Source: Acidobacteriota bacterium (GTDB lineage Bacteria; Acidobacteriota; UBA4820; DSQY01). Taken from it: 41,641 nt of DNA. How positions within the stretch are numbered: the first letter of the stretch is position 1; each line of letters begins with the position of its first letter. Positions 1 through 41,641 of the stretch are shown here, piece after piece. The stretch lies in NCBI GenBank assembly GCA_021778515.1, contig JAJYCJ010000019.1, positions 1-41,641 of the forward strand, in the 5' to 3' direction. The position numbers were made by a program, and so were the translations under genes. Below the pieces are notes generated by a model. The model was not told the DNA's origin. It ran no database searches and worked only from the letters and a program-made list of their open reading frames with translations.

Positions 1-190
1 GGCCATTCCCTCCCCGCCCCACGGGCAAAGCCCGTTGGGGCCCCACCCCACCCTTGGGGCTTCCTCCCCCGGATCAAGTCCGGGGTCGGAGGTGTCCGAA
101 ATCCCTTGGGGGGTGAACTCCGTTTTCCAGGGGAAGATGGCCACGCTGGCCTTTCATCGATAGGTGCATCTCCCATCGCGGGATTTGGGC
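1..190. repeat. Left copy of a ~190-bp inverted repeat
   Basis: The reverse complement of this segment recurs at 3163-3354. The first ~128 bases match closely; the rest is looser and ends in a shared 'cgcgggatttgggc'. It contains the palindromic core CCCCGGATCAAGTCCGGGG. The copies face each other around the S46 and UPF0178 genes. The copy may continue beyond the left edge of the window. No coding potential was seen. Confidence 0.85.
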
Positions 191-194
191 ATAA

Positions 195-229
195 GCAAGG
201 GGGAGAGCCGAGCCGGCTCTCCCCCTTGC
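195..229 (-). terminator. Hairpin terminator after the S46 peptidase gene
   Basis: A perfect 15-bp stem (195-209 with 215-229) closes a 5-base loop, 32 bases beyond the S46 stop codon on the minus strand. The bases after it (TTATG) are only weakly T-rich, so it resembles an intrinsic terminator with a poor U-tract. Confidence 0.65.
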
Positions 230-260
230 GTGTTGCAGAGGGTTTGTGGGGCGAGAGTTC

Positions 261-2366
261 TCAGCCCTGGCCCTTGGCCGCCGCCGTCAGCTCTTGGACG
301 ACGCGGTCCGCGCCGTAGAGCTTGGTGAGCGCTTCCATGATAGCTGGGGTGTCCACCGCCACGCAGCGGGCCACCTTCTCGGAGTAGACGAAGGTGTTGG
401 GGTTGCTCTGCGGGTTGCCGTCGAAGACCAGGCCCACGAGCTTGCCCTCCTTGTCCACGATGGGGCTCCCCGAGTTGCCGCCCGTGATGTCGGCGGTGCA
501 GACGAAGTCCATGGGGGTCTTGAGGTCGAGCTGGTCTCGCTTGGCCTCCTCCATCTTGCTCAGCTGGAAGTCGCCCTTGTTGTCGAAGGAGTAGGCGCGG
601 TCATAGAGGCCGTAGAAGGTGGTCTTGTAGGGCACCTCGCTGGTGTCGAAGGAGTAGCCCTTGACGGTGCCGAAGGCCAGGCGGAGGGTGCCCGTGGCGT
701 CGGGGTAGACCTTGTCGCCGTAGACCGCGAACTGGGCCTTGGCGATCTCCGTGAGGGCCGGCTGGACCACCGCCTCCACGTTGTCCTTGACGGCCTTGTG
801 GACTCTACGGAGGGTCGGGTCCATGAGGCGGACGAAGGCGATGAGCGGGTCCTTGCAGCTCTTCACGGCAGCCCCATCGTTCTTGAGGAGGGAGGCGCGG
901 TAGGCGGCGTCGCCCAGGCGCGTGCCCTGGACGGCCTCGGCGGCGCGCTGCTCGGGGGTCTTGCCCTGGAGGAGAGACTTCACGAAGGGGTCCCCGGGGC
1001 CGAGCTGGTCCCTCAGGGTGGTCAGCTCGTAGGCCACGACGGCCTGGCTCATTCCCTTGTAGTAGGGCCGCGGCGCCTCGAGGCGCCTCAGGAGGCCCGG
1101 AATCTGGGAGTCGTGGTAGCCGTCCAGCCGCTCGCCGTCCGGCTTCTTGACCTCCTCGGCGTAGCGCAGAATATTCATGGCCGTGCCCGTCAGGCCGTAG
1201 CCGTCGAAGACCTGGCCCTCGTAGGTGATCTCCTTGAAGTGGGCGCGCTCCCAGGCCACCGCATTCTCGATCTGTTTCCAGGCGTCGGCGTAGTGCCGGA
1301 GCTTCGGGTCTTTCTCCACCGCCGCACGCAGGGCCTTCTCCTGGCTGGCCTTCTCGGCCATCAGCGCGGGGTCCTTGAGCCCGTCGTACTCGCCCGTTAT
1401 GGCCTTGATGGCGTTGTGGATGAAGAAGAGCATGGACTGCGCTTCCTGCGCCTGCTCGGGCCCCTTCTTGCCGTAGGCCGTGAGGGCCGCGTCCAGGCCC
1501 GCGAGCTGGGACAGCATGGCGGGGTAGCTGTCGTCGCGGAAGTAGGCGAGCTGGGCGAGGGTGTCCAGGCGGTCCGTGCGGCCGGGGTGGCCCGAAACGA
1601 AGATGGGCATGCCGTCGGTCACGCCCGCGGGATCGAACTGGAGGTAATCGGGCGTGTGGGCTGGCTTGCCGTTCTCGTACACGCGGAGGAAGCTGAAGTC
1701 GATGTCGTAGCGCGGATAGTAGAAGTTGTCCGCGTCGCCGCCGAAGTAGGCCGCCATCTCCTCGGGGGCCATCACCACGCGCACGTCCGTGTACTCCTTG
1801 TAGCGGTAGAGCATGTAGCGCGCCCCGCCGTAGAGGGGGACCACCTTGCCGTGGAGGCCGGTTTTCGCGAGGCACTCCTTCTCGATCCGGGCCATCTCCG
1901 CGTCGCGCGCCTGCTGGGCCTGGGCGGGCGTGGCGCCCGGTTTGACGGCCGCGTCCACCTCGGGCGTGACCTCCTGCATGGACACCAGCACCTCGATCAT
2001 GGCGCCGGGGACCTTCATCTCGTCGGCCAGGGTCTTGGCGTAGAAGCCGTTCTCCACGTAGTTGTGCTGAGGGGTGGAGAGCTGCTGGAGGTACATGCGG
2101 GCCACGTGGTGGTTGGTGAGGATCAGCCCGTCGGGCGACACGAAGGAGCCGCTGCCCCCGCCGATGCCGGTGGAGGAGAGGCGGAGGTGGTCCAGCCACG
2201 CCTGGGTCGGCGTGAAGCCGAACCGCTTCTGGATGAGCTGGACGGGGGGATGTTCGTAGGTCCACATTCCCTCGTCGGCCCTGATCGCCGTGGAGAGGCC
2301 CAGCACGGATGCGGCGGCCAGCGCCAGAACAGAAAGGGTTCTCAGGAGAGTCCTCGGGTGGGTCAT
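261..2366 (-). CDS. S46 family dipeptidyl-peptidase (DPP7-like), secreted
   Basis: This 701-residue protein begins with a signal peptide that probably ends near residue 30 (...STAIRA). The chymotrypsin-fold S46 triad can be placed at His87 in TNHHVA, Asp223 in YDIDFSFLR and Ser632 in GGNSGSP. S46 enzymes remove dipeptides from peptide N-termini in the periplasm or at the cell surface. After the serine the protein reads VFDGN: in characterised members Gly here goes with DPP7-type hydrophobic P1 preference and Arg with DPP11-type acidic preference, so DPP7-like specificity is inferred. The ATG is preceded by GAGGAGG at good spacing. Length is typical of the family. A paralogue lies at 31228-33360. 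Confidence 0.95.
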   Translation of the reverse strand: MTHPRTLLRTLSVLALAAASVLGLSTAIRADEGMWTYEHPPVQLIQKRFGFTPTQAWLDHLRLSSTGIGGGSGSFVSPDGLILTNHHVARMYLQQLSTPQHNYVENGFYAKTLADEMKVPGAMIEVLVSMQEVTPEVDAAVKPGATPAQAQQARDAEMARIEKECLAKTGLHGKVVPLYGGARYMLYRYKEYTDVRVVMAPEEMAAYFGGDADNFYYPRYDIDFSFLRVYENGKPAHTPDYLQFDPAGVTDGMPIFVSGHPGRTDRLDTLAQLAYFRDDSYPAMLSQLAGLDAALTAYGKKGPEQAQEAQSMLFFIHNAIKAITGEYDGLKDPALMAEKASQEKALRAAVEKDPKLRHYADAWKQIENAVAWERAHFKEITYEGQVFDGYGLTGTAMNILRYAEEVKKPDGERLDGYHDSQIPGLLRRLEAPRPYYKGMSQAVVAYELTTLRDQLGPGDPFVKSLLQGKTPEQRAAEAVQGTRLGDAAYRASLLKNDGAAVKSCKDPLIAFVRLMDPTLRRVHKAVKDNVEAVVQPALTEIAKAQFAVYGDKVYPDATGTLRLAFGTVKGYSFDTSEVPYKTTFYGLYDRAYSFDNKGDFQLSKMEEAKRDQLDLKTPMDFVCTADITGGNSGSPIVDKEGKLVGLVFDGNPQSNPNTFVYSEKVARCVAVDTPAIMEALTKLYGADRVVQELTAAAKGQG

Positions 2367-2532
2367 AGTGCCTCCTCTTCGTCAGAACGACCTATCGCCA
2401 GGGAGCCAAGATACCCCGTGACGGCTCGTTTCGCCAGCCCCCGGCCGTCTCGGCTCTTCCTGGGGCCCTGGCCCGTGTTTCAGCGATTGCGATGAATGGA
2501 AAGATAGTCCGGTCCGCTCGCGAGCCTCCCCA

Positions 2533-2991
2533 CTAAGGTGCGGAGCTTTTGAGCGCGTCTTTGATGAGCTGGTCCAACTCGTGGAGAAAGCGAGAGCGGT
2601 CCTTGGGAGAAAAGGGAGCGGGACCGCCGGTGACGGTGCCCATTTCGCGGAGGTAGGAGAGGAGTTCGCGGCTGGCCATGGCCTCCCCGATGGAGTCTGG
2701 CGTGAAGACCTTGCCGGTTGGGGTCAGCGCCCGCACGCCCTTCTTGAGACAGCGGTCCGCCAGCGGGATGTCGGCCGTCACCACGATGTCGCCGGCCGCC
2801 GCGTGCTCCACGATCCAGTCGTCGGCCGCATCGAATCCGCCGTGTACCACAACGAGCCGGATCCACGCCTCGTCCGGCACCTGCATCCGGGAGTTCGACG
2901 CCAGCGTCACCTCCAGGCCGTGCCGTCCCGCCACGCGGTAGATTTCCTTCTTCACCGGGCATCCGTCCGCGTCCACAAAAACCTCAGGCAT
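2533..2991 (-). CDS. yaiI: UPF0178 (YaiI/YqxD, DUF188) family protein
   Basis: The 152-residue product starts with the family hallmark EVFVDADGCPVKKEI and continues with GDIVVTADIPLADRC, a PIN-like nuclease-fold signature, and ends at the normal family length. The function of UPF0178 proteins is not firmly established. An upstream ATG at 3087 is in frame, but the added residues are low-complexity and run back towards the repeat; the start at 2991 matches the conserved N-terminus and has GGGAG six bases upstream. The gene lies 166 bp upstream of the S46 gene on the same strand, inside the inverted-repeat-bounded segment. Confidence 0.9.
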   Translation of the reverse strand: MPEVFVDADGCPVKKEIYRVAGRHGLEVTLASNSRMQVPDEAWIRLVVVHGGFDAADDWIVEHAAAGDIVVTADIPLADRCLKKGVRALTPTGKVFTPDSIGEAMASRELLSYLREMGTVTGGPAPFSPKDRSRFLHELDQLIKDALKSSAP

Positions 2992-3162
2992 CCAGGGCTC
3001 CCGCGTCCTCCCTTCCCAGAGGGGGGAAGGAGGCGCCGCCATCCTACCACTCGGCGGCCCGTGCGCGCATGCTGGGGCGGGGATCAAGACCTCGGCTGAT
3101 GTGGCGCCAGGATGACGTTCTGCCCCTAGCGAGGTCCTTCAGGGTCGCTCCGCCAACCCTCC

Positions 3163-3354
3163 AGCCCAAATCCCGCGATTGGACATTGGAGTGGCTCCGG
3201 AAGGCTCATGGATGGTAGTTTCCGTGGAAGACGGTCTTCACCCGCCAAGGGATTTGGGTTGCCTCCGACCCCGGACTTGATCCGGGGGAGGAAGCCCCGA
3301 GGGTGGGGTGGGGCCCCAGCGGGCTTTGCCCGTGGGGCGGGGAGGGAATGGCCC
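3163..3354. repeat. Right copy of the ~190-bp inverted repeat
   Basis: This is the inverted counterpart of 1-190, matching best over 3227-3354 and sharing the same palindromic core. From here to 3660 I see no gene; the sequence is GC-rich, and a further short echo of the repeat end (aatcgcggaatttgggc) lies near 3421. Confidence 0.85.
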
Positions 3355-3660
3355 TCCCCGTCCAAGAGACAATGTCTCCCCCCCGTGAACCTGAACCATA
3401 GCCGAAGCCACCCGCATTTCAATCGCGGAATTTGGGCTCCAGGGAAATCTTCCGCATTGCCGGGCAGGCCGATTCGTGCTCTACTACGGCCGTCGGCTAC
3501 GGGAAGCCCGGTGCTTCGCCGCGGTGCGAAGAGCTTTTCGAATCGGGAATCCCGGGGCAATCGGTTTCTGGCCGATCCCCAGCGGCGCCCCGATCCAATC
3601 GGATCTCAAAGCCCTTGGGTTCCGAACCGCCCGCCGCTCGACCCTGCTGGAGTGAATGTC

Positions 3661-4776
3661 ATGAAACCAGCGCCCCTTCGCATCGGCCCATACACCGCCC
3701 AGCTCCCCGTCGTGCAGGGAGGCATGGGCGTGCGCATCTCCCTCTCCGGTCTGGCCTCTGCCGTCGCCAACGAGGGCGGGGTGGGGGTCATCGCCACCGC
3801 CGGAATCGGCATGGAAGAGCCGGACTACCTGAGCAACTTCCTGGAGGCGAACCGCCGAGCCCTGCGGGCCGAGATCAGGAAGGCCCGCGAGGCCACCAAG
3901 GGGCTCCTGGGAGTGAACATCCTCGTGCCCCTTTCGAACTATGCCGACATGGCGAGGACGGCCATCGAGGAGAAGGTGGAGTTCATCTTCTCGGGGGCGG
4001 CGTTGCCCCTGAACCTGCCTTCCTTCCTGGAGGGCTCGACTACCACCAAGCTGGTGCCCATCGTCTCCTCCGCGCGGGCCGCGCGGATCATCGTCCGGAA
4101 GTGGCTCGACAAGTACCGCTACCGCCCGGACGCCCTGGTGGTGGAAGGGCCCAAAGCTGGCGGCCACCTCGGATTCAAGGAAGAACAACTGGAAGACCCC
4201 TCCTTTGCCCTCGAAGCCCTGCTCGAACCGGTCCTGAAGGAGGCGGAGGCGGCGGGCAAGGAGGACGGCCGGGCCGTTCCCGTCATCGCCGCCGGTGGCA
4301 TTTATACCGGTGAGGACCTGTACGACGCCATGGCCGCGGGAGCCTCCGGCGTCCAGATGGCCACCCGCTTCGTGACCACCGAGGAGTGCGACGCGGCGGC
4401 CGGTTTCAAGCAGACCTACATCGACGCCGGCCCCGAGGACATGGTGATCATCAAGAGCCCCGTGGGCCTTCCCGGCCGCGCGATCCGCAACGGCTTCCTC
4501 GACGAGGTGGCGGCCGGAAAGCGGATACCCTTCAAGTGCCCCTACCACTGCCTCGTGAGCTGCGATTACCAGAAGAGCCCCTACTGCATCGCCCTCGCCC
4601 TCATGAACGCCGTGAGGGACAGAATGAAGCTGGGCTTCGCCTTCGCCGGATCGAACGCCTACAGGGCGGAGAAGATCTCCACCGTGAAGGAGGTGGTCAC
4701 CTCCCTCCTGGACGGATACGCCCGCGCTTTCTCCGCCACCGCCGGCCGAACCCTCGGGCCCGCTCTCACCCCCTGA
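3661..4776 (+). CDS. Nitronate monooxygenase / 2-nitropropane dioxygenase-like flavoprotein
   Basis: The 371-residue product has the FMN-dependent TIM-barrel pattern of the nitronate monooxygenase (NMO)/FabK superfamily: QGGMGVRIS near residue 18, VEGPKAGGHLG mid-protein, and the phosphate-binding series VIAAGGIYTGEDLYDAMAAGASGVQMATRF. Members oxidise alkyl nitronates or act as enoyl-ACP reductases. The C-terminal cysteine-containing stretch FKCPYHCLVSCDYQKSPYC is unusual and resembles a distinct bacterial NMO subgroup. The ATG at 3661 follows GGAG at about 8 bases; the frame is open further upstream without conserved content. It appears monocistronic. The substrate is not determined by the sequence. 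Confidence 0.88.
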   Translation: MKPAPLRIGPYTAQLPVVQGGMGVRISLSGLASAVANEGGVGVIATAGIGMEEPDYLSNFLEANRRALRAEIRKAREATKGLLGVNILVPLSNYADMARTAIEEKVEFIFSGAALPLNLPSFLEGSTTTKLVPIVSSARAARIIVRKWLDKYRYRPDALVVEGPKAGGHLGFKEEQLEDPSFALEALLEPVLKEAEAAGKEDGRAVPVIAAGGIYTGEDLYDAMAAGASGVQMATRFVTTEECDAAAGFKQTYIDAGPEDMVIIKSPVGLPGRAIRNGFLDEVAAGKRIPFKCPYHCLVSCDYQKSPYCIALALMNAVRDRMKLGFAFAGSNAYRAEKISTVKEVVTSLLDGYARAFSATAGRTLGPALTP

Positions 4777-5263
4777 CCCGCCGGCCCGGCGATCGGGACA
4801 CCGCCTTCATGCGTCCTGCGCTGCCTCGGCAGCCGGCGCGGGAGACTGGGGAGTGTTTCGGGCTGGCGCAGTAAGGCGGTGCAGCCTCCAGCTTGATCAG
4901 AAAGGCCCGCCTGATCGGAGCGAGTGAACGTCACCGCCCACCTGCGATAATCCGGGCCCCGCGCTACTTATCGGAAGGTGCGCCTGTCCGCGAGGACCAT
5001 CCAGGTCAAGGGGATCATCACCGGCATGGTCCTTCCCGCAATGCGCACCGATGGGCCGCCGCTTGGGGGCCGCGAATCTCCTGCCCGCCAGCCGGACTTC
5101 TGAGCGGGAAGCGCTGTGGTTTCTGCGAAAGGGTATTGGAAAGGCTGGGAGCTGAATAGTGGAATTTCGGCTTTTTTGGCTCTTTGGCCAAAATTTGTCT
5201 ACCCGAAAATGACAGGCAACGTCACCCCACGACCCCCCTGCCCCATGCGGCCGTCATCTCGCT
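4777..5263. other. Intergenic stretch without a convincing gene
   Basis: Roughly 490 bases follow the NMO gene. Short open frames here lack a ribosome site and recognisable content. The segment becomes AT-richer from about 5150 as it approaches the sigma-54-type promoter. Confidence 0.5.
5174..5193. promoter_or_regulatory. Inverted repeat TTTTGGC-N6-GCCAAAA, possible activator site
   Basis: Perfect 7-base arms surround a 6-base spacer. The dyad centre is about 107 bases upstream of the start predicted from the sigma-54-type promoter at 5264, where enhancer-binding proteins often bind. It could equally be an unrelated hairpin. Confidence 0.4.
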
Positions 5264-5280
5264 TTGGCACTTGGATTGCA
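5264..5280 (+). promoter_or_regulatory. Sigma-54 (RpoN) type promoter
   Basis: TTGGCACTTGGATTGCA matches YTGGCAC-N5-TTGCW at every constrained position, with GG at 5266-5267 (-24) and GC at 5278-5279 (-12). The predicted start is near 5291. No gene begins for 620 bases, so it would transcribe the structured leader and then the secreted protein at 6035. Activation would need an enhancer-binding protein; none is encoded in the window. Confidence 0.7.
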
Positions 5281-5576
5281 CCTATTGAAACAGAAATTCG
5301 TGAAGGTTGGCCCCCAGCGTGCTCCCGTTTTGGGAAGTGGAGTGCGCGGGTCGCAAAATGACGGTCACCGGATGGCGCTCCGTCGCGGTTGTGTCGTCTC
5401 CCAGCCTAGGCGTGAGGCCCCCCGGGAGGACATGGGCAGAGGAGGGTTGTACGGTCCGTCCACGCTCTTCCTGAGGCGGGAGTGTTCGTACGCCCCCGGG
5501 AGAATGCAGGACTGCCTGGCCGTTTCGGGGGCCGGAACGGCCGGGAATCACCGACAGCCGAGGTGCTGATGTTGGG

Positions 5577-5684
5577 GAACGCCCGGAGGCTGTGATCCGG
5601 GGGATGCAAGTGGTCACCTTGCCCCCGGGGAGCCAGTGGTGAAACCGGCCGGCGCGCGATGAGTGGCGCCGGCCTTGGTGTCTA
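5577..5684 (+). ncRNA. Structured leader element, copy 1
   Basis: This ~108-nt element recurs at 5789-5897. Visible helices are CCGGGGG with CCCCCGG enclosing an inner hairpin around GGTCACC; GCC-(AGT)-GGT-GAA-ACC-GGC; and a perfect 9-bp stem GGCCGGCGC with GCGCCGGCC. A separate strong hairpin at 5515-5545 (GGCCGTT with AACGGCC) precedes it, and another (AAGGA-A-GGG with CCC-TCCTT) lies between the copies near 5711-5731. I do not recognise a known riboswitch class. The call as RNA is an inference from structure and duplication. Confidence 0.5.
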
Positions 5685-5788
5685 TACGCTGGAAAGACCC
5701 GCGCGGCCTCAAGGAAGGGGAGCCCTCCTTATCCGCCTTGGCTGCGAGCGGGGTTGGGCGGAGTCGAGATTACAGGGTGTGGTGCCAA

Positions 5789-5897
5789 GAACGCCCGGAG
5801 GCTGTGATCCGGGGGATGCGGGTGGTCACCTTTTCCCCCGGGGAGCCAGTGGTGAAACCGGCCGGCGCGCGACGAGCGGCGTCGGCCTTGGTGTCTA
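5789..5897 (+). ncRNA. Structured leader element, copy 2
   Basis: This is a direct repeat of 5577-5684 at 212-base spacing, with one inserted base. Differences are few: in the 9-bp stem one change turns a G-C pair into G-U, keeping the helix, and two loop changes are C/T transitions. Its end is followed within 3 bases by AGGAGGT (5901-5907), as in riboswitches that control ribosome access. Confidence 0.5.
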
Positions 5898-5910
5898 GAT
5901 AGGAGGTGCG

Positions 5911-5928
5911 ATGAAAGAACAACGGTGA
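5911..5928 (+). CDS. Putative 5-residue leader peptide (MKEQR)
   Basis: ATG AAA GAA CAA CGG TGA follows a near-ideal AGGAGGTGCG ribosome site placed immediately after the second structured element. No longer frame uses this ribosome site. The secreted-protein gene starts 107 bases later with its own site. This could be a regulatory upstream ORF coupling leader structure to downstream translation; it could also be fortuitous. Confidence 0.35.
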   Translation: MKEQR

Positions 5929-6034
5929 TGATGGGTCGGTCCTGTGGCGGTTTTCAAGTCAGTAAAGAAGACGCAATGCCGGCCGAGCGGACCACGGCGG
6001 TTTGCGCAGTTCGTTGGCTGGCGGGGAGAAGACA

Positions 6035-7126
6035 ATGATGTCACCAAGGCTCATGAGGGCTTGTCCTCGTTTCGGCTCGGTTCTGTTGGCGATCTTGGCA
6101 GTCCTGCTCTTTGGTGCACCGGCCCTGGCCCAGGGCTACGGAGGAGGTTCTGGTGGCAGCGGCGGCGGTCCCGGCGGCGGTGGCGAGGTCGAGACGACGG
6201 GCAACAACCTCTCGTACCCGGTCGTGTTGGTCGGCAGTGCCACGCTGTCGCTGCGTGAGCCCCCGGTCGAGCTGGATTACAGCATGATGGGGTACTACTG
6301 GTACGGATGGATCGATCCGATGGGGGTCCAGGTGGCCTGCGATCCCGGCGTTCTGCCGTGTCCGCCCCCCGATGTGGACCCCTCCGCGGTCTCGCGCATC
6401 TACCTGCAGAAGGACGCCTACAGCGTCTGGCAGGGCGCGCACATCCAGTCGGCCGATGCGGTTGCAGCGGCCTACTTCGACTGGAGCGACAACCTCGAAA
6501 GCACCGTCTGGAGCGCCAGCTCGGTGGTCCGCGTGGAGACGGTGCCCTTCGCCTCCACGCCGGGAGCCCTGGGCTTCCAGATGTGGTGGGCGAGTGGAAA
6601 GGGTGTGGACGAGGTGTGGGGCGCGCGCGCCACGAACGCCGACCCCACGGGGCCGACCGACTACCCCTTCTCGCCGAACTACGCCACCATCTACTCGACC
6701 GACGCCTGGGTGACGCTGCAGAAGCTGGAGGCCGGCGGCGGCAGCCAGAGCGCACCGCCCGACACCAGCGGCTACGCCTGGAACGCGGCTGCCCACAAGT
6801 GGGATAACGTGGCGGCACAAACGGTCAGCATCGTGCCCGGCACCGCCGAGATCAACGTGGGCGGGAAGGCGATCTACGGCTACAACTGGAACCTCAAACG
6901 GCAGGTGATGAGCGCCAGCGAGGCCAAGGATGGCTGGTGGCGGCTGACCTTTTCAACCAGCGCCAACAGCATCCTCATCGGGGCGGACACGGTGCTGACG
7001 CCGCCCCCCCCCGCCGTCCCACCCGCCGACCTCATGTTCACGGCCAAGGTTGACCCCGTCAACAACCTGACCTACATCGACATCTTCATCAAGTCCGCCA
7101 AGGGAGGCGGAGGCAGCAAGCGCTGA
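6035..7126 (+). CDS. Secreted glycine-rich-headed protein of unknown function
   Basis: The 363-residue product has a clear signal peptide (SVLLAILAVLLFGAPALAQG), then a Gly-rich linker of about 20 residues, then a tryptophan/tyrosine-rich, probably beta-rich body with segments such as YSMMGYYWYGWIDP and YGYNWNLKRQ. The end is Gly/Lys/Arg-rich (KGGGGSKR). I recognise no catalytic motif or family. Export to the periplasm or beyond is the only supported inference. The ATG at 6035 follows GGGGAG; a second ATG is adjacent. It is the sole evident gene between the sigma-54-type promoter at 5264 and the terminator at 7149. Confidence 0.8.
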   Translation: MMSPRLMRACPRFGSVLLAILAVLLFGAPALAQGYGGGSGGSGGGPGGGGEVETTGNNLSYPVVLVGSATLSLREPPVELDYSMMGYYWYGWIDPMGVQVACDPGVLPCPPPDVDPSAVSRIYLQKDAYSVWQGAHIQSADAVAAAYFDWSDNLESTVWSASSVVRVETVPFASTPGALGFQMWWASGKGVDEVWGARATNADPTGPTDYPFSPNYATIYSTDAWVTLQKLEAGGGSQSAPPDTSGYAWNAAAHKWDNVAAQTVSIVPGTAEINVGGKAIYGYNWNLKRQVMSASEAKDGWWRLTFSTSANSILIGADTVLTPPPPAVPPADLMFTAKVDPVNNLTYIDIFIKSAKGGGGSKR

Positions 7127-7148
7127 CCGAGGGCGCACGGTGCGTGAA

Positions 7149-7184
7149 GGGCCCGGCCCTCGAGGGGGCCGGGCCCTTCTGTTT
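7149..7184 (+). terminator. Intrinsic terminator
   Basis: A perfect 11-bp GC stem (GGGCCCGGCCC with GGGCCGGGCCC) closes a 6-base loop and is followed by TTCTGTTT. It lies 22 bases after the stop codon of the secreted protein and ends the transcription unit. Confidence 0.9.
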
Positions 7185-7362
7185 ATGCGAGGTTCGTTCG
7201 CAATGAGGACACGCCGTGCGACCCGGCTGTGGTCGCCCTCGGGATCGAAATGAGCAGGGCCATGAAGAGAGCGAGGCAGTCCCTTCTCAAGGCCGAGCCC
7301 CAGAATCGAGCGCCTTTTCGGTGAGGGGCGGGACCGAGCAAAAAGATCGTCAGCCAACCCGA

Positions 7363-7391
7363 TTGCCACAGTACCGGGAGCGGGCTATATT
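7363..7391 (+). promoter_or_regulatory. Sigma-70 type promoter upstream of the OmpA-family gene
   Basis: TTGCCA (7363-7368) and TATATT (7386-7391) are separated by 17 bases. The predicted start near 7398 leaves a ~310-nt untranslated leader before the gene at 7708. Within it a 27-codon GTG frame at 7445 looks incidental. Confidence 0.5.
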
Positions 7392-7707
7392 GAAAATCAG
7401 TCACCCGAGAGATGCTGGAGGGGAGGGGAGCGGCGCTGAGGGGGGTGAACACGAAATCCGAACTGTATCGTGTCTTGATGGCGGAGCGTTGCGTCCTGGC
7501 CTTCGGGATCCAGGCCATTTGGGCGTAAAGCCGGCGGGCGCGTCTGCCCGTTCTCGCGGTCCTGCTGCCGCGGGTGGCGATCAAAGTCAGCGGTGAGCGC
7601 TGGCGAACGACCTTCTGGAGACGACATGGGTGGAACCGGACCTGCCCTTTAGTCCATCGTGAGCCGGGGGAGGCTCTCAACTGAAGTCCGTTAGGGAGGG
7701 AAAGACC

Positions 7708-8553
7708 ATGAAGAAGCTGTTGATCGTGCTCGTGGGTGTGGCGTGCCTGGCTCTGTCGTGGGGGACTGCGGCCCTTCAGAAGGACGCCACGGGGTGCAAG
7801 GACCATCCGCTCTTCACGCGGATGCCCACCTACTGGATCCACCACTGCGACGAGAGGCAGTTCGACGCGCACGATTTCGTCGTCGGGAAGGACAAGAAGG
7901 GGTTCATCACCCAGCGGGTCGAAGGCCATCTCTGGAAGATCACCTACTACCCCCAGGCCACCGCGACGCAGAAGCCGAGCGACCTCCAGATCATCCGGAA
8001 CTACGAGAACGCCGTCCAGAAGATCGGCGGGACCGTCGTCTGGAGCGACAAGGGGAGGGCCACCTTCAAGATCATCAACGCGGGCAAGGAGTTCTGGGTC
8101 GATCTGGGGGCGGAGTTCACGGGCAAATACTCTCTGGCGATCATCCAGAAGGAGGGCATGGCCCAGGACGTCCAGGCCAGTGCCGAGGTGTTCCGGAACG
8201 ACATCCGCTCCACGGGCCACGCGGCCGTCTACGGCATCCTCTTCGACACCGATAGCGCCGCCATCAAGCCCGAGTCGGCCCAGGCCATCGGGGAGATCGC
8301 CAAGCTCCTCCAGGCGGACCCGGGGCTCAGGATCTTCGTCGTCGGGCACACGGACGGGACGGGCTCCGTGGACCACAACGTGCAGCTCTCGCTGGCCCGA
8401 GCCCAGTCGGTCAAACAGGCGCTGATAAAGGAGCACGGCATCGCGCCGGATCGGCTCAAGGCCTTCGGCTGCGGGCCCTATGCCCCGGTGGCCTCCAACG
8501 CCAGTGAGGAGGGGCGGGCCAAGAACCGCCGCGTGGAGCTGGTCCAGCAGTAG
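7708..8553 (+). CDS. OmpA family protein with N-terminal DUF4892-like region
   Basis: The 281-residue product has a signal peptide (MKKLLIVLVGVACLALSWG), an N-terminal region beginning CKDHPLFTRMPTYWI that resembles the region paired with OmpA domains in DUF4892-type proteins, and a C-terminal OmpA/MotB peptidoglycan-binding domain from about residue 175. Diagnostic OmpA segments are YGILFDTDSAAIKPES, VVGHTDGTGSVDHN and the final NRRVEL. Such proteins tether the outer membrane to peptidoglycan. The ATG follows GGGAGGG. It seems monocistronic; no convincing terminator follows. Confidence 0.88.
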   Translation: MKKLLIVLVGVACLALSWGTAALQKDATGCKDHPLFTRMPTYWIHHCDERQFDAHDFVVGKDKKGFITQRVEGHLWKITYYPQATATQKPSDLQIIRNYENAVQKIGGTVVWSDKGRATFKIINAGKEFWVDLGAEFTGKYSLAIIQKEGMAQDVQASAEVFRNDIRSTGHAAVYGILFDTDSAAIKPESAQAIGEIAKLLQADPGLRIFVVGHTDGTGSVDHNVQLSLARAQSVKQALIKEHGIAPDRLKAFGCGPYAPVASNASEEGRAKNRRVELVQQ

Positions 8554-8613
8554 CCGGGCTTCGTGAAGACGGAGCCGCCCGGGGCAGATGGGCGGGGGCC
8601 GACTCGCGGGGTC

Positions 8614-8642
8614 TTGCCGAAGCGGGCTTCACGCCCTATCTT
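8614..8642 (+). promoter_or_regulatory. Possible promoter of the polyketide operon
   Basis: TTGCCG (8614-8619) and TATCTT (8637-8642) are 17 bases apart. The start would be near 8649, about 260 bases before the polyketide synthase gene. The rest of 8554-8907 is GC-rich with no gene seen. Confidence 0.35.
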
Positions 8643-8907
8643 CATGCCACGTGCAGATGGGAGGCCCGCCCATGCCGGCCCGTGGGCTTCAGCATCCTGA
8701 TGAGACAAGCCGGGAGGGGGCCTCGCGACAGGGCTGTCCGAGGCCGCCCGCCCCGCCCTTTGGCCGGCGGCCCTCCCGCTCTTCCTTCCCGAAGCGCACC
8801 GTCCGCTCGGCAGCCCGCCGTGGGCGGCGTGCCTTCCCTCGCTCCCCGGGGGCCCTCGTGCTCCCCGCCATTCACCGTTCCTCCCCCGGTCCTGACAGGA
8901 GGCCGTC

Positions 8908-9957
8908 ATGTCGCGCATAGAGTCCATCGCCACCGATCTTCCTCCGAACGTCATCCCCCAGGAGCTGGCCAAGGCGGCCTTCACGGCGATGTTCTCGGGC
9001 CATCCGGAGGTCTCCAGCCTGGCCGAGCTGTTCGACCGCTGCGGGGTGGAGCAGCGGCACTTCTCCTTTCCGCCCGACTACTACCTCGCGGACAAGAGCT
9101 TCGACGAGCGGAACCGGGACTACATCGCCGGGGCGAGAGATCTCGCCGAAAGGGCCGCCAGGGAGTGCCTGCGGGAGGCGGGAGTGGAGCCGGAGCGGGT
9201 GGACCACCTGATCCTCGTGACCACCACGGGACTAGCCACGCCGAGCCTGGACGCGCTCCTCGTGCCCCGCCTGGGCCTCCGTCCCGACGTGCGCCGCTGG
9301 CCGCTGTTCGGCCTGGGGTGCGCCGGCGGGGCCGGCGCGCTCGTGCGGGCGGAGGAGATCCTGCGGGGGGGCACGGATGGATTGGCGCTGGTGATCTCGG
9401 TGGAGCTCTGCGGGCAGTCCTTCACGCGCCGGGCCAACGACCCCGTGGACGCGGTGGGCGGGGCGCTCTTCGGCGACGGCGCGGTGGCCCTCCTCGTGTC
9501 GTCGTCCGAGGCCTCGCGGGGCGGGCCTTCCATCGTGGCACGGCGAAGCGTCCTGTTTGAAAACTCGGAACAGATCATGGGCTGGAGGTTCACCTCCGAC
9601 GGTATGCGCCTGGTCCTTTCCCGGGAGATCACGGATCTGCTGAAGCGCCGCTTCAGGCCGGTGGTGCAGGAGTTCCTCGCCTCCGCCGGGATGACGCTCC
9701 GGGACATCACGTACTGGGTCCTGCACCCGGGCGGCCGCCGCATCGTCGAGGCCTACCAGCAGGCGCTCGACTGTCCCGCCGAGACGCTCGCGTGGGCGCG
9801 GAATTCTCTCGCCCGGGTCGGCAACCTCTCCAGCGCCTCGGTCCTCTTCGTCCTGGCGGACGTCTTCCACGAGGCCCGGCCCAGGAGCGGGGAGAAGGCC
9901 CTCGTCGCCGCGCCCGGGCCGGGCTTCGGGATGGAGATGCTGGTGCTGGAGTGGTGA
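8908..9957 (+). CDS. Type III polyketide synthase (chalcone/stilbene synthase family)
   Basis: The 349-residue product carries the full Cys-His-Asn triad of type III synthases: Cys138 in FGLGCAGGAG, His273 in VLHPGGRR and Asn306 in RVGNLSSAS, with the closing GPGFGMEM motif. These homodimeric enzymes extend an acyl-CoA starter with malonyl-CoA without an acyl carrier protein, giving alkylpyrones, alkylresorcinols or similar products. The ATG follows CAGGAGG. Its stop overlaps the next ATG by one base (TGATG), so translation of the oxidoreductase is probably coupled. The starter unit and product cannot be read from sequence. Confidence 0.95.
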   Translation: MSRIESIATDLPPNVIPQELAKAAFTAMFSGHPEVSSLAELFDRCGVEQRHFSFPPDYYLADKSFDERNRDYIAGARDLAERAARECLREAGVEPERVDHLILVTTTGLATPSLDALLVPRLGLRPDVRRWPLFGLGCAGGAGALVRAEEILRGGTDGLALVISVELCGQSFTRRANDPVDAVGGALFGDGAVALLVSSSEASRGGPSIVARRSVLFENSEQIMGWRFTSDGMRLVLSREITDLLKRRFRPVVQEFLASAGMTLRDITYWVLHPGGRRIVEAYQQALDCPAETLAWARNSLARVGNLSSASVLFVLADVFHEARPRSGEKALVAAPGPGFGMEMLVLEW

Positions 9958-11036
9958 TGTTCGACGCGGTGGTGGTCGGCGGCGGTGTGGCGGGTTCGGT
10001 GGCGGCCCGCGAGCTGGGCCTGCGAGGCCTCAGGGTCGCCCTGCTCGAGAAGAGCCGGCACCCCCGCCCGAAGCCCTGCGGCGAAGGTCTCCTGCCGCAC
10101 GGGGTCGCCGGGTTGAGGTCGCTCGGCCTGGACTTCCCGGGCGTGCCCGTGAAGGGTCTTCGGTACGTCTCACCGTGCGGCGTCACCGCTCAGGCGGATT
10201 TCCCCTCGGGCGAGGGGATGGTCGTGCGCAGGGAGAGGTTCGACGCCTACCTCTTTGAAGCCGCGGCGGGCACCCCCAACGTGGAGACCTTTCCGGAAAC
10301 CCCCTACGACGCCGCGCGGTGGAAGGCGCGCTGGCTGGTCGGCGCCGACGGGCTGAAATCGCAGTTCCACCGGCAGCGCGATTTCCGCGTGAGGACGCCC
10401 CGCTTGCACCGCGTCGGCCTGAGCACGCACGTGCGGGGGCTCCAGGTGGACCGCGAGCGGGTCGAGGTGCTCTTCCACCTGGGGGGCGAGGTCTATCTCG
10501 CGCCCTCGGACGACGGAGAGGCGCTCGTGGCCTGCCTCTACCGGAAGGATGCCCTGCCCGCCGAGCCCACCAACGAGCTGCGCGTGCTTCACACCCTCCG
10601 ATCCCTGAAGGCGCTGCGCGGTCGGGTGGGCTCCATCGCCTTCACCACGCCCGTTCTGGGCGCGGGGCCCCTCGGGCTGTCCCTGGGCCGGCTGGCGGCC
10701 GACGACGTGGTGCTGATCGGAGACGCGGCCGGCGCTCCCGACCCGGTCACGGGAGAGGGCATGTCCCTCGCCATCCTGTCCGCAGTTCCTTTGGCCGAGG
10801 CGCTGGCGTCGGGCCGGCCCGAGGCGTACGAAAAGCAACGCCGCCGACTCGCCTCCAACGCCGCCTGGCTGTCGGGTTGGATCCTCAAGGCGTCGCGCCG
10901 CCCCGCCCTCGCGGACCGGGTGATCGGAGCTCTGGATGAGCACCCCTCGCTCTTCGCGAAGCTGATGGGGATCGCGGTCGGGGCGGCCTCGGTGCGGGAC
11001 CTGACCCTCGTCGACCTCACGAGGCTCGCCCTATGA
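9957..11036 (+). CDS. FAD-dependent oxidoreductase (geranylgeranyl reductase/monooxygenase-like)
   Basis: The 359-residue product opens with the dinucleotide-binding fold FDAVVVGGGVAGSVAARE, has the KPCGEGLLP segment typical of the geranylgeranyl-reductase-like branch, and contains the FAD-binding GD motif in VLIGDAAGAPDPVTGEGM. The start is set by the overlap with the polyketide synthase stop. Its place between a type III synthase and a methyltransferase suggests hydroxylation or reduction of the polyketide. The gene ends in a 4-base ATGA overlap with the methyltransferase. Confidence 0.88.
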   Translation: MFDAVVVGGGVAGSVAARELGLRGLRVALLEKSRHPRPKPCGEGLLPHGVAGLRSLGLDFPGVPVKGLRYVSPCGVTAQADFPSGEGMVVRRERFDAYLFEAAAGTPNVETFPETPYDAARWKARWLVGADGLKSQFHRQRDFRVRTPRLHRVGLSTHVRGLQVDRERVEVLFHLGGEVYLAPSDDGEALVACLYRKDALPAEPTNELRVLHTLRSLKALRGRVGSIAFTTPVLGAGPLGLSLGRLAADDVVLIGDAAGAPDPVTGEGMSLAILSAVPLAEALASGRPEAYEKQRRRLASNAAWLSGWILKASRRPALADRVIGALDEHPSLFAKLMGIAVGAASVRDLTLVDLTRLAL

Positions 11037-11692
11037 GGACGCGCTCGACGCGGCGCGAAATGCTGGACGACTACACGCCCCCGCCCGAGGAGTTGGCCAA
11101 GGTGGCTCGCTACCTCGCGTTCGTCAACCGGTGGCTTGGCGGCACGCTCGCCGTGGCGTCCCATCTGCGGTGCGTGGACGATCGCGCCACCGTGCTGGAC
11201 GTGGGCGCGGGCGCGGGAGACCTGGCGCGGGACCTCGCGCGGCGCCGGCCGAACCTTCGGCCTATGGTGCTCGACGCCTCGCGCGCCATGCTCTCGTTCG
11301 CGACGGGCCTGCCGCGGATCATCGGGGACGGGCGCAGCCTTCCCTTCGGTGACCGGAGCGTGGACTTCGTCGTCGCCACGCATTTCTTCCACCACCTGAC
11401 GGACGAAGAGGCCGTCGCGACCCTTCGCGAGTTCGACCGGGTCGCGAGGCGCGGCATCATCGTGAACGACCTCATCCGCAGCAGGACTGCGCTCTTCTGG
11501 ATCCGCCTCTTCACCCTCTTCGCGAACCGCTACGTGAGGGTGGACGGCCCCCTGTCCGTCCGCCGCGGCTTCACCATCGTCGAGGCCCGGACCCTGGCGG
11601 AGCGGGCCGGCCTGCCGTGGCTCCGCGTTCAGACCCATTTCGGCTACCGATTCACCCTCGCGGGCGAGCGACCGCGAAGAGCAAGCGACTGA
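11033..11692 (+). CDS. Class I SAM-dependent methyltransferase
   Basis: The 219-residue product has motif I VLDVGAGAGDLA near residues 54-65, an acidic-loop equivalent (MVLDAS), and DGRSLPFGDRSVDFVVATHFFHHL, the UbiE/COQ5-like motif region. It is the third gene of the coupled operon and overlaps the oxidoreductase by 4 bases. Methylation of a phenolic or pyrone product is inferred from context. No hairpin terminator was found in the following ~70 bases. Confidence 0.9.
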   Translation: MRTRSTRREMLDDYTPPPEELAKVARYLAFVNRWLGGTLAVASHLRCVDDRATVLDVGAGAGDLARDLARRRPNLRPMVLDASRAMLSFATGLPRIIGDGRSLPFGDRSVDFVVATHFFHHLTDEEAVATLREFDRVARRGIIVNDLIRSRTALFWIRLFTLFANRYVRVDGPLSVRRGFTIVEARTLAERAGLPWLRVQTHFGYRFTLAGERPRRASD

Positions 11693-11776
11693 ATGAGAAC
11701 GGGGAGCCGGCGCCCGGGCCCTGGCAACGACCACAAGGCCAACCCAGACCACGAGCCGGGAAGGCAGGAGGGGACG

Positions 11777-12022
11777 CTGCGAGTCGAGTAGGTCCTGCTT
11801 GCCGCCGCTGGCCACGGCGGTCTTCATGGCGCCGAGGAAGCGGGAGCGCGGGACGTCGCCCATGAGGCCCTTCTTGACGGGAGGGAGGGAGAAGAAGGCG
11901 CCGAGGATGAGGATGCCGCGCATGACATCCTGCGCAAGGCCGTTGGGGTCGTCGAAGAAGAGCTCCTGAAGGGTTCCGTGGTCGAGGCATTGAAAGACCG
12001 TGCGATCGAACGCGGTTCTGGC
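11777..12022 (-). pseudogene. Remnant of an unidentified protein-coding gene
   Basis: About 80 codons on the minus strand read as an ordinary protein with host-like codon use, including ELFFDDPNGLAQDVMRGIL and GAFFSLPPVKKGLMGD. An in-frame ATG exists at 12127, but the intervening residues look non-coding. Downstream the frame runs antisense into the methyltransferase without protein-like content. It looks like a broken internal fragment; I do not recognise the family. The rest of 11693-12459 holds no other gene. Confidence 0.4.
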
Positions 12023-12459
12023 GTCGGGTCGATCCTCGGCGCGGTGGCCTCCCACGCCAGACGTACGGATTCCCTCGACGAATGCCGGGGGAAAAGACCC
12101 ACATTGCGCGGCGACGGGCATTGGCATATATTCAACCCAATCTCACCTTCGATCGGCTGGGCTTGCATCGCGCACGTCGACTCCAATTGGGGATGAGAGA
12201 AAGACGGCGACCCGCGGGGGGGCGCGGTCTGGTGGTAAGGTCCCCGGGATTCTTCGAGGACATCCGCTCCCCGCCTTCCTCTCCTCCACTTCCGCCCAGC
12301 CCAGCACGGAGTCTTGAGGCGGGAAGGGGTACCTGTAAAACCTGGATCACCAGCGGACCGAGGCGAAAGCGTCGCCGGGCGCGGGGCCGTGCGCCAAGCC
12401 CGCGAAGAAGTGTCATCGGTGATCGCGGGGTCGCTTGCCGCCTTTACAAGGAGGGTGCC

Positions 12460-14154
12460 ATGAGGAGAGGTGGGATCGCCGTCATTCTGCTGGTGTGGGC
12501 CGCGGCATTTCAGGTGGGCCTGTCGGCGCAGGTCCCCGGGAATGTATGGTCGTGGGGCGACAACCAGTACGGCCAGCTTGGGAACGGGACGACGACCAGC
12601 AGCAACGTCCCAATCGAGACGTCCGGAGCCGGCCAGACCATCGCCGTTGCGGCCGGAGGCTTGCACAGCCTCGCGCTGCAAAGCGACGGCACGGTCCTGG
12701 CCTGGGGAAACAACGACAACGGCCAGCTCGGAGACGGGACAAACACTGACCGCAGCCTTCCCGTGCAGGTCATCGGCCTGACGGGGATAACGGCCGTGGC
12801 TGGCGCGGACGAGAACTTCAGTCTGGCTCTGAGGAACGACGGGACCGTCTGGGCGTGGGGCGAAAACTCCTACGGCCAGCTCGGAAACGGTTCGAGCGGC
12901 AACGGGGCCGACAGGAACGTGCCCGTCCAGGTGACGGGCCTCACGGGCGCAATCGCCATCGCCGCTGACTATCGCCACTCCCTTGCGGTCAGGAACGATG
13001 GGACGGTCTGGGCATGGGGGTCCAACGACAGCGGCCAGCTGGGAGACGGGACCCACACGGACAGGGCCACCCCGGTTCAGGTCTCGGGTTTGGCGGGCGT
13101 GGTCGCCGTCGCGGCCGGGAAATATTACTGCCTGGCCCTCAGGAACGATGGGACGGTTTGGGCCTGGGGGAACAACGGGTACGGTCAGCTGGGGGACGGA
13201 ACGACCACCAATCGCGATACGCCGGTCCAGGTGTCGGGCCTCTCGGGCGTCGTCGCCGTGGCCGCGGGCCTCTACCACTCCCTCGCCCTCACGAGCGAGG
13301 GCACGGTGTGGGCCTGGGGAGACAATACTTACGGAAACCTGGGCATAGGCACGAGCGGGTACTCGACCAGCACCGACGTCGCCGTCGCGGTGTCTCTGCC
13401 TCAAGGCGCGGTCTTCCACTCCATCGCCGGAGGAGGATGGCACTCGCTCGCCATCCAGGACGATGGCACCCTCTGGATCTGGGGGTTGAACTCGTTCGGC
13501 CAACTCGGGGACGGGACAACCACCGACAGCTCTCTCCCAGAGCAGTTTCAGGCCACCGGAGCCATATCCGCCATCGCAGGCGGCCGCTACCACTCTCTGG
13601 CGGTGCTGTCCCTCTCCTCATGTCCGGCCATCGCCTTGAGCCCGGCGAGCCTTCCCGACGGTGCGCCGGGTTCCGGCTACCAGCAGACCATCTCCGCGAG
13701 CGGAGGGACTGGACCCTACTCCTATGCGGTGACTTCGGGAGTTTTGCCGCCCGGCCTTTCTCTGTCGGCGGGCGGCGTCCTCTCGGGCACGCCCTCGGCG
13801 GACGGGACCTACCCGTTCACGGTGACCGCCACTGACGCCTCCGGGTGCACGGGCAGCATGGGCTACAGCGTTGCCGTTACCAGCACCAACGTGGTGCCCC
13901 CGGCGGTCACCGCCGGGATGAAGCTGGGCAGCCCCTTCCGGATCGTTTTCCAAGGCAGCAACCTCCAGAACGGCATCGTCGTCTACATCAACTACAGCAC
14001 CGTCCCGTGGTACCCGATGGTGTGGAAAGGCACGAGCAAGATCGTCCTCAAGGGAGGAGCGTCCCTCAAGGCGGCGGTGCCGAAGGGCGTGGTCACCCTG
14101 TTCACATTCGTCAATCCCGACGGAGGCGTTCTCAGCGGAACCTGGTACTGGTAG
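12460..14154 (+). CDS. Secreted RCC1-repeat beta-propeller protein with Ig-like domain
   Basis: The 564-residue product has a signal peptide, then seven RCC1-type repeats of about 50 residues, each with a version of TVWAWGxNxxGQLGDGT, which is the number needed for one closed seven-bladed propeller. An Ig-like (He_PIG-type) domain follows (GSGYQQTISASGGTGPYSY, LPPGLSLSAGGVLSGTP). A C-terminal module ending GGVLSGTWYW follows that. The start at 12460 has AAGGAGGG at ideal spacing. Extracellular binding or adhesion is plausible but not shown. The sixth repeat is the most divergent (DNTYGNLGIGTSG). It appears to be a single-gene unit. Confidence 0.88.
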   Translation: MRRGGIAVILLVWAAAFQVGLSAQVPGNVWSWGDNQYGQLGNGTTTSSNVPIETSGAGQTIAVAAGGLHSLALQSDGTVLAWGNNDNGQLGDGTNTDRSLPVQVIGLTGITAVAGADENFSLALRNDGTVWAWGENSYGQLGNGSSGNGADRNVPVQVTGLTGAIAIAADYRHSLAVRNDGTVWAWGSNDSGQLGDGTHTDRATPVQVSGLAGVVAVAAGKYYCLALRNDGTVWAWGNNGYGQLGDGTTTNRDTPVQVSGLSGVVAVAAGLYHSLALTSEGTVWAWGDNTYGNLGIGTSGYSTSTDVAVAVSLPQGAVFHSIAGGGWHSLAIQDDGTLWIWGLNSFGQLGDGTTTDSSLPEQFQATGAISAIAGGRYHSLAVLSLSSCPAIALSPASLPDGAPGSGYQQTISASGGTGPYSYAVTSGVLPPGLSLSAGGVLSGTPSADGTYPFTVTATDASGCTGSMGYSVAVTSTNVVPPAVTAGMKLGSPFRIVFQGSNLQNGIVVYINYSTVPWYPMVWKGTSKIVLKGGASLKAAVPKGVVTLFTFVNPDGGVLSGTWYW

Positions 14155-14358
14155 ACGAGCTCTGCCCCGGTGCCCCCGGCGGATAGAGCCCGACCCGGCG
14201 CCGACATGCTTCCGCCCTCCCGGGGCAAGCTCTGATGTTGAGATGGGATCTGGCCAACGCGCCGCCGGCTTGGGACGCGCGGGAGGCTGGGGGATGAATT
14301 GGGAAGCGGGGTTCGTCCTGGCGCCAGCAGCCAAGACGGGTTTCGGAGGGAGTCCGGC

Positions 14359-15282
14359 ATGAAGGCTCAGAAACTGTGTCTCGTGATTGTCGTGATCGTC
14401 GTGATGTCGTCGGCGGCCTGCCGGACCTTTGCGCAGAGCCCGGTGCTGGTCAAAGGCCAGCCACCCCTGACCGAAGAGATGGTGGGGCGCTACGCCGAGT
14501 TCTTCGAATGGGCCTTCGACGTGCACCTCACCAACGCCCAGCGCGAGGTGCTCCGAAAGTACGCCGTCGACGCCTGGGTCCAGAAGAAGAAAAGCGACAT
14601 GGACGATGTGACGCAAATCGTGCAGGAGCAGGTGGAGCTCTCCAAGGCCGACCCTCAGCAGCGAAGCTACGTGCGCGTGAAGATCGAGCCCCAGTTGCTC
14701 GAATTGATGCGAAACCAGCCGAACGAACCCATGGCGCGATGGGCCCTCGCGGTCTACGAGTCGGCGCACAGGGCCATCGCCCCGGGCACCCCGCCGCTCA
14801 CCCGACAGAGCACGGACGCGTTCCTCGAAGCCCTCTTCTTCGAGGCCGGCGTCGTTTCCGGGGTGCACGCCGTTCCCGACCAGAAGCTCAAGGACGATTG
14901 GGCCAGGGCCCTTGCGGCCAACTATCCGAGGATGTCGGCCGACCTGAAGCAGCAGATCGCGGGAATGCCGCTCTTCATGGCCACGATGCGCATGTCCTGG
15001 CCCCGGCTGTCCGAGAGGGTGAAGGCTCAGTGCCGTGCGCAGTGGGCGGAGCAGCTCAAGGGCCTGCTTCCGGCGCCGGCCTCCGCATCGGCGTCCCAGG
15101 GGGCCGGGGCGCCGGCCGTCGGCGGGAGCGTCGCGGGCAAGCAGTCGATTGCCGAGATGATGGCCGAGCAGAACCGTCAACACCAGATGTTCATGAGCAT
15201 GAGCAATACGATGATGCGAATTCACCAGAGCAACTTCAACATCATGGCGAACTGGAGCGGCAGCCCCTACCGGTACTGGTAG
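14359..15282 (+). CDS. Secreted helical protein of unknown function
   Basis: The 307-residue product starts with a hydrophobic signal segment (LCLVIVVIVVMSSAAC); the Cys might mark a lipoprotein, but the lipobox is not canonical, and cleavage after TFAQ is an alternative. The body is rich in charged helices. An Ala/Gly/Ser linker near residue 240 leads to a Met/Gln/Asn-rich tail with several MMxxH-like groups, ending PYRYW. No family was recognised. The ATG follows CGGAGGGAG. It lies 204 bases after the RCC1 gene, the same orientation, with no terminator evident between them. Confidence 0.75.
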   Translation: MKAQKLCLVIVVIVVMSSAACRTFAQSPVLVKGQPPLTEEMVGRYAEFFEWAFDVHLTNAQREVLRKYAVDAWVQKKKSDMDDVTQIVQEQVELSKADPQQRSYVRVKIEPQLLELMRNQPNEPMARWALAVYESAHRAIAPGTPPLTRQSTDAFLEALFFEAGVVSGVHAVPDQKLKDDWARALAANYPRMSADLKQQIAGMPLFMATMRMSWPRLSERVKAQCRAQWAEQLKGLLPAPASASASQGAGAPAVGGSVAGKQSIAEMMAEQNRQHQMFMSMSNTMMRIHQSNFNIMANWSGSPYRYW

Positions 15283-15902
15283 GCCGCCCGCATGGACCCG
15301 CTCATCCAAGCCTGCGCCGCGACCCGAAACTTGCGGGTGGAAGGGGCGGCAAGCAGGCCGATGGGCGAACAGGGGGCGCGAGTCGCGGAGTGACTAATCC
15401 GAGAGGGAAGGGGTTGGCCCCTTCCCTCTCCCCGCCTTCGCGGGGGCAGGCTCAGGCTTTCGGCCTCGCTGCTCTCCCATCCCCACTTCGAAGCTGCCCT
15501 TAGCAAAGAATCAACCCTACTGGTGTCCCATTAGTATGAGCGTCGAGCGGCGAGGCGGTGAAAGCGAAGGCTCGAACACCGGAAGCCGGGCAGGCACCAC
15601 CGCCGCGGGAGACTCCTTCAGGTTGCGAGTCTTCGAAAGACTCCGACACAGGTGCTGAGCCGATGGCCGATGCCGAGTGTCGGGGGGGGCCATTGTGACG
15701 ACGGGACCACGCGCCCTTTCGCCTTCCCGGCAGCGAGGTAGGGTTGGCCAAGGCGACCTGCCCCCCACCCGCCTTGAGTGGTACCTCGCCGGGGACGCAT
15801 GAAGGGGAACGCAAGGCGCCGGACGGAGCGGGTATCGTGGTATGGTGCTATTGTCCTCACTGGAGCGGCCTTGGAGCTTGCTCGGAGAGACGAGGAGGTC
15901 CC
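15283..15902. other. 620-base intergenic region, no gene seen
   Basis: Open frames here have neither ribosome sites nor protein-like composition. A small GC hairpin (CCCCGC-CTTC-GCGGGG) near 15430 could act weakly in termination. The last 20 bases contain the strong ribosome site of the lysine-rich ORF. Confidence 0.5.
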
Positions 15903-16022
15903 ATGGGCAAGTCGAAAGAGACGAAGAAGGAATCCAAGAAGAAACCCGCCAAGACCATGAAGGAAAAGAAGGCCGACAAAAAGGCCAAGAAGACGGGCAA
16001 GGGAGGCATCACCCCGGCCTGA
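15903..16022 (+). CDS. Small lysine-rich basic protein, 39 residues
   Basis: The product is MGKSKETKKESKKKPAKT followed by further Lys-rich sequence ending GKGGITPA; 16 of 39 residues are lysine, alternating with Ala, Thr, Glu and Ser as in histone H1-like tails. GAGGAGG about 6 bases before the ATG strongly supports translation. Nucleic-acid binding or ribosome/chromatin association is a guess from charge alone. An upstream in-frame extension lacks such a site. A GC hairpin at 16056 ends the unit. Confidence 0.65.
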   Translation: MGKSKETKKESKKKPAKTMKEKKADKKAKKTGKGGITPA

Positions 16023-16055
16023 GGGCGGGATCGTTTAGGACATCCTTAGAAAAGC

Positions 16056-16076
16056 GGCGGCCCCGAAAGGGGCGCC
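16056..16076 (+). terminator. Hairpin after the lysine-rich ORF
   Basis: An 8-bp GC stem with one bulged G and a GAAA tetraloop (GGCG-g-CCCC with GGGGCGCC) lies 34 bases after the stop. A U-tract is lacking, so it is terminator-like only. Confidence 0.4.
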
Positions 16077-16191
16077 CAGGCTTTGCTGTACGCGCGAGAG
16101 GCGACACGCGCGCATGCGTTCACCGCTGAGAGGGGAGCGGGGAGCGGAACCGGTTCCGCAAAAGCCCTCCAGGGACCAGGGGAGGGGTGCC

Positions 16192-16872
16192 GTGCGCTAC
16201 GGCTTGCGCGCGGGGTTGACCTTTCTGATTGCGGCGGCCCTCTTCGCCGGCCTGCCCCTCACGGCGTGGGGATGGAGCGCCTGGCGGGGCTTCTTGGCCG
16301 ACCCCGCGCGGGCAGCCTACCTGGCCCTTGCCCTCCTCCTCAACCTGGTCATCTCCTGCCGCATGCCGGAGGTCGGGAAGGCGAGGGAGCGCGCCAAGAC
16401 CACCGTGGCCCGCCAGCGGTGGGCCGTTGTGGCGCTCCAGCTTCTGGCCCTCTCGCTCGTTTTAGTCCCGCCTTTCTGCGACCGCCGGGCCCTCGCCGTG
16501 CTGCCGGGGGCGGAAGGCCTCCGCCTCGCGGGCCTCGCCCTCTACGTCGGCGGCCTCCTCCTGATGCACTGGACCCAGGCCCACCTCGGGAGGCAATTCA
16601 GCGTCCAGGTGGCCATCCAGGACGGCCACCGGCTCGTCACCGACGGCCCCTACCGCCGCGTGCGCCATCCCCGCTACCTCGGCATCCTCCTCTTCTCCTC
16701 CGGCCTCGCCCTCGTCTTCCGCTCTGCGCTCGGCCTCGCCGCGGCCGTCGCGACCGCCGCCGTCCTCCTCTGGCGCATCCGCGACGAGGAGGCCCTCATG
16801 AGCGCGGAGTTCGGCCCCGAGTGGGAGGCCTACGCCCGCCGCACCCGGCGGCTCCTTCCCTGGGTGTGGTGA
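16192..16872 (+). CDS. Isoprenylcysteine carboxyl methyltransferase (ICMT/PEMT)-like membrane methyltransferase
   Basis: The 226-residue product has about five hydrophobic segments and the signature C-terminal half of the ICMT/phospholipid methyltransferase group: DGPYRRVRHPRYLGILL, then EEALMSAEFGPEWEAYARR. Family members transfer methyl from SAM to membrane-embedded thiols, lipids or phenols. GGAGGGG precedes the GTG at 16192; an ATG at 16114 is in frame but has no good site and adds a poorly conserved N-terminus. ICMT-like enzymes accompany type III polyketide synthases in some bacteria, and one lies 5 kb upstream, but no operon link exists here. Confidence 0.85.
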   Translation: MRYGLRAGLTFLIAAALFAGLPLTAWGWSAWRGFLADPARAAYLALALLLNLVISCRMPEVGKARERAKTTVARQRWAVVALQLLALSLVLVPPFCDRRALAVLPGAEGLRLAGLALYVGGLLLMHWTQAHLGRQFSVQVAIQDGHRLVTDGPYRRVRHPRYLGILLFSSGLALVFRSALGLAAAVATAAVLLWRIRDEEALMSAEFGPEWEAYARRTRRLLPWVW

Positions 16873-16915
16873 GAGAGGAGGGGACCTTTCGGGCGTGAGA
16901 CGCCAGGCGCTAGGC

Positions 16916-17110
16916 GCGAAACGCGAGACGCGTGCCTAAGGGCGTCATTTTGTGGCATGCCTCCAGCGGGCTGCTGGCACGGAATCCCGCCCCATCACTG
17001 ACTCACCTGGCCTCACCGCGGAGAGCGCGAAGAAGCCACCGCCTCCGAATGCCTTGTAGGAGCGCTCTCCAGAGCGCGACCGCGGTCAATGAACATGGAA
17101 TTCACCACGG
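16916..17110. repeat. ~190-bp direct repeat, copy A
   Basis: This copy, beginning gcgaaacgcgagacg, matches 19551-19742 at roughly 90% by eye. It includes a segment recurring inverted near 23955 (cagcgggctgctggcac) and a small palindrome, GTAGGAGCGCTCTCCAGAGC. Copies A and B bracket the S41 peptidase and membrane protein genes. Confidence 0.85.
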
Positions 17111-17475
17111 AGGACGCGGAGGACAGGACGAGATGGGGAGATGAGGAGATGGCGAGATGAGGACGGGGGCGGGCCTTCGAAGGTTACCCTTTCACCCTCA
17201 TCACCTCATCACCTCATCACCTAATCACCTGAAACACCACGGAGGACTCGGAGGACAGGACGAGATGAGGAGATGAGGAGATGGCGAGATGAGGACGGGG
17301 GAGGGCCTTCGAAGGCCACTTGTTCACCCTCATCACCTAATCACCTCATCACCTAATCACCTGAAACACCACGGAGGACGCGGAGGACAGGACGAGATGA
17401 GGAGATGAGGAGATGGTGAGATGAGGGCGCGGGCGGGCCTTCGAAGGTTACCCTTTCACCTTCATCACCTCACAT
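17103..17475. repeat. Three tandem copies of a 132-bp hairpin repeat
   Basis: Units begin at 17103, 17235 and 17367; the first two are exactly 132 bases and the third is truncated. Each has a GATGAGGAGATGAGG left arm, a palindromic CCTTCGAAGG centre, and a right arm of CCTCATCACCTCATC type, so each can fold into a long imperfect hairpin. The region from here to 17736 holds no gene until the S41 start. Confidence 0.9.
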
Positions 17476-17736
17476 CACTACGGAGGATACGCAGAGCACG
17501 GAGGAGGGACGGAGGATTTCGCGGGGAGGAGGGGAAGAAAGGAGCGGGGCAGGCCCCCCCGCTGACGGGGCCTTGACCCCTCCGGTCGCCGCTGCAACCT
17601 TTCTCGGGCCGGAGGCGTCATAATCAATGAAGAGATGGCCGACCGAAACGATGAGGAACCGTTGTGGCGGGACCCGTGTCCTCCTCCGCCCGGTACCCGG
17701 GGGAGCTTCGCGCGGGGTCCGCGAAGGAGCCTTCCG

Positions 17737-19065
17737 ATGGCGTCACGAAAAAGCCCTACCCGCCTCGCCGCCTACAGCCTCTCGGCACTGCTGGCCTTCT
17801 CGCTGGCTTCGGCGGCCGCTTCCCATGAGAACCCCTCCCAACCGCCTCTCACCGCAGGCCAGCGGGCCGCCGTCCTGGACGAGGTCTCGGAGGTCTTCGG
17901 CCGTTACTACCCCGATCCGGCGCTCACGAAGCTGATGGTGGAACGGCTCAGGCGGCGGGAGGCCGAAGGAGCCTACGCCCAGTGCGCCGACATGGCCGCC
18001 TTCACCTCGCAGGTGACGAAGGAGATGCGGGCGGTCTCGAAGGATGGCCACATCACCGTATGGCCGTACGAGAAGATCCCCGACGACCTGGCCGCCGAGA
18101 CGCTGCTCGGCTCACCACAGGACAACTACGGCTTCAAGAGGGTAGAGCTGCTCCCCGGCAACATCGGCTACATCCAGATGACCTACTGGGCGAACCCGAG
18201 GTTGGCGGCGCCGACGGCGATCGCGGCGATGAACTTCGTGGCCCACTGCGACGCGCTCATCTTCGACCTCCGCGGGAACGGGGGAGGCGACGAGATCATG
18301 GGCCAGTTTCTCAGCAGCTATCTCTTCGCCGAGCGGACGCACCTCGCCGACGTCTTGGTCCCAAGCGAGGGCCGCCTCCAGCAGACCTGGACTCTCGAAT
18401 GGGTCCCCGGCCCGCGCATGCCCGACGTGCCCGTCTACATTCTCCTCAACCGGCTCTCCTATTCGGCATCCGAAGCTTTCGCCTTTCCGCTCCAGCAGTG
18501 CGGGCGCGCCCTCGTCATCGGCGAGCGCACTCGGGGAGGGTGTCACGCCGTGAAGTACATGAGTTTTCCGGAGATCGGCGTCAACATTCGCGTGCCCTAC
18601 ACGACCCAAGTCAAGCCCGGCACGAATGAGAGCTACACCGAAGGCATAGTGCCGGACATTCCCGCCACCTCCGAAAATGCGCTTTCCGCCGCTGGGGTCC
18701 GGGCCACCTCGGACCTCCTGCCCCGCGAGACCGACCCGAAGAAGCGCTTCTCGCTCGAATGGGCCCTCGCCTTCTACAAGGTCGACCTGAAGCCCGTGCT
18801 CCTCGACCTCACCGCGCTCAGGGAGTACGTCGGCGCCTACGGCGATGCGAAGGTGCTCTTGGCGGGCGACCAGGTCTGTCTGCAGCGCAAGGACCGGCGG
18901 AGGCAGGCGCTGGTACCGCTCGGTGGCGACGACTTCAAGTTCGAAGCCCCCAGCATGGCCCGTTATCGCGTTCGCTTCACACGGGACTCCAAGAGGCACA
19001 TCGACGGGTTCATCTATCAGGACAGCGACGGCGACAGCTACCCGCCCATGAAACGCGTGAAGTAG
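17737..19065 (+). CDS. Secreted S41 family peptidase (IRBP-like/tail-specific protease type)
   Basis: The 442-residue product has a signal peptide (residues ~1-28), an N-terminal S41 helical domain (LTAGQRAAVLDEVSEVFGRY), and the catalytic core with DLRGNGGGDE at 178-186 (oxyanion region), the nucleophile Ser243 in RLSYSASEAFAF, IGERTRGG and the closing GIVPDIPAT. No PDZ domain is evident, as in the interphotoreceptor-retinoid-binding-like S41B branch. It probably degrades extracytoplasmic peptides. AAGGAG seven bases before the ATG at 17737 sets the start; an in-frame ATG at 17635 adds a non-signal Pro/Arg-rich stretch. It is bracketed by direct repeats with the next gene. Confidence 0.9.
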   Translation: MASRKSPTRLAAYSLSALLAFSLASAAASHENPSQPPLTAGQRAAVLDEVSEVFGRYYPDPALTKLMVERLRRREAEGAYAQCADMAAFTSQVTKEMRAVSKDGHITVWPYEKIPDDLAAETLLGSPQDNYGFKRVELLPGNIGYIQMTYWANPRLAAPTAIAAMNFVAHCDALIFDLRGNGGGDEIMGQFLSSYLFAERTHLADVLVPSEGRLQQTWTLEWVPGPRMPDVPVYILLNRLSYSASEAFAFPLQQCGRALVIGERTRGGCHAVKYMSFPEIGVNIRVPYTTQVKPGTNESYTEGIVPDIPATSENALSAAGVRATSDLLPRETDPKKRFSLEWALAFYKVDLKPVLLDLTALREYVGAYGDAKVLLAGDQVCLQRKDRRRQALVPLGGDDFKFEAPSMARYRVRFTRDSKRHIDGFIYQDSDGDSYPPMKRVK

Positions 19066-19157
19066 CCGTCCGCCCGCTTCTGGTCGCCCATGGAAGCGCG
19101 CCGGCGAGCGGAGCGGGTGGTACACTGCACATGCTGATTCTGAAAAGGGAGGGTCCC

Positions 19158-19520
19158 ATGAGCAGCGCCGCGAGAAGCGTGCAGGTGTTCGGCATCTACC
19201 TGTTCGGCCTCGGCTCGGTCCTAATGGTCGTGCCCAACCTCCTCCTGGGCGCATTCGGCCTCCCGGCGACGGGAGAGGTGTGGATCAGGGTCGTGGGGGT
19301 GCTGGTGCTCTGCCTGGCCGTCTACTACACCCAGGCGGCCCGCAGCGAGATGCGGGAGTTCTTCGGCTGGACGGTCTTCGTGAGGTGCTTCGTCTTCGTC
19401 TGCCTGGCGGCGCTCCCCCTGCTGAGGCTAGGGCCGCCACAGCTCGCGCTCTTCGGCTCGGTGGACCTGGCGGGCGCCGTCTGGACGTTGGTGGCGCTGA
19501 GGCGCACGGCCGGCGCATAG
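19158..19520 (+). CDS. Small four-helix membrane protein, unknown function
   Basis: The 120-residue product has four hydrophobic segments separated by short charged loops; the second loop carries YYTQAARSEMREFFGW. The first half (LGSVLMVVPNLLLGAFGLP) resembles the membrane protein at 29146-29547, which has the same spacing of a helix, Pro, FGxP and next helix. The ATG is chosen because GGGAGGG lies 5 bases upstream; an in-frame ATG 27 bases earlier has no such site. It lies 92 bases after the S41 gene on the same strand. Confidence 0.7.
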   Translation: MSSAARSVQVFGIYLFGLGSVLMVVPNLLLGAFGLPATGEVWIRVVGVLVLCLAVYYTQAARSEMREFFGWTVFVRCFVFVCLAALPLLRLGPPQLALFGSVDLAGAVWTLVALRRTAGA

Positions 19521-19550
19521 AGGGACGCACGCCGCGCCGAGACATCAGAC

Positions 19551-19742
19551 GCGAAACGCGAGGCGTGTGCCCAAGGGCGTCATTTTGTGGCATGCCCCCA
19601 GCGGGCTGCTGGCACGGAATCCCGCCCCATCACTGACTCACCTGGCCTCACCGCGAGCGCGGAGAAGGCACCGCCTCCAAATGCCCTGTAGGAGCGCTCT
19701 CCAGAGCGCGATTGGGGGCGATGAAACTGGGATTCACCACGC
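19551..19742. repeat. ~190-bp direct repeat, copy B
   Basis: This is the second copy of 16916-17110, with small indels near its middle. It starts 30 bases after the membrane protein gene. Between here and 20896 I see only repeats, described separately. Confidence 0.85.
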
Positions 19743-19965
19743 AGGGGGGCGAGAGAAGGGGATGAGGAGATGAGGGCGCGGGCGGACCTTCGAAGGGTGG
19801 CCGCCGTGCCCGTGGGCGTGAGCCGGCGGGAAGGATTCACCACGGAGAGCGCGGAGAGCACGGAGGAAGGGCGAAATGAGGAGATGCCGAGATGAGGACG
19901 GGGGAGCGCCTTCGCAGGCCACTTGTTCACCCTCATCACCTCATCACCTAGTCACCTCAAATCAC
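19735..19965. repeat. Dispersed GATGAGG hairpin repeats, two degenerate copies
   Basis: Two imperfect units of the family seen at 17103 (caccacgcagg...gatgaggagatgagg...ccttcgaagg, then caccacggag...gatgccgagatgagg...ccctcatcacctcatcacc). They are non-coding by appearance. Confidence 0.75.
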
Positions 19966-19970
19966 CCCGG

Positions 19971-20066
19971 ATGGCACGCAGGAAAGGCGAAGATGGGTCA
20001 TTGCGGGATGTGGCCCCACGTGCCCCGAGGAAATGTGGCATTTCAAGATCTGACCCCAAGTCCCCG
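19971..20066. repeat. ~95-bp direct repeat, copy 1 of 3
   Basis: This unit begins ATGGCACGCAGGAAAGG and ends GATCTGACCCCAAGTCCC. Copies 2 and 3 are at 20791 and 21187. The inner TGGCATTTCAAGATCTGACC motif recalls sequences flanking transposase genes; that link is from memory. Confidence 0.85.
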
Positions 20067-20136
20067 CTAGACCCCAATGCCCTCGCGCCTAAGCGGACAC
20101 GGGTGCGAAGACAGTGAACCCATCGCCGGCCCCTTT

Positions 20137-20535
20137 CCGGTGAGCGACGAACTCACTCCGATGCGCGACCGCCATTCTCCGGAAACTGACGGGTGGCCTC
20201 CGGTGAGGGCCGGGCTCACTCCGGAGACCGACGAACTCTCTCCGGAGGCCGACGAACCTCCTCCGATGACCGACGAACTTCCTCCGGAGACCGACGAACC
20301 TTCTCCGATGACCGACGAACTCTTTCCGGAGGCCGACGAACCTCCTCCGATGGCCGACAGACTCTCTCCGATGACCGACGAACTCCCGCCGGACACCGCC
20401 AGACTATGTCCGATGACCGCCGGGGGCTCTCCGGTGACCGCCAGACCCTCTCCGATGACCGACGAACGTTCATAGGTGAGCGACAGAGGTCCATTCCGAA
20501 CCGCCAGAGCCGCTCCCGGAACCGCCGGATGTATC
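20137..20535. repeat. Minisatellite: 19 in-phase 21-bp units
   Basis: Units of exactly 21 bases follow CCG-(GAG or ATG)-(ACC or GCC)-GAC-GAA-CYT-CYT. Units 5-16 (20221-20472) are the best conserved and units 6-7 and 10-11 show a higher-order 84-base echo; the edges decay. Because 21 is divisible by three, several frames stay open; one reads as heptads such as SPMTDEL and PPETDEP until a stop in unit 17. No ribosome site precedes that frame, so coding is not supported. Confidence 0.85.
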
Positions 20536-20538
20536 TGT

Positions 20539-20770
20539 GGCGAAACGCGAGACGCCAGACGCAAAGAAAGGGGATTCACCACAGAGGCGCAGAGAACACG
20601 GAGGAAAACAGGGCTCTCGAAAGCCCTGTAGGAGCGCTCTCCAGAGCGCGATTGCGGGCGATGAAAATGAGATTCACCACGCAGGGGGGCGAGAGGAGGG
20701 GATGAGGAGATGAGGGCGCGGGCGGGCCTTCGAAGGAAAGAATTCGCCCTACACACCTACTGATTCCATT
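20539..20770. repeat. Further composite copy of the dispersed repeats
   Basis: Contains gcgaaacgcgagacgcc, a caccacagagg/cggagg segment, the GTAGGAGCGCTCTCCAGAGC palindrome, gatgaggagatgagg and gggccttcgaagg. It matches the right half of copy B followed by a hairpin-family unit. Confidence 0.75.
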
Positions 20771-20790
20771 ACTTACTCACCTGAGATCAA

Positions 20791-20886
20791 ATGGCACGCA
20801 GGAAGGGCAAAGATGCGTCATTGCGGAATGTGCCCCCACGTGTCCTCATGAACTGTGGCATTGCAAGATCTGACCCCGAGTCCCGA
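20791..20886. repeat. ~95-bp direct repeat, copy 2 of 3
   Basis: Same orientation as 19971-20066. It lies directly before the truncated transposase and its end merges with it. Confidence 0.85.
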
Positions 20887-20895
20887 CCCCGAGTC

Positions 20896-21148
20896 CCGCC
20901 GGGTGCTCTCCACGCTGGAATGGCTGGTGGCGAGGCGGGGAGCGCCGGAGCACATCCGCAGCGACAACGGCCCCGAGTTCATCGCCAAGGCGGTGAGGGC
21001 CTGGTTGGGGGCCAAGGGGTGCGAGACGATCTTCATCACACCGGGAAGCCCGTGGGAGAACCCGTTCATCGAGAGCTTCAACGGAAAGCTGAGGACCGAG
21101 TGTTTGAACCGGCATGTTTTCGAAACCCATGCCATCCTCTCATTCTGA
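20896..21148 (+). pseudogene. Truncated IS3-family transposase (integrase core fragment)
   Basis: About 84 codons match the C-terminal part of an IS3 OrfB/rve domain: EHIRSDNGPEF holds the second catalytic Asp and SPWENPFIESFNGKLR the catalytic Glu. The N-terminal part with OrfA and the first Asp is missing, and the end changes to an unrelated FETHAILSF and stop. It is flanked by copies 2 and 3 of the ~95-bp repeat. It cannot encode an active enzyme. Confidence 0.9.
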
Positions 21149-21186
21149 CTGGACCACAAAACGGGGGGGAGTCAAAATCACCGAGA

Positions 21187-21280
21187 ATGGCACGCAGGAA
21201 AGGCGAGATGCGTCGTTGCGGGATGTGACCCTTCGTGTCCTCCGGAAATGTGGCATTTCAATATCTGGCCCCAGCGCCCT
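21187..21280. repeat. ~95-bp direct repeat, copy 3 of 3
   Basis: Same orientation as the other copies. Its right end is one base from the stop codon of the reverse transcriptase gene on the opposite strand, so it marks a sharp boundary of the AT-richer island. Confidence 0.85.
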
Positions 21281-21281
21281 G

Positions 21282-22922
21282 CTACCTACGGGATAGCTGC
21301 TGCAAGACGTTCTCCAGGAGGGAAACAGGCAGGACTCCAAATTCGCGTTCAATATCGTATAGCGTGGTGGTTGCGGAAATTGAGGAATCAATTCCTGAAA
21401 CCGCGACACCAACAATTCTCCCGTCTTGGCCAATAACTGGTCCTCCGCTCATACCTCTTTCGATGTGAGCTGTGACCTTTATGCGCTTAAGCCCATGCCT
21501 TTTTACCACCTGTGCAACCTTTCCCTCAGCGACAAAAGGCTGGGTGCCAGGCACGCCTGGAGGGAACCCGGCAACTAAGACGGGATCCAGGTACCTCGGG
21601 TCACTGCCTAGAGGAAGTTCAGAAATTGGCTCCAATGGGCAGCGAAGGATGGCGATATCTCGATCGGGATCCTTTGTCAAGATTTCAATGCCGAACGGAT
21701 GGATAGGATCCTGCCAACGGTGCATCATCATTGAATCAGTTAAGACATGACTGCATGTCACGACAAATGCAGAGGCGATCTCGAACCCAGTTCCCAAGTT
21801 TCCCGCATCCTCCGTCCCCAGAACCCAGAGCGCGCTAAAGAGGAGGGCGAGTCTCGGATCCAAAATGGCCGGCAAGAGCTCAGCTTTACCGGTCAATTGG
21901 TTGAGCCGATGCTGCAATGAGCTGTAAATTCTGTCTTCCCGCCCTCTAACGTGCCTTATAAAATCAATCTTTCCTTGAACAGAGGCAAGCAGCGCGGAAT
22001 TGTTGCTTACTGGTGATTCGGAAGATCCCCCTGGGGTCTGGCTGGCCGCGATTCTAGCTAGATGCGAGTTTCCAATCTCAACCTTGTGAAGCATGGCTCG
22101 GACTTCGCGAATCAGCTTTCTCCTTACGTTTATTCTCTCATTTACGACAAGTCCTGTGACTTCTTGCCTTCTGGCCTTTGAAGCAAGTCTCACTTTGGTC
22201 GGATTGATCAAGAACCCGTTTCCGGCAATTATGTTGGCCAGTTCCTCACCGACCACAACTCCCCTTTCTGCTGACGTGTCGATTCGGGCAATCGAGGCCG
22301 GTAGAGACGGGGAACGGGTAGAGATTGTGATGTCGTCCGCGTATCGGGAATAGTAACAATTGAGAGACCGAGAAAAGCTCCATAATTGATGGTCCAATTT
22401 TCTGCAAATCATGTCGGAAATAATAGGAGAAGTAGGTGCACCTTGCGGCAGGGCGTTACCATTACAGCAAATCTGAGCAAGTACGGTTGCAGCCGCAGAG
22501 GGTATTTGAAAAGGTGACGCCATGAAGAGGCCCCGAACTCGCCCGAAGTTGATAGTTGGGAAGAAATCCTGCAAGTCGATGTTCAGAACCCATCTCATGT
22601 GTACGTGGAGGCCGGCGTTGGTGATGATGCTACGGCCTCGGACAAAGCCGTGAGAAGACTTAGAGGGCTGATGGAGTGAGTATAAGATATCCTTTAGATA
22701 TGATTGGAGCCCAGCGATGGGAGGCAACGGCGCCGCAATTCGCCGGACTCCCCCGGCCCTCTTCGGGATCTCAAACTCATGGTACTTCTTCCCCTGGTCC
22801 AACCTGTAAAGTACATAGGTTAGCCGTCGCCAGCTGATTCCAAGAACTTGTGCTACTTGTGATCCAGAGCTTGCTTGAAGAAAGGCCTGCTGTAAGGGGC
22901 TTAAAGGGGAAGGGAGCGCCAT
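21282..22922 (-). CDS. Retron-type reverse transcriptase fused to a trypsin-like serine protease
   Basis: The 546-residue protein has a reverse transcriptase at about 20-330 and a protease at about 370-515. Retron hallmarks are present: NAxxH as N102-AGL-H106, D116 in LNIDLQDFFPTI, LPQGAPTSPIISD (158-170), RYADDITIS with D196-D197, and the VTG triplet at 255-257. The C-terminal part shows a complete chymotrypsin-like triad: His392 in VVTCSHVL, Asp422 in DRDIAIL and Ser492 in RGMSGGPVI. Retron RTs prime DNA synthesis on their own ncRNA and act in phage defence with an effector; the fused protease is the likely effector (inference). The gene is visibly AT-richer than its neighbours, suggesting transfer. 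No clear ribosome site precedes the ATG. Confidence 0.92.
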   Translation of the reverse strand: MALPSPLSPLQQAFLQASSGSQVAQVLGISWRRLTYVLYRLDQGKKYHEFEIPKRAGGVRRIAAPLPPIAGLQSYLKDILYSLHQPSKSSHGFVRGRSIITNAGLHVHMRWVLNIDLQDFFPTINFGRVRGLFMASPFQIPSAAATVLAQICCNGNALPQGAPTSPIISDMICRKLDHQLWSFSRSLNCYYSRYADDITISTRSPSLPASIARIDTSAERGVVVGEELANIIAGNGFLINPTKVRLASKARRQEVTGLVVNERINVRRKLIREVRAMLHKVEIGNSHLARIAASQTPGGSSESPVSNNSALLASVQGKIDFIRHVRGREDRIYSSLQHRLNQLTGKAELLPAILDPRLALLFSALWVLGTEDAGNLGTGFEIASAFVVTCSHVLTDSMMMHRWQDPIHPFGIEILTKDPDRDIAILRCPLEPISELPLGSDPRYLDPVLVAGFPPGVPGTQPFVAEGKVAQVVKRHGLKRIKVTAHIERGMSGGPVIGQDGRIVGVAVSGIDSSISATTTLYDIEREFGVLPVSLLENVLQQLSRR

Positions 22923-22967
22923 TGGGTATTCTGCTTATGCCTTTCTACTGCGAACGCAAGTCGACAC

Positions 22968-23165
22968 ATGACGACCGAAGATCGCAAGGAGGCTGAAGAT
23001 GGGACATTGGATGTGTGTGTCGCGATAGCACGACATCAAACGCAATAGTCCCAATGGGCCCCCTTCCCCCTAAAGTCTGAAACAAACCAAACAACATTGC
23101 AAGGCCAAGAAACAAGAAAATGGGCTTTCAAATGAGACATCCCTTACGTGAGGCGCGGTCGGCAC
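22968..23165 (-). ncRNA. Candidate retron ncRNA (msr-msd) upstream of the RT
   Basis: Retron ncRNAs lie just 5' of the RT, so I folded this stretch by eye. An 80-nt hairpin (23065 down to 22986) has AAGGGGGC paired with GCCTCCTT, TGGGAC with GTCCCA, a bulged T, ATTG with CAAT, and an inner GTCG/CGAC hairpin; this would be msd. A smaller hairpin (AAGCCCA with TGGCCTT, 23127-23101) would be in msr. Possible a1/a2 arms are GTGCCGACCG (23165-23156) and CGGTCGTCAT (22977-22968), 9 of 10 paired; such a match could arise by chance. The branching G is not assigned. Confidence 0.4.
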
Positions 23166-23289
23166 CAGCGGAAGCATGATCGCCTGATAATCCGGTATCG
23201 GCATGATTCTCCCCCCTTGGTGCGCTTCGCTGATGAGGAATAAGGCTAGGACGGCGATACGCGAAAGTCAAGGGCTTGCAGGGCGAGTA

Positions 23290-23400
23290 GGTGAGCAGAG
23301 CGAATGCTTGTTTTCGAGGGCTAGCCCCCGCCCTCATCTCCTCATCTCGGCATCTCCTCATCTCGTTCTTCCTCCGCGCCTGTGCGCGTCGCGTGCTGGA
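23290..23400. repeat. Dispersed hairpin repeat, inverted copy
   Basis: The segment from gtgagcagagcgaatg through ccctcatctcctcatctcgg to cttcctccgcgcctgtg matches 29725-29830 in the same orientation and the 17103 family in reverse. It marks the return to host-like GC after the retron island. Confidence 0.7.
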
Positions 23401-23486
23401 TGCGGGCTGCCACTCTGGCCATGCATCCTGCCATTCGGAGTGCCGATACGAGCTCCACCGGCAACACCGACGTCTCCCGTGAGGGG

Positions 23487-23604
23487 GCTTAACGGGCTGA
23501 TAACCCATGGACTCCGGACGATGCGGCTTGAGCAATGCGGCTGGCACCCTACTTGCTTTGGCTAGGGGTAGCCCAAGCAGAACGACGGGCGAGCTCGTTA
23601 GAGC
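23487..23604. other. 118-base element bounded by an imperfect inverted repeat
   Basis: GCTTAACGGGCT at the left pairs with AGCTCGTTAGAGC at the right with one bulge and one G-U. The ends loosely recall integron attC sites (RYYYAAC...GTTRRR), but the last base of the right core is wrong and the usual unpaired spacers are absent. Within it lie the sigma-54-type promoter at 23541 and a strong hairpin at 23554-23579 (TGCTT-t-GGCTA with TAGCC-c-AAGCA). Confidence 0.35.
23541..23557 (+). promoter_or_regulatory. Second sigma-54 type promoter
   Basis: CTGGCACCCTACTTGCT matches YTGGCAC-N5-TTGCW exactly. The predicted start near 23568 is about 52 bases before the GTG of the 80-residue ORF. The -12 region overlaps a strong hairpin. 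No adjacent enhancer-binding protein gene is seen. Confidence 0.6.
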
Positions 23605-23619
23605 GAAAGGAGCGTTAAC

Positions 23620-23862
23620 GTGACCGGACGCAATGGCAACGAGAGCCAACATCCGATGAGCGACCCACAACAACCGACGCTATCGAAGCCGGTGCAGGCC
23701 CTAGCCGCCGTCGTCTCTGCCGCAAAACGGACCGTGACGCAGAAGGATGCAGAGGTCTATAGGCGAATTGAGTCCCTGTTGGGACTCGTGCCGTCATGGC
23801 TCCAGCCGGAAGACGCCAAGGCGCTGCTCGCCTATGCCCCCTCTGTTCCCAGACGGAAGTAG
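23620..23862 (+). CDS. Small hypothetical protein, 80 residues
   Basis: The product has a polar N-terminus (TGRNGNESQHPMSDPQQ) followed by two predicted amphipathic helices (VQALAAVVSAAKRTV and AEVYRRIESLLGLVPSWL) and a short basic tail. No family was recognised. GTG at 23620 is preferred because AAAGGAG lies 8 bases upstream; ATG at 23656 has no site. A well-matched sigma-54-type promoter sits just upstream. It is divergent from the retron RT and 700 bases away, so a functional tie is only a possibility. No terminator was seen. Confidence 0.55.
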   Translation: MTGRNGNESQHPMSDPQQPTLSKPVQALAAVVSAAKRTVTQKDAEVYRRIESLLGLVPSWLQPEDAKALLAYAPSVPRRK

Positions 23863-23954
23863 GCCTCCCGCCCCTTAGCCCGTCCGCGCCTCCGTGGTGA
23901 CGGGAGTGAACAGTAAAGAGTGAAGAGTGAAGAAGCGGCTATGGTGTAGCTCAG

Positions 23955-24130
23955 CGGCGGGATTCTGTGCCAGCAGCCCGCTGGGGCATGCCACAGAATG
24001 ACGCAATGGGGGGCGCTTCTCGCGTCTCCCGTGTAGCGTGTCGCGTCGGCCACTCTTCGAAGGCCCGCCCGAGCCCTCATCTCCTCATCCCCTCATCTCG
24101 CCCTTTCTCCGTGGCCTCCGTGGTGGCGGC
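23955..24130. repeat. Inverted copy of the ~190-bp repeat plus hairpin-family unit
   Basis: Contains cagcagcccgctgggg and catgccacagaatgacg, the reverse complement of part of copies A and B, then cttcgaaggcccgcc, ctcatctcctcatcccctcatc and ccgtggcctccgtggtg. Preceded by a low-complexity gtaaagagtgaagagtgaag. The span 23863-24230 holds no gene. Confidence 0.75.
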
Positions 24131-24230
24131 AAGGTGGCATGTCACGACCTGCCGCTGGTACCCCCTTGGGGCGATTGCCGGCATAAACGGCACCTCCACG
24201 TTGTTGAGGGCAACTTCTGGGGAGGGAAGC

Positions 24231-24881
24231 ATGCCTAAGCTGCTGGTCAGGTGCTTTTCCGTTTCCATCGATGGTTTTGGCGCCGGCCCGAACCAGGACC
24301 TCGACAACCCGGTCGGGGTCGGTGGCATGGACCTGTTTGATTGGTTCCACCGCACGCGCACTTTCCAGCAGATGCACGCCGGCGAGGGTGGTGAGACCGG
24401 CCGGGATGATGACATCGCGGCACGGGGCTTCGACAACATCGGCGCCTGGATCCTCGGCCGCAACATGTTTGGGCCGGTCCGCGGCCCCTGGCCCGATGAA
24501 GCCTGGAAGGGCTGGTGGGGCGAGGAACCCCCCTACCACACGCCCGTCTTCGTCCTTACCCACCACGCGAGGGGGCCTTTGCCCATGAAGGGCGGTACCA
24601 CGTTTCACTTCGTCACCGAGGGCATCCACACCGCTCTGGAGCGCGCCACCGAGGCCGCCGGGAGCCGCGACATCCGCCTGGGAGGCGGCGTCTCGACGAT
24701 CCGGCAGTTCTTGCGCGAGTCCCTGGTCGACGATCTGCACCTCGCCATGGCGCCGACACTCCTTGGTTCCGGCGAGAACCTCTTTGAAGGTCTCGACATG
24801 CGGGCGCTGGGCTATCACTGCGTAGAAACGACGCCGGGAACTCGTGCGGCGGCTCACGTCATCCTCCGCAAACGCGCCTGA
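24231..24881 (+). CDS. DHFR-fold (RibD C-terminal domain) family protein
   Basis: The 216-residue product has the RibD-C/DHFR fold pattern: an N-terminal strand with SVSIDGFGAGP, WILGRNMFGP around residue 75, and the cofactor-loop region IRLGGGVSTIRQFL followed by DDLHLAMAPTLLGSGENLFEG. Family members are NADPH-dependent reductases, but most stand-alone bacterial versions have unknown substrates. GGGGAGGG lies just before the ATG. It is followed by a 214-base gap and seems to have its own transcript. The related gene at 26952 is a divergent paralogue. Confidence 0.88.
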   Translation: MPKLLVRCFSVSIDGFGAGPNQDLDNPVGVGGMDLFDWFHRTRTFQQMHAGEGGETGRDDDIAARGFDNIGAWILGRNMFGPVRGPWPDEAWKGWWGEEPPYHTPVFVLTHHARGPLPMKGGTTFHFVTEGIHTALERATEAAGSRDIRLGGGVSTIRQFLRESLVDDLHLAMAPTLLGSGENLFEGLDMRALGYHCVETTPGTRAAAHVILRKRA

Positions 24882-25095
24882 GGTTCTCTCCGGTCCGCGG
24901 GGCCAGCTCAGGGCGCCTTGCCCGAGCGTGACCGCCCTTGCGTGGCGCATGGTCCTATGCGGGCCTTCGTCGCAAGATGGGCTCAGAGCGGGTGCTGACG
25001 GCGCGGCGGCCCAACGTGGGCGTTGGGACGCCCATGGGAGACGCGGTGAAGCCTTGCGCGGACGGTGCGAACTCTAACCTCAGGGGAGAAGCGCC

Positions 25096-25581
25096 ATGAC
25101 GAAGATAGCCAAGAACACGGTGTGCCTGTGGTACGACGGGTGCGCCGAGGAGGCGGCGCACTTCTACGCCGCCACCTTTCCAGACTCGTCCGTCGACGCC
25201 GTCTACCGCGCGCCGGGGGACTTCCCGTCCGGGAAGAAGGGCGACGTGCTCACGGTCTGGTTCACCGTGATGGGCATCCCGTGCCTCGGGCTCAACGGAG
25301 GACCGGCGTTCACGCACGACGAAGCGTTCTCGTTCCAGGTCGCGACCGCCGACCAGGAGGAGACGGATCGCTACTGGGACGCGATCGTGCGCAACGGCGG
25401 CCAGGAGAGCGCCTGCGGCTGGTGCAAGGATAAGTGGGGACTGTGCTGGCAGATCACCCCCCTGGCCCTGACGGAGGCGATCGCCGATCCCGATCCCGCG
25501 GCCGCCAAGCGCGCGTTCGAGGCGATGATGACGATGCGGAAGATCGACATCGCCGCGATCGAGGCGGCGCGACGGGGCTGA
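25096..25581 (+). CDS. VOC family protein (PhnB/3-demethylubiquinone methyltransferase-like)
   Basis: The 161-residue product shows the PhnB-like VOC pattern: NTVCLWYDGCAEEAAHFYAA, FSFQVATADQEETDRYWDAI and WGLCWQITPLAL, ending in a helix-rich tail (KRAFEAMMTMRKIDIAAIE). Proteins of this type are common stand-alone genes; the chemistry of most is unknown. GGGGAGAAG precedes the ATG at suitable spacing. It is followed 60 bases later by a small same-strand ORF. Confidence 0.9.
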   Translation: MTKIAKNTVCLWYDGCAEEAAHFYAATFPDSSVDAVYRAPGDFPSGKKGDVLTVWFTVMGIPCLGLNGGPAFTHDEAFSFQVATADQEETDRYWDAIVRNGGQESACGWCKDKWGLCWQITPLALTEAIADPDPAAAKRAFEAMMTMRKIDIAAIEAARRG

Positions 25582-25641
25582 GATCTGCGCCGTCCGGCGG
25601 CGCGGCCCGGCGGCCGAGCCCTCCCGGGCCCGGTCCGTGAG

Positions 25642-25887
25642 ATGCAGTGCGAGGATTTCGAGAAGGCCCTGGAAGGAAAGAGGGTGCTGGACTACGACCA
25701 GGGGGGCCTCCACCTCACCGTCGACTTCAAGCAGCGGACCTGGGCGGTGAAGTTCAAGGAGGGGGCCATGCAGGCGCACTTCGCGCCCAGGTGGGGCGCG
25801 TCGCGCTTCCGCATCCTGGTGGGCGGCGTGCCTTGGTACCAGGGGGAGATCCCCATTCCGGACTTCACCTCCAAGATCAGGTTGTAG
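25642..25887 (+). CDS. Small hypothetical protein, 81 residues
   Basis: The product looks like a folded, beta-rich small domain (KRVLDYDQGGLHLTVDFKQ, WGASRFRILVGGVPWYQG) with normal host codon use. No family was recognised. No clear ribosome site precedes the ATG, so the exact start is uncertain, but the amino-acid composition is protein-like over the full frame. It follows the VOC gene and may be co-transcribed with it. Confidence 0.5.
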   Translation: MQCEDFEKALEGKRVLDYDQGGLHLTVDFKQRTWAVKFKEGAMQAHFAPRWGASRFRILVGGVPWYQGEIPIPDFTSKIRL

Positions 25888-25924
25888 CGAAGGGTCGAAC
25901 ACCGGGAGGGAAGGGCACCTTCCT

Positions 25925-26150
25925 TCCCTCCCGGCGCCCTCATCCCCTCATCTCCTCATCTCCTCATCACCTCATCCCGCCCTTCCTCCGTGCCTGCCGT
26001 GTTCTGCGTAGTGAATCCTCCTGCCGGCCCGCGCTTTCAAGCACGACGGCCACTCTCCGAAGGCCCGCCCGCGCCCTCATTACCTCATTACCTCATCTCC
26101 TCATCCCGTCATTCCTCCGTGCCCTCCGTGTTCTCCGTGGTGAATCTCTC
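25925..26150. repeat. Dispersed hairpin repeats, two inverted units
   Basis: Two tandem inverted units: ccctcatctcctcatcacctc...cttcctccgtgcc...gtagtgaatcc and gaaggcccgcccgcgccctcattacctcattacc...ctccgtggtgaatc. They fill the gap between the ORF at 25642 and the SRPBCC gene. Confidence 0.75.
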
Positions 26151-26239
26151 CCCCCTTTGGAATTGCGTCGGCTTCGCGGTGGTTTTTCCATCGGGACGTT
26201 CGGATTTCACGGCGCTTGGGTGCGCGTGGGGAGGGCACG

Positions 26240-26692
26240 ATGGAGAGCTACAGCATCCGTCACGAAGTGGGGATCGCGGCGTCGCCGGAGGCGGTGTACG
26301 GGGCGCTGACGGAGGTCGAGAAGCTGGCGGGGTGGTGGACGTCGGACACCCGGGGCGAGGGGGCGAAGGTGGGGGGCGTGCTGGAGTTCTGGTTCGGGGA
26401 CTTCTGCCAGGCCTTCGAGGTGGTGGAGCTCCGGCCGGGGCGGCTGGTGCGCTGGAAGGCGACGCGGGAGGAGACCATCGAGGAGTGGGCGGGGACGGAG
26501 GTGCGCTTCGACCTGAGCGCCGACGAGGCCCAGTGCTGGGTCGCCTTCGCCCATTCGGGCTGGCGCGGGGAGACGGGGATGTTCGCCCACTGTTCGACCA
26601 AGTGGGCGGTCTTCCTGCTGAGCCTCAAGGAGCTCCTGGAGACGGGCAAGGGCCGCCCCGCCCCCGACGACGTGCCCATCAACCACGATTAG
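26240..26692 (+). CDS. SRPBCC (AHSA1-like) domain protein
   Basis: The 150-residue product has the START/Bet v1-like AHSA1 layout: IAASPEAVYGALTEVEKLAGWW at the start, WFGDFCQAFEVVELRPGRLVRW in the middle and a long C-terminal helix (WAVFLLSLKELLETGKG). Such proteins bind hydrophobic ligands or act as chaperone-activator-like domains. GGGGAGGG sits before the ATG at 26240. The following ~260 bases hold no gene. It stands among other single-domain genes. Confidence 0.85.
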   Translation: MESYSIRHEVGIAASPEAVYGALTEVEKLAGWWTSDTRGEGAKVGGVLEFWFGDFCQAFEVVELRPGRLVRWKATREETIEEWAGTEVRFDLSADEAQCWVAFAHSGWRGETGMFAHCSTKWAVFLLSLKELLETGKGRPAPDDVPINHD

Positions 26693-26951
26693 AGCAGGGG
26701 ACTATCAGGCCGTTGAAAATCCTGGCTTGAGATGTCTCTGGGTGGCTCGTTCGCCGTGGAATTCGGGTTATAGCTGATGAGTGAGGTGGCGATGGGGATC
26801 GGACGAGGGGCGGAAGGGCCAGGAGGCACTCTCCTGACGCGGATGCATCCGCGGGTTGGGGCTTTTCCCGCTTCTGTCTCGTGAAGGCCGGCAGGGAGTC
26901 GATGGCGAAACTCTTTCCGCCTCGCGAAATCCAACGCAGGAGGATGGTTCG

Positions 26952-27620
26952 ATGAGAAAGCTGATTGCCTCTGCATTCGTTTCGCTGGACGGCGTGATGC
27001 AGGCCCCAGGCGGGCCACAGGAGGATCCCACGGGCGGCTTTTCCTTCGGCGGCTGGATGTTCGACTATGCGGACGAGACCATGGACATCTCCGCAAGCGG
27101 CTTCGACGCCAAGGATCGCGACGTCGTGCTCGGCCGCAAGACCTACGAGATCTTCGAGGCGTACTGGCCGTACCAGCCGGCGGACGATCCCATCGCTAAG
27201 AGCCTGAATGCGGCGCGAAAGTACGTGGCCTCGAAAACGCTGAAGAGCCTGTCATGGAAGAACTCGGTGCTGCTGGGAGAAGAGGTCGTCCCGGCGATCG
27301 CCGCGCTCAAGGCACAGCCTGGCCGCGACTTGCAGATCATCGGCAGCGGCAACCTGATCCAGTCGCTGGAGGCCGCGTCGCTGATCGACGAATACAACGT
27401 GTGGACCTTCCCCGTCATCCTCGGGGGCGGTAAGCGGCTGTTCGAGGCGAGGGCGAAGCCGGGCGCTCTGCGCCTTGTCAGCACCAAGGTCTCGACCACC
27501 GGTGTCGTGATGAGCGCCTACGTACCGGCCGGCGAGATCCGGCGCGGTTCCTTCGCGCATGCCGAGCCCAGCGAGAAGGAGCTCGATCGGCGCTCGAAGA
27601 TGGCGCGTGAGGATCGCTAG
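26952..27620 (+). CDS. Dihydrofolate reductase family protein
   Basis: The 222-residue product opens with the family hallmark RKLIASAFVSLDGVMQAP and has VVLGRKTYEIFEAYWPYQP, DLQIIGSGNLIQSL and FPVILGGGKRLFE, the DHFR/RibD-C NADPH-binding pattern. True folate reduction is not implied; these stand-alone proteins are usually uncharacterised. CAGGAGGATG precedes the ATG at 26952. It is a divergent paralogue of 24231-24881. It may be read through into the DGPF gene 121 bases downstream. Confidence 0.92.
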   Translation: MRKLIASAFVSLDGVMQAPGGPQEDPTGGFSFGGWMFDYADETMDISASGFDAKDRDVVLGRKTYEIFEAYWPYQPADDPIAKSLNAARKYVASKTLKSLSWKNSVLLGEEVVPAIAALKAQPGRDLQIIGSGNLIQSLEAASLIDEYNVWTFPVILGGGKRLFEARAKPGALRLVSTKVSTTGVVMSAYVPAGEIRRGSFAHAEPSEKELDRRSKMAREDR

Positions 27621-27741
27621 CGTGGCGAGGGGGCATGCGCGGGAGGTTCCTGGCCTGCCGCAGCGCTTCCGGTCTCTGCACGCCCCCGGTGCCGGCGCGG
27701 CCATTCCCCGAACGACCAATAGGGTAGACAGGAGGTGGCCG

Positions 27742-28143
27742 GTGCAGTTCCTGATCATCGTGAAAGCGAGCCGGGAATCTGAGGCGGCACGGTTACCGCC
27801 CCGCGAAGTGCACGAGGCGATGCGCCGGTACAACGACGAGATGGACGAGGCCGGGATCCTCATGGCCGCCGAGGGGCTCCACCCGAGCTCCAAGGGGGCG
27901 CGGATCCGCTTCCAAGGCGGGGAGAGGATCGTGACCGACGGCCCCTTCGCCGAGACGAAGGAGCTGGTGGCGGGCTTCTGGTTGGTCGAGGTGGCGTCCA
28001 AAGAGGAGGCCGTCGAGTGGGCCAAACGCGCGCCCATGGAGGACGGCGCCGAGCTGGAGGTCCGGCAGGTCTACTTGGCCGCGGAGGTGGAGAAGATGCT
28101 GGCGGAAAGGTCCCGTGAAACGGAGGTCCCGGCCAGAAAGTGA
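27742..28143 (+). CDS. YCII-related (DGPF domain) protein
   Basis: The 133-residue product contains the defining DGPF motif in RIVTDGPFAETKELVAGFW, with the dimeric ferredoxin-like YCII fold predicted around it (QFLIIVKASRESE, EEAVEWAKRAP, VRQVYLAAE). In many bacteria DGPF proteins sit next to ECF42 sigma factors; none is present here. GTG at 27742 is chosen because CAGGAGGTGG precedes it. It lies among the VOC, DHFR and SRPBCC genes, which often accompany DGPF proteins. Confidence 0.9.
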   Translation: MQFLIIVKASRESEAARLPPREVHEAMRRYNDEMDEAGILMAAEGLHPSSKGARIRFQGGERIVTDGPFAETKELVAGFWLVEVASKEEAVEWAKRAPMEDGAELEVRQVYLAAEVEKMLAERSRETEVPARK

Positions 28144-28268
28144 CCGGCAGGCGTGCCATGAGTTGAAAGGCAGGTGAGTAGGTGATGAGCGGACTAGGTG
28201 GGAAGGACGGCAGCGCCCAGACCGAGCGTCGGGGCCGGCCACGCACCCCGCGCCCCCACCCACCCCCT

Positions 28269-28334
28269 CGCCCAATCGCTCAATAGCCTAATTGCTCAAT
28301 CGCTTAATCGCTCAATCGCTTAACCGCCTAACCA
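28269..28334. repeat. Short imperfect tandem repeat (CTCAATCGCTTAAT-like)
   Basis: About seven degenerate 8-9-base units (tcgctcaat, cgcttaat, cgcctaacc) lie directly before the ribosome site of the VOC gene at 28357. They may only be low-complexity spacer. Confidence 0.6.
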
Positions 28335-28356
28335 CCTTCTCCAAAGGAGTCCCCCC

Positions 28357-28776
28357 ATGAAGATCGAACCCTATCTGTTCTTTGACGGACGCTGCGAAGA
28401 GGCCATGGAGTTCTACCGCGGGGCGCTCGGCGCCGAAGTGACCTTCATGATGCGCTACAAGGAGAACCCGGAGCCGGCCCCGCCCGGCATGCTGCCGCCC
28501 GACTACGGCAACAAGATCATGTACGCCAATCTCCACATCGGCGACACGCACGTCATGGTGGCCGACGGCATCTACGAGAGCCACGGCTTCGAGGGCTTCT
28601 CGCTCTCGCTCACCGCCTCCGACGAGAAGCAGGCCAGGATGCTCTTCGCGGCCCTCTCCGACGGGGGGAAGGTGGAGGTGCCCCTCGCCAAGACCTTCTT
28701 CTCGCCCTGCTTCGGCATGCTCACCGACCGCTTCGGCGTGGGTTGGATGGTCATCGTGGAAGCCAAGCAGCCTTAA
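28357..28776 (+). CDS. VOC family protein (PhnB/YjdN-like)
   Basis: The 139-residue product is a PhnB-type VOC domain: IEPYLFFDGRCEEAMEFYRGALGAEV at the start, ANLHIGDTHVMVADG in the middle and KTFFSPCFGMLTDRFGVGW at the end, which is the usual layout of YjdN-like proteins. Their biochemical role is mostly unknown. CCAAAGGAG precedes the ATG. It is a different subgroup from the VOC protein at 25096, so the two are not recent duplicates. Confidence 0.92.
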   Translation: MKIEPYLFFDGRCEEAMEFYRGALGAEVTFMMRYKENPEPAPPGMLPPDYGNKIMYANLHIGDTHVMVADGIYESHGFEGFSLSLTASDEKQARMLFAALSDGGKVEVPLAKTFFSPCFGMLTDRFGVGWMVIVEAKQP

Positions 28777-28795
28777 GCGGCCGGGCTGAGTCTGA

Positions 28796-29140
28796 TGGGC
28801 GAGGCGCGAACGCGAGGAACGGGACGCAAGGGAACGAATGCACCGCGGAGGCGCGGAGGAAGGGCGAAGGGATCTTCACGAGGAGATCAGGGAGGAGGGG
28901 CTAAGCGAAGTCTACCCCCGATGGCTTGATCAACGGGCGACTGGCCAGGGGAAGGGCTTCATGCACGGGATCCAGCGCCTACAGAACTGCGTGGTCTTGA
29001 GTCCAACGGGATCCTGAGCAGGGTTCGCATCGAAGGAGCCCTCAGGATAACGGGCCTGTTCGACGGGCAGGCGCGGGAGGGTCTTCGAAAGGCAGCATTC
29101 GCCCTCATCACCTCATCACCTCATTACCTCATCACGTACT
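28796..29140. repeat. Gene-free region with degenerate dispersed repeats
   Basis: Starts with gcgaggcgcgaacgcgagg and gcaccgcggaggcgcggagg, ends with gggtcttcgaaaggc and ccctcatcacctcatcacctcatt, i.e. a stretched, decayed unit of the hairpin family. The ~200 bases between have no visible gene. Confidence 0.6.
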
Positions 29141-29145
29141 TTCCT

Positions 29146-29547
29146 CTACCGTCCCGCCAGTCTGCCGAAGGGGATGGCGATCAGGTCCAGGATGATGTAG
29201 CTCGCGAAGATGACCGCCAGCACCAGGGAGTAGAAGGGCGGCCTGCCGTGGAGCCCCCGGGGTAGAAAGACCACCGCCAGCCAGAGCACCTTGTACCCCA
29301 GTTGCACCAGGAAGACCGGCGCAAAGACGAGCGGTGAACGGAGACCGATCGCGGCCACGACGCCGAAGGCGAGCCATGTGCTTCCGGCCACGCCCAGGAT
29401 GAAGGGATCCTGGGGCGGCATGCCGAAGGCGGAAGCGAAAGTCTCCGGCGCGAGAAGGATCCAGAGCCCCACGGCTCCGGCTCCCAGGATCGTGTACCAG
29501 TAGAGCCCCTTCAGCCACACCGCGCGCACCTCTTTCCTTCTGTCCAT
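29146..29547 (-). CDS. Small four-helix membrane protein
   Basis: The 133-residue product has four hydrophobic segments (YTILGAGAVGLWILLAP, FILGVAGSTWLAFGVV, APVFLVQLGYKVLWLAVV, SLVLAVIFASYIILDLI). The ASAFGMPP segment parallels GAFGLP in the membrane protein at 19158, suggesting distant kinship. Start at 29547 is chosen because MDRRKEV begins the protein-like part; the ribosome site (GTGGGGG) is weak. The family name is not recognised. Confidence 0.65.
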   Translation of the reverse strand: MDRRKEVRAVWLKGLYWYTILGAGAVGLWILLAPETFASAFGMPPQDPFILGVAGSTWLAFGVVAAIGLRSPLVFAPVFLVQLGYKVLWLAVVFLPRGLHGRPPFYSLVLAVIFASYIILDLIAIPFGRLAGR

Positions 29548-29724
29548 GAACAACCCCCACTCGCCCAGCGGCGACTCGGCGGATCCCGTTCTTCGTCGAA
29601 CCTCTGAGGTCATCATAGGGAGGCCGCCCAGACCTGGCAACTGGGCGCAAGGCCGCGGAGCGGGAGGCGGATCCGGGGAGGGGAGCCCAATGGTAAGGCG
29701 AGACGCGGGGTGTAAGGAGTCGGA

Positions 29725-29830
29725 GTAGTAGGTGAGTAGAGCGAGGTTTTTCCTTCGAAGGCAAACCCCCGCCCTCATGTCCTCATCACCTCATCTCGCC
29801 CTTCCTCCGTGCCCTTCTGTGTCTCTGTGG
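29725..29830. repeat. Dispersed hairpin repeat, inverted copy
   Basis: Matches 23290-23400: gtgagtagagcgagg, ttccttcgaagg, ccgccctcatgtcctcatcacc, cttcctccgtgcccttctg and ctctgtggtgaac. The remainder of 29548-29968 shows no gene. Confidence 0.75.
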
Positions 29831-29968
29831 TGAACGTTTCTGTTCCGGCCTGCTGTCCGCAGTCCGGGCTCCGCCAGCTCACGCTTTCGGGTTCGGCGGG
29901 CATGGTTCGGGGGTCTTCCCTGTCCTCCTGACCGCTTCACGTCCCCACTTCCTCACTTTCTCACCCAA

Positions 29969-31072
29969 TCACCTTTCGTTGGCGCGCAGGACTCGGAGGA
30001 CGTTGTCCCAGGCGAGCTTGCGTAAACTGGCGTCGCTCCAGCCGCGCTCGCGAAGGCGCAGGAGGATGGCGGGGAAGGCGTCGCAGCCGGAGATGCCGAG
30101 GGGGAGGTCGCTGACGCCGTCGAAGTCGGAGCCGAAGGCCACGGCGTCCTCGCCGGCGAGGCGGGCGACGTGCTCCAGATGGTCGCAGAGCGTGTCCACG
30201 CCGGCCTCGGGCGGCCCCATGGCGGCGCGCGCCTCGCGGGCCAGGCGGCGCATCTCGGCGTTGCGCCGCGCGGGATCGTCCAGCGTCTCGCGCTCGATGC
30301 GCTCGTGCCGGGCGAAGAGTGCCTCCATGGAGGCGCCGCGCTTGGCGAGGTAGCGCCGGTCCAGAAAGGCCGGGAAGAAGTTGACCCCGACGAGGCCGCC
30401 CGCCCCGCCGACGGCCCGGAGCTGGTCGTCGGTGAGGTTGCGCTCCATGGGACAGAGGGCGGCGGCGCAGGAGTGGGAGGCGATGAAGGGGCGTTTGGCG
30501 GTGCGGACCACGTCCCAGAAGGTCCTCTCGTGGACGTGCGAGACGTCCACGAGGACGCCGAGGCCGTTCATGGCCCTCACCACCTCGCGCCCGAAGGCGG
30601 TGAGTCCGCCGGGGCCGTCGCCCGGTTCCCCCGAGGAGGCGGCCCACGGCAGGTGCCGGGCGTGGGTGAGGGTCATGGCGCGGATGCCTCGGTTCGCGAG
30701 GGCCTCCAGATTGCGGAGGTCCCCCTCGATGGCGTAGCCGCTCTCCACGGCCGGCACGGCGGCGGTCTTCCCGTCGCCCGCGGCCCGCTCCACCTCCTCC
30801 GCCGTCCGGGCGCGGACGAGCGCCTCCGGGTGCTCCTGGCAGGCGCGGTCCATCAGGTCGAGCAGGGCGTTGGCCTCGGCGAAGGCGCGGCCCTCCGGCA
30901 GGGAGGCGGAGACGAAGGCCGCGAAGAGCTGGAGGCCCACGCGCCCGGCCTTCAGGCGCGGAAGGTCCACGTGGCCCTCGGGGTTGTGGGCGATGGCCGC
31001 TCCGCCCTGAAGCTCCAGGACCGTATCGCAGTGCAGGTCGGCGACGAGGGTTGCGGGAGATTGAGACTCCAT
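29969..31072 (-). CDS. Membrane dipeptidase-type peptidase (M19, renal dipeptidase family)
   Basis: The 367-residue product is a metal-dependent TIM-barrel dipeptidase: DLHCDT with His14 and Asp16 as first zinc ligands, VESGYAIEGD supplying the bridging Glu, TLTHARHLPW, DVSHVHERTFWDV and IASHS for the His ligands, and FGSDFDGVSDLP near the end. M19 enzymes hydrolyse dipeptides, some with D-residues at the second position. GGGAGGTGATCGG precedes the ATG. No signal peptide is seen, so it is probably cytoplasmic. It lies 155 bases downstream of the S46 peptidase on the same strand, and may use the dipeptides that S46 releases. Confidence 0.93.
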   Translation of the reverse strand: MESQSPATLVADLHCDTVLELQGGAAIAHNPEGHVDLPRLKAGRVGLQLFAAFVSASLPEGRAFAEANALLDLMDRACQEHPEALVRARTAEEVERAAGDGKTAAVPAVESGYAIEGDLRNLEALANRGIRAMTLTHARHLPWAASSGEPGDGPGGLTAFGREVVRAMNGLGVLVDVSHVHERTFWDVVRTAKRPFIASHSCAAALCPMERNLTDDQLRAVGGAGGLVGVNFFPAFLDRRYLAKRGASMEALFARHERIERETLDDPARRNAEMRRLAREARAAMGPPEAGVDTLCDHLEHVARLAGEDAVAFGSDFDGVSDLPLGISGCDAFPAILLRLRERGWSDASLRKLAWDNVLRVLRANER

Positions 31073-31227
31073 CCGATCACCTCCCGAGGCGAAGGATTGC
31101 CGGGCTCCCGGGACTCCGTGTCCGAGGCTCCCGGTAGGATGCCACGGAATGGGCGCGCGGCGGCAGTGGGGGCGCAGGGGCGAGAAGGGGCGGCCCTCCT
31201 CTCGTCCTCCGGTTGTTGGGGGGAAGT

Positions 31228-33360
31228 CTACTCGGAGGCCTGGCGCAGCTCCTGGACCACGCGCCGGGCGTCGTAGAGGCGCGTGAGCGCCTCGAAGATG
31301 GCGGGCGCGTCCACGGCGACGCATCGGGCGCTGCCTTGTTCGTGGAGGAAGGAGTTGGGGATGTTCGGGGCGTTGCCGTCGAAGACGAGGCCGACGAGCT
31401 TGCCCTCTTCGTCCACGACGGGGCTCCCCGAGTTTCCGCCCGTGATGTCGGCGGTGCAGACAAAGTCCAGCGGGGTCTTCAGCGCGAGTTGGCCGCGACG
31501 CGCCTGCTCCGTCTCGCTGAGTTGGAAATCACCTTCGTCATCGAACGAATAGGCGCGGTCGTAGAGGCCGTAGAAGGTGGTCTGGAACGGCACCTCGGTG
31601 GTGTCGGAGGAATAGCCCTCGACCCTCCCGAAGGCCAGTCGGAGCGTGCCCGTGGCGTCGGGGTAGAGCGCGTCGCCGCCGAGGGCGAACTGCGCCCGGG
31701 CGATGTCGTCGAGCGCGGGCTGAACCACGGCCTCCACGTTGTCCCCGAGGGCCGCGTCGATGTTCCGGAGCGCCGGGTCCAGCAGGCGCGCGAAGGCAAG
31801 GAGGGGATCTTCGCAAGTCCTCACGGCGGCGCCGTCATTCCTGAGCAGGGACACGCGGAAGGCCTCGTCGTAGAGGCGCGTGCCGCGCACGAGTTCGCGG
31901 GCGCGCCGCTTCGGGCTCTCGCCCGAGAGGAGGGCCTTCACGTACGGGTCCGCCGCGCCGACTCTGTCCCGGAGAACGGTCAGAGCGTGGGCCAGCAGGG
32001 CCTCATCCAGTGTCCTGCTGTAGGAGCTCGGGGCCTCCAGGTTCCGCAGGAGGCCTGGGATCTGCGACTCGTGATAGCCGGGGAGGCGGTCCGAATCGGG
32101 CCTTCTGACCTCCTCGGCGTACCGGAGGATGTCGAGCGCGGTCCCGGTGAGGCCGATGGCGTCGGGGACGCGGCCTTCATACGTGATCTGGTCGAAGTGG
32201 GCCCGCTGCCATTGCACGGCCCGCGCCACCTGCTGCCAGGCCTTCTCATAGCGTGTCAGGTCGGGCCTCTTGGCGATCGCCTCTCTGAGGGCGTTTTCCG
32301 CGCGCGCCTTCTCGGCCATCAGCTCGGGGTCCTCGAGCCCTTGGAGCTCGCCCCGGATGACCTTGAGCCGGTTGTGCAGGTAGAACAGCGCGGACTGGGC
32401 CTCCTCGGCCTGCCGCGGGCCTGTCTTGCTGTAGGCCGTCACGATCTGATCCAGGCCTGCAAGGTCTTCCGCGGCGGCGGGGTAGCTCAGGTCGCGGAAG
32501 TAGGTGAGCTGGGCCAGGGTGGCGAGGCGGTGCGTCCTCGCTGGGTTCCCTGAGACGAAGACGGGCATGCCCTCCCTGACGCCGGCCGCCGCGATCCTCA
32601 GGTAGTCCGGCGTTCGGGCGGGCCTGCCGTTCTGGTAGGCTCTCAGAAAGGCGAAATCGAGATCGTAACGGGGATAGCCGAAGTTGTCAGAATCCCTTCC
32701 GAAATAGGCCGCCTTCTCCTCCGGCGCCATGACCGCGCGCAGGTCCGTGTACTCCTTGTACCGGTAGAGGACGTAGCGGGCGCCGCCGAAGAGGGCGACC
32801 ACCTCTCCCCGGAGGCCGGTCTTTTCCCGGCACTGCCTTTCCAGGCCGGCGATGGCGGCCTCGCGAGCCTTCTGGGCCAGGGCGGGCGTCACGCCCGACT
32901 TCGCCGCGGCCTGCACCAGGGGCGTGACGTCCTCTATGGACATCAGGACTCGGGCCACGGCCCCGGGGAGCCTCAACTCCTGGCTCCGTCTCTTGGCGTA
33001 GAAGCCGTCCCTGACGTAATTGTGCCCGGGCGTGGAGATCTGCTGGAGGTAAATGCGGGCCACGTGGTGGTTGGTGAGAATCAGCCCATCGGGCGAGACG
33101 AAGGAGGCGCTGGCCCCGCCGATGCCGACGGAGGCCAGCCGAAGGTGGTCCAGCCAGGCCTGGGTGGGCGTGAAGCCGAGCTCCTTCTGGAGAAGCGGGA
33201 GCGGCGGGTGGTCGTAAGTCCACATGCCCTCGGCGGCTCTGGTCGCCGGGGACAGGGCGAGGTTGCAAAGCACGCCGAGTGCGGCCACGAGGAAGGGCCA
33301 GGAGCGGCCGTGCCCTCCGACCGCGCCCTTTTCTCCTGCCGATTGGGTCTTTCCTTCCAT
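31228..33360 (-). CDS. S46 family dipeptidyl-peptidase (DPP7-like), second paralogue
   Basis: The 710-residue product starts with a signal peptide (WPFLVAALGVLCNLALSP...ATRA) leading to AEGMWTYDHPP. The S46 triad is His99 in TNHHVA, Asp235 in YDLDFAFLR and Ser644 in GGNSGSP. VFDGN again carries Gly at the specificity position, so DPP7-like hydrophobic preference is inferred. Upstream in-frame codons to 33477 look non-coding; the ATG at 33360 gives a normal N-terminus, although no good ribosome site is visible. It resembles the protein at 261 throughout but with clear divergence, so the duplication is old. The M19 dipeptidase follows. Confidence 0.93.
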   Translation of the reverse strand: MEGKTQSAGEKGAVGGHGRSWPFLVAALGVLCNLALSPATRAAEGMWTYDHPPLPLLQKELGFTPTQAWLDHLRLASVGIGGASASFVSPDGLILTNHHVARIYLQQISTPGHNYVRDGFYAKRRSQELRLPGAVARVLMSIEDVTPLVQAAAKSGVTPALAQKAREAAIAGLERQCREKTGLRGEVVALFGGARYVLYRYKEYTDLRAVMAPEEKAAYFGRDSDNFGYPRYDLDFAFLRAYQNGRPARTPDYLRIAAAGVREGMPVFVSGNPARTHRLATLAQLTYFRDLSYPAAAEDLAGLDQIVTAYSKTGPRQAEEAQSALFYLHNRLKVIRGELQGLEDPELMAEKARAENALREAIAKRPDLTRYEKAWQQVARAVQWQRAHFDQITYEGRVPDAIGLTGTALDILRYAEEVRRPDSDRLPGYHESQIPGLLRNLEAPSSYSRTLDEALLAHALTVLRDRVGAADPYVKALLSGESPKRRARELVRGTRLYDEAFRVSLLRNDGAAVRTCEDPLLAFARLLDPALRNIDAALGDNVEAVVQPALDDIARAQFALGGDALYPDATGTLRLAFGRVEGYSSDTTEVPFQTTFYGLYDRAYSFDDEGDFQLSETEQARRGQLALKTPLDFVCTADITGGNSGSPVVDEEGKLVGLVFDGNAPNIPNSFLHEQGSARCVAVDAPAIFEALTRLYDARRVVQELRQASE

Positions 33361-33481
33361 GCGGGTAGATACCTCGGAGAGGAGGCGGATATTTCCGGCG
33401 CTGAAGCCGCAGGATGTTCTTGCCCCGCGGCGATGGACCAGAAGGCCCTGCCTGGCCGGCGGTTGCGGCCCCAGCACGCTG

Positions 33482-33982
33482 CTAGCGGGCTCGGTAGACG
33501 GTGACGGTGACGGTGGCGGAGGAGCCGGTGCTGTTGTAGAGCAGGAGCCGGTAGCGGGGGAAGCCCACCTCGAAGCGCGTCTGCTTGGCCATGAAGTAGG
33601 GAAAGCCCTGGCCGGTGACGGGGGCGGTGATCTCCAGCGGCACCGGCAGGAGGAGCAGGTTGGCGTAGGCCCTGTCGAAGGGTGAAACGTCGGGGATGAG
33701 GATGGCGCCGATGACGCCGGTCTTGGCGGGCTGGTCCTTCATCTCCCCCGCGAGGTTGACGACGAGGGTGCTGTAGCCGTCCGCGTCGAAGGTGCCGCAA
33801 TCCACGAGATCGGCCGTGTCGGCCCGCTCCACGGGCGGCACGATGACGCCCCGGAAGCCCACGAGCTGGCCCATGTCGATGGTCTGCCAGCGCGACGTGT
33901 CGGCGGCGAAGCCGAGGCCCATCGCGAGCGCGGCCACGGTGAACATTCCGAACCCGATCCATGAACCTCTGGCGCGAGCCAT
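33482..33982 (-). CDS. Secreted protein of unknown function
   Basis: The 166-residue product has a signal peptide (FGMFTVAALAMGLGFAAD) and a compact beta-rich body with DCGTFDADGYSTLVVNLAG and a final RLLLYNSTGSSATVTVTVY, which suggests a jelly-roll or Ig-like sandwich. No family was recognised. ATG at 33982 follows GGGAGGAGG. It begins 25 bases after the urocanate hydratase gene on the same strand and is probably transcribed with it, though a functional link with histidine use is not obvious. Confidence 0.75.
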   Translation of the reverse strand: MARARGSWIGFGMFTVAALAMGLGFAADTSRWQTIDMGQLVGFRGVIVPPVERADTADLVDCGTFDADGYSTLVVNLAGEMKDQPAKTGVIGAILIPDVSPFDRAYANLLLLPVPLEITAPVTGQGFPYFMAKQTRFEVGFPRYRLLLYNSTGSSATVTVTVYRAR

Positions 33983-34007
33983 GGCCACCCTCCTCCCAAC
34001 CCTTCCC

Positions 34008-36017
34008 TCAGTCCCGTTTCGACGCGGCCTGCACGGTCCGGGCCACCAGCCCCTCATCCGCCACGGCGGGCTCTGTGATGTGGCCCTTTCCGGTCATCTT
34101 GGCGTTCCAGCTTCGGGCCGTTTCGATGGCGTTGGGGTTGCGGGCCCAGGCGCGGCGGGCGATCCCGCCGGTGACGTCCCAATCGAGGGCCGAGGCGATG
34201 ACGGCGTCGGTGCGCTCGGAGCCGTCCAGGAGGAGGCCGAAACCGCCGTTGAAACACTTGCCGGTGCCCACGCCGCCGCCGTTCGAGAGGACGGCGTACG
34301 TCATGCCCCGGGCGACGTTGCCGGCCCAGCACTGGTGGGCCATGTCGGAGGCGTAGGCGCTCCCGTCGTAGATGTTGGCCGTCTCGCGGAAGGGGGAGTC
34401 GGTCCCCTGCACGTCGTGGTGGTCGCGGCCCATGATGACGGGGCCGATCTCGCCCCTGCGGACCATGTCGTTGAACTTCAGGGCGATCTTCACGCGGCCC
34501 TCGGCGTCGGCGTAGAGGATGCGGGCCTGGGTGCCCACGACGAGCCGGTTCTTCTTGGCGTCCTTCACCCAGTGGTAGTTGTCGCGGTCCTGGGAGCGGC
34601 GCGCCGGGTCGATGCAGGAGGCGGCCGCGGCGTCGGTCTTGTCCAGGTCGTCCGGTCTGCCGGAGAGGCAGACCCAGCGGAAGGGGCCGTAGCCGTAATC
34701 GAAGCAGAGGGGCCCCATGATGTCCTCCACGTATGAGGGCCAGATGAAGCCGTCGTTGGTGTCCCGGCCGTTCTTCGCGATCTCTATGACACCCGCGTCG
34801 AGGATGGCCTTCAGGAAGGAGTTTCCATAGTCCCAGAAGCGCGCCCCCTTGTCAGTGAGACGCCTGAGGACGGCGTAGTGCCTCTTCAGGCTCTCGTGGA
34901 CCTTGGCCTTGAAGGCGGGGAAGTCCTCCTTGAGGAGGGCCTTGGCCTGATCGTAGGTGAGGCCGGCGGGGCAGTAGCCCCCCTCGTAGGCGGCGTGGCA
35001 GGAGGTCTGGTCGGAGAGGAGCTCGGCGGGCCAGGCGCGGGCCTCGGCGTACTCCAGCAGGTCCACCACGTTGCCGTGGTAGGCGATGGAGAGGGGCTCG
35101 CGCTTGGCGAGGCCCTCGCGCATCCAGCGCTCGATCTCGGCAAGGTCCCCAGAGACGCGGCCCACCCAGCCTTGCTCGTGGCGCGTCTCGATGCGGCTGG
35201 CGTCCACCTCGGCGGTGACGGAGACGGCCCCCGCGATGTCGGCGGCCTTCGGCTGGGCGCCCGACATGCCGCCCAGGCCCGAGGTCAGAAAGAGGTGGCC
35301 GCGCAGGTCCTGGTCCTGCGGGATGCCCAGGTAGAGGCGGCCCGCGTTCAGCAGGGTGATGTAGGTGCCGTGGACGATGCCCTGGGGGCCGATGTACATC
35401 CAGCCGCCGGCGGTCATCTGGCCGTAGTTCACGCAGCCCATGGCGGCGAGGCGGTGGAACTCCTCGGCGGTGTCGAACATTCCCACCATGAGGCCGTTGG
35501 TGATGATCGCGCGCGGGGCCTCGGGGCGCGAGGGGAAGAGGCCGAGGGGGTGGCCCGAGGAGACCACCAGCGTCTGGTTCTCGTCCATCTCCGCAAGGTA
35601 ACGCTTGACGAGAAGGTACTGCATCCAATTCTGGAAGACCTGCCCCGTCTCGCCGTAGGTGACGAGCTCGTAGGGGTAGAGGGCCACGTCGAAATCGAGG
35701 TTGTTGTCGATCATGACCTGCATGCCCCGCGCTTGCAGGATCTTTCCCGGATACTCGTGGACGGGCCGGCCGTAGAGCCGGCCCTCGGGGCGGAAGCGAT
35801 AGCCGTAGATGCGGCCGCGGGTGGCGAGCTCGTCGAGGAATTCGGGCGCCAGCTCCTCGTGGAAGCGGGCGGGAACGTAGCGCAGGGCGTTCTTCAGGGC
35901 GGTCTCCGTATCCTTGCGATTCAGCCGGAAGCCGCGGCTCGGCGCCCGGCGGATGCCCTCCTGAAAAGCCTTCTGGGGCGGAAGCTGCTCGAAATCCAGT
36001 TCGAATGTGGTGGCCAT
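34008..36017 (-). CDS. hutU: Urocanate hydratase (long form)
   Basis: At 669 residues this is the long form of urocanase (bacterial HutU of the Pseudomonas type is about 555). Recognisable segments include YPGKILQARGMQVMIDNN, LVVSSGHPLGLFPS, GGWMYIGPQGIVHGTYITL, TSGLGGMSGAQPKAADI (NAD region) and VIMGRDHHDVQGTDSPFRE. It converts urocanate to imidazolonepropionate, the second step of histidine degradation, with tightly bound NAD+. GAGGGG precedes the ATG. No other hut gene lies in the window, so the pathway is not clustered here. Confidence 0.96.
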   Translation of the reverse strand: MATTFELDFEQLPPQKAFQEGIRRAPSRGFRLNRKDTETALKNALRYVPARFHEELAPEFLDELATRGRIYGYRFRPEGRLYGRPVHEYPGKILQARGMQVMIDNNLDFDVALYPYELVTYGETGQVFQNWMQYLLVKRYLAEMDENQTLVVSSGHPLGLFPSRPEAPRAIITNGLMVGMFDTAEEFHRLAAMGCVNYGQMTAGGWMYIGPQGIVHGTYITLLNAGRLYLGIPQDQDLRGHLFLTSGLGGMSGAQPKAADIAGAVSVTAEVDASRIETRHEQGWVGRVSGDLAEIERWMREGLAKREPLSIAYHGNVVDLLEYAEARAWPAELLSDQTSCHAAYEGGYCPAGLTYDQAKALLKEDFPAFKAKVHESLKRHYAVLRRLTDKGARFWDYGNSFLKAILDAGVIEIAKNGRDTNDGFIWPSYVEDIMGPLCFDYGYGPFRWVCLSGRPDDLDKTDAAAASCIDPARRSQDRDNYHWVKDAKKNRLVVGTQARILYADAEGRVKIALKFNDMVRRGEIGPVIMGRDHHDVQGTDSPFRETANIYDGSAYASDMAHQCWAGNVARGMTYAVLSNGGGVGTGKCFNGGFGLLLDGSERTDAVIASALDWDVTGGIARRAWARNPNAIETARSWNAKMTGKGHITEPAVADEGLVARTVQAASKRD

Positions 36018-36258
36018 GGGAATCCCCTCATCTTGAGAGATGAGTATAGCGCAGGGGAGGGGTGGCGGGTGAAAAGCGGAGGAGGGCAGGAGCCGCCTGG
36101 TGGCCGATGCAGCGGAGAGTGCGGATCATGCCTGTCCAAAACAATTTCAGCTTGCACTGGTAGGGTTTGCCTTCCGGGGCGAAGCGCAGGCTGCTATTGG
36201 CGCATCCATCCCAAGCCGGGGACCGCCAAGCCACAATCCAACGGCTTCCTCCGACTCA

Positions 36259-36286
36259 TTGACTTATGCTGCGGCGCAACTATAAT
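36259..36286 (+). promoter_or_regulatory. Strong sigma-70 type promoter of the first acyl-CoA ligase gene
   Basis: TTGACT (36259-36264) and a perfect TATAAT (36281-36286) are 16 bases apart. The start near 36293 gives a ~187-nt leader. The same layout recurs upstream of the second ligase. The rest of 36018-36479 has no gene. Confidence 0.75.
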
Positions 36287-36479
36287 GACATCAGGTACAT
36301 TCACAATAGGGGTTCCGGGAGCTCGGCGGCAGTCCGATGCGAGGTGCGGGCCAAGGCGCGCGCATGCCGGCGATCCGTTCAGGCGGGCGCGACACATCGC
36401 CGGAGCGGCGGGGACTCCCGTGCTGCGGGGGTGGGCGGCCGTGGGAGCCGTCCGAACGGCCGGGACAGGAGGGTAAACC

Positions 36480-38180
36480 ATGGAGGAGCGTTTCTGGCAC
36501 CGTCACTACGATCCGAAGGTACCTCCGAGCTTGGATTATCCAAAAGTACCGCTCCACCGTTTTCTCGACGACTCGGCGGCCAAATTCCCCGACCGGGTCG
36601 CCATCACCTTCCTCGGCAAGCAGATCACCTACGGGGAGCTGCTGGGATCCTGCAACGCCTTCGCGCGGGGCCTGGCCGACATGGGCGTCCGCAAGGGCGC
36701 CCGGGTGGCCCTCTACCTGCCCAACGTCCCTCAGATGGTCATCGCCTACTACGGCGTGTTCAAAGCCGGGGCGATCTGCGTGCCTACGAACCCCCTCTAC
36801 ACCGAGAGGGAGCTGTCCTACCAGCTCAAAGATTCCGGCGCCAAGGTGCTCGTGACGCTGGACCTGGATCTCACGCTCTCCAAGGTCAAGGCGGTCAAGG
36901 ATTCGGTGGGGCTGGAGAAGGTCATCGTCGGGCGGGTCAGCGACTACCTGCCCTTCCCCAAGAGCCTCCTCTACCCGCTGGTGAAGCGCAAGGAACTGGC
37001 GCGGGTGCCCGCTGACGGCGGCTACGTCCGCTTCAAGGATCTGATCAGGAAGAATGGGAAGACGGCCCCCGAGGTCGAGGTGGAGCCCTCGGATACCGCT
37101 GCTCTGATGTACACGGGGGGCACGACGGGTGTTTCCAAGGGTGCCGTGCTGACGCACGCCAACATGGTGGCGAACACCTACCACTTCTTTTGCTGGGCCA
37201 GCGCCGGGGAGATGAAAGATACTCCCCAGGAATCCATCATGGCGGTCCTGCCGCTTTTCCACTGTTTCGGTATGGCGGCCTGCATGCACAGCAGCATTCT
37301 GTGGGGCGGCAGGCTGATCCTCTTTCCGACGCGGCCCAAGCCGGACGTCTCGGACCTGCTGGAGATGATCCGCGACGAGCAGCCGGATTATCTCCCGGGC
37401 GTTCCCGCCCTCTACACCGCCATGGCCAACAACCCGCGGGCCAAGGAGTACAAGGTGGACTGCATCAAGGGCTGCATGTCCGGCGCGGCGCCCCTGCCCG
37501 TGGAGGTGCTGCAGAAGTTCGAAGCCATGACGGGCGGGAAGATCTTCGAGGGCTACGGCCTCTCCGAGACCGCGCCATTCGCCGCGGCCAACCCCAGGCT
37601 CGGCCTGAGGAAAGTCGGGTCCGTCGGTCTCCCTTTTATCGACACGGAGATCCGCATCGTGGACCAAGAGACGGGCGAGCGTGACATGCCCATCGGCGAA
37701 GCCGGAGAGATCCTCATCAAGGGCCCGCAGGTCATGAAGGGCTACTGGAACCGGCCGGAGGAGACGAAGGCCAGCCTGCGGGACGGGTGGCTCTACACGG
37801 GGGACATCGGCCGGATGGACGAGGACGGCTACGTGTTCATCGTGGACCGCAAGAAGGACATGGTCATCACGGGCGGCTTCAACGTCTACCCGAGGGACGT
37901 GGAGGAGGTCCTCTACGAGCACCCGAAGGTTCTGGAGGCTGGGGTCATCGGCGTACCGGACGAGCGGTCGGGGGAGCGCGTGAAGGCCTTCGTCGTTTTA
38001 AAGGAGGGTCAAACGGCGACGGCCGAGGAGATCATCGAGTTCTGCAAGACCAAGCTCACGGCCTACAAGGTGCCCAAGTACGTGGAGTTCCGGAAGGAGC
38101 TACCCAAAAACAACGTGGGCAAGCTCCTGCGCCGCGTGCTCAAGGAAGAGGACAGAGGCCGCTCCGCGAAGTCGCCGTGA
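36480..38180 (+). CDS. Long-chain fatty-acid-CoA ligase (AMP-binding), paralogue 1
   Basis: The 566-residue product is an ANL-superfamily ligase: A3 loop MYTGGTTGVSKGA, A5 GYGLSETAPF, A7 YTGDIGRMDEDG, A8 RKKDMVITGGFNVYPRD, and A10 PKNNVGKLLRR with the catalytic Lys. It activates a fatty acid as acyl-AMP, then acyl-CoA, for beta-oxidation or lipid synthesis; chain length is not evident. No membrane anchor is visible. GGAGGG precedes the ATG. Its first ~250 and last ~390 coding bases are almost identical to those of the next gene while the middle differs. Confidence 0.94.
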   Translation: MEERFWHRHYDPKVPPSLDYPKVPLHRFLDDSAAKFPDRVAITFLGKQITYGELLGSCNAFARGLADMGVRKGARVALYLPNVPQMVIAYYGVFKAGAICVPTNPLYTERELSYQLKDSGAKVLVTLDLDLTLSKVKAVKDSVGLEKVIVGRVSDYLPFPKSLLYPLVKRKELARVPADGGYVRFKDLIRKNGKTAPEVEVEPSDTAALMYTGGTTGVSKGAVLTHANMVANTYHFFCWASAGEMKDTPQESIMAVLPLFHCFGMAACMHSSILWGGRLILFPTRPKPDVSDLLEMIRDEQPDYLPGVPALYTAMANNPRAKEYKVDCIKGCMSGAAPLPVEVLQKFEAMTGGKIFEGYGLSETAPFAAANPRLGLRKVGSVGLPFIDTEIRIVDQETGERDMPIGEAGEILIKGPQVMKGYWNRPEETKASLRDGWLYTGDIGRMDEDGYVFIVDRKKDMVITGGFNVYPRDVEEVLYEHPKVLEAGVIGVPDERSGERVKAFVVLKEGQTATAEEIIEFCKTKLTAYKVPKYVEFRKELPKNNVGKLLRRVLKEEDRGRSAKSP

Positions 38181-38258
38181 ACGGGAAGGCGGCCGGGATG
38201 GCCGCGAAGGCATCCAGGGGACACCGGTGGAGGGCCGTGATGCGGCTCGGACCTGGCA

Positions 38259-38286
38259 TTGACCGATTCTGCAAATCCCCTATACT
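38259..38286 (+). promoter_or_regulatory. Sigma-70 type promoter of the second acyl-CoA ligase gene
   Basis: TTGACC (38259-38264) and TATACT (38281-38286) have the same 16-base spacer and nearly the same distance to the start codon as in the first copy. The surrounding bases differ, so the two promoters have diverged outside the core. Confidence 0.65.
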
Positions 38287-38472
38287 GAAACCACCTACGG
38301 TTGCCGCGTGGCCCAGCGGGTGAGGGGGCGGGATTCCGGTGTGAGGGGCTCGATAGAGTACCGGAAAGACGGGGGAGTCGTTCGCGCACAGAGTGAGGCG
38401 GAAGGCGCCTTGACCATCACGCCCGTTTGGGCGCGGCGAGCCGTGTAGGGGCACAGAGAGGGAGGGTAAACC

Positions 38473-40161
38473 ATGGAGGAGCGTTTCTGGCACCGTCACT
38501 ACGATCCGAAGGTACCTCCGAGCTTGGATTATCCAAAAGTGCCGCTCCACCGTTTTCTCGACGACTCGGCGGCCAAATTCCCCGACCGGGTCGCCATCAG
38601 CTTCCTCGGCAAGCAGATCACCTACCGGGAGCTGCTGGGATCCTGCAATGCCTTCGCGCGGGGCCTGGCCGACATGGGCGTCCGCAAGGGGGCCCGGGTG
38701 GCCCTCTACCTGCCCAACGTGCCGCACATGGTCATCGCCTACTACGGCGTTCTGAAGGCCGGTGGCATCTGCGTGCCCACCAATCCGCTCTACACGGAAC
38801 GCGAGCTATCCCACCAGGTGAAGGATTCCGGGGCCAAGGTGCTCGTGACGCTGGACCTGGATCTGACCCTCTCCAAGGTCAAGGCGGTCAAGGATTCGGT
38901 GGGGCTGGAGAAGGTCATCGTGGGCAGGGTCAGCGATTACCTGCCCTTCCCGAAGAGCCTCCTCTACCCGCTGGTGAAGCGCAAGGAACTGACGGCGGTG
39001 CCGGCTGACGGGGGCTACGTCCGCTTCAAGGAGCTGGCCGGTCGAAAGGAGGTGTCGCCTCCGGAGGTGGCCGTGGAGCCACAGGAGCCGGCCGTCCTCA
39101 TGTACACGGGCGGCACGACGGGCCTCTCCAAGGGAGCGGTCCTGACCCACGCGAACCTCCTGACCAACGCGCTCCAGTGCTACTGCTGGGCCACCGGAGG
39201 GGAGATGAAGAACACCCCCCAGGAATCCATCATGACGGTCCTTCCGCTCTTCCACAGCTTCGGGATGACGACCTGCATGAACTTCGGCATCCTGAGCGCA
39301 TCCAGGCTGATCCTCTTCCCCGCGCGGCCCAAGCCGGACGTCTCGGACCTCTTGGAGATGATCCGCGACGAGCAGCCGGGCCTCCTGCCGGGAGTTCCGG
39401 CGCTCTACACGGCCATGGCCAACAATCCGCGCGTCAAGGAGTACAAGGTGGACTGCATCAAGGCCTGCGTCTCCGGTGCTGCGCCTCTCCCGGTGGAGGT
39501 TCTCCAGAAGTTCGAGGCCATCACGGGCGCCAAGATCATGGAGGGCTATGGCCTCTCGGAGACTTCGCCCGTAGTGACGGGGAACCCCATGCTGGGGTTG
39601 AGAAAGCCTGGCTCCATCGGCGTCCCCTGGCCGGACACGGAAATCCGCATCGTGGACCAGACCACGGGGGAGACCGACGTGCCGCTCGGGGAGTCGGGGG
39701 AGATCCTCATCAGGGGCCCGCAGGTCATGAAGGGCTACTGGAACCGGCCGGAGGAGACGAAGGCCAGCCTGCGGGACGGGTGGCTCTACACGGGGGACAT
39801 CGGCCGGATGGACGAGGACGGCTACGTGTTCATCGTGGACCGCAAGAAGGACATGGTCATCACGGGCGGCTTCAACGTCTACCCGAGGGACGTGGAGGAG
39901 GTCCTCTACGAGCACCCGAAGGTTCTGGAGGCTGGGGTCATCGGCGTACCAGACGAGCGGTCGGGGGAGCGCGTGAAGGCCTTCGTGGTTTTAAAGGAGG
40001 GCCAGACGGCGACGGCCGAGGAGATCATCGAGTTCTGCAGGACCAAACTCACGGCCTACAAGGTGCCCAAGTACGTGGAGTTCCGGAAGGAGCTACCGAA
40101 GAACAACGTGGGCAAGCTCCTGCGCCGCGTGCTGAGGGAGGAGAGCGGGGGGGCGCGCTAG
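38473..40161 (+). CDS. Long-chain fatty-acid-CoA ligase (AMP-binding), paralogue 2
   Basis: The 562-residue product has all ANL motifs: MYTGGTTGLSKGA, GYGLSETSPV, YTGDIGRMDEDG, RKKDMVITGGFNVYPRD and PKNNVGKLLRR. It differs from paralogue 1 mainly at residues ~185-415, which shape the acyl pocket (for example LLTNALQCYCWATGGEM against MVANTYHFFCWASAGEM), so a different acyl preference is plausible. The ribosome region GGGAGGGTAAACC is shared with the first gene. It has its own promoter 187 bases upstream. No terminator was found. Confidence 0.94.
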   Translation: MEERFWHRHYDPKVPPSLDYPKVPLHRFLDDSAAKFPDRVAISFLGKQITYRELLGSCNAFARGLADMGVRKGARVALYLPNVPHMVIAYYGVLKAGGICVPTNPLYTERELSHQVKDSGAKVLVTLDLDLTLSKVKAVKDSVGLEKVIVGRVSDYLPFPKSLLYPLVKRKELTAVPADGGYVRFKELAGRKEVSPPEVAVEPQEPAVLMYTGGTTGLSKGAVLTHANLLTNALQCYCWATGGEMKNTPQESIMTVLPLFHSFGMTTCMNFGILSASRLILFPARPKPDVSDLLEMIRDEQPGLLPGVPALYTAMANNPRVKEYKVDCIKACVSGAAPLPVEVLQKFEAITGAKIMEGYGLSETSPVVTGNPMLGLRKPGSIGVPWPDTEIRIVDQTTGETDVPLGESGEILIRGPQVMKGYWNRPEETKASLRDGWLYTGDIGRMDEDGYVFIVDRKKDMVITGGFNVYPRDVEEVLYEHPKVLEAGVIGVPDERSGERVKAFVVLKEGQTATAEEIIEFCRTKLTAYKVPKYVEFRKELPKNNVGKLLRRVLREESGGAR

Positions 40162-40691
40162 TGTCGTGTCCCCGTCTTGCGTTTGCCATGGTATCTTCCC
40201 GGGACACAGCACTTCCCCAGGGCTCCGCCCCTAGTGCGCCCGTCTGCGGCGGGCTGTTACCCCGAAGGAGCGGGGAGGCTTCTTCCCCGCACCCCTTCGT
40301 GGGTTGTCAATCGCCCGCTTCCATGGCGAACCCATCACCGGGACGACACGCTAGAGTGGCCCGGTCCAGCGTGCTGCGAAGCCGATCGGCAAGGCGTACG
40401 GATGGCGGGGCCGTCCGAGAGGCCATTCGGCTGGATGGCCGGGGGGAGGGGATGATGGGCCTTCTCGCCATGGCGCGCTTCATCGAAATTGGCCAGCTTT
40501 TCGGGCGGGCAGAGGAGGAGCGCTTCTGAGCCGGCACCCTGCCGCGCTAGGCGAGTTACGCTCCGGGACGGCCTTCAGGACAGGATCGTGCTGAGAGCCC
40601 CCCCCTTGGCCCTCCTGCCCATTGTGGTGCATAATGGAACGCCCGCGAGGCCTTCGCGGCCATCCGGGGTTCCTTCAGGAGGTTTCGGGTC
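40162..40691. other. 530-base intergenic region, no convincing gene
   Basis: A 25-codon ATG frame at 40452-40529 follows GGGGAGGGG and reads MMGLLAMARFIEIGQLFGRA; it is too short to judge. A possible promoter for the cytochrome gene is TTGGCC (40606) and CATAAT (40630) with an 18-base spacer. Confidence 0.4.
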
Positions 40692-41117
40692 ATGCGTGCA
40701 GCTTTCGGTCGTCCCGCCGTGATCATTCTTGCCGCGTTGGTTCTTGCCGCCGCCGCCTGGGCCGCTGGCCTCTCGCTGCCCCAGGACAGGGGCCCAGCCA
40801 CCCTGGATGTCTCCTCCTATCCTCCCAATATCCAGGCGGGCTACCGCCTCGTGGTCGCGAAGTGCGGGCAGTGCCACACCCTCGCCCGGGTCTTTAACAC
40901 CACGGCCTCTCCACAGTTCTGGGCCCACTACCTTGGGGGCCTGCAAAGCTCCGGCAAGACCACCCTGTCCAACGACGAAGCGGTCCAGGTCTACGACTTC
41001 CTCATCTACGACGAGATCCACCGGAAGGAGAAGAACCCGGCGGCCTTCGCCCCTCCGCTGACGGAGGATCAGTTGGATCGCTTGCGCGCGGCCGAGGGCG
41101 TGGGCAAGCGCCAGTAG
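40692..41117 (+). CDS. Secreted monohaem c-type cytochrome-like protein
   Basis: The 141-residue product has a signal peptide (VIILAALVLAAAAWAAGL) and a single haem-attachment motif CGQCH at about residues 58-62, followed by FWAHYLGGL and a helix-rich C-terminal half. A candidate distal Met is not obvious, which is unusual for class I cytochromes; the axial ligand may be His or another residue. It probably carries electrons in the periplasm. AGGAGGT precedes the ATG. It lies 58 bases upstream of the dienelactone hydrolase gene. Confidence 0.85.
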   Translation: MRAAFGRPAVIILAALVLAAAAWAAGLSLPQDRGPATLDVSSYPPNIQAGYRLVVAKCGQCHTLARVFNTTASPQFWAHYLGGLQSSGKTTLSNDEAVQVYDFLIYDEIHRKEKNPAAFAPPLTEDQLDRLRAAEGVGKRQ

Positions 41118-41175
41118 AGGTCCGGCCGCCGGCAATCTTCGCCCCGACCGCGTTGTTTTCAGGGCGGAGGTGATC

Positions 41176-41641
41176 ATGCGCATAGCTCTGTTCTTCGTGA
41201 TGCTGGTCCTGGGCGCAGCCCTGGGCACCCAGGCGACACTCCACACGCAAAAGCTCGACTACAAAGAGGGCGGCACCGTTCTCGAGGGCTACCTGGCGTA
41301 CGATGACGCCTTCACCGGAAGGCGGCCGGGGGTGCTCGTGGTCCACGAGTGGAAGGGCCTCTCGGATTACGAGATGAGGCGGGCCGACATGCTGGCGCGC
41401 CTCGGCTACGTCGCCCTGGCGGCGGACGTGTACGGCAAGGGCGTGCGCGCCAAGACCACCGAGGAGGCGGCGGCCCTGGCGGGGCGGTACAAGAAGGACC
41501 GCGCCCTCTTGCGGCGAAGAGTCATCGCCGGTCTTAAGGCGCTGAAGAAGGATCCCAGGGTGGATCCGGACCGCGTGGCGGCCATCGGATTCTGCTTCGG
41601 CGGCACCGCGGTGCTGGAGCTGGCCCGCAGCGGAGCGGACC
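41176..41641 (+). CDS. Dienelactone hydrolase family protein, truncated by the window end
   Basis: The first 155 codons are present. After a signal peptide (LFFVMLVLGAALGTQA) comes an alpha/beta-hydrolase of the dienelactone hydrolase type: PGVLVVHEWKGLSDYE, LGYVALAADVYGKG, and the nucleophile elbow IGFCFGGTA with Cys140 where most hydrolases have Ser. The catalytic Asp and His would lie beyond the window. GCGGAGGTGATC precedes the ATG. A secreted form acting on small lactones or esters is inferred; the substrate is unknown. Confidence 0.9.
   Translation, partial: MRIALFFVMLVLGAALGTQATLHTQKLDYKEGGTVLEGYLAYDDAFTGRRPGVLVVHEWKGLSDYEMRRADMLARLGYVALAADVYGKGVRAKTTEEAAALAGRYKKDRALLRRRVIAGLKALKKDPRVDPDRVAAIGFCFGGTAVLELARSGAD

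Follow-up and report, generated by a model that had tools for sequence, protein, structure and literature searches.

We argue that a secreted-protein gene from a member of the Acidobacteriota (UBA4820; DSQY01) is probably controlled by two complete c-di-GMP-II ON switches, arranged one after the other downstream of a sigma-54 promoter and ahead of the gene. The window, by which we mean the whole stretch of DNA analysed, is 41,641 nt of contig JAJYCJ010000019.1 (GCA_021778515.1). Its features are collected in Table 1. A first-pass annotation had placed a sigma-54 promoter here and likened the repeated elements ahead of the one gene to tandem riboswitches. This was right in outline, but it matched the repeated element to no known class, and that part does not hold. 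It proposed an Rfam scan, and when the whole Rfam 15 library is run against the window both copies match RF01786 (c-di-GMP-II). Each match is above the cut-off of 53.5 bits and spans the full model, positions 1-84. No other family reaches threshold in the window, with JUMPstart, Ms_AS-1 and ar14 far below. These are the only two RF01786 matches in the host genome. By sequence, then, the repeated element consists of two c-di-GMP-II riboswitch aptamers, which are predicted to bind c-di-GMP. A new riboswitch class has practically no chance of being correct. Full-length matches above threshold and a conserved pseudoknot refute it as a structural claim, and the search gave nothing in its favour.

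Table 1. Features of the leader and gene, in window coordinates
Feature	Position	Strand	Basis or remark
Inverted repeat TTTTGGC-N6-GCCAAAA	5174..5193	.	-24 element follows ~70-90 bp downstream
Sigma-54 -24/-12 promoter-like site TGGCACttggaTTGC (TGGCACTTGGATTGC)	5265..5279	+	pattern and controls; predicted 5' end ~5290
5' leader before first aptamer	5290..5575	+	~285 nt
c-di-GMP-II aptamer, copy 1	5576..5658	+	RF01786, 62.0 bits
Terminator-like hairpin, copy 1	5647..5674	+	9-bp GGCCGGCGC/GCGCCGGCC plus 2 inner pairs, GC-rich
Tail of copy 1 hairpin, TTGGTGTCTA	5675-5684	+	poor U-tract
Spacer between units	5686..5788	+	103 nt
c-di-GMP-II aptamer, copy 2, ancestral position	5788..5871	+	RF01786, 60.7 bits; same GGAGGUG follows relatives' single aptamer
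Terminator-like hairpin, copy 2	5860..5887	+	one G-C to G-U relative to copy 1
Tail of copy 2 hairpin, TTGGTGTCTA	5888-5897	+	poor U-tract
Shine-Dalgarno-like AGGAGGTG (AGGAGGUG) just 3' of copy 2 hairpin	5901..5908	+	sequence conservation
Mini-ORF MKEQR, 5 codons	5911..5928	+	sequence
Gene for 363-aa secreted-type protein	6035..7126	+	ATG start (ATGATG); hydrophobic signal, Gly-rich linker
Intrinsic terminator of gene	7146..7179	+	terminator scan

The RF01786 consensus residues GGAGGC, UGA, UGG, GGAGCCAGUGGUG and AACCGGC (Rfam alignment) are all present. Two conserved loop positions depart from the consensus, with C in place of U32 and A in place of U34, and a G-C pair of the pseudoknot is U-A here. 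One can imagine from these changes that the aptamers are a variant for another cyclic dinucleotide. We hold this to be very improbable because the canonical RF01786 model outscores the other models of its clan, the remaining strongly conserved positions are intact, and the host genome encodes 21 GGDEF domains. No c-di-GMP-I element was found elsewhere in the host genome; the control genomes gave none either.

The two copies of a ~108-nt element seen in the first reading are repeated units of 109 nt (5577-5685 and 5789-5897) with 93.6% identity. The repeat covers aptamer, hairpin and tail, and it ends there. Because several positions distinguish the two copies, they are not a simple assembly duplication. 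The few differences had been said to keep base pairing. One of them replaces G-C by G-U in the downstream hairpin and the rest fall in loops or an insertion, so the window copies by themselves say little about pairing. The spacer aligns with the region 5' of copy 1 no better than shuffled sequence does, and a common origin for these two stretches is rejected.

It is the relatives, and not the two window copies, that supply real covariation evidence. RF01786 was searched for in 60 related genomes and occurs only in the window's own family, where G002 and G005 are above the cut-off and G003 is below it at 43.1 bits. No further RF01786 came up when the search was widened to 396 genomes from across the phylum, with filtering under which weak matches are lost. 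A protein scan of GTDB contigs gave the orthologue loci L006, L007 and L008. Each has exactly one aptamer upstream of an orthologue that is 68-69% identical to the window protein. L006 and G002 are apparently the same record, as are L007 and G005. Three related acidobacterial MAGs have a single unit with the orthologue, and a fourth has a single unit with a different secreted protein. This fourth case is the G003 locus, L005, where the sub-threshold aptamer and a clear terminator precede a 327-aa secreted-type protein of no known family (358-1341, minus strand). Among the genomes searched the tandem arrangement is found in the host alone. Both riboswitch and gene are missing from G001, a genome assigned to the host's genus.

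An alignment was made of six units, the two window copies and those of L005, L006, L007 and L008, a small sample of related sequences. Across these aptamers 97.6% of pair cells in the helices and pseudoknot are paired (P1 93.9%, P2 100%, P3 97.6%). In seven pairs, pseudoknot included, both partners have changed and still pair. Both-side changes are found in P1 and P3, and P3 is altered at several pairs in L005 and L008 with its pairing retained. None of 500 shuffles reaches any of the covariation measures, and slid controls are 34-55% paired with at most one pair changed on both sides. The pseudoknot joins the P3 loop with a stretch 5' of the P1 3' strand (UCACC/GGUGA) and is 100% paired; in L008 it reads UCGCC/GGCGA, with one pair changed from A-U to G-C. 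Covariation among homologues had been suggested as a check on the element, and with these seven pairs the check does not refute it. In the same kind of run on the terminator hairpin the 5' arm barely varies across units.

In all six units the aptamer's closing stretch (CCGGCCGGCG and variants) serves a second time, as the 5' arm of the downstream hairpin. Since that arm is the P1 3' strand, aptamer and hairpin are mutually exclusive. Each aptamer carries its own hairpin and tail as a putative expression platform. When c-di-GMP is absent the P1 3' strand would join the GC-rich hairpin, which would stop RNA polymerase or help to stop it. When c-di-GMP is bound the strand would stay in P1 and transcription would proceed. 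A ligand that stabilises the aptamer would prevent the hairpin, and this is what would make each unit an ON switch. Both units would have to be read through, so the response to c-di-GMP should be steeper than with one unit. In series, two terminators that are weak on their own could have a multiplied effect. A second input, via an activator, would come from the sigma-54 promoter. The output, presumably a surface or matrix protein, would be produced at high c-di-GMP.

The weak point of this scheme is the tail. The window hairpins are very stable and are followed by UUGGUGUCUA, and they have terminator scores of -1.8 and -5.1 against +9.7 to +34.6 for the U-rich-tailed hairpins of L005-L008 (a formula of the d'Aubenton Carafa type). 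The terminator scan of the window lists neither copy's hairpin. The weak tail is common to both window copies, so it is probably older than the duplication. In unconstrained folds the hairpin takes a share of the common strand of 0.87 in window copy 2, 0.73 in L006, 0.27 in L007 and 0.10 in L008. The partition-function model contains neither ligand energy nor the pseudoknot, and only the unconstrained figures are sound. A P1-constrained fold of window copy 2 gave 0.04 for the hairpin, but the constraint named non-complementary bases and we do not rely on it. The free-state shares in L007 and L008 are low, and folding energy alone does not settle the matter.

The first reading also reported a perfect Shine-Dalgarno after copy 2. 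It is present, but it precedes a 5-codon ORF some 130 nt upstream of the main gene, which has its own GGGGAG ~8 nt 5' of its ATG. All four gene-bearing loci have an identical GGAGGUG, with mini-ORFs that start MKE. Where the window encodes MKEQR, the relatives encode MKEADG (from a TTG start) or a longer ORF beginning MKEP... The next ~125 nt to the real start are conserved only within the L006/L007 pair. By analogy with STAB-SD, a sequence resembling a Shine-Dalgarno that stabilises mRNA (Agaisse and Lereclus 1996, as cited in PMC7509114), GGAGGUG may be a ribosome-binding site with a stabilising role. In both cases a strong Shine-Dalgarno stands in the leader away from the gene start. This is a resemblance only, and here a mini-ORF follows.

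These observations bear on whether the fold is read out by termination at all. The same fold could act through Rho access, pausing, RNA decay or ribosome access at GGAGGUG. We give this a lesser chance than termination and hold it to be rather unlikely. In its favour, the U-tracts are weak in both window copies, and four genomes keep GGAGGUG and the mini-ORF 3' of the hairpin but not the stretch after them. Against it, good U-tracts occupy this position in the relatives and the duplicated unit ends before GGAGGUG. Pairing of GGAGGUG with an aptamer loop was also considered and rejected, having near-zero probability in the unconstrained fold.

GGAGGUG also polarizes the duplication. It stands directly 3' of the single unit in L006, L007 and L008 and directly 3' of copy 2, but not of copy 1, so copy 2 occupies the ancestral position. 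It might then be argued that only this second unit regulates and that the first, which could be a non-functional duplicate, has little effect. One unit suffices in the relatives, after all, and the conserved GGAGGUG follows only copy 2. Yet copy 1 retains its paired positions, pseudoknot and hairpin, and it even scores slightly above copy 2. Its surroundings have no detectable similarity to the relatives. That copy 1 was kept while its flanks were not suggests selection on both copies, and we consider regulation by the second unit alone rather unlikely, a little more so than a different readout. Two ON switches in series remain the preferred reading.

The promoter is where the window differs from its relatives. 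An exact -24/-12 promoter had been claimed, and it stands: the site has the -24 GG and -12 GC of the consensus at the correct spacing. There are 2 exact sigma-54 sites in the window where shuffling predicts 0.03. The host genome, G000, has 21 exact sites against 4 for the reversed pattern, a 5-fold excess, and it encodes RpoN. The inverted repeat upstream of the -24 element is possibly an enhancer-binding-protein site or an upstream terminator. No sigma-70 promoter was found on the plus strand of the window leader. The loci of the relatives have no sigma-54 site upstream. L006 has a sigma-70-like promoter (TTGACA-17-TACATT), and by eye so do L008 (TTGACA..TATATC) and L005 (TTGACC..TATATT). The distance from promoter to aptamer is ~290 nt in the window, L006 and L007 and ~240 nt in L008. 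The leader sequences of window and relatives are unrelated despite their similar length. Going by consensus matches alone, the most parsimonious scenario would be that the promoter changed class while the distance was kept.

After the promoter there are ~740 nt without a long gene, as the first reading said. It also saw several hairpins in this leader. The first ~285 nt give no support for them, being no more structured than shuffled sequence (z -0.5) and not conserved in relatives. The second exact sigma-54 site in the window, TGGCACCCTACTTGC at 23542-23556 (plus strand), is 79 nt before an 81-aa ORF. Several of the genomic sites are 40-90 nt 5' of plausible starts of genes whose products have signal-like N-termini. 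These positions and the enrichment of sites are why we think that sigma-54 may serve secreted proteins in this host.

The gene downstream was described as encoding an unknown secreted protein, and we agree. The N-terminus of the 363-aa product is hydrophobic; the protein matches nothing in Pfam or NCBIfam and no PDB sequence convincingly. Its AlphaFold2 model has a mean pLDDT of 37, too poor for a fold search. Distant homologues that are 32-39% identical occur in other acidobacterial families, and no Rfam element was found near them. In L012 (1495-3537, minus strand) the homologue makes up the C-terminal part of a 680-aa protein, behind three NBR1-like Ig domains. That the window protein acts at the surface or in the matrix is guesswork based on context and on what c-di-GMP does in bacteria.

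Other genes in the window can be noted in their own right. A type III polyketide synthase, an FAD-dependent oxidoreductase and a SAM methyltransferase (8908-11692, plus strand) form a putative small biosynthetic cluster. A secreted-type protein with seven RCC1 repeats and a putative Ig domain lies at 12082-14154 (plus strand). A fusion of a reverse transcriptase (YADD) and a trypsin-like protease is encoded at 21282-22922 (minus strand). Its best PADLOC match is RT-Protease_XI (E 8e-150), which makes it a candidate type XI retron-like single-gene defence.

One can take the preferred reading further. An ON switch with an eroded U-tract may have been duplicated, so that two leaky terminators would make one tight, steep switch. 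The move from sigma-70 to sigma-54 would then build an AND gate with c-di-GMP, and GGAGGUG with its mini-ORF would add a further step. We offer this fuller story tentatively, as more likely wrong than right. The locus places c-di-GMP-II riboswitches, mainly clostridial in descriptions, in one acidobacterial family. The single- and doubled-unit versions of one locus are a natural before-and-after of riboswitch duplication. The locus also ties an undescribed secreted protein family of the Acidobacteriota to c-di-GMP and, through it, probably to biofilm or life on surfaces.

The class and the tandem arrangement are both known. What is new is the acidobacterial location, this particular doubling and the unusual promoter. 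Among the open-access papers searched, none brings c-di-GMP-II riboswitches and Acidobacteria together. Class II c-di-GMP switches are transcriptional ON switches in Clostridioides difficile (PMC11477304). CD2831, CD3246 and the pilin operon of that species share with our locus the aptamer family, the predicted transcriptional ON control and surface or secreted outputs. However, those are single switches, and the window comes from another phylum, is very GC-rich, and has a far longer leader, a sigma-54 promoter and an unrelated target. Serial switches for one ligand in one leader are also found in the system of PMC4759541, but its aptamers are class I and structurally unrelated to c-di-GMP-II. 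The closest parallel is with the tandem c-di-GMP-II switches of PMC9481103, 59 doublets and 9 triplets mostly from Paraclostridium and close relatives. There too, two switches of the same class follow one another ahead of a gene whose product is putatively secreted or on the surface. For tandems of one class the expectation is pseudo-cooperativity, with a steeper and more digital response (PMC9481103). The Acidobacteria are not mentioned in the text of that paper, and the window differs from its tandems in having weak tails and in being the one doubled genome in a family of single units.
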